Below are positions 1-64,000 of a DNA stretch of 64,000 nucleotides, piece by piece. Position 1 is the stretch's first letter. Each line of letters starts with the position of its first letter. The notes below the pieces were generated by a model, which made no database searches, was not told where the DNA came from, and worked only from the letters and a program-made list of their open reading frames with translations. This DNA comes from Rhizobiaceae bacterium (GTDB taxonomy: Bacteria; Pseudomonadota; Alphaproteobacteria; Rhizobiales; Rhizobiaceae), in assembly GCA_016742175.1 (NCBI GenBank), contig JACVCH010000007.1, positions 1 through 64,000 of the forward strand. The letters run 5' to 3'. Both the position numbers and the translations under genes were made by a program.

Positions 1-2348
<2,348 letters not shown>

Positions 2349-2368
2349 TTTGTCGAACATGAAGGCGG

Positions 2369-2400
2369 GGCCGCGTCTTCGGGCGCGGCCTCTTGATTTT
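2369..2400 (+). terminator. Rho-independent terminator after gyrB
   Basis: Seven-base stem GGCCGCG/CGCGGCC with the loop TCTTCGGG, followed by a T-rich tail, about 20 bases after the gyrB stop codon. Confidence 0.75.
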
Positions 2401-2420
2401 GGCGCCTCGAACATCGATAT
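2392..2420 (+). promoter_or_regulatory. Possible sigma-32 (RpoH) promoter of grpE
   Basis: CTTGAT, 17 bases, CGATAT. It resembles the alphaproteobacterial RpoH pattern (CTTGAA, about 17, CCATAT) in the -35 half but poorly in the -10 half. It sits in the tail of the gyrB terminator about 45 bases before grpE, a gene that is normally heat-induced. Much weaker than the match upstream of the Hsp20 gene. Confidence 0.3.
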
Positions 2421-2462
2421 CGGCGGCACTTCACGAATTTGGCAGGAAAGACGGGATCAGCC

Positions 2463-3119
2463 ATGAACGATCGTCCGGAAAACGAACGCATGAGCGCCGA
2501 GAGCGGTGAAACGCACACCGATCCGAACATCGAGGCCAGCGCGGACATCGCCGAAGGCCAGGACAACCAGGCCGATTTCGAGGCCTTCATGCGCCTCGCG
2601 AAGGAAAACGAGGAGCTGAAGGACCGCGCCCTGCGCCTCGCCGCCGAGATGGAAAACCTGCGCCGCCGCACCCAGCGCGAGGTCGCTGATGCCAAGAGCT
2701 ATGCGGTCGCCAATTTCGCCCGCGACATGCTGTCGGTGTCCGACAACATGCGCCGCGCGCTCGACGCCATTCCCGCCGAGGCGAAGGCGTCGGACGATGC
2801 CGGCTTCAAGTCGCTGATCGACGGCGTCGAGATGACCGAGCGCGACATGCTGGGCGCGCTCGAGCGGCACGGCGTCAAGCGCCTCGCGCCCGAGGGCGAG
2901 CGGTTCGATCCGAACTTCCACCAGGCGATGTTCGAGATTCCCAACCCGGACGTGCCGAACAACACGGTTTTGCAGGTCGTCCAGACCGGCTACGTCATCG
3001 GCGAGCGCGTGCTGCGCCCGGCGATGGTCGGCGTCTCGAAGGGAGGCCCGAAGGCGGGCCCCGCCGATGCGCCGGCAGAGCCCGGCCCGCCCAATCCGCA
3101 GTCCGAAAAGGACGCATAA
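2463..3119 (+). CDS. grpE: Nucleotide exchange factor GrpE
   Basis: Co-chaperone that releases ADP from DnaK, in the cytoplasm. The 218-residue product starts at ATG with an AGGAAAG sequence upstream; a TTG 24 bases earlier is a less likely start. An acidic N-terminal stretch is followed by a long helical coiled-coil region (about residues 35-95, rich in charged heptads such as [20 protein letters not shown]) and the conserved C-terminal beta domain with [13 protein letters not shown] and [19 protein letters not shown], the signature region of GrpE. It stands alone, without dnaK/dnaJ or hrcA next to it, between two strong terminators. Confidence 0.96.
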
Positions 3120-3123
3120 CCGC

Positions 3124-3150
3124 AAAAAAGGCGCCTTCGGGCGCCTTTTT
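3124..3150 (+). terminator. Terminator after grpE
   Basis: Symmetric hairpin AAAAAAGGCGCC-TTCG-GGCGCC followed by TTTTT a few bases after the grpE stop; the flanking A and T runs would let it work in both directions. Confidence 0.85.
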
Positions 3151-3254
3151 CATGGGCAATCGCACATCCGGGCGGCTTTGACCGCGCGCTTTCATCGGTC
3201 CTTAACCCGCGCTTGCTCGGATGGTCCACGCGCGATTTGGCGCGGGAGGCCGAA

Positions 3255-3893
3255 TTGAACCTGCTCCTTTTTCTCGACTATGCCGGCATCGCAGTGTTCG
3301 CGGCGACCGGCGCGCTGGCCGCCTCGCGCAAGCAGCTCGACATCATCGGCTTCCTCTTCCTCGCCGGCGTCACCGCCATCGGCGGCGGCACGTTCCGCGA
3401 CCTGGTGCTCGACGTGCCGGTCTTCTGGATCGCCAACCACGATTATCTGCTCGTCTGCGCGATCGTCGCGGCGGCGGTGTTCTTCGCCGCGCATTTGGTC
3501 GAATCGCGCTATCGGCTGCTGCTCTGGCTGGATGCGGTGGGCCTCGCCGCCTACAGCGTCTTCGGCGCCTACAAGGGCATGGAGGTGACCGGATCGCCGG
3601 TCATCGCGGTTGTGACCGGCGTCCTGACGGCGACCTTCGGCGGCATATTGCGCGACCTGCTTGCGGGCGAGCCGTCCGTGCTGTTGCGCCCCGAAATTTA
3701 CGTCACCGCCGCGCTGTCGGGCTCGGTCGCCTACGTCCTCGCCGACCTCGGCGGATCGCCCGCCGGCGGCGCGGCGCTCATCGCCTTTTCGATCGCGTTC
3801 TGCGTGCGCGGCGGGGCGCTCGCCTATGGCTGGACGTTTCCGCCCTACAAGAGCCGGCCCGGCCGGGCGCCGGAGGACATTCCGACGGAATAG
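3255..3893 (+). CDS. UPF0126 (TRIC-like) membrane protein
   Basis: Integral inner-membrane protein of the YicG/YadS family, which carries two tandem copies of the domain PF03458 and is related in fold to trimeric intracellular cation channels; the transported species is not established here. Both repeats can be seen: ATGALAASRKQLDIIGF with GGGTFRDLVLD, and a second with FGGILRDLLAGEPSVLL. The 212-residue product has about seven hydrophobic segments. I chose the TTG codon because a GGGAGG ribosome-binding site lies five bases before it; an upstream TTG adds 14 polar residues without a comparable site. The gene is followed by a copy of the intergenic repeat family A. Confidence 0.85.
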   Translation: MNLLLFLDYAGIAVFAATGALAASRKQLDIIGFLFLAGVTAIGGGTFRDLVLDVPVFWIANHDYLLVCAIVAAAVFFAAHLVESRYRLLLWLDAVGLAAYSVFGAYKGMEVTGSPVIAVVTGVLTATFGGILRDLLAGEPSVLLRPEIYVTAALSGSVAYVLADLGGSPAGGAALIAFSIAFCVRGGALAYGWTFPPYKSRPGRAPEDIPTE

Positions 3894-3916
3894 GGGTGAT
3901 GGGTCTGTGGAATAGC

Positions 3917-4041
3917 GTCATCCCGGCCGAAATCGAGCAAAGCGAGATGAGAGCCGGGACCCATTCCGTGAACTTCGACGACGCGGAATGGGTCCCGGAT
4001 AAACGCACGCCGCTGCGCGTCGCGCGTTTTCCGGGATGACG
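3917..4041. repeat. Intergenic palindromic repeat, family A copy 1
   Basis: About 125 bp bounded by GTCATCCCGG and CCGGGATGAC, with inner arms GGGACCCATTCCGTGA and its near-complement GGAATGGGTCCCGG. Lies between two convergent genes. The same design recurs four more times in this window. Confidence 0.85.
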
Positions 4042-4057
4042 CCAAACCCTGTTGGCC

Positions 4058-5050
4058 CTAAACCAGCCCGCGTTCCTGCGCCGCCTGTTTCAGGCTCAGC
4101 ATGGGGCGGGGGCCGATCTGCTGGATGACGAGGCCGGCGGCGAGCGATCCGAGCTTGCCGCAATCGGCGAGCGTGCGGCCCGTGGTGTAGCCGTGGAGGA
4201 AGCCGGCGGCGTAGAGGTCGCCGGCGCCGGTGGTGTCGACCAGTTCGGAGATCTCGATCGCGTCGACGATCTCGGTCTCGCCGCCATGCAGCACGACCGA
4301 GCCCTTTTCGGAGCGCGTGACGATGGCGAGGCGGCAGTCCTGGCGGATGGCGTTGAGCCCGGCCTCGAAGGACGAGGTCTGGTAGAGCGCCTTCAACTCG
4401 CTCTCGTTGGAAAAGACGATGTCGACCGTGCGCGAGCGCATCAGGTCGAGGAACTCGTCGCGGTAGCGGTCCACGCAGAAGGAATCCGAGAGGGTCATCG
4501 CGACCTCGCGGCCCGCTTCATGGGCGTGGCGCGCGGTGAGGCGGATCGCCTCCTTGGCGCGCGGCGGGTCCCACAGATAGCCTTCGAAATAGGTGACCTT
4601 GGCGCCGGCGGCCTTGTCGGCCTCGACGTCCTCGGGCCCGAGCTCGACGCAGGCGCCGAGATAAGTGTTCATCGAGCGCTCGCCATCGGGCGTCACGAAG
4701 ATCATCGAGCGCGCCGTGGGCGGCGTGCCGGCGAGCGGCGACGTGTCGAAGGCGACGCCCTGCGCGCGGATGTCGTGCGTGTAGATCGTGCCGAGATGGT
4801 CGGCCGAGACCTTGCCGAAAAAGGCCGCGCTGCCGCCGAAGCTGGCTATGCCCGCCGCCGTGTTGCCGGCGCTGCCGCCCGACGCCTCGATGGCCGGGCC
4901 CATGCGCGCGTAGAGATGCTCTGCACGCTCGGCGTCGATCAGGTTCATCGCGCCCTTGATGATCTCGTTGTCGTGCAGGAAGGCGTCGTCGCAGCGGGCA
5001 ATGATGTCAACGATCGCATTGCCGATGCAAAGCACGTCATACTGCGTCAT
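4058..5050 (-). CDS. PfkB-family sugar kinase, adenosine kinase-like
   Basis: Phosphorylates a nucleoside or sugar with ATP; the closest remembered relatives are rhizobial adenosine kinases of about 330 residues, the same length as this one. The N-terminal strand GNAIVDIIA, the glycine-rich GSAGNTAAGIASFGG and the C-terminal signature DTTGAGDLYAAGF are clear, with the catalytic aspartate at about residue 278 in GAGD. I start it at the ATG preceded by GGAG; the open frame upstream of this lacks family sequence. Substrate assignment to adenosine is inference from overall similarity. It diverges from the EI24 gene. Confidence 0.85.
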   Translation of the reverse strand: MTQYDVLCIGNAIVDIIARCDDAFLHDNEIIKGAMNLIDAERAEHLYARMGPAIEASGGSAGNTAAGIASFGGSAAFFGKVSADHLGTIYTHDIRAQGVAFDTSPLAGTPPTARSMIFVTPDGERSMNTYLGACVELGPEDVEADKAAGAKVTYFEGYLWDPPRAKEAIRLTARHAHEAGREVAMTLSDSFCVDRYRDEFLDLMRSRTVDIVFSNESELKALYQTSSFEAGLNAIRQDCRLAIVTRSEKGSVVLHGGETEIVDAIEISELVDTTGAGDLYAAGFLHGYTTGRTLADCGKLGSLAAGLVIQQIGPRPMLSLKQAAQERGLV

Positions 5051-5192
5051 CGAGGTCTCCGGTCGGTCGTCATGTCGGGGGAACGGGCTCCGTTTAGCGA
5101 CATCGCCGGCAAAGTGCAAACGGGATGGACGCTTGTCGGGCGCGACCTTGCAACCTACTTGCCCGGAAGATGACAACCGGGGCGACGCCATC

Positions 5193-5909
5193 ATGATCTT
5201 CACTGCCGCGCGGCGCGCCGCCGCCAATCTGACCGAGCCGGAATTCCGCTCGACCTTCTGGAAGTCGATCGGCTTGACGGTCCTGTTCCTGATCGGGCTC
5301 TGGTTCGCCCTGCGCTATCTGTTCGAATGGCTGCTCTGGCCGTGGCTGGTGCTGATGGCGCCGGACCTGCCGGGCTGGGCCGATGCGTGGGCGTCGTGGT
5401 TCGGAATCTTCGCCGGGATCGCGGCGGGCATCGGGCTTGCCGCCGGGCTGGCCCTGCTGATCGCGCCCATCACGGCGATCATCGCCGGCATGTTCCTCGA
5501 CGACGTCGCCGAGATCGTCGAGACGCGCGACTATCCCGCCGACCGGCCGGGGACCGCCGTGCCGCTGGTTCGCGCGGCCGTTCTGTCGCTGAAATTCTTC
5601 GGCATCGTCATTCTCGGCAACCTGCTGGCGCTGACGCTGCTGCTGGTTCCCGGCGTCAATCTCGTCGCCTTCTTCGTCGTCAACGGCTATCTGCTCGGGC
5701 GCGAGTTCTTCGAATTCGCGGCGATGCGGTTCCGCTCGGAGGACGAGGCTAAGGCGCTGCGGCGCCGGCATTCCGGGACGGTGCTGATGGCGGGGTTCGT
5801 GATTGCGGGGTTCCTGGCGATCCCGGTGTTGAACCTTGCGACGCCGCTCTTTGCCGCGGCGCTGATGATTCATTTGCACAAGGCGGTTTCGAAGGGGGAG
5901 GCGCGCTGA
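5193..5909 (+). CDS. EI24/CysZ-like membrane protein
   Basis: A 238-residue inner-membrane protein with about four to five hydrophobic segments (around LTVLFLIGLWFALRYLF, GIAAGIGLAAGLALLIAP, FFGIVILGNLLALTLLL and the C-terminal AGFVIAGFLAIPVL). The layout, including FVVNGYLLGREFFEFAAMRF, matches the EI24 domain family to which the sulfate transporter CysZ belongs. A role in sulfate uptake is only a family-level guess, since no cys genes are nearby. The ATG start gives the first membrane segment a short amphipathic leader and is separated by about 140 bp from the divergent kinase gene. Confidence 0.75.
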   Translation: MIFTAARRAAANLTEPEFRSTFWKSIGLTVLFLIGLWFALRYLFEWLLWPWLVLMAPDLPGWADAWASWFGIFAGIAAGIGLAAGLALLIAPITAIIAGMFLDDVAEIVETRDYPADRPGTAVPLVRAAVLSLKFFGIVILGNLLALTLLLVPGVNLVAFFVVNGYLLGREFFEFAAMRFRSEDEAKALRRRHSGTVLMAGFVIAGFLAIPVLNLATPLFAAALMIHLHKAVSKGEAR

Positions 5910-5913
5910 CCGG

Positions 5914-6855
5914 CTAGAGCTTCGCCAGTCGCTCCGTCAGAAGCGCAAAAAACCCTTCGGCGTCGATGTCGCGCATGACCCTGGCGTTCTTCGGCCGGCC
6001 GGTGGTGCCCCACCAGTCGACGACGGTCGCGCCCATGGTGAGTTCGGACATGGTCTCGACGACGACGTTGCAGTCGCGGCCGGAGAAGAGGTCGGGCTTG
6101 AGGAGCCAGGCGATGACGCAGGGATCGTGCAGGGGACCGCCGTCGGTGCCGTATTTCTGTTCGTCGTAGCGCTCGAAGAAATCGAGGAGCGCCGCGGTCG
6201 CCTCGCCGACCGGCGTCCCGATTGCGCGGATCGCCTCGACGCGGGTGCGGGTGGTGAGCGCCTTGTGGGTGACGTCGAGCGGCATCATGACGATCGGCAC
6301 GCCCGACTTCAGCACCACGTCGGCGGCGTGCGGATCGACATAGATGTTGAACTCGGCCGACGGCGTGACGTTGCCCTGCTCGAAATAGCCGCCGCCCATC
6401 AGGACGATCTGCTGGATGCGGCCGGCGATCTTCGGCTCCTTGATGAGGGCGAGCGCAATGTTGGTGAGCGGCCCGAGCGGGCAGAGCGTGATGGTGCCTT
6501 CGGGCTCGGCCATCAGCGTCTCGACCAGGTAGTCGACGGCGTGCTGCGCCTGGAGCTGCATGGTCGGCTCGGGCAGGTCGGGGCCGTCGAGGCCGGACTT
6601 GCCGTGCACTTCCTCCGCGGTGACGAGCTGGCGCATCAGCGGGCGGATGGCGCCGGAATAGACCTTCATGTCCGGCCGGCCGGCGAGCTCGCAGATCTTG
6701 CGCGCGTTCTTCTCGGTCAGCGACAACGGCACGTTGCCGGCGACCGCCGTGATGCCGATCACTTCCAGTTCCGGGCTCGCCAGCGCCAGCAGAATGGCGA
6801 CGGCATCGTCCTGACCCGGATCGGTGTCGATGATGATCTTGGCGGCTTGCGGCAT
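5914..6855 (-). CDS. Nucleoside hydrolase
   Basis: Hydrolyses the N-glycosidic bond of ribonucleosides to ribose and free base. The 313-residue protein begins with the calcium-binding cluster IIIDTDPGQDDAVA (Asp10, Asp12, Asp16, Asp17), followed by GITAVAGN, VLMGGGYF, EFNIYVDPHAADVVL and the C-terminal HDPCVIAWLL, all hallmarks of the inosine-uridine-preferring hydrolase family. Base preference cannot be read. The stop lies only a few bases from that of the convergent EI24 gene. The start ATG is preceded by GAGGGA. It faces away from the Hsp20 gene; the sigma-32 promoter between them points to Hsp20. Confidence 0.92.
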   Translation of the reverse strand: MPQAAKIIIDTDPGQDDAVAILLALASPELEVIGITAVAGNVPLSLTEKNARKICELAGRPDMKVYSGAIRPLMRQLVTAEEVHGKSGLDGPDLPEPTMQLQAQHAVDYLVETLMAEPEGTITLCPLGPLTNIALALIKEPKIAGRIQQIVLMGGGYFEQGNVTPSAEFNIYVDPHAADVVLKSGVPIVMMPLDVTHKALTTRTRVEAIRAIGTPVGEATAALLDFFERYDEQKYGTDGGPLHDPCVIAWLLKPDLFSGRDCNVVVETMSELTMGATVVDWWGTTGRPKNARVMRDIDAEGFFALLTERLAKL

Positions 6856-6875
6856 GGAAGGTCCCTCGCGTTCGA

Positions 6876-6904
6876 CTTGAACTGCGTATGGCGACAATCC
6901 ATAT
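6876..6904 (+). promoter_or_regulatory. Sigma-32 (RpoH) promoter of the Hsp20 gene
   Basis: CTTGAA, exactly 17 bases, CCATAT. This is the alphaproteobacterial RpoH consensus without mismatch, ending about 60 bases before the Hsp20 start codon. Confidence 0.75.
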
Positions 6905-6914
6905 CAGGGTCAAC

Positions 6915-6967
6915 GGCCAGAACGCCTTCGGGGTTTGGCCAGGACCGTCGCTCTTCGAGGACACGAC
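6915..6967 (+). ncRNA. ROSE-like RNA thermometer in the Hsp20 leader
   Basis: The leader can fold into two hairpins. The first pairs GGCCA with TGGCC. The second pairs TCGCT (6948-6952) with the Shine-Dalgarno AGGA (6958-6961), leaving one G opposite the AGGA strand, plus flanking G-C pairs. T(T/C)GCT opposite the Shine-Dalgarno is the hallmark of ROSE elements, which melt on heating and control small heat-shock genes in rhizobia. The leader is shorter than typical ROSE elements, so this is a probable call. Confidence 0.55.
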
Positions 6968-7393
6968 ATGACGCGCATGACACCTTTCTCGAATCCGCTT
7001 CTGCTCGGGTTCGACACGATGGAAAAGACGCTCGAACGCGTCGCCAAATCCGGCGATTCCTATCCGCCCTACAATATCGAGCGCCTGGCGTCGGGCGAGA
7101 ATGGCGGCCATCGCCTGCGCATCACGCTGGCCGTGGCAGGCTTTGCGGAAAGCGATCTCGACGTGTCGATCGAAGAGAACCAGCTCGTCGTTCGCGGCAA
7201 GCAGGTCGACGACGGGGAACGTGATTTTCTCCACCGCGGCATCGCAGCCCGCCAGTTCCAGCGCATCTTCGTGCTGGCGGACGGGATGCGCGTGACCGGC
7301 GCGGCCCTGAAGAACGGGCTTCTGGCGATCGACCTCGACCGTCCGGAGCCGGAACGGCTGGTAAAGAAAATCAACATTTTAGTGACAGATTGA
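6968..7393 (+). CDS. Small heat-shock protein, Hsp20/IbpA family
   Basis: ATP-independent holdase chaperone that binds unfolding proteins in the cytoplasm. The 141-residue product has an N-terminal arm (PFSNPLLLGFDTMEKTLERV) typical of rhizobial IbpA-like class A proteins, the alpha-crystallin domain from about residue 35 (PYNIERLASGENGGHRLRITLAVAGF, then ENQLVVRGKQ and FLHRGIAARQFQRIF), and a short C-terminal tail. The ATG has AGGA six bases upstream, and that AGGA is predicted to be masked by the leader hairpin. Both transcription (RpoH-type promoter) and translation therefore look heat-controlled. DUF1150 follows in the same direction, a pairing often seen in this order. Confidence 0.93.
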   Translation: MTRMTPFSNPLLLGFDTMEKTLERVAKSGDSYPPYNIERLASGENGGHRLRITLAVAGFAESDLDVSIEENQLVVRGKQVDDGERDFLHRGIAARQFQRIFVLADGMRVTGAALKNGLLAIDLDRPEPERLVKKINILVTD

Positions 7394-7472
7394 TCGCAGG
7401 ATCAATCGGAACCGAAAGGCTCGGCTGCGGGTTGGTCCTGTGAGACGTCCCGCCAGGCCAAGGAGGCTGACG

Positions 7473-7733
7473 ATGACTGAGAATCAACACCACGACAATC
7501 CGCTGACGAACGACGAGCTCGCGCATCTTGGCGAAGGCACCGTCGCCTATCTGCGCGAGATGGATTCGGACGATCTGCGCGGCAAGTTCCCCGGCATGCC
7601 GGAAATGGCCTCGGGACTGCGGCTGTGGGCTGTGTTCGCCGCCGACGGCCGGCCGATCCTCCTGACCGACCAGCGCGAGACGGCCATCGCCGGCGCGATG
7701 CAGAATGATCTGGTTCCCGTCAGCATCCACTGA
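7473..7733 (+). CDS. DUF1150 family protein
   Basis: An 86-residue protein of unknown function from a family restricted mainly to alphaproteobacteria. Diagnostic stretches are LTNDELAHLGEGTVAYLREM near the N terminus and LWAVFAADGRPILLTDQRE in the middle. A strong AGGAGG lies six bases before the ATG. It follows the Hsp20 gene by about 80 bases on the same strand and probably shares its transcript, which hints at a stress-linked role; that is inference. A family B repeat and a bidirectional terminator follow. Confidence 0.85.
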   Translation: MTENQHHDNPLTNDELAHLGEGTVAYLREMDSDDLRGKFPGMPEMASGLRLWAVFAADGRPILLTDQRETAIAGAMQNDLVPVSIH

Positions 7734-7758
7734 GCTGGAGCCATTTCCGCCTGAACAG

Positions 7759-7852
7759 CCTGCAAATGGCTGTTTTCTGCGCTTCCGGTGCTCACGTACT
7801 GAAGTACGCTCCGCTCCGGTTCTCGAAATCGACGGTTTTCGACTCGCCCAGA
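7759..7852. repeat. Intergenic repeat, family B copy 1
   Basis: A 94-bp element from GCCTGCAAATGG to GACTCGCCCAG, containing GTGCTCACGTACT-GA-AGTACGCTCCGC and a TCGAAA-TCGACGG-TTTTCGA palindrome. A second copy of the same length follows the Usp gene at about 36.25 kb. Confidence 0.8.
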
Positions 7853-7879
7853 CGAAAATGGGCGGCAACGTCCCAGACG

Positions 7880-7909
7880 AAAAAAGGCGGCTTCGAGCCG
7901 CCTTTTTTT
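7880..7909. terminator. Bidirectional terminator between DUF1150 and ptsN
   Basis: AAAAAAGGCGGC-TTCGA-GCCGCC followed by seven T residues. The A and T runs on either side suit the convergent DUF1150 and ptsN transcripts. Confidence 0.85.
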
Positions 7910-7926
7910 GTGCCGTGAGCTTGGGC

Positions 7927-8391
7927 TCAGGCGGCGTTGGTGGTGGCGCTTTCGGCGAGGAAGGCGTGGATCGCGGAGGCGTCGGTGGTGCCGCGGATCT
8001 TGGCGACCGTCTCGCCGTCGCGCAGGACGCGGGCCGTGCGGGACAGGGCCTTCAGGTGATCGGCGCCGGCGCTTTCGGGCGCCAGCAGCAGGAAGACGAG
8101 ATCGACCGGCTGGTCGTCCAGCGCCTCGAACTCGACCGGGTGGTCGAGCCGGGCAAAAACGCCGGTGATGCGCGTGATCCCCGGCAGCTTGCCGTGCGGG
8201 ATCGCGATGCCGTTGCCGACGCCGGTCGAGCCCAGGCGTTCGCGCTGCAGGATCGTGTCGAAGATTTCACGCTCGGGCAGGCCGGTGATCGATGCCGCCT
8301 TTTCGGCCAGAAGCTGCAGGAGCTGCTTCTTGGAATTGGCCTTCAAGGCCGGCATCACTGCCGAAGCCTCGATCAGATCGCTCAGATCCAT
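7927..8391 (-). CDS. ptsN: PTS IIA-like nitrogen regulatory protein PtsN (EIIA-Ntr)
   Basis: Phosphoryl acceptor at the end of the nitrogen phosphotransferase chain (PtsP, NPr, PtsN); its phosphorylation state regulates transport and metabolism rather than sugar uptake. The 154-residue protein has the type-2 EIIA fold with the phosphorylated histidine at residue 66 in GIAIPHGKLPG, and LVFLLLAPESAGADHLKALS in the second half. It is the last gene of the minus-strand lpt-rpoN-hpf-ptsN block, the usual rhizobial order, and ends at a strong terminator. Confidence 0.95.
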   Translation of the reverse strand: MDLSDLIEASAVMPALKANSKKQLLQLLAEKAASITGLPEREIFDTILQRERLGSTGVGNGIAIPHGKLPGITRITGVFARLDHPVEFEALDDQPVDLVFLLLAPESAGADHLKALSRTARVLRDGETVAKIRGTTDASAIHAFLAESATTNAA

Positions 8392-8438
8392 TTGAAATCC
8401 TTTTGATCACACATCCGGCGAACGCCTGTCGCCGGTGC

Positions 8439-9026
8439 CTAGTTCGCGTTCGCGCCCAGTGCCGAAGACGGGTCGATCCAGCCGATATTCCCGTCGGGGC
8501 GTCGATAGACGATGTTGACCGAGTCCGTCCCCGCATTGCGGAAGACGACGACCGGCGTGTCCTTGGTGTCGAGTTCGATGACCGCGGTTGCGACCGACAT
8601 GGTCTGCAGCGCCACGGTGGATTCGGCGACGACGGCGGGCGCGTAGTCGTCCGGCACCTCGTCGTCCTCGTCGCCGACCGGCGACATGATGCGGTAGGCC
8701 ATGTCGATGGCGTCGACGCCGTTGGCGCCGTTATTGTGCGACTTCAGGCGGCGCTTGTAGCGGCGCAGGCGCTTTTCGATGCGCTCGGCCGCGCCTTCGA
8801 AGGCGAGCTGCGGGTCCTGGGCCTGGCCGGTCGCCTGCAGCACCATGCCGGTGTCGATATGGATCGAGCAGTCGGCGGTAAAGCGCGAGCCGGCTTTCTC
8901 GACGGTCACCCGTCCCGAAAATCCGCCGTCGAAATATTTGTCGACCGCGTCGCCGATACGGCTCTCGATCCGCGTGCGGAACGCATCGCCGATCTCCATG
9001 TGCTTTCCCGAAATGCGCAGACTCAT
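8439..9026 (-). CDS. hpf: Ribosome hibernation promoting factor, long form
   Basis: Binds the 30S subunit and promotes 100S ribosome dimers in stationary phase. The 195-residue length marks the long form: an N-terminal beta-alpha-beta domain (MSLRISGKHMEIGDAFRTRI, then QDPQLAFEGAAERIEKRLRRYKRRLK) and a C-terminal dimerisation domain (DTKDTPVVVFRNAGTDSVNIVYRR). The position between rpoN and ptsN is the standard one; the gene was once described as a sigma-54 modulation protein for that reason. A 235-bp leader to rpoN without obvious terminator leaves room for its own promoter. Confidence 0.94.
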   Translation of the reverse strand: MSLRISGKHMEIGDAFRTRIESRIGDAVDKYFDGGFSGRVTVEKAGSRFTADCSIHIDTGMVLQATGQAQDPQLAFEGAAERIEKRLRRYKRRLKSHNNGANGVDAIDMAYRIMSPVGDEDDEVPDDYAPAVVAESTVALQTMSVATAVIELDTKDTPVVVFRNAGTDSVNIVYRRPDGNIGWIDPSSALGANAN

Positions 9027-9261
9027 GACCTATCTGACCTTCTGTTCATGCTGACCGGGCCGTTGGTGACCCATCTGGGTACATAGGCGAGTGTATACCC
9101 GTCGCCAGCCTGCACAAGGTTTTCCGCCACCGTCTCCCCACGACGACGGGGGTCGGGCCGGAGGCGAACATGCGCCGAAGACCGGGTGGCGCTTCCGCCC
9201 CGGTCCATTGCGGCGCGGCTTCTAGTCCCTTAACGAAACCTTGTCAATGAAGCCCGACATG

Positions 9262-10755
9262 TCAGGCCGAAAGTGCCGCTCTCGCGCGCTTTTCGCGGCG
9301 ACGCTGGACGGAGGAGGCAAGGTTCATCCCCTCGCGGTATTTCGCCACCGTGCGCCGGGCGATGTCGATCCCGTCCTCCTTCAGGATGTCCATGATCGCG
9401 TCGTCAGAGAGGACGTTCTCCGGCCGCTCGGCGTCGATCAGGGCGCGGATGCGGTCGCGCACCGCCTCCGACGAATGCGCGTCGCCGCCGCCGGACGCCG
9501 CGATCGCGACGGTGAAGAAATAGCGGAACTCGAAGACGCCGCGCGGGGTCATCATGAACTTGTTCGACGTCACGCGGCTGACGGTGGATTCGTGCATGCC
9601 GATCGCGTCGGCGACGGTCTTGAGGTTGAGCGGGCGCAAATGCCGCACGCCATGGGCGAGGAACGCGTCCTGCTGGCGCACGATCTCGGTCGCGACCTTC
9701 AGGATGGTGCGGGCGCGCTGGTCGAGCGAGCGCACCAGCCAGTTGGCGCTCTGCAGGCACTCGGAAACGAAGTCGCGGTCCTCGCGCTGGCGCGCGCCCC
9801 GGGAGACGGTCGCGGCGTAGGACTGGTTGACGAGGATGCGGGGCAGGGCGTCGGGGTTGAGGTCGATCGCCCAGCTTCCGTCGGGTGCGGCACGAACGAC
9901 CACGTCGGGCCGGATGATCTCGGCCGTGTCGACGACGAAGGCGAGGCCGGGCTTGGGGTCGAGACCGCGCAATTCGGCCAGCATGTCGAGAAGGTCCGCC
10001 TCGTCGACGCCGCACAGCTTCTTCAGCGTCGCGAAATCGCGACGGGCGACGAGTTCGAGATGCGCGACCATCGCGGCCATGGCGGGGTCGAGCCGGTCGC
10101 GGGCGGCAAGCTGCAGGGCGAGGCACTCGGCGAGGTCGCGCGCGAAGAGACCGGCCGGGTCGAAGCGCTGGCAAAGGCCGAGCACGCGGCCGGCGTCGGC
10201 GGATGCGACGCCGAGCCGTTCTGCGATGTCGGCGATGTCGGCGCGCATATAGCCGTCCTCGTCGAGCGCGTCGGCAAGCTCGGCGGCGACGATGCGGTCC
10301 TGCGGCGCGCGGATCGACAGCGCGATCTGCTCGCGCACATGCTGGCGAAGGTCGGGCTTGCCGGGGGCGAAATCGAAGCCGTCGAAGCCGCTGTCGGCGG
10401 CGCCGGTCGACGATGGGGCGGCGGACGACAGGGCGGCGAGGCCGGGCTCGTCGGGGAAGACGTTTTCGAGCGAGGTGTCGAGCTGGTCGGCCATGCGTTC
10501 GGACGTCGCGCCGTCGCTCGCCTCGAACCATTCGTCGACGCCGTCCTCGGCCGATGGCTCGGCGCGCGGCGCCTCGTCGTCGGGCGTATCGTCGGCCTCT
10601 GCCCGTTCGAGCAGCGGATTGCGCTCGATTTCCTCATCGATGAACTTGTCGAGTTCGAGCTGGGTGAATTGCAGGAGACGGATCGACTGCAGCAATTGCG
10701 GCGTCATCACCAGCGATTGCGACTGCCTTAGCTGAAGTCTGGCCCCAAGCCCCAT
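9262..10755 (-). CDS. rpoN: RNA polymerase sigma-54 factor
   Basis: Directs RNA polymerase to -24/-12 promoters that need AAA+ activators, controlling nitrogen assimilation and other functions. The 497-residue protein has the glutamine- and leucine-rich region I (LRQSQSLVMTPQLLQSI), an acidic region II, the core-binding domain, the helix-turn-helix (LKTVADAIGMHESTVSRV) and near the C terminus the invariant RpoN box ARRTVAKYRE. It lies just downstream of lptB and upstream of hpf and ptsN, as in most rhizobia. Confidence 0.97.
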   Translation of the reverse strand: MGLGARLQLRQSQSLVMTPQLLQSIRLLQFTQLELDKFIDEEIERNPLLERAEADDTPDDEAPRAEPSAEDGVDEWFEASDGATSERMADQLDTSLENVFPDEPGLAALSSAAPSSTGAADSGFDGFDFAPGKPDLRQHVREQIALSIRAPQDRIVAAELADALDEDGYMRADIADIAERLGVASADAGRVLGLCQRFDPAGLFARDLAECLALQLAARDRLDPAMAAMVAHLELVARRDFATLKKLCGVDEADLLDMLAELRGLDPKPGLAFVVDTAEIIRPDVVVRAAPDGSWAIDLNPDALPRILVNQSYAATVSRGARQREDRDFVSECLQSANWLVRSLDQRARTILKVATEIVRQQDAFLAHGVRHLRPLNLKTVADAIGMHESTVSRVTSNKFMMTPRGVFEFRYFFTVAIAASGGGDAHSSEAVRDRIRALIDAERPENVLSDDAIMDILKEDGIDIARRTVAKYREGMNLASSVQRRREKRARAALSA

Positions 10756-10862
10756 CTCGACCCGATCCCGTAAGGGCCGTTTTCGGCCTCTCGTCAGGGC
10801 GATACAAACTGGCCCGGGACTTGCTTGTCAAGCCGATTGGGGTTCGGCGGGCGAAAATCCGG

Positions 10863-11642
10863 CTAAAGGGTAAAGCCTTCACCGAGATAGAGGCGGCGCA
10901 CGTCGGGATTGGCGACGATTTCGGCCGGGCGGCCGTGGGTCAGCACCTGACCGGCATGGATGATGTAGGCGCGGTCGATGAGGCCGAGCGTCTCGCGGAC
11001 GTTGTGGTCGGTGACGAGGACGCCGATGCCGCGCGAGGTCAATTGCCGCACGAGATGCTGGATGTCCGAGACCGCGATCGGGTCGACGCCGGCGAAGGGC
11101 TCGTCGAGCAGCATGAAGTTCGGGTTCGATGCCAGCGCGCGGGCGATTTCGAGGCGGCGGCGCTCGCCGCCCGACAGCGCGATCGACGCCGACTTGCGCA
11201 GGTGCGAGATGTGGAATTCCTCGAGGAGTTCGTCGAGCCGTTCCTCGCGCAGCTTGCGGTTCTTCTCGGTGACTTCGAGGATGCCGCGGATGTTCTGCTC
11301 GACCGTCAGGCCGCGGAAGATGGAGGCTTCCTGCGGCAGATAGCCGATGCCGAGCCGCGCGCGCCGGTACATCGGCAGCGAGGTGACGTCGTTGCCGTCG
11401 ATCTCGATCGTGCCCTGGTCGACGGGCACGAGGCCGGTGACCATGTAGAAGCAGGTCGTCTTGCCGGCGCCGTTGGGGCCGAGGAGGCCGACCGCCTCGC
11501 CGGCGCGCACGCCGATGGAGACGCCCGAGACGACCTGGCGGCCCTTGTAGCTCTTCGTCAGCCCGCGCGCGATCAGCGTGCCCTTGAAGCGGCGCGGATC
11601 GGTCGTGCTGGCGGTGGCCGCAGGTTCCGGACGGTTGAGCAT
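10863..11642 (-). CDS. lptB: LPS export ABC transporter ATP-binding protein LptB
   Basis: Cytoplasmic ATPase that drives LptFG and extraction of lipopolysaccharide from the inner membrane. The 259-residue protein carries Walker [10 protein letters not shown] (residues 55-63), the Q-loop region [10 protein letters not shown], the ABC signature [15 protein letters not shown], and Walker [13 protein letters not shown] with its glutamate. The LSGGERRR signature and [10 protein letters not shown] are typical of LptB. It lies eight bases after lptA on the same strand, so lptC, lptA and lptB form one operon. Confidence 0.95.
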
Positions 11643-11650
11643 CGGGTCGG

Positions 11651-12229
11651 TTACTGTCCCTGCGAGCCGGGCTGGAGGAGCATGCGCACGCGCCCGCCGC
11701 CCTGGTCGCCGCAGCCGTCGAGTTCGGCGACGCCGGTGTTCATCTGGACGGTGAGCTGGCAGCCGACGATGACGTTTTCGCCTTCCGTCAGCACGACCTC
11801 GCGGCCCGAAAGGGTGAGAAGCTCGGTGCCCATGTCGAACGTGCCGCGATCGCCGGTGGCGACTTGCGTGGCGGTCTCGATATAGACGGTGTCCTCGACC
11901 TCGATGCGCTCGATGTCGGAAGCGCCGGTGGACGGGGTGGAAGCGCCGGTGGCGCCGTCGCTGACATAATGGACGACCATGCGGCCGGCGCGCAGCGTCG
12001 TCTCGCCTTGCACGACCTGGACGTTGCCGGTGAAGACGGCGGTGCCGTCATTGTCGCGCACTTCCAGGCGGTCGCTCTCGATCTCGATCGGCTGGTCGCC
12101 GTCGAGCTGGAGGCCCGACATGCGGCTCTGCTGCTGGGCGAATGCCGGCTGCGCCATGGCGAGCGCGAACCCGGCAACGGCGAAGCCAGAAATGGCCCGG
12201 CCGCAGATCCCCCTCATCCCCGTCCTCAT
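11651..12229 (-). CDS. lptA: LPS transport periplasmic protein LptA
   Basis: Periplasmic beta-jellyroll protein that forms the bridge carrying lipopolysaccharide between LptC and the outer-membrane LptD. The 192-residue precursor has a cleavable signal peptide ending near MAQPAFAQQ (about residue 32), then an OstA/LptA domain with [25 protein letters not shown] compatible repeats of beta strands and the motif [17 protein letters not shown]. Its ATG overlaps the lptC stop by one base (TAATG), indicating translational coupling. Confidence 0.92.
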
Positions 12230-12882
12230 TATTGCGTCACTCCACTGGTGTTGGACGCGGATTGCAGTTTTTCGCCGTCGATGCGCATGCGCACTCGGTT
12301 CTCGAAAATCAGGACCGCGCCGTCATCGGCGATCTGCATGGAGTCGGCGGTAACGTGCGTTCCGTCAAGATCAATTTCGACCGGGTCGGTCGTTTGCAGC
12401 GATCCCGTCGAGATATCGACGACGGCCGACTGGAACTGGGCGTTGATGCCCTTCTCGGTCGTGACCGTCATCGGGCTGGTGACGTCGAGCCGGTTGGCGG
12501 TGCGGTCGAACGTGCCGGTCTGCGTGACCACCGTGACCCAATCGTCGCCTTCGAGCGGCAGACGCGCATTGATCTCCTCGAGGTCGATGCGATCGCCCTC
12601 TCCGATCACCTGCGAAGCGCGCGCCGCGCTCATCGAATAGGGCCGGTTGTCGGAGGTGAAGCCGTCGAGCTTCGGGTTCTGCATCACGAGGCGCCCGTCT
12701 TCGACCGAGGTCGAGCCGAGCTGGAAGCCGAGCGAGCCCGGCGACGACAGCCACGCCGCCGCGGTGAACACGACGGCAAGCGCGACCGCGCCGATCGGCA
12801 GCGCGAACTTGAGGAACCGCACCCGGCTGGAATGGCGCTGGGCGCGCGCGAAACGGTCGTCCGGCCTTGAAATGTCGCTCAT
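12229..12882 (-). CDS. lptC: LPS export protein LptC
   Basis: Bitopic inner-membrane protein that takes lipopolysaccharide from LptBFG and hands it to LptA. I start the 217-residue product at the ATG preceded by CAGAGG; an earlier in-frame ATG 63 bases upstream is possible but has no ribosome-binding site. A single transmembrane helix near residues 25-45 (KFALPIGAVALAVVFTAAAW) is followed by a periplasmic LptC/YrbK domain of beta strands. Primary conservation is weak, as is usual for LptC, but the position and topology are decisive. Confidence 0.88.
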   Translation of the reverse strand: MSDISRPDDRFARAQRHSSRVRFLKFALPIGAVALAVVFTAAAWLSSPGSLGFQLGSTSVEDGRLVMQNPKLDGFTSDNRPYSMSAARASQVIGEGDRIDLEEINARLPLEGDDWVTVVTQTGTFDRTANRLDVTSPMTVTTEKGINAQFQSAVVDISTGSLQTTDPVEIDLDGTHVTADSMQIADDGAVLIFENRVRMRIDGEKLQSASNTSGVTQ

Positions 12883-13175
12883 GTCGAAACCTCTGCCGGG
12901 GCCCGTCGATGCGGCCCCGATGCCGATTCCCGATGCCGTCCGCATCAGGTCATCGCTGAATTCTTCGTTTCTATGATGTCGTTTGCCTGAAGCTTTGGTG
13001 AACGAAATCTTCGAACGACTTGGATAAGCGTCCAATATGGTGATTTTCCGGCTGTTGAACAGGGGTGCGCGTCACGCAAGGTGAACGGCATCGGGCCGCA
13101 CCCCCGCACGGCTCCCCTTCTATCGCCCCGCGGCATCGGCTAGAAAAGGCTTGGCAAGCAAGAAGGACTGACGGC

Positions 13176-14144
13176 ATGGCCGCACGAGCCGACGACCTGA
13201 TCGACCGCAGACGCCTGCGGCGCAAGCTCTCATTCTGGCGCGTCGCCGCCATCCTGCTCGTCGCCGCGATCGTGATCGCGACCACGAGCTATTTCTGGCG
13301 CGACGGGGCGGGCGTCGGCATCGACCACATCGCCCGCATCAAGATCGAAGGCACGATCACCGAGGACGAGGAACTCCTGGAGCGCCTCGAGCGGGTGCAG
13401 GAATCGGCGACGGTCAAGGGCGTGATCCTGCACATCAATTCGCCCGGCGGCACGACCGCCGGCGGCGAGGCCGTGTTCGAGGCGGTGCGCCGCCTGGCGG
13501 CCGAAAAGCCGGTCGTCGCGCAGGTCGGAACGCTCGCCGCCTCGGCCGGCTACATGATCGCCAGCGCCGCCGACCACATCGTCGCGCGCCAGTCCTCGAT
13601 CGTCGGCTCGATCGGCGTTCTCTTCCAGTATCCAGACGTCACCGGCCTGATGGACAATATCGGCATCAAGGTGGACGGCGTGAAGTCCTCGCCGCTGAAG
13701 GCCGAGCCCTCGCCCTTCACGCCGACGACCGAGGAGGAGCGCGCGATGATCCGCGCGCTCGTCATGGACAGTTATGAATGGTTCGTCGGCCTCGTTCAGG
13801 ATCGTCGTCCGCTCGACCGAGCCGAGGTTCTGGCGCTCGCCGACGGTTCGATCTTCACCGGCCGCCAGGCGCTCGAAAGCCGCCTCGTCGACAGCCTCGG
13901 CGGCGAGGAGGAAGCGGTGCGCTGGCTCGGCACGCGCGGCGTCGACGGCGAACTGGAAGTGGTCGAGTGGAAGCCGCGCAACGAGGGCGGATGGTGGGGC
14001 GTCGGGTCGCAGGCGACCCTCGCCTCGCTGGTCGGTCTCGACCGCCTCGCCGACCGCCTTCTCGCCCGCGCCGGCCTGGAGCCCTTGTTTCTTGACGGGC
14101 TGGTGTCGGTCTGGCAACCTCGCCCTTCATCGACGGCCGACTAA
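13176..14144 (+). CDS. sppA: Signal peptide peptidase SppA, short form
   Basis: Membrane-bound serine protease (S49 family) that degrades leftover signal peptides. The 322-residue product starts at an ATG with AGAAGGA upstream. One transmembrane helix near residues 20-40 is followed by VILHINSPGGTTAGGE, the nucleophile region GTLAASAGYMIASAAD with probable catalytic Ser123, and SSPLKAEPSPF with probable base Lys175, forming a Ser-Lys dyad. The short, single-domain form with an N-terminal anchor is usual in alphaproteobacteria. It diverges from lptC across a 293-bp spacer that holds no other gene I can support. Confidence 0.93.
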   Translation: MAARADDLIDRRRLRRKLSFWRVAAILLVAAIVIATTSYFWRDGAGVGIDHIARIKIEGTITEDEELLERLERVQESATVKGVILHINSPGGTTAGGEAVFEAVRRLAAEKPVVAQVGTLAASAGYMIASAADHIVARQSSIVGSIGVLFQYPDVTGLMDNIGIKVDGVKSSPLKAEPSPFTPTTEEERAMIRALVMDSYEWFVGLVQDRRPLDRAEVLALADGSIFTGRQALESRLVDSLGGEEEAVRWLGTRGVDGELEVVEWKPRNEGGWWGVGSQATLASLVGLDRLADRLLARAGLEPLFLDGLVSVWQPRPSSTAD

Positions 14145-14301
14145 AAATTTAATGAAATCATTCGGCTAGAGCATCGGATCGGAGAGTGGTAACCGATCTG
14201 GCGGATCGGTCCGATGGCGGGTCGGTGATCTGGATCGTCTCGAGCCTCGACGAGGGGGCCGGCGATCCCAAGGCGGCGGGTCCTGGGAGAGGGATGGGAC
14301 A

Positions 14302-14589
14302 ATGATCAAATCCGAACTGGTGCAGACGATTGCCAACCGCAATCCGCATCTTTTCCTGCGCGACGTGGAGAACATCGTCAACGCGATCTTCGACGAGATC
14401 ACCGAGGCGCTCGCGCAGGGCAACCGCGTCGAATTGCGCGGTTTCGGCGCATTCTCGGTCAAGAACAGGCCGGCCCGCGTGGGGCGGAACCCGCGCACGG
14501 GCGAAGCCGTTGAGGTCGAGGAAAAGTGGGTCCCCTTCTTCAAGACAGGCAAGGAACTGCGCGAGCGGCTGAACACCGACGCGTCCTGA
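14302..14589 (+). CDS. ihfB: Integration host factor subunit beta
   Basis: DNA-bending histone-like protein that pairs with IhfA and assists sigma-54 promoters, recombination and replication. The 95-residue protein shows the full HU/IHF fold: [18 protein letters not shown], the arm [17 protein letters not shown] with the intercalating proline in RNPRTGE, and the C-terminal helix [23 protein letters not shown] site precedes the ATG. The order sppA, ihfB, lapA is a common rhizobial arrangement. Confidence 0.96.
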
Positions 14590-14611
14590 GCCATCGCCAA
14601 ACGGAGCACGC

Positions 14612-14917
14612 ATGCGCAAATTCGTCGGCCTCGCCATCTACCTTCCGATTGCGATCGTCCTGATCGCGCTTGCGGTGGCGAACCGCCGCTGGGTGCCGTT
14701 CTCGCTCGACCCTTTCAACGCCGACAATCCGGCGCTGACTTTCGAGGCGCCGCTCTTCGTGCTCCTGTTCCTGGTGCTGGTGCTGGGCATGTTCCTGGGC
14801 TCGATCGCGACCTGGCTGCGCCAGGCGCCCTACCGAAAGATGGCGCGCCAGCACCGCGCCCAGCAGCCCGAATCCACCGACGCCTCAGGCAAGGTCGTGG
14901 CGCGCCCGCGCGCTTGA
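14612..14917 (+). CDS. LapA (DUF1049) family membrane protein
   Basis: A 101-residue inner-membrane protein with two hydrophobic helices (LAIYLPIAIVLIALAVANRR and APLFVLLFLVLVLGMFLGS) separated by a short loop, then a basic cytoplasmic tail. This is the layout of lipopolysaccharide assembly protein LapA/YciS, which in Escherichia coli acts with LapB in setting LPS synthesis; the role here is assumed from the family. CGGAG precedes the ATG and the gap from ihfB is 22 bases, so both are probably cotranscribed. Confidence 0.85.
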   Translation: MRKFVGLAIYLPIAIVLIALAVANRRWVPFSLDPFNADNPALTFEAPLFVLLFLVLVLGMFLGSIATWLRQAPYRKMARQHRAQQPESTDASGKVVARPRA

Positions 14918-14960
14918 GGTGCATTGATATTCAGGCCTGCGCGGCCTGCAAGCACACCTT

Positions 14961-15665
14961 CTAGCCTTCGATCTCGCTGACCAGCGCGGCAAGGCCCGAC
15001 AGGTCGGGCATCTCGCGAAAGCGCGGATGGGTGTCGGGCTTGTCGGCGTGCTCGAAGCTCCAGGTCAGATCGTGCGGCACGTAGACGCCCCAGCTTCCGG
15101 CGCCGAGCGCGGGCAACACGTCGGACTTCAGCGAATTGCCGATCATCATCGCGGCGGACGGATCGTGGCCGCCGGCCGAGAAGATGCGCGCATAGGTCGC
15201 CTCGCTCTTGTCCGACACGATCTCGACCGCGTCGAAATGCGCGCCGAGGCCGGAAGCGGCGAGCTTGCGCTCCTGGTCGAAAAGGTCGCCCTTGGTGATG
15301 AGGACGAGGCGGTACCGCCCGGCGAGCGCCTCCAGCGCCTCGGCGGCGTGGGGCAGCGTCTCGACCGGATGGCGCAGCATCTCGCGCCCGGCGGCAAGGA
15401 TCTTCGCGATGGTCTGCGCCTCCACCTTGCCGTCGGTCACCTCGATCGCGGTCTCGATCATCGACAGGGTGAAGCCCTTTATGCCGAATCCATAGTGCCC
15501 GAGATTGCGCTTCTCGGCCTCGAGCAGGCGTTCCGTCAGGTGGTCCCTTTCCGCGTGATCGGCCAGAAGCTCGGCGAAATGCGCCTCGGTCATGCGGAAG
15601 AACTGCTCGTTCTGCCACAAAGTGTCGTCGGCATCGAAGCCGATCGTGGTGAGTGCGCGTGTCAT
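14961..15665 (-). CDS. HAD-superfamily hydrolase
   Basis: Probable small-molecule phosphatase of the haloacid dehalogenase superfamily; substrate unknown. The 234-residue protein has motif I IGFDADDTLW with nucleophile Asp10 and acid Asp12, an alpha-helical cap, motif II LVLITKGD, the lysine-containing VSDKSEATYARIF (motif III) and motif IV MMIGNSLKSDVLPA. It is convergent with lapA, leaving 43 bases between them. Confidence 0.9.
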   Translation of the reverse strand: MTRALTTIGFDADDTLWQNEQFFRMTEAHFAELLADHAERDHLTERLLEAEKRNLGHYGFGIKGFTLSMIETAIEVTDGKVEAQTIAKILAAGREMLRHPVETLPHAAEALEALAGRYRLVLITKGDLFDQERKLAASGLGAHFDAVEIVSDKSEATYARIFSAGGHDPSAAMMIGNSLKSDVLPALGAGSWGVYVPHDLTWSFEHADKPDTHPRFREMPDLSGLAALVSEIEG

Positions 15666-15724
15666 CTGCCGCCAATCCTGTCGGGACTGGCGGCAGAATT
15701 CATCGCACGTGAGCTATGTCAAGT

Positions 15725-16123
15725 TCAGCCGAAGGGGAAGCGACGTCCGCCTGCGTTGATCATGGTGTAGCTGGAGCCGTCGACGACGATCCGATCGCAC
15801 CGGGAGGCACCGTTGGTGAACTTGACGCAGATGCGGCCGTCGCTGATTTCGTACCGGCCGGGATTGGCGCCCTGGAAGAGATAGGTGCCGTCCGCATTAT
15901 ACGTCATGCCGCCCGACATCGTGCGGCCGACGGCGACGGTGCGGATTTCATCCGCCGTTGCGGGGCGCTCGGTAGCGACGGGGGCTACTGCTGCGGCAGC
16001 GGTCGTTGTCGCGGGCGCGGCGCTCTGGCATGCGGTGAGCGCGAATGGCGCAGCAAGCGCAAGCAGCGTGGCAAGGACAACGGACGCACGGGGATTGCCT
16101 GAAACAGGCGTGATGCTGGACAT
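15725..16123 (-). CDS. Small putative lipoprotein, unknown function
   Basis: A 132-residue protein I do not recognise with certainty. The N terminus is a lipoprotein signal with lipobox LTAC and lipidated Cys32, followed by an Ala/Thr-rich linker and a compact C-terminal domain with GGMTYNADGTYLF, GRICVKFTNGASRCDRIV and GGRRFPFG. The two cysteines in that domain could form a disulfide in the periplasm. The domain layout recalls small rhizobial periplasmic proteins such as DUF995, but this is a guess. The ATG is preceded by GAGAGG; the long open frame upstream of it is antisense to the methyltransferase gene and not used. Confidence 0.75.
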   Translation of the reverse strand: MSSITPVSGNPRASVVLATLLALAAPFALTACQSAAPATTTAAAAVAPVATERPATADEIRTVAVGRTMSGGMTYNADGTYLFQGANPGRYEISDGRICVKFTNGASRCDRIVVDGSSYTMINAGGRRFPFG

Positions 16124-16282
16124 GGGGAGCCTCTCTTCTGTCTTGAAGCAGGATTGGTGGCCCCTGCAAGTAAATATGCATAGTTTTACTTGTCGCGTAA
16201 GTATCGTCGCGCGGGCATCGCCCTCAGGATGTGCGGCATGTTGGCGGACGGTTGCTGCATTCCTTGCGGTTGACGCGCCTCT

Positions 16283-17335
16283 ATGGCAGAAGCGCGGCCA
16301 TCTGTCCTGAGCGAGATCAAGAGCTTGAAGTCCAGGGAGCGCAACAGGCGCCGCGAGCGGCCCGAGACGTCCGACCGTGCGCAGCAGCCGGCGCCGGCGC
16401 CGAAGGCTGCGCGCGATCTGTCGCGCCGCAAGGGCGCGCTGCCGGACGAGAAGCTGCCGCTGATCCTCGAAGTCGCGCCTAACGACGACTACGCGCTGAT
16501 CGATTCCGGCGCGGGACGCAAGCTCGAGCAGTACGGTCCCTACCGGATCGTGCGGCCCGAGGGGCAGGCGATCTGGCAGCCGGCCTTGCCCGCGCGCGAC
16601 TGGGAGAATGTCGACGCGGTCTTCACTGGCGACACCGACGAGGAGGGCATGGGCCGCTGGCGCTTTCCCAAGAGCCCGCTCGGCGAGACCTGGCCGATGA
16701 AGCATGACGGGATCGACTATCTCGGCCGTTTCACCTCGTTCCGCCATGTCGGCGTCTTCCCCGAGCAGGCTTCGCACTGGTCGCAGATGGAAGAGTGGAT
16801 CAGGACGGCGAAGCGGCCGGTGAAGGTGCTCAATCTGTTCGGCTATACCGGGCTCGCCTCGCTCGTTGCAGCGCGCGCCGGCGCGGAAGTCACCCATGTC
16901 GACGCCTCGAAGAAGGCGATCTCATGGGCGCGCGAGAACCAGGAGATGGCGGGGCTCGCCGACAAGCCGATCCGCTGGATCTGCGAGGACGCGATGAAGT
17001 TCGTCGAGCGCGAGGAGCGCCGCGAGAGCCGCTACGACATCATCCTGTTCGATCCGCCCGCCTATGGGCGCGGTCCGAAGGGCGAGGTGTGGCAGCTCTT
17101 CGAGGATTTGCCGGCGATGGCCGACATCTGCCGCTCCATTCTCACCGACAAGCCGATCGGCGTGGTGCTGACGGCCTATTCGATCCGTTCGTCCTTCTTC
17201 GCGATCCACGCGCTGATGCGCGACGTCTTCGCAGGCCAGGGCGGACGGGTGGAATCGGGCGAGCTGATCATCCGCGAGCAATCGGCCGGCCGGGCCTTGT
17301 CGACCTCGCTTTTCTCGCGATGGGTGGCGCAATGA
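16283..17335 (+). CDS. Class I SAM-dependent rRNA methyltransferase (RlmI/RlmK-like)
   Basis: Probable 23S rRNA cytosine methyltransferase of the family with PF10672. A very basic N terminus ([13 protein letters not shown]) precedes the Rossmann domain with motif [20 protein letters not shown], acidic strand [18 protein letters not shown], and motif [19 protein letters not shown] (DPPxY). There is no N-terminal PUA domain, unlike Escherichia coli RlmI. The 350-residue frame ends in an ATGA overlap with the next methyltransferase gene, so the two are translationally coupled. Confidence 0.88.
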
Positions 17336-18183
17336 GCGAGACGAGGACGCCGCGCGTCGGGCAGGTGAAGGAAATCACCAGCCTCGCCAACCCGATCGTC
17401 AAGGACATCAAGGCGCTGGCCTTGAAGAAATTCCGCGACGAGCAGCACGCCTTCATGGCCGAGGGACTGAAGCTCGTGATCGACGCGCTCGAAGGCGGCT
17501 GGACGATCCGCACGCTGATCTATTCCAAGGCCGGGCGCGGCAATGCGTCGGTCGAGAAGATCGCCTCGCGCACCGTGGCGCTGGGTGGTCTGGTGCTCGA
17601 AGTCTCCGAAAAGGTGCTCGGCGCGATCACGCGGCGCGACAATCCGCAGATGGTGGTCGGCGTCTTCGAGCAGAGACTGGCGAAGCTGACCGACATTCGG
17701 CTTCAGGCCGGCGATGTCTGGGTGGCGCTCGACCGGGTGCGCGATCCGGGCAATCTCGGCACCATCATCCGCACGGTGGATGCGGTCGGCGCGAAAGGCG
17801 TTATCCTCGTCGGCGAGACCACCGATCCGTTCTCGCTGGAAACGGTGCGGGCGACGATGGGCTCTGTCTTTTCCGTGCCGGTCGCGCGCGCGACGCCGGA
17901 AGCGTTCCTCGCCTGGAAGGCGAAGGCCGGCGCGATGGTCGTCGGCACGCATCTGAAGGGCTCGGTCGACTACCGCACGCCCGTCTACAAGGGCCGGCCA
18001 GTCGTGCTCCTGATGGGCAACGAGCAGCAGGGCCTGCCCGACGAACTGGCGAAGGCCTGCGACGAGCTCGTGCGGATTCCGCAGGCGGGCCGAGCGGATT
18101 CGCTCAATCTGAGCGTCGCGACGGGCGTGATGCTCTACGAGGTGCGCCGCGCCGCACTCGATATCGGAGACAGACTGGCGTGA
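17332..18183 (+). CDS. TrmH/SpoU-family RNA methyltransferase
   Basis: SPOUT-class enzyme that makes 2'-O-methyl ribose in tRNA or rRNA. The 283-residue protein has an N-terminal substrate-binding domain ([31 protein letters not shown]) and the trefoil-knot catalytic domain with motif 1 [16 protein letters not shown], motif 2 [15 protein letters not shown] and motif 3 [23 protein letters not shown]. The exact RNA target cannot be told. It starts within the stop of the upstream methyltransferase and its stop overlaps the GTG start of lspA (GTGA). Confidence 0.92.
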
Positions 18184-18680
18184 GCGAGACCCATCCCCGC
18201 AATCTAAAGGTTTTGGCCGGCTATGTGCTGGTCGTCATCGCCGCGATCGGCCTCGACCAGTGGATCAAGTTCTGGGTCGAGACCCACATGGCGATGCACG
18301 AGCGCATCGACATCGTGCCGATGCTGGCGCTGTTCCGCACCCACAACACCGGCATCGCCTTCTCGCTTCTCTCCGATTTCGGCTCCGTCGGCCTTGTGGT
18401 CATGACCGGCGCGGTGACGCTGTTCGTGCTCTATCTCGCCGCCAAGTCCGAACCGCACCAGCGTTGGGCGCGGCTCGGCTTCGCGCTGATCATCGGCGGC
18501 GCGATCGGCAACCTGATCGACCGCGTCTGGCTCGGCTATGTCGTCGACTACGTGCTGTTCCATTTGCCGAACTGGTCGTTCGCGGTGTTCAACCTGGCCG
18601 ACGCCTTCATCACCGTGGGCGCGATGCTGGTGATCCTCGAGGAGTTCATCGCCTGGCGAAAGTCGCGGCGGACAAGTTGA
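18180..18680 (+). CDS. lspA: Lipoprotein signal peptidase (signal peptidase II)
   Basis: Inner-membrane aspartyl protease that cleaves prolipoproteins ahead of the lipidated cysteine. The 166-residue protein has four transmembrane helices and the conserved boxes [27 protein letters not shown] with catalytic Asp123, and [11 protein letters not shown] with Asp141. It uses a GTG start that overlaps the upstream TGA, closing a three-gene coupled operon with two RNA methyltransferases. Confidence 0.95.
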
Positions 18681-18741
18681 CGCTTCACGGCCGACGCTCC
18701 AAATTCGCTGCAACCCAAATATGCAGCCTCAGGGAGCCTCG

Positions 18742-19731
18742 ATGTCGGACAGTTTCAAAGCCCTTCTCGTCTCGCGCGACGAAAACAAGGTGCAATCGGT
18801 GAACACGGTCGACCTGACCGACGCCGACCTGATGGACGGCGACGTGACGGTCGCGGTCGAGGCGACCACGGTCAACTACAAGGACGGGCTGGCGATCACC
18901 GGCAAGGCGCCGGTGGTGCGCAGATGGCCGCTGATCCCCGGCATCGACTTCGCCGGCACGGTGGCGCAGTCGAGCCATCCCGACTGGAAGGCGGGCGACA
19001 AGGTCGTGCTCAACGGCTGGGGCGTCGGCGAGACGCATCACGGCGCCTATGCGGGCCGCGCGCGCGTCAAGGGCGACTGGCTGGTGCGCCTTCCCTCGGG
19101 CATGACTGCGAAGGACGCGATGGCCGTCGGCACGGCGGGCTATACGGCGATGCTGTGCGTCATGGCGCTGGAGCGGCACGGCATCGTGCCCGCGCGCGGG
19201 CCGGTCGTGGTGACGGGTGCGGCCGGCGGCGTCGGCTCGGTCGCGATCGCGATCCTCGCCAAGCTCGGCTACCGGGTGATCGCCTCGACGGGGCGAACGT
19301 CCGAGACCGACTATCTGAAATCGCTCGGCGCGAGCGACATCATCGACCGCGAGGAACTGGCGCAGCCGGCCAAGGCGCTCGGCAAGGAGCGCTGGGCGGG
19401 CGGCATCGACGCGGTCGGCAGCCACACGCTGGCGAACGTCCTGTCGATGACCTCCTATGGCGGCGCGGTTGCGGCCTGCGGCCTCGCCGGCGGCATGGAC
19501 CTGCCGACGAGCGTCGCCCCGTTCATCCTGCGCGGCGTCTCGCTGCTCGGCATCGATTCGGTGATGGCGCCGCGCGAAATCCGCGAGGAGGCGTGGAAGC
19601 GCATCGGCTCCGATCTCGACACGGCCAAGCTCTCGTCGATCGCGACGACGATCGGTTTCGACGGCATCGAACAGGCCGCGCGCGACATCGTCGAGGGCCG
19701 GATCAGGGGCCGCGTGGTCGTGGAAATGTAA
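18742..19731 (+). CDS. AcuI/YhdH-family acrylyl-CoA reductase
   Basis: NADPH-dependent medium-chain reductase; characterised AcuI enzymes reduce acrylyl-CoA to propionyl-CoA. The 329-residue protein has the family markers NYKDGLAITGKAPVVR, PLIPGIDFAGTV, the AcuI/YhdH stretch VLNGWGVGETHHGAYAGRAR, the nucleotide-binding VVVTGAAGGVGSVAI and FILRGVSLLGIDSV. No zinc ligands of the ADH type are visible. The ATG is preceded by AGGGAG; six codons of open frame upstream are not family-like. Confidence 0.9.
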   Translation: MSDSFKALLVSRDENKVQSVNTVDLTDADLMDGDVTVAVEATTVNYKDGLAITGKAPVVRRWPLIPGIDFAGTVAQSSHPDWKAGDKVVLNGWGVGETHHGAYAGRARVKGDWLVRLPSGMTAKDAMAVGTAGYTAMLCVMALERHGIVPARGPVVVTGAAGGVGSVAIAILAKLGYRVIASTGRTSETDYLKSLGASDIIDREELAQPAKALGKERWAGGIDAVGSHTLANVLSMTSYGGAVAACGLAGGMDLPTSVAPFILRGVSLLGIDSVMAPREIREEAWKRIGSDLDTAKLSSIATTIGFDGIEQAARDIVEGRIRGRVVVEM

Positions 19732-19816
19732 CGGTTTGAGGGGCTTTCGGCGCGATCGTTAAAATTGGAACGGTTGCGCCGATCCTTCCCTAACGGGGCC
19801 GTGGCATGGTTCAACC

Positions 19817-22051
19817 ATGAAGCCCGGCCTCCATATCCGCCCGACTGAGGGGACGCCGTCCGCCGCACCGCGCGCGGGGGAATCCCCGTCGCGGCGCGCC
19901 GTCCTGGCGCCGCCGATGGCGATGGACCTGCCGGAAGAGACGGAGGCGCGGCTCTATTCGGCCGGCCTGCCTGTCGCGGGATTCCTGATGGCGATCGCGG
20001 CGGTCGCCTTTATGACCGATGCGTCCTATCTCGTTTCCGTTCCGCTTGTCGCCGGCGCGCTGACGCTCGCCGGCCTGTCGCTCTTCGTGCCGCAAAGCGC
20101 GAAGGGCCGTCCGGTGCGCAGTGCGGCGCTGCGCCTGCCCGCGATCAAGTCGCCGCCGCTCGACCCATGGTCGACGCCCGATCTGATCGAGGCGCTGGGC
20201 CTCGGGCGGATGACGCGCGACGGGGAGGGCCGCATCCTCGCCGTCAGCGACGAGATGGCGCGCATGCTCGGCCAGGAGCCGGAAATGCTGCGCGGCGCAA
20301 CGCTGAAGGCGTTCGGAATCGACCTTGCGACCGCGCCCGAAGCGTCCTTCGCCGGAAAGCCCGCGATCAGCGCGATCGATGTCGCGCTGCCCGGCCAGCC
20401 GGCTGAGCGCTGGCTATCCTGGCTGGAACTGTCCGAGCGCCGCCCGGACGGCACGGTGCGTCATCACGCGGTGGCGCGCGACATCACCCAGCGCCGCACG
20501 GCCGAGGCCGCCCGCGAGGTCTCGCGCCGGCAGGCGGTGGAGGCGAGCCGGGCAAAGTCGCGATTCCTGGCGACGGTGAGCCACGAAATCCGCACGCCGA
20601 TGAACGGCATTATGGGCATGGCGCAGCTTCTCGGCCAGACCGTGCTGACGCCGGAGCAATCGACCTATGTCGGTGCGGTCTCGACCTCGTCGAGCGCGCT
20701 GCTGGCGCTGATCGAGGACCTGCTCGACTATTCGAAGATCGAGAGCGGGCGGCTCGAACTCGACCAACGGCCGACCAACGTGCGCGAATTGAGCGAGAAC
20801 GTGGTCGAGCTTCTCGCCGCGCGGGCCCATGCCAAGGGCATCGGGCTCGGCCTCCATGTCGCCGCCGACGTGCCGGAGCGCGTGCTCCTGGACGGCGGCA
20901 AGCTGCGGCAGATCCTGCTCAACCTCGTCGGCAACGCGATCAAGTTCACCGATCGCGGCGGCGTCCTCGTCAAGGTCGCGCGACGCAGGGCGGACGGGGT
21001 GGAGATGCTGCGCGTCAGCGTTCGCGACACGGGGCCGGGGCTGGCGCCGGCCGACCTGACGCGCATCTTCATGGAATATGAGCAGGCCGGCTCCGACGCG
21101 GCGCTGCGGCAGGCTGGCGCGGGGCTTGGCCTTGCGATCTCGCAGCGCATCGCCGAGGCGATGGGGGGAAAGCTGACGGCGGCGAGCAAGCCGGCGCAGG
21201 GCAGCATCTTCGCCGCGCAGATTCCCGTCGGCGTGCTGGAGGAGGCGGCGACCGGCGCGCCGCTTGCCGGCAAGCGCGTGCTGATCGTCTCGCGCAACCG
21301 CATGGAGGCCGAGGCGATGGCGCTGTCCGTGCGCGACCATGGCGGCATGGCGGCGATCGCGCGCACGGTCGAGGAGGCGGCGCACCTGGCTGAACGCGGC
21401 GGCTTCACGCTGCTGGTGGTCGATGCGGCACTCGAAAACGACGACGGCGCGCTGTTGCGCCGGCTGCGGCAGGTCTGTGGACACGACGCGCCGGCCATCA
21501 CCTTCGTCGACCCGAAATCACGCGGGCGCGTGGGGCATTTCCGCGCGCATGGCTACGGCCATTTCCTGCCGCGGCCGCTGCGGCGCGACACGCTGCTGAA
21601 AGTTTTGCTGGAACGGATCGAGGAATCCAAGCCGGCAAAGCGGTTGACGCTGGCGCAGGCGCGCACGGCGCTGAACGTGCTCGTTGCCGAGGACAACGAG
21701 ATCAACGCGCTCCTGGCGCGCTCCGCCCTCATGCGGGCGGGCCACCGGGTCGAGACGGTCGCCAATGGCCGGCTGGCGCTGGAGGCGGCGACGATGCGCC
21801 CGGGGCTGCGTTTCGACGTCATCCTGATGGATCTGCAGATGCCCGTCATGGACGGCATGGAGGCGATCGCCGCCATTCGCGCGCATGAGGCGGTGAACGG
21901 ATTGCCGGGTGTGCCGATCCTCGTCTTGAGCGCCGACGACCGGGCCGAGAGCCGGCAAACGATTCTCGCGCATGGCGCCACGGGCTTCATCGCCAAGCCG
22001 GTCGATCCGGCCCGCCTGATCGCGATTCTGGACGAGACGGCGGCGCGTTGA
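19817..22051 (+). CDS. Hybrid sensor histidine kinase with two receiver domains
   Basis: Membrane-attached signal transducer of 744 residues with unknown stimulus. Two hydrophobic helices at about 50-92 are followed by a PAS-like region (125-225), a HisKA helix pair with phosphorylated His256 in FLATVSHEIRTPMNG, and an HATPase domain with NLVGNAIKFTD, DTGPGLA and GAGLGLAIS. A first receiver-like domain (about 480-600) lacks the acidic pair and looks degenerate; the second has VAEDNEINALLAR, phospho-acceptor Asp672 in ILMDLQMPVMDG and the KP motif. No partner response regulator or phosphotransfer gene is adjacent. Confidence 0.92.
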   Translation: MKPGLHIRPTEGTPSAAPRAGESPSRRAVLAPPMAMDLPEETEARLYSAGLPVAGFLMAIAAVAFMTDASYLVSVPLVAGALTLAGLSLFVPQSAKGRPVRSAALRLPAIKSPPLDPWSTPDLIEALGLGRMTRDGEGRILAVSDEMARMLGQEPEMLRGATLKAFGIDLATAPEASFAGKPAISAIDVALPGQPAERWLSWLELSERRPDGTVRHHAVARDITQRRTAEAAREVSRRQAVEASRAKSRFLATVSHEIRTPMNGIMGMAQLLGQTVLTPEQSTYVGAVSTSSSALLALIEDLLDYSKIESGRLELDQRPTNVRELSENVVELLAARAHAKGIGLGLHVAADVPERVLLDGGKLRQILLNLVGNAIKFTDRGGVLVKVARRRADGVEMLRVSVRDTGPGLAPADLTRIFMEYEQAGSDAALRQAGAGLGLAISQRIAEAMGGKLTAASKPAQGSIFAAQIPVGVLEEAATGAPLAGKRVLIVSRNRMEAEAMALSVRDHGGMAAIARTVEEAAHLAERGGFTLLVVDAALENDDGALLRRLRQVCGHDAPAITFVDPKSRGRVGHFRAHGYGHFLPRPLRRDTLLKVLLERIEESKPAKRLTLAQARTALNVLVAEDNEINALLARSALMRAGHRVETVANGRLALEAATMRPGLRFDVILMDLQMPVMDGMEAIAAIRAHEAVNGLPGVPILVLSADDRAESRQTILAHGATGFIAKPVDPARLIAILDETAAR

Positions 22052-22140
22052 CCGCCGCCCGGCGTGACTTTTTCGCCTGTCATGATAATGTTGCCCGAGG
22101 CGGCTATGGATCGCGCATCCGGTGATGTGGAGACTGGCCG

Positions 22141-23019
22141 ATGCACCCGAACCTTCTTCCGCGCGACAAGACGACCGGCCTTTCCATGACCGATGCAACC
22201 CGCCCGCAGATGCTGCCGAACGAGGCCGACACGTGCCTTGGCCGCATCGGTGCGCTGGAGGTGCATCTGGCTACGAGCCCTTTCGAAGTGGAGGCCGCGC
22301 AAAGGCTGCGCTACCGCGTGTTCTACGCGGAACGCGGGGCGGGCGCGGTCTGCGACCTGTCGCGCGACGCCGACCGCTTCGACGATATCTGCGATCATCT
22401 CCTGGTGGTCGACACGTCGCTTGCCGTTCCCAATGCCGAGCGGATCGTCGGCACCTACCGGCTGCTGCCGCAGGCAAAGGCGGCGGCGACGGGGGGGTTC
22501 TATTCGAGCGCGGAATTCGGCATCGAGGCGCTGACGGCGCGCCATCCCGGCCTCAACATCCTCGAACTCGGCCGCTCCTGCGTGCTGCCGGCCTATCGCT
22601 CGCGCCGCACGGTGGAGCTTTTGTGGCAGGGCATCTGGGCCTATACGCGCCGCCACGGCATCGATGTCATGGCCGGCTGCGCGTCCTTCGAGGGCACGGT
22701 GCCGGCGCGCCACGCCGAAGCGCTCTCCTTCCTGCACCACAACTGCCGCGCGGGCGGCGACTGGGCCGTGCGCGCAGTCGACGAGCGCTTCGCCTCGATG
22801 GACCTGATGCCGGCCGAGGCCATCCGCACCCGCGAGGCATTGGCCGCCATGCCGCCGCTGATCAAGGGCTATCTGCGGCTCGGCGCAATGATCGGCGAAG
22901 GCTGCGTCATCGACCATGAATTCGGCACGACCGACGTGTTCGTGGTGCTGCCGGTGGCGAAAATTTCGGCGCGGTACATCAATTACTATGGCGCGGACGC
23001 GCAGAGGTTCGCGGCGTGA
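22141..23019 (+). CDS. olsB: L-ornithine N(alpha)-acyltransferase OlsB
   Basis: Transfers a 3-hydroxyacyl chain from acyl carrier protein to the alpha-amino group of ornithine, the first step of ornithine lipid synthesis. The 292-residue protein has the OlsB/GNAT pattern: AAQRLRYRVFYAERGA, DRFDDICDHLLVVD, IVGTYRLLPQAKA, ILELGRSCVLPAYRSR and GCASFEGTVPARHAEALSFL. The family's O-acyltransferase partner OlsA is not in this window. GGAG precedes the chosen ATG; an internal ATG at codon 16 is an alternative. Two family A repeats follow. Confidence 0.9.
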   Translation: MHPNLLPRDKTTGLSMTDATRPQMLPNEADTCLGRIGALEVHLATSPFEVEAAQRLRYRVFYAERGAGAVCDLSRDADRFDDICDHLLVVDTSLAVPNAERIVGTYRLLPQAKAAATGGFYSSAEFGIEALTARHPGLNILELGRSCVLPAYRSRRTVELLWQGIWAYTRRHGIDVMAGCASFEGTVPARHAEALSFLHHNCRAGGDWAVRAVDERFASMDLMPAEAIRTREALAAMPPLIKGYLRLGAMIGEGCVIDHEFGTTDVFVVLPVAKISARYINYYGADAQRFAA

Positions 23020-23037
23020 TCATCTTCGTGCGGCAAG

Positions 23038-23165
23038 CATCATCCCGGCCGAAGTCCGAGCGTAGCGAGGCGTGAGCTAGGACCCATTCCGTTACCTTGA
23101 CCGTCACGGAATGGGTCCCGGATACGCGCATGTCGCTTCGCTCCGATGCGCGTTCCGGGATGACG
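23038..23165. repeat. Intergenic palindromic repeat, family A copy 2
   Basis: CATCCCGGCCGAAGTCCGAG at one end and TTCCGGGATGACG at the other, with inner ACCCATTCCGTTA and CACGGAATGGGTCCCGGATA arms. Same orientation as copy 3. Confidence 0.85.
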
Positions 23166-23321
23166 CGGCACCGGGCTCGACTGGCCCAACATGCTCGCTT
23201 GTGCGGGGTTATCAGCGATGCGGAACTGGGAATGCGCATCGCGGCCGGGGCGGGCGGGAAGTTGGTTGGCGCTGAAGGGTAAGGTTCGGCCTTTCGGATG
23301 CGTCGCGGTTCAAGCGGCAAG

Positions 23322-23448
23322 CGTCATCCCGGCCGAAGTCCGAGCGTAGCGAGGCGAGAGCCGGGAGCCATTCCGTGAGGTCGATGTCACGGAATGGGTC
23401 CCGGATACGTGCATGTCGCTTCGTTCCGATGCGCGTTCCGGGATGACG
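23322..23448. repeat. Intergenic palindromic repeat, family A copy 3
   Basis: Nearly identical to copy 2 over its whole length, including CGAAGTCCGAGCGTAGCGAG and CGGATACGTGCATGTCGCTT, which indicates recent local duplication. Confidence 0.85.
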
Positions 23449-23471
23449 CGGCGCTCCCAAGCCGGTTCGCT

Positions 23472-24554
23472 CTACTTCTTCTCCCAGTCCGTGCCGATTG
23501 CTTCCTCGTCGCGTTCGCGGGCTTCCTCGACGACTTCGCGGGCTTCCTGGATTTCTTCGCCATTGGCGGCCTCGGGTTCCGATTCGGCCTTTTCCGTGCG
23601 GCAGAACAGGAGTTCGAAGAAGACGGGGAAGTGGTCCGAGCCGCAGGGCTTGAGGCGCTTCATGCCGACGAGGCGGAATTCGGCCGAGTGGAAGAGGTGG
23701 TCCAAAGGCCAGCGCAGGAGGGGGAAGCGGGCGTCGAAGGTGGAGAAGATGCGCCGGCCGATGCGCGGGTCGAGGAGGCCGCTGATCTTGCGGAAGCGCT
23801 CCGTGGTGACCGACCAGGCGACGTCGTTCAGGTCGCCGGTGACCATGACCGGCAGTGTCTCGTCCTTGACCTTGAGCGCGACCAGCGCCGTCTCGCCGTC
23901 GCGGCCCTCGGTGCCGCGATGCGGGACGGGCGGCTCGGGATGGATGAAATAGGCGCGGAAAATCTTGCCCTTCGGCGTGCGGATCGTGGCGATGACGGAC
24001 GGCACGCCTTCGGTCAGGAGTTCGTCGACCTCGTAGCTTTCGAACGGGAATTTCGAGGCGACGATCATGCCGTAGGAATTGTCGCGCGCGGCGTCCGCCA
24101 CGTGGTCGTAGCGGGCGAGGAGATCGGCGACGCCGGCGCGCCAGTTGTCGTCGACCTCCATCAGCACGACGATGTCGGGATCGACCGCCGCGATCTCGTC
24201 GGCGAGCTCGCGATAGTGCGTGTTCGACATCTTGACGTTTGACGAGACGAGGCGGATGCGCTCGCCCTCATCCTCGGGCCTGGCGTCGGCCGTCTGCTTG
24301 CGCCAGAGGGGCGTGTAGCGAAGGATGTGCGGCGCCTGGATCGCGATGACGGCGGCGAGCGCCATCTGGACGACGCGCCAGCCCGTCTCCGCACTGCCGA
24401 GCAGGATCGAGGCGACCAGCAGGAATGCGGCGAGCGCCAGGAACTGCTGGCGCGGGAAATCGCCGACCCGCACGATGCCGTGCGAGAACGGAAAGAAGGG
24501 CAGGACGGTCGCCACGACGAGGAAGGCTGTCAGCGCGGCAAAAATCAGGAACAC
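23472..24554 (-). CDS. Membrane-anchored endonuclease/exonuclease/phosphatase-family protein
   Basis: A 360-residue protein with three N-terminal transmembrane helices (MFLIFAALTAFLVVATVLPF, FLALAAFLLVASILLGSA, VVQMALAAVIAIQAPHIL) and a periplasmic EEP domain. Catalytic landmarks are VSSNVKMSN, DIVVLMEVDDNW with the metal-binding glutamate, MVTGDLNDVAWS and GSDHFPVFF. The C terminus is a glutamate-rich low-complexity tail. The family cleaves phosphodiesters; whether the substrate is nucleic acid, a lipid head group or another compound cannot be told. The start is GTG with GGAG seven bases upstream. Confidence 0.85.
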   Translation of the reverse strand: MFLIFAALTAFLVVATVLPFFPFSHGIVRVGDFPRQQFLALAAFLLVASILLGSAETGWRVVQMALAAVIAIQAPHILRYTPLWRKQTADARPEDEGERIRLVSSNVKMSNTHYRELADEIAAVDPDIVVLMEVDDNWRAGVADLLARYDHVADAARDNSYGMIVASKFPFESYEVDELLTEGVPSVIATIRTPKGKIFRAYFIHPEPPVPHRGTEGRDGETALVALKVKDETLPVMVTGDLNDVAWSVTTERFRKISGLLDPRIGRRIFSTFDARFPLLRWPLDHLFHSAEFRLVGMKRLKPCGSDHFPVFFELLFCRTEKAESEPEAANGEEIQEAREVVEEARERDEEAIGTDWEKK

Positions 24555-24625
24555 GGCGGATCTCCGGAGCGGCGTGAATTAGCGAATGTCAATGCACGCC
24601 CCCGTTTTGCGTTCCCCGCCTCGAT

Positions 24626-26908
<2,283 letters not shown>

Positions 26909-27057
26909 GATGCGGAATTTCCCCCGGGGCGCGTCTTTTTGTGGAGCGTTTCGGATTAAGGCTACACTCCGCAAGCGTAAAGCGCCAAGCAGGATGAAAC
27001 GGAAAATGAGCGGGCACGGACAAGCAATGCTAATCACGCCAGGCGGTGCCCTACGTT

Positions 27058-27171
27058 GCCCCCCTCTGTCCTGCCGGACATCTCCCCCGCGAGGGGGGAG
27101 ATCACGCGCGGCGATGACGAGATTGATCTCCCCCCATGCGGGGGAGATGGGCGGCAGCCCAGAGGGGGGCG
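27058..27171. repeat. Intergenic palindromic repeat, family C
   Basis: Outer arms CCCCCTCTG and CAGAGGGGGG enclose two hairpins, CATCTCCCCC/GGGGGGAGAT and GATCTCCCCCC/GGGGGAGAT. The type, with CTCCCCC hairpins, is familiar from rhizobial genomes. It ends about 30 bases before the mutS start codon. Confidence 0.8.
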
Positions 27172-27202
27172 CGACGGGGCGCGACGACGCAGGCTCGCTG
27201 CC

Positions 27203-29890
27203 ATGCTGAACCAGGTGCCGCAGGCGGGCGGCGGGACGCCGATGATCGAGCAGTTCATCGAGATCAAGGCGGCGAACCCGGATGCGCTCTTGTTCTATCG
27301 CATGGGCGATTTCTACGAATTGTTCTTCCATGACGCGGAGATCGCCGCGCGGGCGCTGGGCATCACGCTGACCAAGCGCGGCAAGCATCAGGGCGAGGAC
27401 ATTCCGATGTGCGGCGTGCCGGTCCACGCCGCCGACGACTACCTGCAAAAGCTGATCGGGCAGGGCTATCGCGTCGCGGTGTGCGAGCAGGTCGAGGACC
27501 CCGCCGAGGCGAAGAAGCGCGGCTCGAAATCGGTGGTGAAGCGCGACGTGGTGCGGCTCGTCACCCCCGGCACGATCACCGAGGAGAAGCTGCTGGCGCC
27601 GAGCGAGGCGAGCTACCTGATGGCGCTGGGTCGCACGAAGGGGGCGCACGAACTCGCGCTCGCCTGGATCGACATTTCGACGGGTTCGTTCCGCGTCTGC
27701 CGCACGAATGCCGAACGGCTCCTGACCGACATCCTGCGCGTCGATCCGCGCGAACTGATCCTCGCGGACGCGGTTTTCCACGAACCCGAACTGCGCCCGA
27801 CCTTCGACGTCATCGGACGGCTCGCCAATCCGCAGCCGGCGATCTTGTTCGATTCGTCCGCCGCGACGGGGCGCATCGCGCGCTTCTACGAGGTCGCGAC
27901 GCCGGACGGTTTCGGCGAGTTCAGCCGAGCCGAACTCTCGGCCATCGCCGGCGCGATCGCCTATGTCGAGAAGACGCAAATCTCCGAGCGCCCGCCGCTC
28001 GGCTTTCCCGAGCGCGAGGAAGAGGGGACGAGCCTTTTCATCGACGCGGCGACGCGGGCGAATCTCGAACTCCTGAAGACGCTGTCGGGCAACCGGGACG
28101 GCTCGCTCCTGAAGGCGATCGACCGGACGGTGACGGGGGGCGGTGCGCGGCTCCTGGCCGACCGGCTGATGTCGCCGCTGACCGATCCGGCGGCGATCAA
28201 CGCGCGGCTCGACGCCATCTCCTTCCTGATTGCCGAGCCGCGGCTTTGCGAGGGCTTGCGGACGGTGTTGAAGGGCGCGCCGGACATGCCGCGCGCGCTC
28301 TCGCGCCTTGCGCTCAACCGGGGCGGGCCGCGCGACATGGGCGCGCTGCGCGCAGGTCTCGACGCCGCGCGGCAGGCGGTCGATCTGTTGCAATCGGCGA
28401 TGCTGCCGGCCGAACTGGTCGCGGCCTGCGAGGCGCTGTCGGCGCTGCCGCTGACGCTCGCGTCGCATCTGTCGGTGGCGCTTTCGGACGAACTGCCGCT
28501 TTTGAAGCGCGACGGCGGGTTCGTCGCCAGGGCCTATGACGGCGAACTCGACCAGATGCGGGCGCTGCGCGACGACACGCGGCGGGTGATCGCGGGGATG
28601 GAGCGCGATCTGGTCGAGGAGACCGGCATCCGCGCGTTGAAGATCCGTCACAACAACGTGCTCGGCTACTATATCGAGGTGACGGCCGGCAACAGCGGCG
28701 CGCTGACGGACGGCGATGCGACCAAGGCGCGCTTCATCCACCGCCAGACCATGGCGAACGCGATGCGGTTCACGACGACGGAGCTGGCCGAACTTGAAAC
28801 CAAGATCGCCAACGCCGCCGACCGCGCGCTGCAGATCGAATTCGGCATCTTCGACCGGCTGCTGGGGGAAATCGTCGGCCATGCGGACGCGCTGCGAAAG
28901 GGTGCGGCGGCGCTGGCGGCGCTCGACGTCGCGACGTCGCTCGCCGTGCTGGCGGAGCAGGAGAACTATGCGCGCCCGCAGGTCGATGACGGCCTCGCCT
29001 TCGAGATCGAGGGCGGACGGCATCCGGTGGTCGAGCAGGCGCTGCGCCGGCAGCTTGCCGATCCGTTCGTGGCGAACGACTGCGATCTTTCACCGGCGAA
29101 TAACGAGAAGCGCGGCGCGATCTGGCTCCTGACCGGCCCGAACATGGGCGGCAAGTCGACCTTCCTGCGCCAGAACGCGCTGATCGCGATCCTCGCGCAG
29201 ATGGGCTCCTTCGTGCCGGCGCGACAGGCGCATATCGGCGTCGTCGATCGGCTCTTTTCCCGCGTCGGCGCGTCGGACGACCTGGCGCGGGGTCGCTCGA
29301 CCTTCATGGTCGAGATGGTCGAGACGGCGGCGATCCTCAACCAGGCGGGCGAGCGGGCGTTGGTGATCCTCGACGAGATCGGGCGCGGCACTTCGACCTT
29401 CGACGGCCTGTCGATCGCCTGGGCGGCGGTCGAGTATCTGCATGAGAAGAATGGTTGCCGGGCGATCTTCGCCACACATTTTCACGAGATGACGGCGTTG
29501 TCCGAGAAGCTTTCGCGCCTCGCCAACGTGACGATGAAGGTGAAGGAATGGGAGGGCGACGTGGTCTTCCTGCACGAGGTCGGCAAGGGTGCGGCCGACC
29601 GCTCCTACGGCGTGCAGGTGGCAAAGCTCGCCGGCCTTCCCGATGCGGTCGTGGCGCGGGCGCGGGCGGTGCTGGGGCAGCTCGAAGAAGGCGAGACGAG
29701 CGGCAAGGCGGCCAAACTCGTCGACGATTTGCCGCTGTTTTCCGTCGCTGCAAGGCGGGCCGAACCGAAGCCGTTGGCGAGTGACGGACTGGCGGAGGAA
29801 CTGGCCGCGATCCGGCCCGACGATTTGACGCCGCGCGAGGCGCTGGAAGCGCTCTACCGGCTGAAGGAGCGGGCGGGCAAGCGCCTGTAG
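27203..29890 (+). CDS. mutS: DNA mismatch repair protein MutS
   Basis: Recognises mismatches and small loops and starts repair with MutL. The 895-residue product has the mismatch-reading F-x-E in GDFYELFF (Phe37, Glu39), connector and lever domains, the clamp, and the ABC-type ATPase with Walker [11 protein letters not shown] (near residue 646), STFMVEMVE, Walker [18 protein letters not shown] and the THFHEM histidine loop. The C-terminal helix [17 protein letters not shown] completes it. The start is the ATG just after repeat C; the open frame continues upstream through the repeat but translates into non-MutS sequence. Confidence 0.96.
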
Positions 29891-29944
29891 CGAGGGCGCG
29901 CGAAACGGGGTAGAAGTGCACCGCACAATGAACGAGCCTGCCCG

Positions 29945-32719
29945 ATGGCCAAGATTCCCCTGAGACTGGACGAGATCGTCGACGGCGAGAAACTGCGCCG
30001 CGACATGACGGCGCTCGTCGGGACCGACGGCGTCGAGCGCGCGCGCAAGGACGTCGTCCAGCTTCTCAAGGACCGCATGGCGCAAGGCCGCGCCGAGGCC
30101 GAGGCGATGCTGATGGAGGATGGCGGCGGCACGGCCTGCGCCGAGCGCCTGTCGCATCTGATGGACGAGATCATCCGCGCGCTCTACGATTTCGCGGTCG
30201 CTCATGTGCATCGGCCGAAGAACGCGGCCGAGCGCATGGCGGTCATCGCGGTCGGTGGCTATGGGCGCGGGACGCTGGCGCCGGGCTCGGACATCGACCT
30301 TCTCTTCCTCTTGCCGGCGAAGCAGACGCCGTGGGCCGAAAAGGTCGCCGAATACATTCTCTACATGCTGTGGGATCTGGGCCTGAAGGTCGGCCACGCG
30401 ACGCGCAACACCGACGAGTGCATGCGCCTGTCGCGCACGGACGTGACGATCCGCACCTCGATCCTCGAGGCGCGCTATGTCTGGGGCGAGGAGGCGCTGT
30501 TCGACGGGCTGGTCGAGCGCTTCGACGAGGAGGTCGTCAAGGACACCGGCGCCGAATACGTGCAGGCCAAGCTCGCCGAGCGCGACGAGCGCCACGCCAA
30601 GGGCGGCGACACGCGCTATCTCGTTGAGCCGAACGTCAAGGAAGGCAAGGGCGGCCTGCGCGACCTCCACACACTGTTCTGGATCGGCAAGTACTTCTAC
30701 CGCGTGCGCACCGCCGAGGAACTGGTCGGCAAGGGTGTCTTCACGCGGCGCGAATATCTGGAGTTCCGCAAGGCCGAGGATTTCCTCTGGGCCGTGCGCT
30801 GCCACATGCATTTCCTGACGGCGCGGGCGGAAGAGCGGCTGCATTTCGACATCCAGCGCGAGATCGCCGAGCGGCTCGGCTACACCAGCCATCCGGGCCT
30901 GTCGGCCGTCGAGCGCTTCATGAAGCACTACTTCCTGATGGCGAAGACGGTGGGCGACCTGACGCGCATCTTCTGCGCCGCGCTGGAAGAGGAGCAGGCC
31001 AAGCACGTTCCCGGCTTCAATCGGATCTTCCTCAACTTCTCGCGCCGGCGCCGCAAGCTCGCCGGCACGAGCGACTTCGTCACCGACAACCACCGCATCA
31101 ACGTCATCGACGCGGACGTGTTCGCGCGCGACCCGGTGAACCTGATCCGGCTCTTCTGGCTCGCCGACCGGCACGGGCTCGAATACCACCCCGAGGCGCT
31201 GAAGCTCGTCACGCGTTCCTTGAAGCTGATCGACCGGAACCTGCGCCGCGACGAGGAGGCGAACCGCCTCTTCATGGACATCCTGACCTCGAGCCGAAAC
31301 CCGGAGCTGAATTTGCGCCGGATGAACGAGGCGGGCGTCCTCGGCAAGCTCATCCCCGAATTCCGCAAGATCGTGGCGATGATGCAGTTCAACATGTACC
31401 ACCATTATACGGTGGACGAGCACTTGATCCGCTGCATCGGCGTCCTGTCCGAGATCGAGCGCGGCGACGGCGCGGACATCCATCCGCTGTCGCACGCGCT
31501 GATCCCCGACCTGAAGCGTCGGCGCGAGGTGCTCTACACCGCGCTCCTGCTGCACGACATCGCCAAGGGACGGCCGGAGGACCACTCGACCGCGGGCGCG
31601 CGGATCGCCCGGCGGCTCTGCCCGCATATGGGCTTTTCCGCCGCCGATACCGAGACCATCGCCTGGTTGGTCGAGAACCATCTCGTCATGTCGATGACGG
31701 CGCAGACGCGCGATCTGAACGACCGCAAGACGATCCAGGATTTCGGCGACGTGGTGCAGTCGGTCGAACGGCTGAAGCTGTTGTTGATCCTCACGGTCTG
31801 CGACATCCGCGGCGTCGGCCCGGGCGTGTGGAACGGCTGGAAGGGCCAGCTTTTGCGCACGCTCTATTACGAGACCGAACTGCTTTTGACCGGCGGCTTC
31901 TCGGAAGTCTCGCGCGCCAAGCGGGCCGAGATCGCGCGCGGCCAACTCGCCGATGCGCTGACCGACTGGTCGCCGGAGGAGGGGCGCCGCTACGTGGCGC
32001 TTCACTACGACAATTATCTCCTGACCGTCGATCTCGCCGACCAGCTCCGCCATGCCGGCTTCATCCGCGAGGCGGATGCGGCGGGGCGCAAGCTGGCGAC
32101 GGCGGTGAAGACGCACGAATTCGAGGCGGTGACGGAAATCACGATCCTGTCGCCCGACCATCCGCGCCTGCTCTCGGTCATCGCGGGCGCCTGCGCGGCG
32201 GCGGGCGCGAACATCGTCGACGCGCAGATCTTCACCACGACGGACGGGCGCGCGCTCGACACGATCCTGATCTCGCGCGAATTCGACCGCGACGAGGACG
32301 AACTGCGCCGCGCCCGGCGCGTCGGCGGGCTGATCGAGGACGTGCTTTCGGGCAAGAGCTGGCTGCCGGAGATCATCGAGAAGCGCGCCAAGCCCAAGCG
32401 CGGATCGAAGACCTTCCGGCTGGAGCCGCGCGCCGACGTGCGCAACGCGCTGTCGAACCGGTTTTCGGTGATCGAGGTCAAGTGCCTCGACCGGCCGGGG
32501 CTCTTGTCGGAGATCACCGGCGCGATCTCGGACCTCTCGCTCGACATCGCCTCCGCGCACATCACGACTTTCGGCGAGAAGGTGATCGATACGTTCTACG
32601 TCACCGATCTGACCGGCGCGAAGATCGAGAACCCGACGCGCCTCGCCACGATCCGCAAGCGGCTGATCGAGACGCTCGGCGGCGAGACGGCGGATCATCC
32701 CAAGCAGGCGGCGGAATAG
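29945..32719 (+). CDS. glnD: [Protein-PII] uridylyltransferase / uridylyl-removing enzyme
   Basis: Senses glutamine and modifies PII proteins (GlnB/GlnK), setting nitrogen status. The 924-residue protein has the nucleotidyltransferase motif [19 protein letters not shown] near residue 104, a central helical region, the HD hydrolase domain with [15 protein letters not shown] near residue 537, and two C-terminal ACT domains ([20 protein letters not shown] near 729; [20 protein letters not shown] near 839) that bind glutamine. mutS-glnD-murJ is the usual rhizobial order. Confidence 0.97.
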
Positions 32720-32771
32720 TGGACGTGGGGCGGGTTGAGATGGCACGGAAGGGTGTCGGGGGTCTTGCGGA

Positions 32772-32910
32772 GTCACGGAATGGGTCCCGGATAACCTGTC
32801 CCCGCTGCGCAGGGACAGGTTTCCGGGATGACGCCAAGCTGGATGACGGCGTCATCCCGGAAGGCAAATGCCGCGCAGCGGCGGTTGCCTATCCGGGACC
32901 CATTCCGTTC
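32772..32910. repeat. Intergenic palindromic repeat, family A copy 4 (rearranged)
   Basis: Two half elements facing each other: TCACGGAATGGGTCCCGG to CCGGGATGACG, then GGCGTCATCCCGG to ATCCGGGACCCATTCCG. Between them lies a perfect hairpin AACCTGTCCC/GGGACAGGTT around CGCTGCGCA. Lies between glnD and murJ. Confidence 0.8.
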
Positions 32911-32945
32911 CATGTCTACCCCCGCACGCCGAAAGCACTCCCCCT

Positions 32946-34538
32946 ATGAGCCTCGTGCGCAAATTCGCGACCGTCGCGTCGGGCACGATGGCGAGCCGGG
33001 TGCTTGGTTTCACGCGCGAGATGCTGATGGCGGCGGCGCTGGGAACGGGGCCGATCGCGGACGCGTTCTATGCCGCTTTCCAGTTCCCGAACACGTTCCG
33101 GCGCCTCTTCGCCGAGGGCGCGTTCAACGCCGCCTTCGTGCCGCTCTTCGCCAAGGAGATCGAGGCGAACGGGATGGACGGGGCGCGGCGCTTTGCGGAG
33201 GAAGTGTTCGGCGTTCTCTTTTCTGCCCTGATCGTGCTGACGATCCTGATGCAGCTTTCGATGCCGCTCCTGGTGTCGACGATCATCGCGCCGGGCTTCA
33301 CCGGCGATCCGCAAAAATTCGACCTGACGGTGAACCTTGCCTGGATCATGTTCCCCTATCTGATGTGCATGTCGCTCGGCGCGATGATGGCGGGGATGCT
33401 GAATTCGCTGCGACGCTATTTCGCGGCGGCGATCGCGCCTGTGTTCCTGAACATCATCCTGATCGGCGTCCTCACCTATGCCTGGTGGCAGGGCCATGAC
33501 GGGCGCGAGGTCGGCTATGGGCTCGCCTGGGGCGTGCTGGCATCGGGCCTCGTGCAGCTTGCCATCGTCTGGGCGGCGGTGCGCCATGCCGGCATTTCGG
33601 TCGGCTTCAAGCGGCCGCGCATGACGCCAAACGTCAAGCGCCTGCTCTGGCTCGCCTTTCCGGCGGCGATCACCGGCGGCATCACGCAGATCAACACGTT
33701 GGTCGGCACGGCCATCGCCTCGACGCAGGCCTCCGCCGTCGCCTCGCTCGCCATGGCCGACCGGGTCTACCAGTTGCCGCTCGGCGTCGTCGGCATCGCG
33801 GTCGCGATCGTGCTCCTGCCCGAGCTCGCCCGCGCGCTGAAAGCCGGCAACGACCGTGAGGCGGCGAATTTGCAGAACCGCTCGGTCGAGTTCACGCTGT
33901 TCCTGACGCTGCCGGCGGCGGTCGCGCTCTTCGTCATCGCCGAGCCGATCATCCGCGTGCTCTACGAGCGCGGCCAGTTCGCCGAGATGAATGCGACGCC
34001 GATGGTTGCTGCCATCCTCGCCATCTTCGGGCTGGGGCTGCCGGCATACGTGCTGATCCAGGCGTTCCGGCCGGGCTTCTTCGCCCGCGAGGACACCCGC
34101 ACGCCGATGATCTTCGCCGCGATCTCGGTGGTGACCAACATTTCGCTGGCGCTTTATCTGTTGCCGCGCATGGGCGCGCCGGGCATCGCGGTGGCCTCCG
34201 CCGTCTCGGCCTGGATCAACGCCGCGCTGCTTCTCGGAATGCTCGTCAAACGCGGGCATTGGGGCACCGACCGGACGCTGGTGAAGCGCCTGCCGCGCCT
34301 CGTCGCGTCGGCGCTGGTCATGGGCGTCGCGCTCTGGTTCGCCGCCGACTGGCTGTCGCCCTGGCTGCAACCTTCGTCCTCGCTCGCCGAACAGGTGCTG
34401 GCGCTGGGCGCGCTGTGCGGTGGTGGCGGGGTGCTTTATTTCGCGCTCGCCTTTGCCACCGGCGGCGCCGACATCGCCACGGTCAAGCGCGCTGTGCGGC
34501 GCGGGCCGAAGACGCCCGACACCTTGAACCCGGAGTGA
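32946..34538 (+). CDS. murJ: Lipid II flippase MurJ
   Basis: Polytopic inner-membrane protein of the MOP superfamily that flips lipid II to the periplasm for peptidoglycan synthesis. The 530-residue sequence starts [22 protein letters not shown] and has about 14 hydrophobic segments, with the MurJ markers [34 protein letters not shown] and [28 protein letters not shown]. The ATG chosen is the first residue of family similarity; the longer frame upstream reads through the family A repeat. Confidence 0.95.
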
Positions 34539-34605
34539 CGTCGGGCTATCAGCCCGCCTGAGTTCTTTCCTGCCAGATCGGCCCTCCACCAGCCTTGGAA
34601 AATCC

Positions 34606-35673
34606 ATGACCGACTTCAAGCCTCTTGTCTTTTCCGGCGTCCAGCCGACCGGCAATCTCCATCTCGGCAACTATCTCGGCGCGCTGACGAAATTCGTCGC
34701 GCTGCAGGAGAGCCATGACTGCATCTACTGCGTGGTCGACATGCACTCGATCACGGCGCAGCTCGTTCATGCCGACCTTGCCGAACAGACCCGTTCGATC
34801 ACCGCCGCGTTCCTCGCCTCGGGCATCGACCCGAAGAAGCACATCGTCTTCAACCAGAGCCGGGTGATGCAGCATGCCGAACTCGCCTGGGTGTTCAACT
34901 GCGTCGCGCGCATCGGCTGGATGAACCGCATGACGCAGTTCAAGGACAAGGCCGGCAAGGACCGCGAGAACGCCTCGCTCGGCCTTCTCGCCTATCCGAG
35001 CCTGATGGCGGCTGACATTCTCGTCTACCGCGCGACGCACGTGCCCGTCGGCGACGACCAGAAGCAGCATCTGGAACTGACGCGCGACATCGCGACCAAG
35101 TTCAACAACGACTTTTCCGCCCGGATCGCCGATCTGGGCGTCGGCGTCGAGATGATGAGCGGCGACGAGAAGGTCAACGGCTTTTTCCCGCTGACGGAGC
35201 CGCTGATCGAGGGACCGGCGACACGCGTCATGAGCCTTCGCGACGGCACCAAGAAGATGTCGAAATCCGACCCGTCGGACCTCTCGCGCATCAACCTGAC
35301 CGACGACGCCGACACGATCTCGAAGAAGATCCGCAAGGCCAAGACCGACCCGGATGCGCTGCCGTCGGAAGTCGAGGGGCTGAAGGGCCGGCCGGAAGCC
35401 GAAAACCTCGTCGGCATCTATGCCGCGCTTGCGGGCACGACGCGCGAGACGGTGGTCGCCGATTTCGCGGGCCAGCAATTCTCGGCCTTCAAGCCGGCTC
35501 TGGCCGACCTGGCGGTGGAAAAGCTCGCGCCCATCTCGGCCGAGATGCGCCGCATTTCCGACGACCGCGCCTATGTCGATAGCGTCCTGCGCGACGGCGG
35601 CGAACGGGCCGGCGCGCTCGCCGAGGCGACGATGAAGGATGTGCGCAGGATCATCGGCTTTCTCGATAGCTGA
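34606..35673 (+). CDS. trpS: Tryptophanyl-tRNA synthetase
   Basis: Charges tRNA-Trp. The 355-residue class I synthetase has the HIGH-equivalent HLGN in [18 protein letters not shown], the tryptophan-binding region [26 protein letters not shown] and the KMSKS loop [12 protein letters not shown]. It is followed closely by a Usp gene on the same strand. Confidence 0.97.
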
Positions 35674-35738
35674 CGCATCCAGCTTGCCGGTCGTGCAGCC
35701 GGCTGGCAGATTGCACGCGACTCAAATCGGGAGCCGAC

Positions 35739-36230
35739 ATGGTATCCAAACGCCTCAGCCGCGAAGCCGGCCACCGCCGCAAGTTCCTGGCGATCGTCGA
35801 CGACACGCCCGAATGCGAACGGGCGATCGCCTATGCCGCGCGGCGCGCGCAGACGACCGGCGGGGCGCTGCTGCTGCTCTTCGTGATCGAGCCCGGCGAG
35901 GTGCAGCACTGGCTCGGCGTTGAGCAGATCATGCGCGAGGAGGCGCAGGCGACCGCAAGCTCCGCCCTCGACCTTCAGGCGAACAAGGTGCGCCAGGACC
36001 TCGGGCTCGAGCCCGAACTCGTCACCCGCGAAGGCAAGGCGGCGGACGAGATTCATGCGTTGATCGAGGAAGACCAGGACATCGCCATCCTCGTGTTGGC
36101 GGCCTCCAACGCCAAGGAAGGACCGGGCCCGCTGGTCGCCTCGATCGCCGGCAAGGGCGCGGCCTTCCCGATCCCCGTCACGGTCGTCCCGAGTTCACTT
36201 TCCGACGAAGATATCGAAGCCATAGCGTAG
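35739..36230 (+). CDS. Universal stress protein (UspA family)
   Basis: A 163-residue single-domain Usp fold. FLAIVDDTPECERAIAYAARRAQTTGGALLLLFVIEP is spread over the first two strands and helix, and DIAILVLAASNAKEGPGPLV carries a variant of the ATP-binding Gly-rich loop. Without the full GxxGx9G(S/T) motif it may not bind ATP. It follows trpS, as in other rhizobia; its function there is unknown. A family B repeat starts about 20 bases after the stop. Confidence 0.85.
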   Translation: MVSKRLSREAGHRRKFLAIVDDTPECERAIAYAARRAQTTGGALLLLFVIEPGEVQHWLGVEQIMREEAQATASSALDLQANKVRQDLGLEPELVTREGKAADEIHALIEEDQDIAILVLAASNAKEGPGPLVASIAGKGAAFPIPVTVVPSSLSDEDIEAIA

Positions 36231-36251
36231 CGCAATCTCGGGCCCGGGACG

Positions 36252-36345
36252 GCCTGCAAACGGCAGCGTTCTGCGCTTCCGGTGCTCACGTACTGATGTA
36301 CGCTCCGCTCCGGTTCTCGAAATCAGCCGTTTTCGACTCGTCCCA
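36252..36345. repeat. Intergenic repeat, family B copy 2
   Basis: Same 94-bp length and layout as copy 1 (GCCTGCAAACGG to GACTCGTCCCA, with GTGCTCACGTACT-GA-TGTACGCTCCGC), also placed directly behind the 3' end of a plus-strand gene. Confidence 0.8.
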
Positions 36346-36465
36346 AGCCCGACCTTGCACTACCCTGCGCCGCAAAATTTGCCAGTGCAGACGATGTTGC
36401 AATCGCCTGTGTGAACCTCTATTTTTAGAACAATTCCAGAATTACGCGATAGCGGAGACCCGGTC

Positions 36466-37041
36466 ATGTTCATCCAGACGGAAGCCACACCCAATCCGGC
36501 GACCCTGAAATTCCTGCCGGGCAAGGTGGTGCTCGAAGAGGGCACCGCCGATTTCCGCGATGCCGCCAGCGCCGGCGAGGCCTCGCCGCTGGCCGGTCGG
36601 CTGTTCGACGTGCCGGGCGTCACCGGCGTCTTCTTCGGCTATGATTTCATCACCGTTTCCAAGGACGGCGCCGACTGGCAGCACCTGAAGCCCGCCATCC
36701 TCGGCACGATCATGGAGCACTTCATGTCCGGCCAGCCGGTCATGGCGACGGGCTCGCAGGCGCGCGCCGACGAGGCTGCCGAGGGCGAGGAATTCTACGA
36801 CGCGGCCGACGAAGAGATCGTCGTCACCATCAAGGAACTGCTCGACACCCGCGTGCGCCCGGCCGTGGCGCAGGACGGCGGCGACATCACCTTCCGCGGC
36901 TACGAGAACGGCACCGTCTTCCTGCACATGAAGGGCGCCTGCGCCGGCTGCCCGTCCTCCACGGCGACGCTGAAGCACGGCATCCAGAATTTGCTGCGCC
37001 ATTTCGTGCCTGAAGTGCAGCAGGTGGAGCAGGTGGTTTAA
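36466..37041 (+). CDS. Nfu-type iron-sulfur cluster scaffold/carrier
   Basis: Carries Fe-S clusters to target enzymes. The 191-residue protein has the Nfu N-terminal domain (MFIQTEATPNPATLKFLPGK, VTGVFFGYDFITV) and the C-terminal NifU-like domain with the cluster-binding CxxC in GACAGCPSS near residues 162-165. It lacks the IscU-like domain of true NifU, so a carrier role like that of mitochondrial NFU1 is most likely. Confidence 0.93.
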   Translation: MFIQTEATPNPATLKFLPGKVVLEEGTADFRDAASAGEASPLAGRLFDVPGVTGVFFGYDFITVSKDGADWQHLKPAILGTIMEHFMSGQPVMATGSQARADEAAEGEEFYDAADEEIVVTIKELLDTRVRPAVAQDGGDITFRGYENGTVFLHMKGACAGCPSSTATLKHGIQNLLRHFVPEVQQVEQVV

Positions 37042-37050
37042 CGCCGAAAG

Positions 37051-37172
37051 GGTCATCCCGGAACGGGAACGGCGCGCAGCGCCGGTCGCGTATCCGGGAC
37101 CCATTCCGTGAGGATGAAGGTCACGGAGTGGGTTCCGGCTCTTCCTCGCTGCGCTCGTCGGCCGGAATGACG
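37051..37172. repeat. Intergenic palindromic repeat, family A copy 5
   Basis: GGTCATCCCGG to ATCCGGGACCCATTCCGTGA, then TCACGGAGTGGGTTCCGG to GCCGGAATGACGCC, so the two halves face each other. The right half is the most diverged in the window. Confidence 0.8.
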
Positions 37173-37196
37173 CCGCCGCGAGTGACGGAAGAATCG

Positions 37197-37230
37197 AAAA
37201 AAGCCGGGCTTTTCAGCCCGGCTTTTTGTT
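37197..37230. terminator. Bidirectional terminator between nfu and the L,D-transpeptidase gene
   Basis: AAAAAAGCCGGGC-TTTTCA-GCCCGGCTTTTT: a seven-base GC stem with A and T runs, suited to the convergent genes on both sides. Confidence 0.85.
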
Positions 37231-37259
37231 GGCGGTGTCCTGTTGCCTGGACGGTTCGC

Positions 37260-37880
37260 CTAAAGCACGATGACCTTGGCGCCGTTTTCAGCGCGGTCGT
37301 AGAGATCGATGATGTCCTGGTTGATCAGGCGGATGCAGCCGGACGACATGGCGTGGCCGATCGACGCCCATTCGGGCGTGCCGTGCAGGCGGTAGCCGGT
37401 GTCGCCGCCGGAATTGAAGAGGTAGAGGGCGCGGGCGCCGAGCGGATTGTCGAGGCCGCCTGGCTGGCCGCCGCGCCATTTGGCGAGTTCCGGCTGGCGC
37501 TGGATCATGGCGGAAGGCGGCGTCCAGCGCGGCCATTCGCGCTTCATCGCGATGCGCGCCGTGCCCTTCCACTCGAAGCCCTCGCGGCCGACGCCGATGC
37601 CGTAGCGCATCGCCTTGCCGTCCTCGAGGACGAGGTGGAGATGCTTGGCGCTGGTGTCGACGATGATCGTGCCCGGCTTCTCGTCGGTCTCGTATTTGAC
37701 GATCTGGCGCTGGTACTGGCGCGGCAGCTTCGACAGCGGCACGGCCGGAACCTGATAGCCGGCATCGCGCACGGACGCGTAATTGTTGGCGAAGGTGCGA
37801 CCGCCGAGATCGGTGGAGCAGCCGGCAAGGCCGAGGCCGGCGAGAACTGTCAAGGCGACTGCGAATTTCAGCGAATTCAT
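37260..37880 (-). CDS. L,D-transpeptidase lipoprotein (YkuD family)
   Basis: Makes 3-3 peptidoglycan cross-links or attaches proteins to peptidoglycan in the periplasm. The 206-residue precursor has a lipoprotein signal with lipobox LAGC (Cys21) and a YkuD domain with IVDTSAKHLHLVLEDGKAMRYGIGVGREGF and the catalytic motif H-A-M-S-S-G-C-I-R-L (His176, Cys182). The WxGGQPGGLDNPLGARALYLF stretch before it is typical of the rhizobial ErfK/YbiS-like group. Confidence 0.92.
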   Translation of the reverse strand: MNSLKFAVALTVLAGLGLAGCSTDLGGRTFANNYASVRDAGYQVPAVPLSKLPRQYQRQIVKYETDEKPGTIIVDTSAKHLHLVLEDGKAMRYGIGVGREGFEWKGTARIAMKREWPRWTPPSAMIQRQPELAKWRGGQPGGLDNPLGARALYLFNSGGDTGYRLHGTPEWASIGHAMSSGCIRLINQDIIDLYDRAENGAKVIVL

Positions 37881-38082
37881 CGACGAGCCGATCCCGGGGC
37901 CGCAAGCCGGCCTTTAATCGGTCACGATTTATTCGCGTCGGACATGGTCTGCCAAGATCAAAACGGTTGAACCGGCGGTTGCGAACGCATTGCCTGCGGC
38001 GCTGCGGCAAAAGCGCAACAATTCGGACGCCGTTCCTCGCGAAAACCTTTGCGGAATGGTCGAATCCTGCGAAAATCGCAAA

Positions 38083-38586
38083 ATGCCGATCATTTCTCCA
38101 GTCCCGATGAACCCGCTCGCCGACGGTCGCCAGTCCGACCGCGCACTGCTCGTGCGGCGCGGGGTGCAGCGGCTCTTCGCGCAGATGGGCGCGGCGGTGC
38201 TGCCGGAGCTTTGCCTGCCGACCGGGCGGCGGGCCGACCTCGTCGCGGTGACGGCGAAGGGCGAAATCTGGATCGTCGAGATCAAGACCTCGATCGAGGA
38301 TTTCCGCGTCGACCGGAAGTGGCCGGAATACCGCCTGCACGCGGACCGCCTCTACTTCGCTACGCATCCGGGCGTGCCGGCGGACATCTTTCCGGACGAG
38401 TGCGGCTTCATCCTGTCGGACGGCTATGGCGCGGAGATCATGCGCGAGGCGCCGGAGCACCGGCTGTCGGCACCCTTGCGCAAGTCGCTGACGCTGCGGA
38501 TCGCACGGGCGGCGGCGGCGCGGATCACGGCGGCGGAGATCGCCGGAGTGCCGGTGCCGCTGTTGGAGCCGAAGGACGAGTGCTGA
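38083..38586 (+). CDS. MmcB-family DNA repair protein
   Basis: A 167-residue protein of the MmcB family (PF06319), a PD-(D/E)xK-like nuclease fold linked to DNA repair in Caulobacter. The nuclease-like core GRRADLVAVTAKGEIWIVEIKTSIEDFR contains Asp and the E-x-K pair; WPEYRLHADRLYFATHPGVP and ECGFILSDGYGAEI follow. Its start is uncertain: ATG codons 27 bases upstream and 24 bases downstream are also in frame, and none has a convincing ribosome-binding site. Confidence 0.82.
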   Translation: MPIISPVPMNPLADGRQSDRALLVRRGVQRLFAQMGAAVLPELCLPTGRRADLVAVTAKGEIWIVEIKTSIEDFRVDRKWPEYRLHADRLYFATHPGVPADIFPDECGFILSDGYGAEIMREAPEHRLSAPLRKSLTLRIARAAAARITAAEIAGVPVPLLEPKDEC

Positions 38587-38588
38587 GG

Positions 38589-38664
38589 CTGTCGGTGGGT
38601 GCGCATCGTTGAGATTGTCGGTGGATGCGCATCGTTGAGATTGTCGGTGGATGCGCGGTTGAGA
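38589..38664. repeat. 26-bp tandem repeat, 2.9 copies
   Basis: Consensus TTGTCGGTGGATGCGCATCG plus TTGAGA. The first copy differs at two bases, and the third lacks two bases. Starts four bases after the mmcB stop codon. Confidence 0.85.
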
Positions 38665-38665
38665 T

Positions 38666-38807
38666 GTCGAGGCCTGGATTCCTGTGACAAGCACAGGAAT
38701 GACGGTGGAGAGGGTGGTGGCTTGCCTGCAACCGATCGAAACTGGAGAGGACGCGCAATCTGACGTGCCGTCATTCCTGTGCTTGTCACAGGAATCCAGG
38801 CCTCGAC
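38666..38807. repeat. 40-bp perfect inverted repeat with 62-bp loop (family D)
   Basis: The left arm 38666-38705 and right arm 38768-38807 are exact reverse complements over 40 bases. Each arm also contains its own small palindrome ATTCCTGTG/CACAGGAAT. The 62-bp loop has no open frame. The element looks like a miniature mobile repeat; no transposase is near. Confidence 0.85.
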
Positions 38808-38846
38808 AGCGATGGCGACAGAGACGCTTCCGGACTACTTCCCGCC

Positions 38847-39422
38847 CTACCGCGGCGCGCGCTTCGCCAAAATCCGCTGCAGCGTCCGGCGGTGCATGTT
38901 CAGCCGTCGCGCCGTCTCCGAGACGTTGCGGTCGCACATTTCGTAGACGCGCTGGATGTGCTCCCAGCGCACGCGGTCGGCGGACATCGGGTTTTCCGGC
39001 GGCGCGGCCTTTTCGCCCGTCTGGCGGGTGAGCGCGGCGTAGACGTCGTCGGCATCGGCGGGCTTGGAGAGGTAGTCGACCGCGCCGAGCTTCACCGCGT
39101 TGACGGCCGTCGCGATGTTGCCGTAGCCGGTGAGGATGATGGTGCGGCAATCGTCGCGCTTGTCGCGGATGGCCGAGACGACGTCGAGCCCGTTGCCGTC
39201 GCCGAGGCGCATGTCGACCACGGCATAGGCGGGCGGGGCGGCGCGGACCTTGCCGACCGCTTCCTCGACGCTTTCGGCCGTGTCGACGGTGAAGCCGCGG
39301 CTTTCCATCGCGCGGGCAAGGCGCGTCAGGAAGGGCTTGTCGTCGTCGACTAGGAGCAGCGTGGGGTCTGCGCCAAGATCGTCAGGAGCGGCATGGTCGA
39401 TGGTGGCGTCGTCTTCGATCAT
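38847..39422 (-). CDS. actR: Redox response regulator ActR/RegA
   Basis: DNA-binding partner of ActS, controlling respiration, carbon or nitrogen fixation and acid tolerance genes according to redox state. The 191-residue protein has a receiver domain (LLLVDDDKPF; phospho-acceptor Asp70 in VVDMRLGDGNGL; TGYG; SKPAD) and a C-terminal Fis-type helix-turn-helix (NVSETARRLNMHRRTLQRIL), which is almost invariant in RegA/ActR proteins. I use the ATG start; a TTG two codons upstream is possible. It follows actS by about 24 bases. Confidence 0.94.
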   Translation of the reverse strand: MIEDDATIDHAAPDDLGADPTLLLVDDDKPFLTRLARAMESRGFTVDTAESVEEAVGKVRAAPPAYAVVDMRLGDGNGLDVVSAIRDKRDDCRTIILTGYGNIATAVNAVKLGAVDYLSKPADADDVYAALTRQTGEKAAPPENPMSADRVRWEHIQRVYEMCDRNVSETARRLNMHRRTLQRILAKRAPR

Positions 39423-39446
39423 CTTCAAATGTCCCGTTTTCCGCCT

Positions 39447-40847
39447 CTATTTAGGCAGAACCGCCGCCTTTTCCAACGTTTCCGGCTCGTCGAAGGCGGT
39501 TTTCGCGGCGTTTGCATCGAGAATCGCACGCGGCCAGTTGACGCGGACGATGGCGCCCTGGCCGGGCGTCGCCGCATTGCCGAAGCGCACCGTGGCGCCC
39601 GAGCGCTCGAGCAGCGTCTTGGCGATGAAAAGCCCGAGTCCGAGCCCGCCGCCAGCCGAAACGGCGGCGGAGCGCTTCGACATGTAGGGCTCGCCGATCC
39701 GGTCGAGGATTTCGGCGGGAAAGCCCTCGCCGTCGTCGAGGATTTCGAGCGAGACGGTGTGCATGTCCCAGCTCCAGGTGATCGAGACGGTCTCGCGGGC
39801 GAAGTCGACGGCGTTTTCGACCAGATTGCCGAGGCCGTAGATGACGCCGGGATTGCGCCGGCCGATCGGCTCGGGGCCCTTGCAGTCCTGCGGCTTGAAT
39901 TCGATCGCGATGCCGAAGTCGCGGTGCGGCGCGGTCACCTCCTCGATCAACGATGTGAAGGGCAGGCGCGCCATGTGCGCCTCGCCCTGCGAGGAGAGGC
40001 TGGTGAGCTGCTTCAGGATCGCACGGCAGCGTTCGCTCTGCGAGCGCAGGAGCGTGACGTCCTCGCCATAGCGCGGGTCCTTGCCGAGCGCGCGCTCCAT
40101 CTCCTTGGCGACGAGGGCGATGGTGGCGAGCGGGGTGCCGAGTTCGTGCGCGGCGGCGGCGGCGAGCCCGTCGAGGGCGGAGAGGTGCTGCTCGCGCTGG
40201 AGGACGAGCTCGGTGGCGGCGAGCGCGGTGGCGAGGAGCCGCGCCTCCTCGGCCACGCGATAGGCGTAGAAGGCGGTGAAGGCGAGGCAGGAGACGATCG
40301 CCATCCAGATCCCGGCCACATAGATGATCGGCATGGTGAGTTCGGTGCCCGGAAACCAGGGCAGCGGGTGGTGGAAGAAGGCGAGGCCCGTCGCCATGGC
40401 GATGACCAGCGCGCCGAGCATCGCCGTCCAGCGCAGCGGCAGCGAGGTCGCCGAGATGATGACCGGCGCCGTCATCAGGAGCGCGAAGGGATTGGTCAGC
40501 CCGCCGGTCATGTAGAGAAGCCCGCCGAGCTGCAGCGCGTCGAAGGTGAGGATCGCCAGCGCGGCGAGCGGCGGCAGGCGGTGGGTGGCGGGATAGCGGA
40601 AGGCGAGGAGCAGGTTCAGCCAGGCCGAGCAGCCGATCAGCGCAAAGCAGAGCGAGACCTGGACGGGAAATTCCAGCCAGAAGGCGACGACGAGCACGGC
40701 AGCGCTCTGCCCGACGACGGCGAGCCAGCGCAGCCGGATCAGGGTGTTGAGGCGGATGTGATGGAGGTGCCGGGGGTCCGGCGCGCGCAGTTCTTCGACC
40801 ATGGAGACGTTATGCGGCGCGCGGGAGAAAACGCCAAGGGCGCTCAT
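39447..40847 (-). CDS. actS: Redox sensor histidine kinase ActS/RegB
   Basis: Membrane sensor kinase that responds to quinone redox state and phosphorylates ActR. The 466-residue protein has six hydrophobic helices (about 43-200) including the quinone-binding signature GGLTNPF at 115-121, the phosphorylated His234 in AAAAHELGTPLATIA, and Cys274 in SERCRAILKQL, matching the redox-active cysteine of RegB. HATPase boxes GNLVENAVDFA, DDGEGF and GGGLGLGLFIAKTLLE follow. An ATG 15 codons downstream is an alternative start; neither has a good ribosome-binding site, consistent with coupling to hrpB nine bases upstream. Confidence 0.94.
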   Translation of the reverse strand: MSALGVFSRAPHNVSMVEELRAPDPRHLHHIRLNTLIRLRWLAVVGQSAAVLVVAFWLEFPVQVSLCFALIGCSAWLNLLLAFRYPATHRLPPLAALAILTFDALQLGGLLYMTGGLTNPFALLMTAPVIISATSLPLRWTAMLGALVIAMATGLAFFHHPLPWFPGTELTMPIIYVAGIWMAIVSCLAFTAFYAYRVAEEARLLATALAATELVLQREQHLSALDGLAAAAAHELGTPLATIALVAKEMERALGKDPRYGEDVTLLRSQSERCRAILKQLTSLSSQGEAHMARLPFTSLIEEVTAPHRDFGIAIEFKPQDCKGPEPIGRRNPGVIYGLGNLVENAVDFARETVSITWSWDMHTVSLEILDDGEGFPAEILDRIGEPYMSKRSAAVSAGGGLGLGLFIAKTLLERSGATVRFGNAATPGQGAIVRVNWPRAILDANAAKTAFDEPETLEKAAVLPK

Positions 40848-40856
40848 GTCGCATGG

Positions 40857-43295
40857 CTACGTGCCGCGCGGCTTGGCGCGGGCGGTTGCCTGCGCTTCGA
40901 GCGGGTGTTCCGGCCAGACATGCTTCGGGTAGCGGCCGCGCATGTCCGCGCGCACGTCGGCCCACGAGCCGCGCCAGAAGCCGGGCAGGTCCCGCGTCGT
41001 CTGGATCGGCCGGTGGGCCGGTGACAGGAGTTCGAGCGTCATCGGCACGGTGCCGCTGGCGATCGAGGGATGGGCGTCGAGGCCAAAGAGTTCCTGCACG
41101 CGGATCGCCAGAACCGGCCAGTCGGCGTCGTAGCGGATCGGCAAGCGGCTGCCGGACGGCGCGTCGTAATGCGTCGGCGCGAGGGCTTCGAGCTTGCGGT
41201 GGAGTTCGTAGGGGACGAGCGACATCAGGCCGTTGTGAAGGGCCGAGCCGGGAAGGCGGGCAAGGTTCGCCTCGCCGGTGAGGAAGGGGAGGAGCCAGTC
41301 GTCGAGACGGGCGAGAAGCGATCCGTCGCCGACATCCGGCCACGGATCGCCAAGGCCGCGATGGAGCCAGCCGAGGCGGGCGCGCAGGGTCTCGGTCGAC
41401 TTGTCCCAAGGCAGGATGGCGATGCCGTGCTGGCGGATCGCGTCGAGGATCGCGCGGTTGGCATCGGCGCCTTTCGGCGCGGGCAACTGGCGCTCGGCCA
41501 GCACGATGGCGCCGAGGCGCTCGGTCTCGCGCACGCGGACTGATCCCCTGGCGGCGTCGAACTGGGTTTCGCGGGCGATTTCGATGCGGTCGGAAAGGGC
41601 GGAGCGGATGTCGTCCTCGGTGATGGCGACCGCCGAGGCGATGCGGGCGTTCTGGGCGCGCCCCTGAAGATCGGCGACGACGAGGAAGGGGGCGGATGCG
41701 AGGGAATCGGACGCGTCGATGGTGCCGCCGCGGCCGTTGGCGAGGACGAAATGGCCGTGCGCGCCGCGGGCTTTGGCGACGCGGTCGGGGTAGGCGAGGA
41801 GGAGGGTGGCGCCGGGGGAGAGGGCGGTGTCTGGTCTCGTCGGGGAAGACCCCAGCCGTTTCGCCAGTTCCCGCGCCGCATCCGCGCGCTGGCCTTTTTC
41901 GCCGGCAAAGCGGCGCAGGCGCGTTTCGAGGTCGATGCTGGTGCCGCCGAGGCCGCGTTCGGTCAAAAGGACGGCGAGGCGGGCGGCGAGGCGGGGGTCG
42001 GGGGCTTCGGCGACCATGTGGGCGAGGCGGATGGGGAGCGCCAGCTTGCGCATGCGGTTGCCGGCGTCGGTCAGCCGGCCCTCCGCGTCGAGCGCGCCGA
42101 GGCTGGCGAGGAGGGTCCGGGCCTCGGCGAGGGCGGGCGCGGGCGGCGGGTCGAGGAAGGCGAGGGTGGCGGGATCGGTGACGCCGAAGGCGGCGGCGTC
42201 GAGGAGAAGGCCGGATAGGTCGGCCTCAAGGATTTCGGGCGTCGAGAAGGGCGCGAGCGATGCGGTCTGCTCGGCACGCCAGAGCCGGATCGCGATGCCG
42301 GGTTCGGTGCGGCCGGCACGGCCCGCGCGCTGGTCGGCCGAGGCGCGCGAGGCGCGCACGGTCTCGAGCCGCGTCAGGCCGGTCGCGGGCTCGAATTTCG
42401 GCACGCGTGAGAGGCCGGAATCGATGACGATGCGCACGCCGTCGATGGTGATCGAGGTTTCGGCGATGGAGGTGGCGAGCACGATCTTGCGCCGGCCGGG
42501 CGCGGGCGGGCGAATCGCCTCGTCCTGCGCCTTGCCGACGAGCCCGCCGTAAAGCGCGATGATGTCGCAATCGGCGGCGATACGGCCTTCGAGCCTTTCG
42601 GCAGTGCGCTCGATCTCGCGCTGGCCGGGGAGGAAGGCGAGGATGCTGCCGGTCTCCTCAGCCATTGCCGCGCGGATGGCGTCCGCAATCGCGTCCTCGA
42701 TCGGGACGGTGGACGGCCGGTCGCGGTGGTGGATCTCGACGGGAAAGCTGCGGCCTTCGCTGGTGATGACGGGCGCGTCGCCAAGAAGCGATGCGACGCG
42801 CGCGCCGTCGATCGTGGCGGACATGACGAGGAGCTTCAGGTCCGGACGCAGCGCGCCGGCGACGTCGAGCGCCAGCGCAAGGCCGAAATCGCCGTCGAGC
42901 GAGCGCTCGTGGAATTCGTCGAAGAGGACCGCGGAAATGCCGGAAAGCTCGGGATCGTCGAGGATCATGCGGGCGAGGATGCCCTCGGTAACGACGAGGA
43001 TGCGGGTCTTCGGGCCGGACTTCGAATCCATGCGCATCGCATAGCCGACCGTGCCGCCGACCTCCTCGCCGATAAGGCTCGCCATGCGCCGCGCGGCGGC
43101 GCGGGCGGCGAGGCGGCGCGGTTCGAGGAGGAGGATGCGGCCGGTGCGGGCGAAGCCCGATTGCAGGAGGTGGAGCGGGACGAGCGTCGTCTTACCGGCG
43201 CCGGGCGGGGCGACGAGCACGGCCTTTCCGGCGGTCGAAAGCGCGGCGGAGAGTTCGTCCAGGACCTCGCTGACGGGCAGGCGCGGCAGGCTCAT
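40857..43295 (-). CDS. hrpB: ATP-dependent helicase HrpB
   Basis: DEAH-type RNA helicase of 812 residues; physiological role poorly known. Walker A APPGAGKTTLVPLHLL, the DEAH-box variant DEFHERSLDGD, motif III MSATIDG, motif V TSIAETSITIDGV and motif VI QRAGRAGRTEPG are all visible, followed by the HrpB-specific C-terminal domain (GLDAHPSIASGTVPMTLELLSPAHRPIQTT). The start codon overlaps the stop of the upstream ABC ATPase gene (ATGA). Confidence 0.95.
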   Translation of the reverse strand: MSLPRLPVSEVLDELSAALSTAGKAVLVAPPGAGKTTLVPLHLLQSGFARTGRILLLEPRRLAARAAARRMASLIGEEVGGTVGYAMRMDSKSGPKTRILVVTEGILARMILDDPELSGISAVLFDEFHERSLDGDFGLALALDVAGALRPDLKLLVMSATIDGARVASLLGDAPVITSEGRSFPVEIHHRDRPSTVPIEDAIADAIRAAMAEETGSILAFLPGQREIERTAERLEGRIAADCDIIALYGGLVGKAQDEAIRPPAPGRRKIVLATSIAETSITIDGVRIVIDSGLSRVPKFEPATGLTRLETVRASRASADQRAGRAGRTEPGIAIRLWRAEQTASLAPFSTPEILEADLSGLLLDAAAFGVTDPATLAFLDPPPAPALAEARTLLASLGALDAEGRLTDAGNRMRKLALPIRLAHMVAEAPDPRLAARLAVLLTERGLGGTSIDLETRLRRFAGEKGQRADAARELAKRLGSSPTRPDTALSPGATLLLAYPDRVAKARGAHGHFVLANGRGGTIDASDSLASAPFLVVADLQGRAQNARIASAVAITEDDIRSALSDRIEIARETQFDAARGSVRVRETERLGAIVLAERQLPAPKGADANRAILDAIRQHGIAILPWDKSTETLRARLGWLHRGLGDPWPDVGDGSLLARLDDWLLPFLTGEANLARLPGSALHNGLMSLVPYELHRKLEALAPTHYDAPSGSRLPIRYDADWPVLAIRVQELFGLDAHPSIASGTVPMTLELLSPAHRPIQTTRDLPGFWRGSWADVRADMRGRYPKHVWPEHPLEAQATARAKPRGT

Positions 43296-43933
43296 GCGTC
43301 CTCGCCGATGGTGACGACCGGCCCGCCGGCGGCACGCGCATCGGCCTCGTCATGCGTGACCAGGATGACGGGCAACATCGCCGCGCGGGCCTTGGCGAAG
43401 ACGAGGTCGCGGATCTGCGCGCGCAAGCCGGCATCGAGCTTCGAGAAGGGCTCGTCGAGCAGCATCATGCGCGGCTCGGACACGAGCGTGCGGGCGAGCG
43501 CGACGCGCGCCTTCTGCCCGCCGGAGAGCGTCGCCGGATCACCGTCGCCATAATCGGCGAGGCCGACATCGGCGAGCGCGGCTGCGGCCTGTTCGAGGCG
43601 GGCGGCGCGGCCCTTGATGTTCGCCGGCAAAGCGAAGGCGACGTTGCCGGCGACGGACATGTGCGGGAAGAGGAGCGGGTCCTGGAAGAGGAGGCCGGCG
43701 TGACGGTCCTCGGCGGGAAGGCTCGTGATCTCGGCATCGCCGGAATAAACGCGGCCGGAGGCCGAGAATTCAGCCGCGAGGAAACCGCCGATATAGGCGA
43801 GGAGCGTCGATTTGCCGGAACCGGAAGCGCCCATGACGGTCAGCGTCTCGCCGGGCGCGACGCGCGCGGAAATCGCCAGCAGGGGACGCTGGCCGAGCGC
43901 GATCGTGATGGCGTCGAGCGTCAGCCCGTTCAT
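43292..43933 (-). CDS. ynjD: YnjD-type ABC transporter ATP-binding protein
   Basis: ATPase of an uptake ABC system with YnjB and YnjC; the substrate of YnjBCD systems is not established. The 213-residue protein has Walker A GASGSGKST (35-43), GLLFQDPLLFPHMSV, signature LSGGQKARVALARTL, Walker B MMLLDEPFSKLD and the switch histidine in LVTHDEADA. It ends in a four-base overlap with hrpB. Confidence 0.87.
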   Translation of the reverse strand: MNGLTLDAITIALGQRPLLAISARVAPGETLTVMGASGSGKSTLLAYIGGFLAAEFSASGRVYSGDAEITSLPAEDRHAGLLFQDPLLFPHMSVAGNVAFALPANIKGRAARLEQAAAALADVGLADYGDGDPATLSGGQKARVALARTLVSEPRMMLLDEPFSKLDAGLRAQIRDLVFAKARAAMLPVILVTHDEADARAAGGPVVTIGEDA

Positions 43934-43942
43934 GTCCGTTCC

Positions 43943-45649
43943 TCAACTCTGCATGGCGCGGCGATGGCGAAATAGCAGGGCGGGGAGGGCAATCGCAATG
44001 GCGAAGCCGATCGCGGGCAGGAGCATCTGCAGGAAGGCGTAGATGCCGATCGTGCGCCGCGCACCGCCCGAGGCGAGCGCGACGGCCTCGGTGGTGATGG
44101 TGGGCAGGCGCCCGGCGCCGATGAGCAGCGTCGGCAGGTACTGCCCGACCGAGACCGCGAAGCCGACGGCGGCGGCGGTGAGGATCGGGCGCGCGAGCAT
44201 CGGCAGGCGGATGGCGAGGAGCGTGCGCCAGCGGCGCTTGCCGAGGCCGGCCGCGACGGCCTCATAGCGCCGGTCGAAGGCGCGCCAGGGGTCGGAGAGC
44301 GACAGGAAGACATAGGGCAGGACGAAGATGAGGTGCGCGAGCACCAGCCCGGAAAAACTGGCGACGAAGCCGACCGACAGGAACAGGAATTGCAGGCCGA
44401 ACAGGAAGGCGACCTGCGGCACGATCAGCGGCAGGTAGATGAAGGCGAGTGCCTTGCGCCCGCCGGTGCGGCCGGTATCGCGCTCGCGCAGGAGACAGAG
44501 CAGGGTCAGAAGGATGGCGATGAGTGTCGAGAGCGTCGCGGCGGCGAGCGTCGTCGCCAGCGGCCCTGCGACGCGCGGCAGCGTCTCCATCCAGGGCTGG
44601 AGCATGAAGGTGGAGGGCAGGGGTTGCGGAAAGGGCCAGAGGCCGGCGACGGACCAGAGGCCGAGCGCGACGAGGCCGGCAAGGACGATGCCTCCCGAGA
44701 GCGTCATCAGGCCGAGGGAGGCGTGGCGAAGGCCGGCATCGCGGCGCAGGCGCGTTCCGCGTGCGCAAAGCGCTTCACGCAGGCGCGCGAAGGCGCGTTC
44801 GACGACGATCCAGAGGCCAAGCGCCGTGAGCACGACGACGAGTTGCAGCAGCGCGCCGGCGGCGGCGACGAAGCGCATCGACAGGTTCTGATCGTTCATC
44901 CAGCCGACGAGGCGGACGGCAAGCGTCGCCGGGATGTTGGGGCCGAGGATGATGGCGACGTCGACGACGGAGGCGGCGAAGGCGACGACGGCGAAGACGG
45001 CGAGCCGGATCTGCCGGTAGATGGCCGGCCAGGCGAGATAGAGAAAGCCGGCGATACGCCCATAGCCGAGCGCGGCGGCGAGCGCGCGGGTCTCGGTGAG
45101 GCGGATTTGCGGTAGGGCGGCGAGCGTGACGAGCAGCAGGAACGGCACTTCCTTGACCACGAGGCCGGCGATGAGCGCCAGCCCGGCCGGGTCGTTGAGG
45201 ACGAGGAGGTCTGGCGGGCGCGTCCAGCCGGTGAGGCCGGGCGAGACGAGCCGCGCGAGAAGGCCGGAAGGCGCGATCAGGAAGGCGAAGCCGAAGGCGG
45301 CGGCCGCGTGCGGAACCGACAGGAGCGGCGAGATCATCGACTGGACGCGCGAAAAGGAGCGCGTGCCGGCCCAGCCGGCGACGAAGAGCATGACGAGGAG
45401 GAGCGAGATGCCGGACGAGACGAGGCCGGTCGTCAGGCTCAGCGTCGCGGAGCGGGCGATGCCCGGCATGGCGAAAAGGGTCGCGAAGGCGTCGGTCGTC
45501 AGCCGCGCGCCGCCCAGCGCCGGGAGATAGCCGAAGGCGGGCAGGATGGTGCCGGCAAGCCCCGCGAGGATCGGCCCCGCGAGGATCGCGACCGTGAGCG
45601 GCGGGCCGAGCCGCGCGATGCGCGCGACGCCGTCTCGCGGCTGGATCAA
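43943..45649 (-). CDS. ynjC: YnjC-type fused ABC permease
   Basis: A 568-residue inner-membrane permease with two tandem binding-protein-dependent transport domains, about 12 hydrophobic helices in all. Each half has an EAA-like loop: ETRALAAALGYGRIAGFLYLAWP in the first and RRYEAVAAGLGKRRWRTLLAIRLP in the second. I prefer the TTG start that forms a TTGA overlap with the ynjB stop; a GTG nine codons upstream would overlap ynjB by 31 bases. Confidence 0.85.
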   Translation of the reverse strand: MIQPRDGVARIARLGPPLTVAILAGPILAGLAGTILPAFGYLPALGGARLTTDAFATLFAMPGIARSATLSLTTGLVSSGISLLLVMLFVAGWAGTRSFSRVQSMISPLLSVPHAAAAFGFAFLIAPSGLLARLVSPGLTGWTRPPDLLVLNDPAGLALIAGLVVKEVPFLLLVTLAALPQIRLTETRALAAALGYGRIAGFLYLAWPAIYRQIRLAVFAVVAFAASVVDVAIILGPNIPATLAVRLVGWMNDQNLSMRFVAAAGALLQLVVVLTALGLWIVVERAFARLREALCARGTRLRRDAGLRHASLGLMTLSGGIVLAGLVALGLWSVAGLWPFPQPLPSTFMLQPWMETLPRVAGPLATTLAAATLSTLIAILLTLLCLLRERDTGRTGGRKALAFIYLPLIVPQVAFLFGLQFLFLSVGFVASFSGLVLAHLIFVLPYVFLSLSDPWRAFDRRYEAVAAGLGKRRWRTLLAIRLPMLARPILTAAAVGFAVSVGQYLPTLLIGAGRLPTITTEAVALASGGARRTIGIYAFLQMLLPAIGFAIAIALPALLFRHRRAMQS

Positions 45650-46869
45650 TTGGCGACGCCGTAGCGCCGGCGCCACTCGTCCTCGATCCGGTCCATCCAG
45701 CTTGGATGCGGCTCGTCGAGCGCGGGACCGAGTTCGTCCGGCGCAAGCGTCGCGATGCCGAGATCGAGCGCATCGAAGCGGGCGCGGTCGTCGGCGTCGA
45801 GCTTGTTCATCGCGAGAACGGTCGGGTCGCCCCAGACGGTCGGGTCCTGCTTGCGGGCCTGCGCTTCGGGCGAAATCAGGAAATCGGCGGTGACGAGCGC
45901 GGCTTCCTTTGCCGACGAATTATAGGGGATCGACACGAAATGCGTATTGGCGAGCGTGCCGCCCGGAAAGGTGAAGGAGCGCACGGTGTCCGGCAGTTCG
46001 CCGTTGGCGATGGCGGAGGACGCTTCGGCGGGATTGAAGGCGAAGATGATGTCGACCTCGTTATCGGCGAGAAGCTGCTTCATGGCCGGATAGTTCTGCG
46101 GATAGGCGCGGCCCTGCCGCCACATCAGCGGATGAAGCTCATCGAGATATTCGAAGACGGGCGCGGCGACCGCATCGAAGCTCGCCTCGTCGACGGGATC
46201 GAGCAGGACGGCGCGGTCGGCGACCTTCTCCGAAAGAACCTGCTTGACGAAGGACGAGCCGATGAAGTCCGGCGGCTGCGGGTAGGAGAAGCGGCCCGGA
46301 TGCTGGCGCGCCCATTGCAGGAGTTCGTCGGCCGATTGGGGCAGGGTGTCGGTTGGCGTGTTGGCCTCGTCGTGGAAGAAGACGAGCTTGGTCATGCCCC
46401 ACGGGCTTTCCAGCCCCTCGACGGGAACGGTGAAATCGGTGCGGATGGTCGTCTGCGTCTCGAAGTCGACGAAGCGCCAGTTGGGCAGGTCCTCCGCCCA
46501 GCCGGGGGCGAACAGGAGCGACTGCTCCTTCATCGAGGCGAAGTTCTCGCCATTGATCCAGATCAGGTCGATCGTGCCGTCATCGTCGCGGCCGGCCGCC
46601 TTTTCCGCGACCACCGTCGCGACCGCATTGGCGGTGTCGTCGAGCTTCACATGGACGAGTTCGACGCTGTAGCGCTTTTCAAGCTCGCCGGCCGTCCACT
46701 CGATGTAGGAATTGATGTTGGGCGAGCCGCCCCAGGCGTTGAAATAGACGGTCTGGCCGCGTGCGGCCTCGATGACGGCGTCCCAGTTCTTCGGGTCCGG
46801 GTCGGCCGCGACGGCAGGCAGAACGGAAAGGGCCGCGAGACATGTCGCGGCGGCGAAAAGTCGGTTCAT
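45646..46869 (-). CDS. ynjB: YnjB-type ABC transporter substrate-binding protein
   Basis: Periplasmic binding protein of 407 residues with a signal peptide (MNRLFAAATCLAALSVLPAVAA). The mature N terminus GQTVYFNAWGGSPNINSYIEWTAGEL and DLIWINGENFASMKEQSLLF are characteristic of the YnjB family of extracellular solute-binding proteins. FALLMTAPV-type lipidation is absent. GGGAG lies nine bases before the ATG, and a GTG codon directly before it is less likely to be used. First gene of the ynjBCD-hrpB-actSR run. Confidence 0.87.
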   Translation of the reverse strand: MNRLFAAATCLAALSVLPAVAADPDPKNWDAVIEAARGQTVYFNAWGGSPNINSYIEWTAGELEKRYSVELVHVKLDDTANAVATVVAEKAAGRDDDGTIDLIWINGENFASMKEQSLLFAPGWAEDLPNWRFVDFETQTTIRTDFTVPVEGLESPWGMTKLVFFHDEANTPTDTLPQSADELLQWARQHPGRFSYPQPPDFIGSSFVKQVLSEKVADRAVLLDPVDEASFDAVAAPVFEYLDELHPLMWRQGRAYPQNYPAMKQLLADNEVDIIFAFNPAEASSAIANGELPDTVRSFTFPGGTLANTHFVSIPYNSSAKEAALVTADFLISPEAQARKQDPTVWGDPTVLAMNKLDADDRARFDALDLGIATLAPDELGPALDEPHPSWMDRIEDEWRRRYGVAN

Positions 46870-46986
46870 CACCGGGCACTCCCATCATCGGCCAGGTTCA
46901 ATTGCGGTCGATTGAGCATGGCGTCCGGCAGAGCGTCAACGCACGAAGACGGCGCGATTCCTCACCATGGCGTGAGACGGGCGCGA

Positions 46987-47112
46987 TCAGCTATCGGGCT
47001 GGTAGGCCCACCAGATCGACCAGACGACGGCGGCCAAGGCGGCGATGAGGCCGAGCCACTGGAACGCGTTCAAGGTGGCGAGATAGTCGAGAAGGGGCTG
47101 AAGATAGGTGAT
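46987..47112 (-). CDS. Possible 41-residue single-pass membrane peptide with no ordinary start codon
   Basis: The frame reads (I/M)TYLQPLLDYLATLNAFQ, then WLGLIAALAAVVWSIWWAYQ and ends PDS before a TGA. Codon choice is strongly G/C at third positions, like real genes here, and the hydrophobic stretch would span the membrane once. GGGGGAG lies eight bases before the first codon listed, which is ATC. No ATG, GTG or TTG occurs at a useful place in frame. It may use a rare start, be a relic, or be chance. Confidence 0.35.
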   Translation of the reverse strand: MTYLQPLLDYLATLNAFQWLGLIAALAAVVWSIWWAYQPDS

Positions 47113-47199
47113 GGTCTGAACTCCCCCGCCATGCTGCCATCGACCGACAGTCAAATGATTGCGGGAGCGCTTAGCGCGAACCGGCCGAATCCACTATAA

Positions 47200-47240
47200 A
47201 CAAAGACATTGGGCGGCCCGATCGGACCGCCCAATGTCCA
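47200..47240 (-). terminator. Terminator of the bfd-bfr operon
   Basis: Long stem GACATTGGGCGGTCC/GGGCCGCCCAATGTC around GATC, with one mismatch, followed on the minus strand by TTTGTTT. About 20 bases after the bfr stop. Confidence 0.75.
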
Positions 47241-47258
47241 AAAAAATCAGAAACTTGC

Positions 47259-47744
47259 CTATTCGGCGTCGTTCGCCGGCTCGGCGTTGAGCTGGCCGTA
47301 TTTCTCGTCGCCGAGCTGCTTGAGCAGATCGAGCTGGGTTTCGAGGAAGTCGATATGGCCTTCTTCGTCGGCCAGCAGTTCCTCGAACAGCTTCATGGTG
47401 ACGTAGTCGCCCATTTCCTGGCAGATTTCGCGCGACTTCTTGTAGGAGGTGCGGGCGTCGTATTCGCCGGCGAGGTCGGCCTCGAGCACTTCCTTGACGT
47501 TCTGGCCGATGCGCAAGGCGCCGACCTTCTGCAGGTTCGGGTGGCCTTCGAGGAAGATGATGCGCTCGATGATCCTGTCGGCGTGGTGCATTTCCTCGAT
47601 GGATTCGGCGCGCTCCTTCTTGGCGAGCTTGCCGTAGCCCCAGTCGTCGAGGAGCCGGTAGTGCAGCCAGTACTGGTTTACCGCGCCGAGTTCCAGAAAG
47701 AGGGCTTCGTTAAGCCGCTCGATGATCCTTGGTTCGCCCTTCAT
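47259..47744 (-). CDS. bfr: Bacterioferritin
   Basis: Heme-containing 24-mer that oxidises and stores iron. The 161-residue protein carries the ferroxidase ligands Glu18, Glu51, His54, and E-x-x-H at 127-130 ([11 protein letters not shown]), and the heme-ligating Met52 in [16 protein letters not shown]. The ATG lies 35 bases inside the end of bfd, so translation of the two is coupled. Confidence 0.95.
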
Positions 47745-48021
47745 GGCTCATGCTCCCGAATTGATCGCGCAGACCGCGCACGCGATCCAGATATGTAACG
47801 ACCTCGTCGCCGCTGTCTACCGATCGCCGATGATATTCCTCGGTGACACGGATGATCGTCTCGACGACGTTCGGGAAGCAACCGCAGCAGCGACCGCGCT
47901 GCTGGAGCGAATGATAGACCTTGGCCGGCACGATGAGCTGCCACGGATCGGCGTCCAGAAGCGAGACGATGGCCGCCTCGATTTCCTTGAGCGTGATGAC
48001 GTTGCAGCTACAGACAAGCAT
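47710..48021 (-). CDS. bfd: Bacterioferritin-associated ferredoxin
   Basis: [2Fe-2S] ferredoxin that reduces the iron core of Bfr and releases iron. The 103-residue protein begins [10 protein letters not shown] and has the four ligands Cys4, Cys6, Cys45 and Cys48 (CxC and CCGC), the Bfd pattern, followed by a longer C-terminal tail than Escherichia coli Bfd (64 residues). The open frame upstream of the ATG is not ferredoxin-like. Promoter and iron operators lie in the roughly 210 bp before it. Confidence 0.9.
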
Positions 48022-48204
48022 TGCGAATGCGACCCTGATCCTGACTGGCGCGTCCGGATCGGGGGAGCCGCGACCGTCCGCCGACGGGATCGCCGGGGAT
48101 GTCGGGGCAGTCCACCCGGGTTCAAGGCCCGGACTTCGCCTCGCGGCCGACAAGCGGCCACGCCTCTTACAAAAGCATTCACCCGCCGCTTGTCAATGCA
48201 AACC

Positions 48205-48219
48205 TGACTGATTTGATCA
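48205..48219 (-). promoter_or_regulatory. Possible RirA-type (TGA-N9-TCA) operator before bfd
   Basis: TGACTGATTTGATCA fits TGA-N9-TCA, the iron-responsive operator of rhizobia, and lies two bases from the Irr-type box. The motif has only six fixed bases, so chance occurrence is possible. Confidence 0.4.
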
Positions 48220-48221
48220 AG

Positions 48222-48236
48222 TTGGAATCGTTCTAA
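48222..48236 (-). promoter_or_regulatory. Irr-type iron control element before bfd-bfr
   Basis: Read on the minus strand: TTAGAA-CGA-TTCCAA, one mismatch from TTAGAA-N3-TTCTAA. Irr is the heme-responsive regulator of bfr in several rhizobia. A TTGACA (-35-like) and TTTGTA (-10-like, 17 bases apart) follow within 50 bases. The box overlaps the stop codon of the small upstream gene. Confidence 0.55.
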
Positions 48237-48403
48237 GGACGGTCGTCGGTCTCGTCGCGATACTGCTCGCGGGTGCCGCGCACCTGCGCGTCGCGCTCGC
48301 TGCGGGAGAGCTTGCGGCGGGTCAGGAGCGCATAGGCGATGGCGGCGGCGAGAACGAGCGGGGCGAGGATTGTCACGAAGGACCATTCGAAGGATTCAAA
48401 CAT
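48233..48403 (-). CDS. Small single-pass membrane protein, unknown function
   Basis: A 56-residue product, MFESFEWSFVTILAPLVL followed by AAAIAYALLTRRKLSRSERD and an acidic-basic tail ending DDRP. One N-terminal transmembrane helix with a positively charged cytoplasmic tail is clear. The ATG has GGAG seven bases upstream and codon use matches neighbouring genes, so it is probably real. It does not resemble CcoQ or other named small proteins well enough to name. Its stop overlaps the Irr-type box. Confidence 0.65.
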   Translation of the reverse strand: MFESFEWSFVTILAPLVLAAAIAYALLTRRKLSRSERDAQVRGTREQYRDETDDRP

Positions 48404-48457
48404 GGTTCGGCTCCTTTACGTAACGAAACGCGACGGGAGCCCTGCCCGTTCCAATCC

Positions 48458-48487
48458 ATGAAAAAGGCGGCCCGGAGGCCGCCTTTG
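48458..48487 (-). terminator. Terminator after the sugar dehydrogenase gene
   Basis: On the minus strand AAAGGCGGCC-TCCG-GGCCGCC followed by TTTTT, about 20 bases after the stop codon. Confidence 0.85.
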
Positions 48488-48508
48488 AGATCGTCATGCG
48501 TGCGGAGG

Positions 48509-49747
48509 TCAGTCGGCCGCTCCGGCGACGCGCAGGATGGTCGAGGCGCCGCTGTCGCGATCCTCGGTGACGGCATAGATTGCGCCGTCGGGGCCGACGC
48601 GAACGTCGCGGATGCGCGCTTCGAGCGGAATGCGCGCTTCGCTCGCGACCTGGTCGCCTTCCAGTTGGAGGATGACGAGGCCCTGAGTGACGAGACCGCC
48701 GATGAGGATCGCGCCTTCCCATTCGGGGAATTCAGCGCCCTCGTAGACGTCCATGCCGGACGGGCCGATGACCGGGTCCCAGTAGTAGACGGGCTGTTCC
48801 ATGCCATCCATCTGGGTGACGCCCTCGCCGACCGGCGCGCCGCTATAGGCGACGCCGTAGGTGATGGTCGGCCAGCCGTAATTGAGGCCGGCCTCCGGCA
48901 TGTTCAGCTCGTCGCCGCCCTTCGGGCCGTGCTCGACGGTCCACAGGCGCCCTTCGCCGTCGAGCGTGGCCGACTGCAGGTTGCGGTGGCCGTAGCTGTA
49001 GATTTCCGGCTGTGCGCCCTCCTCGTCGATGAAGGGATTGCCCTCGAAGGGCTCGCCGTCGAGCGTGACGCGGAAGATCTTGCCGAGCCCGCTTTCCAGA
49101 TCCTGCGCTTGGTCGCGGATCGGCTCGTCCGAGCGCTCGCCGACGGTGATGTAGAGCGCGTTGTCGTCGGTGATCTCGAGGCGCGAGCCGAAATGCATGT
49201 CGCCGTCATAGCTCGGCATCTGCTGGAAGATGACCTCGACATCCTCGAGCGCGCCGCCGTTTTCCTCGTCTGTGACCAGCGTCGCGGAGGCGACCGAGGT
49301 GCCGTTGCCGTCATCGCGCGGTTCGGAGAAGGAGAAGAAGATGCGGTTGGATTCCTCGAAATCGGGCGCGAGGATCACGTCGAGGAGACCGCCCTGGCCG
49401 GCTGCGGCGACTTCCGGCACGCCGGCGATTTCGGCGCCGACCTCGCCTTCGGGCGTGACGATGTGCATCGCGCCGTCCTTGGCGGTGACGAGCATGCGCC
49501 CGTCCGGCAGGAACTCCATCGCCCACAGATGCGGCAGGCCCTCGGCGATGGTCTGGACCTCGACCTCAGGCATCTCCGCCGGCTGGTCGGCGCGGGTCTG
49601 CTCGGGGAAGGCGGGTTCCTGGTCCGGCGCGTTGGGTTCGGCGGTCTCGACCGGGCCGGCGCCATCCTGCGCGAAGGCGGCGGGACCGGCGATGAGCCCG
49701 ACCGCGAGGACGGTCGAGGCGAGAAGGCGGGTTGTGAGATTGGACAT
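48509..49747 (-). CDS. Secreted PQQ-dependent aldose sugar dehydrogenase-like protein
   Basis: Six-bladed beta-propeller of the glucose/sorbosone dehydrogenase family, periplasmic. The 412-residue precursor has a signal peptide ending GPAAFAQDG, an acidic Pro/Glu-rich linker, then the propeller with LPHLWAMEFLPDGRMLVTAKDGAMHIV, YSYGHRNLQSATLD, LWTVEHGPKGGDELNMPEAGLNYGWPTITYG and the C-terminal DVRVGPDGAIYAVTED, matching soluble aldose dehydrogenase (YliI) proteins. Whether it uses PQQ here is assumed. Start ATG has GGGAG upstream; a longer open frame has no support. Confidence 0.9.
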   Translation of the reverse strand: MSNLTTRLLASTVLAVGLIAGPAAFAQDGAGPVETAEPNAPDQEPAFPEQTRADQPAEMPEVEVQTIAEGLPHLWAMEFLPDGRMLVTAKDGAMHIVTPEGEVGAEIAGVPEVAAAGQGGLLDVILAPDFEESNRIFFSFSEPRDDGNGTSVASATLVTDEENGGALEDVEVIFQQMPSYDGDMHFGSRLEITDDNALYITVGERSDEPIRDQAQDLESGLGKIFRVTLDGEPFEGNPFIDEEGAQPEIYSYGHRNLQSATLDGEGRLWTVEHGPKGGDELNMPEAGLNYGWPTITYGVAYSGAPVGEGVTQMDGMEQPVYYWDPVIGPSGMDVYEGAEFPEWEGAILIGGLVTQGLVILQLEGDQVASEARIPLEARIRDVRVGPDGAIYAVTEDRDSGASTILRVAGAAD

Positions 49748-49835
49748 GAGCGTGCTCCCGTTGCTACGTGGTCGCAACCCCAACGATGCGGAGCGGCGCA
49801 TGTTGCACGCGCCGGATCACACTTGTTTTATCGCG

Positions 49836-51794
49836 TCAGCGCGGGCGGCGGGCGAGAAGCAGGATGAAATAGCTGCCGCCGATGATGGCGGCGACAGTGC
49901 CGGCCGGAAGCTGCGCAGGGTAGAGCACGGAACGGCCGAGCCAGTCCGAGACGGTCAGCAGCGACATGCCGATCAAGGCGGCGGCGAAGAGCTGGTGGGC
50001 TGCCCGCCGTGCGCCGAGAAGCGAGGCCAGATGCGGCGAGATGAGGCCGACGAAGGAGATCGGGCCCATGACGGAGGTGACGGCGGCCGTGACCGTGGCC
50101 GAAAACACCAGCATGCCGAGCCGGGCGGCGGGGACGGAAAGGCCGCGCGAGCCGGCCAGCGCGTCGCCGGCGATGATCAGCGTCAGCGGCCGGCGGGCGA
50201 TGAGGCCGAGGACGAGGAAGGTGACGGCGCCGAGCGCGAGAAGCATCGCCTGGTCGGCCTGCACGCGATAGGTCGAGCCCGACATCCAGCCGATGATGGC
50301 GAAGGCCTGCTCGCCGCCGCCGGCGATGGCGAACTGGACGATGGCGTCGAGGAGCGCGGCGAGCGAGATGCCGGCAAGCGCCATGATGCCGGGCGCATAA
50401 TCGGTGCGGCGGCCGAAGAGGATGAGCAGGCCGAGGACCGCGGCGCTGCCGAGAATGGCGATGCCGGGCCCCGATTCGTGGATCGAGCCGCCGGCGAGGA
50501 TGGCGCTGGCGACGAGGGCGAGCGTGGCGCCGGAAGTCATGCCCATGATGTCCGGGCTGGCGAGCGGGTTGCGGATGAGGCGCTGGAGGACGACGCCGGC
50601 GATGGCCATGGCGATGCCGGCGGCGGCGGAGGCGGCGATGCGCGGCCAGCGAAGGGCGAAGACGAGTTCGCTCGGCCATTCGACGCGCCAGCCTTCGCCG
50701 GTGACCGCGACGGCGAAGGAGGCGGCGAGGAGGCCGGCCGCGACGAGCGCGAGGAGGCAGAGCGCGGGAACCGACATGCGGTCGCGGCCCTTGGGCAGGA
50801 AGAAGCGGAGGTGATCGCGCGCCTTCATCTGCCGGGCGGCGAGCCAGATCAGCGCCGGCGCGCCGACGAGGGCGGCGGTGGCGCCGCTCGGGATCATGTC
50901 GGCGGTGAAGTTGGAGCCGTAGAGCGCGATCGCGTCGGTGCCGACCATCAATGCGGCGCCGAGCGCGATGCTGGTCGCGAGCCGGTCGAGCGTGGAGCGT
51001 GCACCGGCCATGCGCGCGATGTTGGGGGCGATGAGGCCGATGAAGCCGATGACGCCGACGATGGCGACGACGGTCGCGGTCAGCCAGAGCGCGACGAGGA
51101 GCGCCAGCCCGAGGACCTGCACGATCGGCACGCCCCGCGCCGAGGCGCCTTGCTCGCCGAGCCGCAGAAGGGTCAGCGGCCGGGCGAGGAGCAGCGCAAA
51201 GGGCAGCGCGGCGAGAAGGCGCGGCCAGAGCCAGGAGACGCCCTGCCAGTCGATCTGGGTGAGGTCGCCTGCGCCCCAGACGAAGAGGTGGCGGACGTAG
51301 AACTCGTTCATGATGATGAGTGCGACGGCGACGGCGGAGAGCAGGAGATTGAGCGCCATGCCGGCGAGCACGATCGGCAGGCCGCCGATGCCCTGCCGCC
51401 CGGCGATGGCGAGCACCAGCACCATGGTCGCCGATGCGCCGGCAAGCGCGAACCATTCGCCGTAGGCGGCGGCAAGGCCGGGCACGAAGACGGTCGCGGC
51501 ATAAAAGCCGACACGGGCGCCGGCCGAGACGCCGAGCGTCATCGGCGAGGCGAGCCGGTTCTGCGTCGCCTCCTGCATGATCGCGCCGGAAAGGCCGAGC
51601 GCCGCGCCGGCGAGAAGCGCCATGGCAAGGCGCGGCAGGACGGAATGGTAGAAGCGGACTTCCTCGAAGAGATCGGGATCGAGGCCGGTCGCCAGCGCCC
51701 ATTTCTGCGCGAGCGGCAGCGGGCTCGAAACGCCGAGATGGATGAGCGTGGCGGCGAGAAGCGCGATGAGGCAAAGGGCGATGCGCGTCGTCAT
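49836..51794 (-). CDS. fhuB: Fused iron-siderophore ABC permease FhuB
   Basis: Inner-membrane permease made of two tandem FecCD-type domains in one 652-residue chain with about 20 helices, the layout of FhuB. Each half has the marker pair: RLAMALLAGAALGLSGAIMQEATQNRLASPMTLGVSAGA and RIAASAAAGIAMAIAGVVLQRLIRNPLASPDIMGMTSGA. Its ATG overlaps the fhuD stop (ATGA). Last gene of the siderophore operon. Confidence 0.94.
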   Translation of the reverse strand: MTTRIALCLIALLAATLIHLGVSSPLPLAQKWALATGLDPDLFEEVRFYHSVLPRLAMALLAGAALGLSGAIMQEATQNRLASPMTLGVSAGARVGFYAATVFVPGLAAAYGEWFALAGASATMVLVLAIAGRQGIGGLPIVLAGMALNLLLSAVAVALIIMNEFYVRHLFVWGAGDLTQIDWQGVSWLWPRLLAALPFALLLARPLTLLRLGEQGASARGVPIVQVLGLALLVALWLTATVVAIVGVIGFIGLIAPNIARMAGARSTLDRLATSIALGAALMVGTDAIALYGSNFTADMIPSGATAALVGAPALIWLAARQMKARDHLRFFLPKGRDRMSVPALCLLALVAAGLLAASFAVAVTGEGWRVEWPSELVFALRWPRIAASAAAGIAMAIAGVVLQRLIRNPLASPDIMGMTSGATLALVASAILAGGSIHESGPGIAILGSAAVLGLLILFGRRTDYAPGIMALAGISLAALLDAIVQFAIAGGGEQAFAIIGWMSGSTYRVQADQAMLLALGAVTFLVLGLIARRPLTLIIAGDALAGSRGLSVPAARLGMLVFSATVTAAVTSVMGPISFVGLISPHLASLLGARRAAHQLFAAALIGMSLLTVSDWLGRSVLYPAQLPAGTVAAIIGGSYFILLLARRPR

Positions 51795-52702
51795 GGCTCG
51801 ATGGTCAAAAGCGCTTCGGTGAAGGCCTCCGCGAGATAGCCGATGGAGAACGCGCCGCCGAACGTCCAGCTCGGCTTGACGCGCGCGAAGCGGCCGGCGC
51901 GCACGAAGGGCATCGCGTTCCAGAGCGGCGAGGCGAAGAGAAGTTCGGCGTCGGGGAAGGGCTCGATGTTGAGGATGATGCCGTCCTCGAGCGTGCCGAG
52001 CTGTTCGACGCGCTTTTGCACGAAGCCCCATGTGGTCGCGGGTTGCGGGAAGGCGGGGTCGAGGCCGAGAGCGAGGAGAGCGGCTTCGGAGGTCGAATTG
52101 CCGCCATGGACGCGCACCCGCGCCTGGTCCATCAGGCTGATCGCGGTGACCTTGGGAAGGTCAGGCCCGAAATGGCGCTCGACCTTGCCGCGCAGCGCGG
52201 CGAGGTGCGCGTCGAGGCCGGCGAGGCGCTCGCGGGCCAGCTCCTCGCGGTTGAACAGGCGGGCGAGTTCCAGATAGCTGGTGCGTGTGGCCGCGGCATT
52301 GTCGTGGTCCAGGCTGAAGAGCGTGAAATGGACGACCGGCGCGATGCGTTCGAGAACGGGGGCGAGTTCACCTTGGTCGTCGGAGATGACGATGAGATCG
52401 GGCTTCAGTTCGGCGATGCGCTCGACATTTGGCTCGTTGCGGCGGCCGACATTCTCGACGCCGGGCTCGAGCGCGGGCTGGACGACCCAGAGCCCGTAGC
52501 CCTCGGGGTCGGCGACGGCGAGAAGCGGAACGTCGAGTTCGACGAGCTGTTCGACGACCGCCCAAGAAAGCGCGATCACGCGCTGCGGGATCGCGTCGAA
52601 GGTCTGCGCGCCGCGGCTGTCGGTGATGGTCGTCTGCGCGAAGGCGGGCGTCGCCACGGCAAGGAGGCCCGCGAGGACGGCGCGGCGGGAGATGCTTTGC
52701 AT
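51791..52702 (-). CDS. fhuD: Iron-siderophore substrate-binding protein FhuD
   Basis: Periplasmic class III binding protein of 303 residues. The N terminus SISRRAVLAGLLAVATPAFA has twin arginines and looks like a Tat signal. The family helix-backbone pattern is present: RVIALSWAVVEQLVELDVPLLAVADPEGYG, ERIAELKPDLIVISDD and the C-terminal SIGYLAEAFTEALL. It lies two bases after fhuC and overlaps fhuB, so it is part of the fhu operon. Hydroxamate specificity is inferred from the company of FhuF and FhuB. Confidence 0.9.
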   Translation of the reverse strand: MQSISRRAVLAGLLAVATPAFAQTTITDSRGAQTFDAIPQRVIALSWAVVEQLVELDVPLLAVADPEGYGLWVVQPALEPGVENVGRRNEPNVERIAELKPDLIVISDDQGELAPVLERIAPVVHFTLFSLDHDNAAATRTSYLELARLFNREELARERLAGLDAHLAALRGKVERHFGPDLPKVTAISLMDQARVRVHGGNSTSEAALLALGLDPAFPQPATTWGFVQKRVEQLGTLEDGIILNIEPFPDAELLFASPLWNAMPFVRAGRFARVKPSWTFGGAFSIGYLAEAFTEALLTIEP

Positions 52703-52704
52703 CG

Positions 52705-53472
52705 TCAGGCCACGATCGCGATCGGATGGGCGTCGTCGGGATGCGGCAGGAGCCGGATGTCGATGCCGTAGAGTTCGCTCAGGAGCCCGCCCGACATGAG
52801 TTCGGCCGGCGGGCCGTCGAAGGCGATGCGGCCATCCTTCAGTGCGATGACGCGGTCGGCAAAGCGCGCGGCGAGGTTGACGTCGTGGAGGACGACGACG
52901 ACGCCGCGCCCGGCCGAACGGTTCAGCCCGCGCAGGAGCGACATGACGCCGTATTGGTGGACGAGGTCGAGCGCGGAGGTGGGTTCGTCGAGGAGCAGCA
53001 GCGGCGATTGCTGCGCGATCAGCATCGCGATCCATGCCCGCTGGCGCTCGCCGCCGGAAAGCTGGTCGACCATGCGCGCGGCGAAGGAGGTCAAGTCGGT
53101 AGCCGAAAGCGCGTCCTCGACGGCCTGCCGGTCCTCGTCCTTCCAGATTCCGAGCGCGCCGCGCCAGGCATAGCGGCCGAGGCCGACCAGTTCGCGTACG
53201 TCGAGGCCGGGCACGTCGGCAAGCTGCTGCGGCAGGAAGGCGAGGCGGCGGGCGAGATCGCGCTGCGAGAGGCCGTGAAGATCGGCACCGTCCAGGATCA
53301 GCCGGCCCGAGGTCGGCTTCTGCTGGCGCGCCATCAGGCTCATCAACGTCGACTTGCCGGAGCCGTTGTGGCCGATGATCGCGGTGAAGGCGCTGCCGGA
53401 GATGGCAAGTTCGGGCACGGCGAGAACGGTGCGCGCGCCGTGGCGCATCTCGATGTCGAAGAGGTCAAGCAT
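52705..53472 (-). CDS. fhuC: Iron-siderophore ABC ATPase FhuC
   Basis: ATPase of 255 residues for the FhuBD importer. Walker A GHNGSGKST (34-42), Q-loop LAFLPQQL, signature LSGGERQRAWIAMLIAQ, Walker B LLLLDEPTSALDLVHQ and switch VVLHDVNLAARFADRVIAL, the last typical of iron-chelate ATPases. It overlaps the end of fhuF by eight bases. Confidence 0.94.
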   Translation of the reverse strand: MLDLFDIEMRHGARTVLAVPELAISGSAFTAIIGHNGSGKSTLMSLMARQQKPTSGRLILDGADLHGLSQRDLARRLAFLPQQLADVPGLDVRELVGLGRYAWRGALGIWKDEDRQAVEDALSATDLTSFAARMVDQLSGGERQRAWIAMLIAQQSPLLLLDEPTSALDLVHQYGVMSLLRGLNRSAGRGVVVVLHDVNLAARFADRVIALKDGRIAFDGPPAELMSGGLLSELYGIDIRLLPHPDDAHPIAIVA

Positions 53473-54220
53473 GGGCGCTCCAATAGGCCTGCATCCGCTC
53501 CATGCGGAGCGCGCGGGGCTGTTTCGGGCAGGATTGGCAAAGCGCGCCGGGCTCGCACAGATAGTGGAGGCAGCACTGCTTGCGGTCGAGGACGGGATGG
53601 AGCGCGCCGCTCGTCAGGCGCACATCGGCAAGCGCGCTCATGCCCGAAAGGCCGGCGGCGTCGAGCCAGCGGCCGGCATGGGCGCAGACGTCGAGGTGGG
53701 GCTCATGCGCGTGGAGGTGCACGAGCGTGCCGAGAATGCGGTCGGCCAGAAGCCGGTAGGCGATCTTCTCCTTGACCGGCGCGATCGCGCAGAGTTCGGC
53801 GTAGAGACGATCGGCGATCGCGCGGATGCGGGTCGCCGTCAGCTCGATCATCTCGGCAAGGTCGGTGCGCAGGCTCTGGCCGGCGGGCAGGCGGAAGCCG
53901 TAGACGCCGCCCTCAGTGACGCGTTGGCCCATGCGGTCGACGGGAAGCGCGAGGTTGTGGCCGTGGACGCCCATGATGCCGGCCATGGCGGGCTGCCAGA
54001 CCAGCATCGACCAGCTTCGCACCGCATGATAGGCGGCGCCGGCCGGCGCATGGCCGGCGGCGATCTCGCCATGGAGGCGGGCGATTGTGTTGCGGTCGTC
54101 GCCGGCGCCGAGCCAGTCCGAAGGTGTGGCGGAAAGCGCGGCGTCGATGCCCGGCATGGCCGTGCGGACCGCGTCGATGAACGCGGTCTCGGCTTGGCTC
54201 CTGTCGAGCGCGACGCCCAT
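53465..54220 (-). CDS. fhuF: Siderophore-iron reductase FhuF
   Basis: Cytoplasmic [2Fe-2S] protein that reduces ferric siderophores to free the iron. The 251-residue protein ends with the FhuF cysteine motif C-C-x10-C-x2-C (Cys216, Cys217, Cys228, Cys231; an extra Cys222 lies between). Upstream regions include MGVHGHNLALPVDRMG and ICG-like FRL segments of the family. Placed between the receptor gene (eight bases) and fhuC. The ATG gives a product of family length. Confidence 0.9.
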   Translation of the reverse strand: MGVALDRSQAETAFIDAVRTAMPGIDAALSATPSDWLGAGDDRNTIARLHGEIAAGHAPAGAAYHAVRSWSMLVWQPAMAGIMGVHGHNLALPVDRMGQRVTEGGVYGFRLPAGQSLRTDLAEMIELTATRIRAIADRLYAELCAIAPVKEKIAYRLLADRILGTLVHLHAHEPHLDVCAHAGRWLDAAGLSGMSALADVRLTSGALHPVLDRKQCCLHYLCEPGALCQSCPKQPRALRMERMQAYWSAHA

Positions 54221-54228
54221 GCCTGCCC

Positions 54229-56286
54229 CTAGAACTTCGAGGTGAGCTTGAGGGCGACGGTGCGGCGCTCGCCGTAGAAGCAGTCGCCGCGCGCAAGGCA
54301 GGTGGTGACGTGCTTCTTGTCGAACAGGTTGCGCGCGTTGAGCGTGACGTCCCAGGTTTCGGCCTCGTAGCCGATCATGGCGTCTGCGAGCACGTAGTCG
54401 GGCGTCTCGATCCTGTCGACGCCGTCGAAGCTGGTGCCGACATAGCGCACGCCCGCGCCGAGCTTGAAGCCCTCCCACTCGCCGCCGGGACGCCAGGTGC
54501 CCCACGCGCTCGCCTGATGCGTCGGGACGCTGGCGAGGCGGAAGCCGTCCGACTTCTGCGTGTCCAGATAGGAATAGCCGGCGAGAAGCTCGAACTCGGA
54601 GTTGATCACCGTCTGCGCTTCGAGTTCGAAGCCCCGGATCGTCACGTCGCCGAGCTGCGCCTGCCGGCCCGGATTGTTGGGATCGCCGACGAGACGGCCG
54701 TTCTCCTCGATATGGAAGACGGATGCGGTGAAGATCGAGGCGGAGCCGACCGGCTGGTACTTGATGCCGGCCTCGACCTGGTGGCCGCTGAGCGGGCGGA
54801 ACGCGTTGCCGGACGCATCCAAGCCGGCGGTCGGCAGGAAGGATTCCGAATAGGACACGTAGGGCGCAATGCCGTTGTCGAAGGCGTAGAGGAGGCCGAC
54901 ATCCTTCGACAGGACGTTGTCCGTCCGGCCGGCGCCGTTGCGGGCGATGTCGTAGCGCAGTCCGCCCGAGACGAACCAGTTGTCGTAGCGGACCTGGTCG
55001 CTCAAATAGAAGCCGGTCTGGCGCGTGTTGGTGACGGTGCGCGGCGAAAGGCCCGGCACGAAGGGCAGGTTGCCATAGACCGGCTCGTAGAGATCGATGG
55101 GCGATGCCGCGCCGAAATAGCTCGCATTGCCCAGATTGACATATTGCTGGTCGACGCCGAAGGCGACCTTGTGCTCCAGCGCGCCGGTGAAGGCGTTGGC
55201 GTTGAAGCGCACGTCGCCGGTGAAGGCCTCGACGTCGGCCGCCGAGACGTAGACGACGCGGTTGATGGTGCGCCCGTCCGGATTGATGGTCGGCGGGAAG
55301 GACGGGTACATCGAGCGGTAGTCGGCATTGCTATCCGAATAGCGCGCGCGGGCGCTCATCGACCAGACGTCGTTGAAGCGGTGGTCGAAGATCGCGGTGA
55401 CGGCCTTCTGCTCGGTGTCGTAGCGGTCGAAGCCGGGTTCGGAGAGGAAGACGCTGTCGTCGATCTGGCCGTTCGGCGCCGGGAAGATGGTGCCCTGCCA
55501 GGGCAGGAACTGCGTCGACGTGCCGGATTCATTGCGCTGCGCGTTGAAGAGGACGGTCAGGCTGGTGTCGTCGCTCGGCGCCCAGGTGAAGGACGGTGCG
55601 AAGAGGTAGGAATTGTCGTCGACATAGTCGACCTGCGTGTCGGAATCGCGGAACGCGCCGACGAAGCGGTAGAGGAACTCCCCGTTCGCATCGAGCGCGC
55701 CGGTCATGTCGACGCCGACCTGCTTGCGGTCGTGCGTGCCGTATTCGACGAAGGCCTCGCGGCTCGTCTCGGCCTCGGGCATCTTGCTGGTCAGGTTGAC
55801 GATGCCGCCGATGGAGCTCTGGCCGTAGAGCGTGGAGGCCGGGCCCTTGACGATGTCGACGCGCTCCAGCGCGTAAGGGTGCGGGCGCACATTGTTGTAG
55901 AAGCCGAAGATCTCCTGCAGCCCGTCGCGGTACTGGACCGGCGAGACGCCGCGCACATACGACCAGTCGCCGCGCGTGTCATAGCCGAAGGTCGCGCCGA
56001 AGACGCCGGGGGTGTACAACAGCGCGTCCTGGACGGACTGCATGCCCTGGTCGGCGATGCGCTGTTCGGTGATGACGTTGACCGAGCGCGGCGTCTCGAT
56101 GATCGGCGTGCCGGTCTTCGTCGCCGAGGACGAGTCCTGCGCGATCGTCTCGCCCTTCGGACCGCCGCTCTGCTGCGCGTCGCCGCCTTCGACGACGAGC
56201 GTTTCGAGAACCGTCGTGTCCTGCGCCTGTGCGCCCGTGCCCAATACCAATGCCGCGCCTGCGGCCGCGATCAAACGCGCCTTCAT
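54229..56286 (-). CDS. TonB-dependent siderophore receptor (FhuA/FoxA-like)
   Basis: Outer-membrane ferric siderophore receptor of 685 residues. A signal peptide (MKARLIAAAGAALVLGTGAQA) is followed by a TonB box-like DTTVLETLVVEGGD, the plug domain (RSVNVITEQRIADQGMQSVQDALLYTPGV, YQDGLQEIFGFYNNVRPHP-like region, PASTLYGQSSIGGIVNLTSKMP) and a 22-strand barrel ending in FYGERRTVALKLTSKF with the terminal phenylalanine. It leads the operon with fhuFCDB, so hydroxamate siderophores are the likely cargo. The ATG is preceded by GGGGGA. Confidence 0.93.
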   Translation of the reverse strand: MKARLIAAAGAALVLGTGAQAQDTTVLETLVVEGGDAQQSGGPKGETIAQDSSSATKTGTPIIETPRSVNVITEQRIADQGMQSVQDALLYTPGVFGATFGYDTRGDWSYVRGVSPVQYRDGLQEIFGFYNNVRPHPYALERVDIVKGPASTLYGQSSIGGIVNLTSKMPEAETSREAFVEYGTHDRKQVGVDMTGALDANGEFLYRFVGAFRDSDTQVDYVDDNSYLFAPSFTWAPSDDTSLTVLFNAQRNESGTSTQFLPWQGTIFPAPNGQIDDSVFLSEPGFDRYDTEQKAVTAIFDHRFNDVWSMSARARYSDSNADYRSMYPSFPPTINPDGRTINRVVYVSAADVEAFTGDVRFNANAFTGALEHKVAFGVDQQYVNLGNASYFGAASPIDLYEPVYGNLPFVPGLSPRTVTNTRQTGFYLSDQVRYDNWFVSGGLRYDIARNGAGRTDNVLSKDVGLLYAFDNGIAPYVSYSESFLPTAGLDASGNAFRPLSGHQVEAGIKYQPVGSASIFTASVFHIEENGRLVGDPNNPGRQAQLGDVTIRGFELEAQTVINSEFELLAGYSYLDTQKSDGFRLASVPTHQASAWGTWRPGGEWEGFKLGAGVRYVGTSFDGVDRIETPDYVLADAMIGYEAETWDVTLNARNLFDKKHVTTCLARGDCFYGERRTVALKLTSKF

Positions 56287-56381
56287 CCCGTCCCCCGGAA
56301 AAATACACTCGAGCAAAAAATTCGCCGCGTGCCTTGCCGGGTGGCTGGGTAGGACGATCAATCACGTCCAGCTATAATTGT

Positions 56382-56396
56382 TGACTGTCTGTGTCA
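56382..56396 (-). promoter_or_regulatory. RirA-type iron operator over the fhu promoter
   Basis: TTGAC-N7-GTCAA palindrome containing TGA-N9-TCA, the iron-responsive operator of rhizobia. On the minus strand it begins in a TTGACA -35 element and reaches towards a TATAGC -10-like sequence 15 bases on, about 90 bases before the receptor gene. Repression when iron is plentiful is the expected effect. Confidence 0.6.
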
Positions 56397-56435
56397 ACTT
56401 TGAATGCGCGTGGCCGCGAACTCTGGTTCAGGGGA

Positions 56436-58073
56436 TCAGAGATCGGCCCAGGCGGCGCGGACGTCGCCCACCGCGCGCATGGTCGCGCCGCCCGCCGCGA
56501 TATCGGCGAGGATGCCCTCGACCTTGGGCTGGATGAAGCCGTCGAGATCGTCGAAATGGAGCGGACGGGCGGCGTCGGGCGCGCCGCTCGCGGCCTGACG
56601 CGCCGCCATGTAGAGCGGCACCGTCGCCTCGGAGAGGATTTCGCGCGCGTCATAGCTGTCGGCGACGAGTTTCGCGCGAAGCTCGACCGCCTGGACGCCG
56701 ATCATCAGCGCGGCGGCGAGATAATGCTCCAGCACGTCGATGGTCTCGCGGGCGAGGTTGGCCGAGTTCATCGCCTGGCTGTTGACGTTCTGGTTGAACT
56801 GCTCGGCATGGGTCGGGAAGCGGTCGACGATCGACTGGCCGTAGAAGCTCATCAGCGGCATCATCGAATTGCCGCCGATCTGCAGCGACTTCAGGCCGAC
56901 ATTGATTCCGGCCTCCATGTTGCCGACGAGGGAGGGGTTGAGGCCGTAGGAGAATTCCGGCGTCATCAGGAGTGCGATCTGCGCGTCGATATGCTTGGCG
57001 ATGAGGCCGACATGGTAGCGCAGGCCGTCCATCGCGACGCCGGTATATTGGGCGAGGAAATTGCCGGTGTGGAAGATTTCGCCGGTGTCGGGGTCGATCA
57101 GCGGATTGTCGTTGGCGCAGTTCGCCTCGGTCTCGATCTGGCGTGCGGCAGTGGCGATGCCGTCGACGACGGGGCCGAGATATTGCGGCAGGCAGCGCAG
57201 CGAATAGCGGTCCTGGATGAGCTTTCCCATGCGGTGGCTGCGCCCGCCCGCCGCTTCCGAGCGGATGACCTTCGAGCCGGCGACGAGACGGCCCATCTGC
57301 TTTGCCACCCAGATCTGTCCGGGATGCGGCTTCATCGCGTGGATGAACGGATCGAAGCTCTGGTCGGTGGACAGCATGGCCTGCGCGTAGAGCGCGTGGA
57401 TGCCGAGCGCGAGCGAGGCGAGGTCGAGTGCGCGCGCCGTCGCGTTGGCGGCGACCCCGGTGCAGGCGCCGGTGCCGTTGTTGAGCGCGAGGCCCTCCTT
57501 CGGCTGGAGGGTCAGCGGCTCGAGGCCGATGCGGGAAAGCGCCGAATGCGCGTCGAGCGTCTCGCCGTCGAGATCGACGAGGAAGGCGGGATCGAGCCCG
57601 ATCACGGCGCCGCCGATATAGGACAGCGGAACGAGGTCGCCCGACGCGCCGATGGATCCGCGCTGGTGGACATGCGGATGCGCGCCGGCGTTGAGGAAGG
57701 CGAGGTAGCGCTCGATGATCTCGCGGCGCACGCCCGACGCGCCCTTCACGAAGGAATTGGCGCGCAGAAGCATCGCCGCGCGCACGTCTTCTGCGGGAAG
57801 GCGCGGGCCGGTCGTGCTCTTGTGCTGCCACACCGCGATGCGCTGGACGTCGGCGAGAAGGTCCGGCCCGACATACTGGTCGGCCATGCCGCCGAAGAGC
57901 GTCGTCACGCCGTAGATCTGCTCGCCGCGCTCGACCCCGCCGGCGATGACGGCGCGCGACTTCTCGATGCGGGCGAGGATCGCGGGATCGTCGGTCAGCG
58001 CCACTTTCGCGCCCTGCGCGACGGCGCGGATGTCCGTGAGCGTTAGATCCTGTCCGGTGATGATGATGGTCAT
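56436..58073 (-). CDS. MIO-type aromatic amino acid ammonia-lyase, unusual specificity
   Basis: Removes ammonia from an amino acid to give an unsaturated acid, using the MIO group formed from Ala143-Ser144-Gly145 in GSIGASGDLVPLSY. Of 545 residues, other active-site parts are Tyr54 (YGVTT), LALNNGTGA, QDRYSLRC and GNFLAQ, all conserved. Residues 83-84, which set the substrate, are Gln-His (VWQHKS), whereas known enzymes have Ser-His (histidine), Phe-Leu (phenylalanine) or His-Leu (tyrosine). The Glu of histidases (QED) is Asn here (NQNVNS). There are no hutU or hutI genes nearby. It lies about 40 bases after the TPP enzyme gene, on the same strand. Confidence 0.88.
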   Translation of the reverse strand: MTIIITGQDLTLTDIRAVAQGAKVALTDDPAILARIEKSRAVIAGGVERGEQIYGVTTLFGGMADQYVGPDLLADVQRIAVWQHKSTTGPRLPAEDVRAAMLLRANSFVKGASGVRREIIERYLAFLNAGAHPHVHQRGSIGASGDLVPLSYIGGAVIGLDPAFLVDLDGETLDAHSALSRIGLEPLTLQPKEGLALNNGTGACTGVAANATARALDLASLALGIHALYAQAMLSTDQSFDPFIHAMKPHPGQIWVAKQMGRLVAGSKVIRSEAAGGRSHRMGKLIQDRYSLRCLPQYLGPVVDGIATAARQIETEANCANDNPLIDPDTGEIFHTGNFLAQYTGVAMDGLRYHVGLIAKHIDAQIALLMTPEFSYGLNPSLVGNMEAGINVGLKSLQIGGNSMMPLMSFYGQSIVDRFPTHAEQFNQNVNSQAMNSANLARETIDVLEHYLAAALMIGVQAVELRAKLVADSYDAREILSEATVPLYMAARQAASGAPDAARPLHFDDLDGFIQPKVEGILADIAAGGATMRAVGDVRAAWADL

Positions 58074-58111
58074 TGCGGTTCCTCCTCCGGTTTGCGGCAG
58101 GATAGACGCGA

Positions 58112-59824
58112 TCAGTAGCGATCCGAAATCGCCACGCGCACCTCGATCATCGCCTGCCGCTTCTCCTCGCGGATGACCTTCAGCGCGCGCTGGAGCGCGG
58201 CGGGAAGGTCCGCGCCTTGCTCGACGCGCTCGACATGGGCGCGGTTGGCGGCGGCGAGCATCGTGTAGTCGGGCGCAGGTTCCAGCGAGGTCAGCGGCAT
58301 GCGGTTGGCCTTGGCGGCCGCACCCTGCGGATAGGCGTTGACGACGGAGCGGCGCACCGCGTTCCACATGCCGTTGTTCTTGACGATGGTCAAAAGCGGC
58401 AGGTCGAGCGCTTCGGCGATCTGGTGGCAGGCGGTCGGGTTGGCGAACATGTAGGAGCCGTCGCCGACGCAGGCGACGACGAGGCGGTCGCGGTCGGCGA
58501 GCTGCGCGCCGAGCGCGGCGGGAAGCGCCCAGCCGAGGCCGCCCGAATGCGGATTGCAGAAGACGCGGTTGGGGCCTTTGGCGTCGATGGCGGCGGGCAC
58601 GATGCCGAGTTCGGAAAAGACGACGCCCTCGTCGCCGAGAATGTCGGAAACGCATTTCGACAGCCATTCGGCGCCCATCGGCGACGCTTTGCCGGCCTCG
58701 ATGGCGTCCGCGCCGGCGCGCCGGCGCTGCGCGGAGCGCTCGGCGATCGCTTCGCGTCGAGCGGCGGTGTCGACCTGTCGGCCGGCGAGCGCCTCGTGCA
58801 ACGCCTCGATCCCGGCGGCGGGGTCGGAGGTGATGGCGAGGTCGGCCTGGTAGCCGCGGATCGGCATGCGCTCGAATTGCGGATCGGCGCCCATCTGGAC
58901 GATCTTCACGGCAGCATCGGGCCGGTGGACGGCCTCGATCCACGGCACGCCGCTGTCGACGACGAGGACGAAGTCGGCACCTTCGAGCGCGGCCTTCGGG
59001 TCGTTGCCGAGGAACATCGGGTCGGCGCTCGCCATGACGTTGCGGATCGAGAAGGGTTCGCACACGCCGACCGCGAAATCGGCGGCGAGGCGCGCGAGGG
59101 CCGCACCGACGCGGCCGTCCGTATCGCCGCGCTGGCAAAGGACGACCGGATGCTGAGCGGCCGCGAGCCAGCCGGCGGCCTCGGCGATGGCATCGGGATC
59201 GGGAAAGGCGCGGGTGGAGACGGCCTGCGCGGAGGTCGCGCGGCCGACGGTTTCGGGAACGCGCTCGGTGAGCGGTTCGCGCGGCAGGCTGACATAGACG
59301 GGGCCGCAGGGCTCGGACCGCGCCAGCACGGCGGCGCGCTGGGCGAGGATTTCGCCCTGTTCGGGATAGCGCATCTCGTAGTGGAACTTGACGCTGTCGG
59401 CGACGAGCGAGGACTGGTCGTACATCTCCTGCCCGTACTGGATCGGCGTCATGCGCGCGCCCTTGCGGCCGCGCTCGGTGATCGGCGTGCGGCCGGACAG
59501 GACCATAACCGGGATGTTGTCGCTCGCCGCGTTGATGACGCCCATGACCGAATTGGCAAGGCCGACATTGACGTGGACCATCGTCGCCTGCATGCGGCCG
59601 GTGACGAGGTAGTAGCCATGCGCCATGCCGACGCTCGCGGTCTCGTGCGGCACGGTGACGGGAACGGGGACGGATTGCGGGTCGAGCGTCGCGAAGGCTT
59701 CGATGATCGGCGGGAAGTCGGTGCCGGCATTGGCGAAGAGATATTCGATGCCGCTCGCCTTCAGCCCCAGAAGCAGGCTCTCGGCGCCCGTTTTCGCCTC
59801 GACAGCGCGTTCGTGACCGTCCAT
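58112..59824 (-). CDS. Thiamine-diphosphate-dependent enzyme, acetolactate synthase-like
   Basis: A 570-residue three-domain enzyme of the decarboxylase/acetolactate synthase superfamily; reaction unknown. The N-terminal Pyr domain has the catalytic glutamate at Glu61 in VPHETASVGMAHGY, the middle domain follows, and the PP domain has the ThDP/Mg motif GDGSYMFANPTACHQIAEAL to VKNN. PNRVFCNPHSGGLGWALPAALGAQL is the usual loop before it. It could decarboxylate a 2-oxo acid or join aldehydes. It is the first gene of the divergent lyase operon. I use the ATG after AGGGTGGAG; a GTG three codons upstream is possible. Confidence 0.88.
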   Translation of the reverse strand: MDGHERAVEAKTGAESLLLGLKASGIEYLFANAGTDFPPIIEAFATLDPQSVPVPVTVPHETASVGMAHGYYLVTGRMQATMVHVNVGLANSVMGVINAASDNIPVMVLSGRTPITERGRKGARMTPIQYGQEMYDQSSLVADSVKFHYEMRYPEQGEILAQRAAVLARSEPCGPVYVSLPREPLTERVPETVGRATSAQAVSTRAFPDPDAIAEAAGWLAAAQHPVVLCQRGDTDGRVGAALARLAADFAVGVCEPFSIRNVMASADPMFLGNDPKAALEGADFVLVVDSGVPWIEAVHRPDAAVKIVQMGADPQFERMPIRGYQADLAITSDPAAGIEALHEALAGRQVDTAARREAIAERSAQRRRAGADAIEAGKASPMGAEWLSKCVSDILGDEGVVFSELGIVPAAIDAKGPNRVFCNPHSGGLGWALPAALGAQLADRDRLVVACVGDGSYMFANPTACHQIAEALDLPLLTIVKNNGMWNAVRRSVVNAYPQGAAAKANRMPLTSLEPAPDYTMLAAANRAHVERVEQGADLPAALQRALKVIREEKRQAMIEVRVAISDRY

Positions 59825-59933
59825 CGTCTCCACCCTTTCGTCTGCTCCAGATTGCGCGGGGAAGGAGCGGCAACGACGAAACGCGTGATTCCGTCATTGC
59901 CGCAGCCTGTCTTGCCCCATGGTAAAAATGGCC

Positions 59934-59963
59934 TTGTCATCCGCGCAAACGCAAGTGCATAAT
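59934..59963 (+). promoter_or_regulatory. Promoter of the TAXI-TRAP operon
   Basis: TTGTCA, 18 bases, CATAAT: a reasonable sigma-70-type match. The predicted start of transcription falls at the left arm of the IclR-type palindrome that follows. Confidence 0.45.
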
Positions 59964-59966
59964 CGC

Positions 59967-59993
59967 ACAAAATCTCTCTTTATGGGATTTTGT
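59967..59993. promoter_or_regulatory. Palindromic operator 1, probably for the IclR regulator
   Basis: ACAAAATC and GATTTTGT, eleven bases apart, are exact reverse complements. The inner core AAAATCTC-N7-GGGATTTT matches the site downstream of iclR. It lies in the spacer between the divergent TPP-enzyme and TAXI genes, covering the expected transcription start of the TAXI operon. Confidence 0.6.
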
Positions 59994-60038
59994 ATCGTCT
60001 TGAGGTGGCGGTACGGAGGCACAAACCGGAGGAAACCG

Positions 60039-60995
60039 ATGAAATACGTTCTCGCCTCGGCCGTCATTGCGGCCGCTCTCGTCACCGGCGGCCAGGCCTC
60101 GGCGCAGGCCGTCGGCATCGCCACGTCGAACCCCGGTTCGATCTTCCACAATATCGGCACGGCCGTCGCCAACGCCGCCAACCAGGCCGGCATCAACGCG
60201 ACGATCCAGCCGGCGACGAGCCCGAACCAGTACATTCCCTTCGTCGCCTCGGGCGGCATCGAGTTCGGCGCCGCCAACCTTCAGGAAGTGAACTACGCGC
60301 TGGAAGGCAAGGCATGGTTCGAGGGCTCGGTCAATGCGGACCTGCGCATCGTCGGCCACGTCATGCCGCTGGTCGAGGCGATCTTCGTGCGCGCCGACAG
60401 CGACATCCGCTCGATCGAGGATCTGCGCGGCCAGCCGATGGTCGACGGCTACACGGCGCAGAACACCATCCTGCCGCAGCTCGACGCGATGTACGCGACG
60501 GCGGGCATGACCCGGGCCGACATGCAGCCGGTGCAGGTGCCGAGCGTGGTCGGCGGCGCCGACGCCTTCATCGCCGGCGACGCGGTCGGCTTCATCTTCG
60601 CTCATGGCGCCGGCAAGGTGCGTGAGGCGGATGCGGCCGTGGGCGGCCTGCGCGCGCTGCCGATTGAGGAGAACGAGGAGAACCTCGCGACCATCCGCGA
60701 ACATTGGCCGGTCGGCTTCTTCGCCACGATGGAGCCGGGCCCGAACGCTCCGGGCGTCGAGGAGACGTCGACCTATTTCGCCTATCCGCAGGTGATCTTC
60801 ACCCATGCCGGCGTGGACGAGGAGACGGTCTACCAGATGACCAAGGCGATCTACGAGAGCAAGGAAGCGATGGCGCAGACCTTCCCGCCCTTCAACGCTT
60901 TCGATCCGGCCGACATGGCGAGCGACACCGGCGCGTCGGAATTCCATCCGGGCGCGATCCGCTTCTACAAGGAAGTCGGCATCTGGAAGGAATGA
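60039..60995 (+). CDS. TAXI-family TRAP transporter solute-binding protein
   Basis: Periplasmic binding protein of 318 residues for a TRAP uptake system driven by ion gradients. The signal peptide MKYVLASAVIAAALVTGG to ASAQA is followed by the TAXI pattern: VGIATSNPGSIFHNIGTAVANAANQAG, IEFGAANLQEVNYALEG, DLRIVGHVMPLVEAIFVRADS and GFIFAHGAGKVREAD. Ligands known for this family include glutamate and other organic acids; the ligand here is unknown. GGAGG lies six bases before the ATG. Confidence 0.9.
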   Translation: MKYVLASAVIAAALVTGGQASAQAVGIATSNPGSIFHNIGTAVANAANQAGINATIQPATSPNQYIPFVASGGIEFGAANLQEVNYALEGKAWFEGSVNADLRIVGHVMPLVEAIFVRADSDIRSIEDLRGQPMVDGYTAQNTILPQLDAMYATAGMTRADMQPVQVPSVVGGADAFIAGDAVGFIFAHGAGKVREADAAVGGLRALPIEENEENLATIREHWPVGFFATMEPGPNAPGVEETSTYFAYPQVIFTHAGVDEETVYQMTKAIYESKEAMAQTFPPFNAFDPADMASDTGASEFHPGAIRFYKEVGIWKE

Positions 60996-61088
60996 CCGCC
61001 ATCGGCTCGGGCGTCGCATGAGCGGCGCCCGGCCACGAAATGCCCCGTTGCGGCGGGGCCGACCGATCCACCGACCAGAGTGTGCGTG

Positions 61089-63029
61089 ATGAATTCTGCA
61101 ATCGAGAGCCGTTCGCCCGGCGGCCTGCCCGAAGCCGTCTGGCGACCGCTGAGCGGCTTCCTCGCCGTCTGCCTGACGGGGCTCGCCATCGCCTGGGCGC
61201 TCGCCCTGCCCCGCGCCATGGGCATCGCCTTCTATCCGCAGCAATTCATGAGCGCGATCTTGGCGCTGGCGCTGCCGATCGCCTTCCTGATGCTGCCGGC
61301 GCGGCGCGACACCGAGCGGACGGTCGTGCCCTGGTATGACTGCATCGCGGCCGTGCTCTCCTTCGCCGCGCTCGCCTATGTGACCTGGAACTATTCGGCG
61401 ATCGTCAACCTGATCTTCTCCGGCCCGCCGCAGGCCTATGTGCCCGGCATCATCATCATCCTGCTGCTGCTCGAAGCCGTGCGCCGCGCCGCCGGCTGGG
61501 CGCTCGTCATCATCATCGCGGTCTTCCTGTTCTACGGGCTGTTCGGCGATCTCTTCCCCGGCCGCCTCGCCGGCCGTCCGCAGGACTGGGAGCGGCTCGC
61601 CGGCTACATGGCGCTCGATTCCAACGGCATTCTTGGCCTGCCGCTGTCGATCGCGGCGACCGTCGTCGTCACCTTCATCCTGTTCGGCAACCTCCTCGCC
61701 GCCACCGGCGGCTCGAAATTCTTCACCGACGCCGCGCTTCTGGGCATGGGCCGGTTCCGCGGCGGCTCGATGAAGATCGCGGTCGTCGCCTCGGCGCTGT
61801 TCGGCTCGATCTCGGGCTCGGCCGTCGCCAACGTGGTCGCCACCGGCATCGTCACCATCCCGATGATCAAGCGCGACGGCTATCCGGCGCACAAGGCCGG
61901 CGCCATCGAGGCGGTGGCTTCGACCGGCGGCCAGATGATGCCGCCCGTCATGGGCGCGGCGGCTTTCCTGATGGCCGAATTCCTGCAGATGTCCTATGCC
62001 GAGGTCGTCGTCGCGGCGATCGTTCCGTCGCTGCTCTACTATACGGCGCTGTTCATCCAGGCCGACCTCGACGCCGCCCGCCTCGGCATTTCGAGCGTCA
62101 AGGAGTCGGATATCCCCGACCGGAAGATCGTGCGCGGCGGCTGGCATTTCATTCTCGGCTTCGCCGTGCTGATCTACGGCCTCTTCGCGCTCAACTGGCA
62201 ACCGGAGCGCGCCGCGCTCGTCTCGTGCCTCGTCGTCATCGCGACGTCGCTCGTCTTCGGCTACCAGTCGAAGCGTCCGAGCCTGCGCGAATTGTGGGAG
62301 ACGATCCCGCTGACGGGCAAGAACGTCGTTGAGATCATCCTGATTTCGGCCGCGGCCGGCATCGTCATCGGCATTCTCAACGTCACCGGCCTGTCGTTCA
62401 ACCTGACCTACGCGCTGGTCCAACTCGGCGGCGGCAACAAGCTCGTGCTGCTCCTGCTTTCGGCGGTGATCTGCATCGTGCTGGGCATGGGCCTGCCGAC
62501 GCTGGGCGTCTACGTGCTGCTCGCAGCCCTCGTCGCGCCGGCGCTGATCGAGGTCGGCATCAACCCGATTGCGGCGCATCTGTTCATCCTCTATCTCGGC
62601 ATGATGTCGATGATCACGCCGCCGATCGCCATCGCCGCCTTCGCCGCCGCCGGCATCGCCCGCGCGTCCGCGATGGCGACCGGGTTCGCGTCGATGAAGT
62701 TCGGCTGGGCCGCCTTCATCATCCCGTTCCTGTTCGTCTATTCGCCGACGCTGATCATGATCGGCGAGCCGGTCGACATCGCCATCGCCATCGTCACCGC
62801 GACGCTCGGCGTCTGGCTGATATCGGCGGCGCTCTCCGGCTTCTTCATGACCAGGCTGCCGCCCGTCATGCGGGCCGCTTTCGCCGTGTTCGGCCTCCTG
62901 GCGCTGATCCCGGCCGGCGCCTTCCCGGGCGCCGAATACACCGACATCGTCGGCGTGATCGGCGGCGTCTTCGTGATGATCGTCGACTGGCGGCGCTCGC
63001 GTGTTCTCAGCCCACAGGCGGTGTCTTGA
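61089..63029 (+). CDS. Fused TRAP transporter permease (small plus large subunit)
   Basis: A 646-residue inner-membrane protein in which the small four-helix subunit (about residues 20-170) is fused to the large DctM-type subunit, as is usual for TAXI-TRAP systems. Conserved DctM features are FGSISGSAVANVVATGIVTIPMIKRDGYPAHKAGAIEAVASTGGQMMPPVMGAAAF and GMGLPTLGVYVLLAALVAPAL in separate helices. It works with the TAXI binding protein before it. The stop overlaps the TTG start of iclR (TTGA). Start at ATG; GTG codons one and three triplets upstream are possible. Confidence 0.9.
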   Translation: MNSAIESRSPGGLPEAVWRPLSGFLAVCLTGLAIAWALALPRAMGIAFYPQQFMSAILALALPIAFLMLPARRDTERTVVPWYDCIAAVLSFAALAYVTWNYSAIVNLIFSGPPQAYVPGIIIILLLLEAVRRAAGWALVIIIAVFLFYGLFGDLFPGRLAGRPQDWERLAGYMALDSNGILGLPLSIAATVVVTFILFGNLLAATGGSKFFTDAALLGMGRFRGGSMKIAVVASALFGSISGSAVANVVATGIVTIPMIKRDGYPAHKAGAIEAVASTGGQMMPPVMGAAAFLMAEFLQMSYAEVVVAAIVPSLLYYTALFIQADLDAARLGISSVKESDIPDRKIVRGGWHFILGFAVLIYGLFALNWQPERAALVSCLVVIATSLVFGYQSKRPSLRELWETIPLTGKNVVEIILISAAAGIVIGILNVTGLSFNLTYALVQLGGGNKLVLLLLSAVICIVLGMGLPTLGVYVLLAALVAPALIEVGINPIAAHLFILYLGMMSMITPPIAIAAFAAAGIARASAMATGFASMKFGWAAFIIPFLFVYSPTLIMIGEPVDIAIAIVTATLGVWLISAALSGFFMTRLPPVMRAAFAVFGLLALIPAGAFPGAEYTDIVGVIGGVFVMIVDWRRSRVLSPQAVS

Positions 63030-63814
63030 CGAAACCGGCAGGCAACAGTCTCGAAAAGGTCCTGGCGGTCCTCGAAGTCTTCAGCGAGGACCGGCTGGAA
63101 TGGACGCCGGAGGAACTGATGGAGGAGCTGGGCTACAGCCGGCCCACCCTCTACCGGTATCTCAAGACGCTGAAGGAGGCGGGGCTTCTGACCTCCATGC
63201 CGAACACCGGCTTCACACTCGGCCCGAAAGTGGTCGAGATGGACTATCTGATGCGAAAGTCCGACCGGCTGATCATCAACGGCTCGGCGCATCTTAGGAA
63301 TCTCACATCGAAATACAGTTGTACCGCGCTTCTGGTGCGCTGGTACGGCAACCGGCTGCTCTGCGTCGATTCCGACACGTCGACGAAGAACCCGCTTTCT
63401 TCCTATCCGCGCGGCCGGCCGATGCCGCTGGGGCGCGGGGCGATCGCGCGTTCGATCATGGCCTTCCTGCCGCGCCGGCACTTGGTGCCGCTCGTCGAGC
63501 GGACCATGGACGATTTGCGCGCCGTCGGCCTCGGCAACAGCGTCGAGGACGTGATGGAGCAGTTGAAGAAGGTGCGCAAGGCCGGCGTCAGCGTCGCCTA
63601 TGGCGAGGTGACGCCGGGCGTCGTCGGCATCGCCGCGCCGGTGTTTGATGCGGGGCGCAGCCCGGTCGCGAGCGTCTGCGTGACCATCGCCGGCAATCTC
63701 GTCGACGGCGCGGCGATCGAGCGCATCGCGGCCGATGTGAAGGCGACGGCGCGGATCGTGTCGGAATCGCTGTTGCGCGGCCGGGTTGAAAGTGACGAGA
63801 CCAAATCTCATTGA
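63026..63814 (+). CDS. IclR-family transcriptional regulator
   Basis: A 262-residue regulator with an N-terminal winged helix-turn-helix (NSLEKVLAVLEVFSEDRLEW, then WTPEELMEELGYSRPTLYRYL) and a C-terminal effector domain (from about residue 85, with VGLGNSVEDV and VVGIAAPVFDAGRSPVASVCV). IclR proteins bind palindromes of about this size and respond to pathway metabolites. It starts at TTG overlapping the upstream stop, with no good ATG. The second operator overlaps its own stop codon, so it probably controls the downstream gene as well as the divergent promoter. Confidence 0.9.
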   Translation: MTKPAGNSLEKVLAVLEVFSEDRLEWTPEELMEELGYSRPTLYRYLKTLKEAGLLTSMPNTGFTLGPKVVEMDYLMRKSDRLIINGSAHLRNLTSKYSCTALLVRWYGNRLLCVDSDTSTKNPLSSYPRGRPMPLGRGAIARSIMAFLPRRHLVPLVERTMDDLRAVGLGNSVEDVMEQLKKVRKAGVSVAYGEVTPGVVGIAAPVFDAGRSPVASVCVTIAGNLVDGAAIERIAADVKATARIVSESLLRGRVESDETKSH

Positions 63815-63824
63815 ATGAGATTTT
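63802..63824. promoter_or_regulatory. Palindromic operator 2 between iclR and the amidohydrolase gene
   Basis: CAAATCTC-ATTGAAT-GAGATTTT: nine-base arms AAATCTCAT/ATGAGATTT around TGA. Same 8-7-8 design as operator 1. It ends just before a TTGACT sequence that could serve as the -35 of the next gene. Confidence 0.6.
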
Positions 63825-63881
63825 TTGTTGACTTGATGGGCGCCGCGAAGGCATCCTCCGGCCATTGCCGAGGGAGGTCCC

Positions 63882-64000
63882 ATGAAGAAGATCGACATTT
63901 TCAACCACATCTGGCCGAAGCCGTTTTTCGATGCGCTGATCGCGCATATCGGCGAGATGACCGACATCACCATGCGCTCCGGCGCCGTGCCGATGATGAC
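63882..64000 (+). CDS. Amidohydrolase-family protein, 3' end missing
   Basis: The first 39 residues (MKKIDIFNHIWPKPFFDALI, then AHIGEMTDITMRSGAVPMM) begin like the amidohydrolase-2 family, which includes ACMSD-type decarboxylases, with the strand-1 metal motif read as F-N-H rather than H-x-H. The loss of the first histidine resembles members with altered or absent metal binding. AGGGAGG precedes the ATG by four bases. The family and reaction stay uncertain until the rest is seen. Confidence 0.65.
   Translation, partial: MKKIDIFNHIWPKPFFDALIAHIGEMTDITMRSGAVPMM

Follow-up and report, generated by a model that had tools for sequence, protein, structure and literature searches.

We propose, with a probability of about 0.5, that the end of the 64,000-nt stretch of DNA analyzed here (the window) carries part of a catabolic module of seven genes that is controlled by IclR and serves the breakdown of an aromatic acid. 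Four features of this region are directly observed: the gene order, the protein families encoded, a palindrome conserved at two positions, and the conservation of the whole without the ammonia-lyase gene that adjoins it in the window. The module and its shared palindrome would point to one common substrate for a TAXI protein, a thiamine-diphosphate (TPP) enzyme family and an amidohydrolase, each of which is an orphan. The locus also illustrates how two unrelated units, brought together by a recent deletion, can mimic a pathway in one genome.

The six genes listed for the window in the preliminary description are all present as open reading frames with Pfam matches above curated cut-offs. The reverse strand encodes a 545-residue MIO-type aromatic amino acid ammonia-lyase (56436–58073; PF00221, 459.7 bits) and a TPP enzyme (58112–59833; NCBIfam NF006203, PRK08327; start codon uncertain), separated by a 38-nt junction (58074–58111, reverse strand) that we ascribe to deletion of a divergent Lrp/AsnC gene. 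On the forward strand lie the genes for a TAXI-family TRAP solute-binding protein (60039–60995) and a fused TRAP permease (61080–63029; start codon uncertain), both of which score above curated cut-offs (TIGR02122, 136.5 bits vs. 84.35, and TIGR02123, 588 bits vs. 320.65) and thus belong to the TAXI-TRAP family. They are followed by an IclR-family regulator (63026–63814; PF09339 and PF01614 above cut-off) and an Amidohydrolase_2 protein of the ACMSD/LigW superfamily (PF04909, 136 bits), which starts in the window (63882–64000) and extends to contig position 64901. Since the contig carries on past 64 kb with the 3′ part of the amidohydrolase gene, an aldehyde dehydrogenase (ALDH; contig 64898–66337; Aldedh, 478.5) and an FAD monooxygenase (FMO; contig 66368–67954; FAD_binding_3, 236.3), the window ends inside the operon.

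As for conservation, 26 loci were retrieved from the family's other genera. Ten of them show the TPP gene divergent from the TAXI-TRAP-IclR-amidohydrolase genes, in colinear order as far as the amidohydrolase, and three more of the 26 are interrupted by contig ends. All seven genes are found in six of these 10 colinear loci and on a plasmid of Neorhizobium SOG26, and Sagittula has module genes in a rearranged order. ALDH and FMO are not strict core members because their orthologues are absent from several loci. By these comparisons, TPP/TAXI-TRAP-IclR-amidohydrolase(-ALDH-FMO) is a conserved module separate from the lyase. Co-occurrence of the five families first noted together was therefore borne out in related genomes for the TPP, TRAP, IclR and amidohydrolase genes, not for the lyase, which is missing from all 26 loci. 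Likewise, the earlier proposal of an undescribed catabolic module stands for the importer, the single IclR regulator and the lack of a named pathway for this gene set in the open-licence literature, and falls for membership of the lyase. Some homologues do occur without the module: a TPP enzyme in Agrobacterium cucumeris (65%) and FMOs on a Comamonadaceae plasmid (69%) and in Roseinatronobacter (59%). Counting the window's own genome, amidohydrolase homologues were detected in 11 of 385 genomes of the class (E ≤ 1e-50) and TPP homologues in 11 of 398 genomes of the phylum (E ≤ 1e-100); among the loci listed, amidohydrolase relatives from the class (40–58%) have different surroundings, which are partly aromatic. 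Genes in relatives were called by a home-made codon-usage caller, which overlooked the lyase in three loci (L046, L048 and L049) and the amidohydrolase cluster of L190, the latter recovered by tblastn. Several compared loci end at contig ends, the TPP gene of L202 is only partly present, and L204 matches IclR in two separate segments.

The two divergent operons were originally described as tied by two like palindromes, which are real. The first, a presumed IclR operator in the divergent promoter region, is AATCTCTCTTTATGGGATT (59971–59989; 21-bp pattern match at 59970–59990 with one mismatch). The second presumed operator, AATCTCATTGAATGAGATT (63804–63822; match at 63803–63823 without mismatches), precedes the amidohydrolase gene and is overlapped by the 3′ end of iclR. 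Within the window, the 21-bp pattern with up to three mismatches has four matches against 1.18 expected, which is only suggestive since four of 100 shuffles also reach four. It is conservation across loci, beyond the window count, that makes the palindrome convincing. In the two intergenic regions of the module, AATCTCA-N5-TGAGATT has 30 matches in 8,577 bp versus 14 in 416,674 bp, in a sample of 22 loci of which several share a genus and four come from the window's own, and with a consensus derived from the very sites counted; the shuffles for this sample preserve base composition only. We infer that the palindromes are read by the IclR regulator, whose best NCBIfam match is the PcaR/PobR subfamily model TIGR02431, yet at a score below its cut-off (64.8 vs. 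284.75).

The catabolic route would start with import. The TAXI proteins characterized in the papers considered here bind glutamate, and a Tyr and a Gln (Y45 and Q93 in VcGluP) are named as key binding determinants in PMC11574862. The TAXI solute-binding protein of the window, although of the same family as those of the glutamate systems VcGluP and TtGluBP, lacks this pair: aligned to TtGluBP (1us4), it has Phe and Asn at these columns (the Tyr column being assigned from a V-Y motif) and MPL in place of YPE, and thus differs from the glutamate-binding type described there. The differing pocket columns likewise lend no support to the earlier idea of an imported amino acid or related acid that the lyase deaminates. 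Instead, TAXI-TRAP may take up an aryl 2-oxo acid. The imported compound could also be a 2-hydroxy acid that is oxidized first, a variant suggested by an alpha-hydroxy acid oxidase gene that accompanies homologues of the TPP, ALDH and amidohydrolase genes in Sagittula and four loci of the family (L190, L199, L200 and L201). The TPP enzyme would decarboxylate the aryl 2-oxo acid to an aldehyde, which the aldehyde dehydrogenase would convert to an aryl carboxylate. The putative metal-dependent amidohydrolase (ACMSD/5-carboxyvanillate decarboxylase superfamily) would then strip a ring carboxylate, and the FAD monooxygenase would hydroxylate the ring for cleavage, of gentisate or protocatechuate type depending on the host; the order of these two ring steps is a guess.

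The TPP enzyme, a presumed 2-oxo acid decarboxylase at the core of the module, scores well above the cut-off of NF006203 (thiamine pyrophosphate-requiring protein; 641.3 bits vs. 456), and its HE and HxxxGxxN segments are invariant in all 22 aligned homologues. A His is also invariant in 22 of 22, in an alignment without any benzoylformate decarboxylase, the catalytic His column of which we take to be His70. A reference for that enzyme was sought in 21 genomes and none scored above cut-off; a fragment search toward it returned only other TPP enzymes among the matches listed. The mandelate/benzoylformate pathway (mdl type) offers a comparison. It resembles the module in combining a TPP enzyme with an ALDH and, near the homologues in Sagittula, L190 and L199–L201, in the alpha-hydroxy acid oxidase, a gene that the window's cluster lacks. 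It further differs in that the module's TPP enzyme belongs to NF006203 and falls far below the benzoylformate decarboxylase model NF005485 (133.3 vs. 493), and in that the module adds an amidohydrolase, an FAD monooxygenase, TAXI-TRAP and IclR.

The amidohydrolase keeps residues of the metal-site type (an N-terminal His plus two more His and an Asp) in 31 of 31 homologues. At the metal-site positions that we assume for Amidohydrolase_2 metal-dependent decarboxylases, its conserved His, His and Asp align with solved LigW 5-carboxyvanillate, ACMS and gamma-resorcylate decarboxylases, which after one uncharacterized protein are its best solved relatives (2e-32). However, the relationship is distant, the family has Phe where the HxH of ACMSD has its first His, and decarboxylase activity is putative. 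As in the LigW system, MTHFR- and LigM-type genes follow the amidohydrolase gene of L189, where a vanillate/3-O-methylgallate O-demethylase above cut-off is encoded two genes past it. Alternatively, the amidohydrolase might act on a ring-cleavage product as a hydratase or lactonase, with the TPP enzyme acting on an aliphatic 2-oxo acid downstream. This is consistent with 4-oxalomesaconate hydratases among its solved relatives (1.2e-8), with the proximity of some homologues to ring-cleavage genes, and with a Nitratireductor plasmid on which a 53% TPP homologue adjoins oxalomesaconate-pathway and pobA genes. We nevertheless regard it as rather unlikely, because decarboxylases match the amidohydrolase far better and because the amidohydrolase is constant while ring-cleavage neighbors vary among genera.

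The ammonia-lyase has the ASG triad (GSIGASGDLV) and active-site Tyr segment (IYGVTTLFGG) of MIO enzymes, and its best solved relatives are 2nyn and 5ltm (both presumably AvPAL), 3czo and Nostoc punctiforme PAL. It shares 51–56% identity with cyanobacterial homologues, as well as the MIO triad and the FNQN segment of cyanobacterial phenylalanine ammonia-lyase, from which it differs by Q-H at the selectivity positions (F-L in 2nyn) and by a divergent Lrp gene beside some relatives (six of 21 in otherwise varying contexts). It scores below the cut-off of the phenylalanine ammonia-lyase model TIGR01226 (368.2 vs. 519.15), a model of 680 positions against 545 residues. A hut-type histidine pathway was rejected, the lyase being under the hutH cut-off (333 vs. 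539.15). We take the enzyme for a PAL/TAL-type aryl-alanine ammonia-lyase that probably joined the operon in this lineage when its Lrp gene was deleted.

This lyase was initially thought to be central to the module, deaminating an imported amino acid as the first step. An imported aromatic amino acid would then pass from the lyase to the TPP enzyme and amidohydrolase or, in a weaker form, the lyase would have been recruited in this lineage only, extending the module to aryl-alanine. In favor of this, the lyase adjoins or lies near the module in all four genus members that have it, and in the window (38 nt) and YIM 152430 it closely follows the TPP gene. This short spacing and a retained upstream ribosome-binding-like stretch make co-transcription probable in both. 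Nevertheless, either form is quite improbable. Lyase and module were seen together in the window's genus only, and no lyase match at E ≤ 1e-100 was found in 20 of the 27 amidohydrolase-bearing genomes searched (some are incomplete drafts). Moreover, a TPP decarboxylase of this kind would act on a 2-oxo acid, which a cinnamate-type product is not. Finally, two of the four genus members retain, between the TPP gene and the lyase, an Lrp gene that runs divergently from the latter. The gene is still there in L035 and L037, L036 has the same TPP-lyase junction as the window, and a close Lrp orthologue is absent from G000 and G1004 (best matches 40% and 42%). By comparison of these junctions, deletion of the divergent Lrp gene placed the lyase directly after the TPP gene in the window, at a distance of 38 nt, and the lyase looks like a recently acquired neighbor, not part of the module. 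A bolder reading, which we consider improbable, is an undescribed aromatic-acid pathway with the orphan TAXI-TRAP feeding an aryl 2-oxo acid to an uncharacterized NF006203 decarboxylase coupled to a LigW-like decarboxylase, and with a PAL-like lyase of unusual Q-H pocket captured in this lineage through the Lrp deletion and thereby placed under IclR.

That the substrate of the module is aromatic is also suggested by neighbors of its genes and their homologues elsewhere, drawn from few genera; among these are the O-demethylase gene of L189 and the oxalomesaconate-pathway and pobA genes beside the TPP homologue in Nitratireductor. A sulfonate pathway, in which the TPP enzyme would resemble sulfoacetaldehyde acetyltransferase or sulfopyruvate decarboxylase and a TauE/SafE-like protein would export sulfite, is highly improbable: of 33 clustered loci, 10 have a TauE-family gene (one homologue cluster, identified through a Pfam match of its L202 member), and in nine of these it adjoins TPP or ALDH, but none was noted in the cluster of the window itself, the TPP enzyme scores well under the Xsc model (100.9 vs. 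676.4), and the neighbors elsewhere include O-demethylase and gentisate dioxygenase genes. In L202 and L203, of one shared genus, a gentisate 1,2-dioxygenase above its curated cut-off is encoded next to the module, and L207 has one near the amidohydrolase. As a general end point gentisate was rejected: genomes with the amidohydrolase have its dioxygenase (TIGR02272) only slightly more often than others (above cut-off in 8/27 vs. 3/27; the former are 27 of 30 amidohydrolase-bearing genomes found, three at 51–55% identity being left out), and neither the window's genome nor any of the three sisters that carry the module gave a match (0/4). The window's own genome has four intradiol dioxygenase (PF00775) matches above cut-off, two of them adjacent on C8.

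The lyase, TPP enzyme, TAXI protein, fused TRAP permease and IclR genes reported in the preliminary description are open frames at the coordinates claimed, and the amidohydrolase-like gene, placed last, begins at 63882. The preliminary description had called for extension past 64 kb. The contig, C14, spans 225 kb of a 4.3-Mb draft genome (the window being C14:1-64000), and beyond the window the operon runs on through the rest of the amidohydrolase gene to aldehyde dehydrogenase (ALDH) and FAD monooxygenase (FMO) genes. On the opposite strand beyond the FMO gene lie a HyuA-like gene and a DUF917-type gene. The DUF917 protein scores under thiohydantoin desulfurase cut-offs in profile comparison. 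In L003:16021-19722 the HyuA-like and DUF917 (S-Me-THD) genes adjoin the module, followed by a LuxR-type regulator-like gene (by eye).

We searched 297 family genomes, own included, for the amidohydrolase (E ≤ 1e-80) and found it in 30, of which 26 are outside the genus; all 26 regions (L186-L211) were compared. The TPP, TAXI, TRAP, IclR and amidohydrolase genes are colinear in 10 (L186-L189, L191-L194, L205, L208), and six of these (L186, L187, L188, L192, L193, L205) have all seven genes. Three contigs end before the TPP side (L195, L196, L206), three loci have TPP, IclR and amidohydrolase genes without TAXI-TRAP (L202-L204), and the TPP enzyme is more distant (47-49%) in another five (L190, L198-L201), of which four also carry an alpha-hydroxy acid oxidase homologue. 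L197 is a short contig outside the main groups, L207 combines 36% TAXI and 48% TRAP homologues with gentisate dioxygenase and FAH genes, and L209-L211 have a 50-55% amidohydrolase in other contexts. Judged by gene order, the module is conserved. The co-occurrence check proposed earlier is borne out for the five colinear genes but not for the lyase (58073-56436, minus strand), proposed as the deaminating step, which has no match in any of the 26 regions (E ≤ 1e-12).

By the same comparative reading, the lyase is separable from the module. It has a match at E ≤ 1e-100 in seven of 27 amidohydrolase-bearing genomes: four of the genus, two with full copies unlinked to the module (75% identity on another contig; 73% identity about 95 kb away) and one with a partial match on another contig. 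An order-wide search (297 genomes, own included; E ≤ 1e-60) gave no other match above 39% identity. A scan of GTDB species genomes yielded 140 relatives, and among the best 80 of these, 21 show at least 60% identity. Only the three sister genomes among these 21 have TPP/TAXI matches around the lyase, flanking DNA being short for some. A divergent gene of one cluster, named Lrp/AsnC by eye, lies beside the lyase in six of the 21: two of the sister genomes, plus four loci that are more distant. Three loci (L051, L052, L053) have a class I aminotransferase-like gene 3' of the lyase (by eye). This PAL-like clade (L035-L055) is mostly alphaproteobacterial and includes Geodermatophilus; Microbacterium has a 55% relative.

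The best solved relatives of the lyase are cyanobacterial-type PALs. However, it has Q-H where 2nyn has F-L, and Q-H or H-H occupies these AvPAL positions in all 21 relatives. Residues at corresponding positions, by our own mapping, are reported to affect substrate choice (PMC9002059). In the lyase translation at L082:10001-11611 (Microbacterium elymi), the ASG triad is missing from the corresponding alignment position, possibly through a frameshift.

Module and lyase are both present in all three sister genomes (Aliihoeflea sp. 2WW, Aliihoeflea sp. 40Bstr573 and Mesorhizobium sp. YIM 152430). The fourth genus member (G1001) is without the lyase (best match 36% identity) and the amidohydrolase (E ≤ 1e-80). 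In 40Bstr573 the Lrp gene sits between the TPP and lyase genes, and in 2WW about 6.6 kb of additional DNA (L035:2833-9325) separates the TPP and Lrp genes. Read by eye, this stretch encodes a DctPQM TRAP transporter, an SDR, an FAD enzyme and an IclR protein, and looks like an inserted catabolic unit. Both the Lrp gene and the extra 6.6 kb are missing from the window and YIM 152430, which have identical junction sequences; in the window, 38 nt separate the end of the TPP gene (59833-58112, minus strand) from the lyase start. No close Lrp copy was found in either genome (best matches 40% and 42%). The window's lyase, TPP and TAXI sequences are nevertheless closest to those of 2WW, which retains Lrp, whereas it is YIM 152430 that has the same deletion junction, a conflict that recombination would explain. 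Next to the lyase, at 49836-56361, are genes read by eye as TonB-receptor-like and iron-type ABC, which are kept in all three sister genomes.

The two like palindromes described earlier, at 59971-59989 (TPP/TAXI divergent region) and 63804-63822 (end of iclR), do have a common pattern, AATCTCA-N5-TGAGATT. Across 22 module loci, matches at 11 or more of 14 positions number 30 in the two intergenic regions (8,577 bp in total) versus 14 in the remaining 416,674 bp, an enrichment that may be overstated because the consensus was drawn from the sites counted and some of the loci are closely related. In 200 shuffles of the intergenic regions, matches averaged 0.23 and never exceeded 2. At least one palindrome occurs in the intergenic regions of 18 of the 22 loci, and none in those of L153, L195, L196 and L206 as defined. 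Because of their position, IclR is the likely reader of these palindromes.

The TPP enzyme scores strongly as a member of NF006203, a family whose name carries no activity; it falls under the cut-offs of both the benzoylformate decarboxylase model and the sulfoacetaldehyde model, and an HE segment plus one further His are invariant in 22/22 homologues. The amidohydrolase retains metal-site-type residues in 31/31 homologues, and its best solved relatives, besides the uncharacterised 3ij6, are aromatic or muconate-type decarboxylases. The TAXI protein departs from glutamate-binding TAXI proteins at both key columns (PMC11574862). Gentisate dioxygenase, LigM-type O-demethylase and oxalomesaconate-pathway genes, which lie beside certain copies of the module or beside homologues, suggest aromatic acids. 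A search of the window's genome for gentisate dioxygenase found none; intradiol dioxygenase genes are present. Together, the TPP family, amidohydrolase relatives, TAXI columns and aromatic neighbours make an aryl 2-oxo or 2-hydroxy acid our favoured putative substrate. We give a general catabolic scheme for such an acid a probability of about 0.5, and hold each individual step more tentatively.

On plasmids, the same seven genes occur in identical order in Neorhizobium SOG26, and a looser set of 31-51% homologues with a class II aldolase occurs in Pacificitalea. Close homologues of single module genes stand alone on other plasmids, which argues against strict coupling. Sagittula stellata has a rearranged set plus an alpha-hydroxy acid oxidase. 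Nitratireductor sp. OM-1 plasmid pOM-1 (L157) has, as annotated, a 53% TPP homologue with a DctP-type TRAP, 4-oxalomesaconate tautomerase, CHA aldolase and amidohydrolase. At L189:6781-9121, an MTHFR-like gene and a LigM-type O-demethylase gene (over cut-off) follow the amidohydrolase gene, where other loci carry ALDH and FMO. A TauE/SafE-like permease gene is found in L186, L188, L189, L191, L193 and L202-L206, adjoining the module's TPP or ALDH gene in nine of these ten loci.
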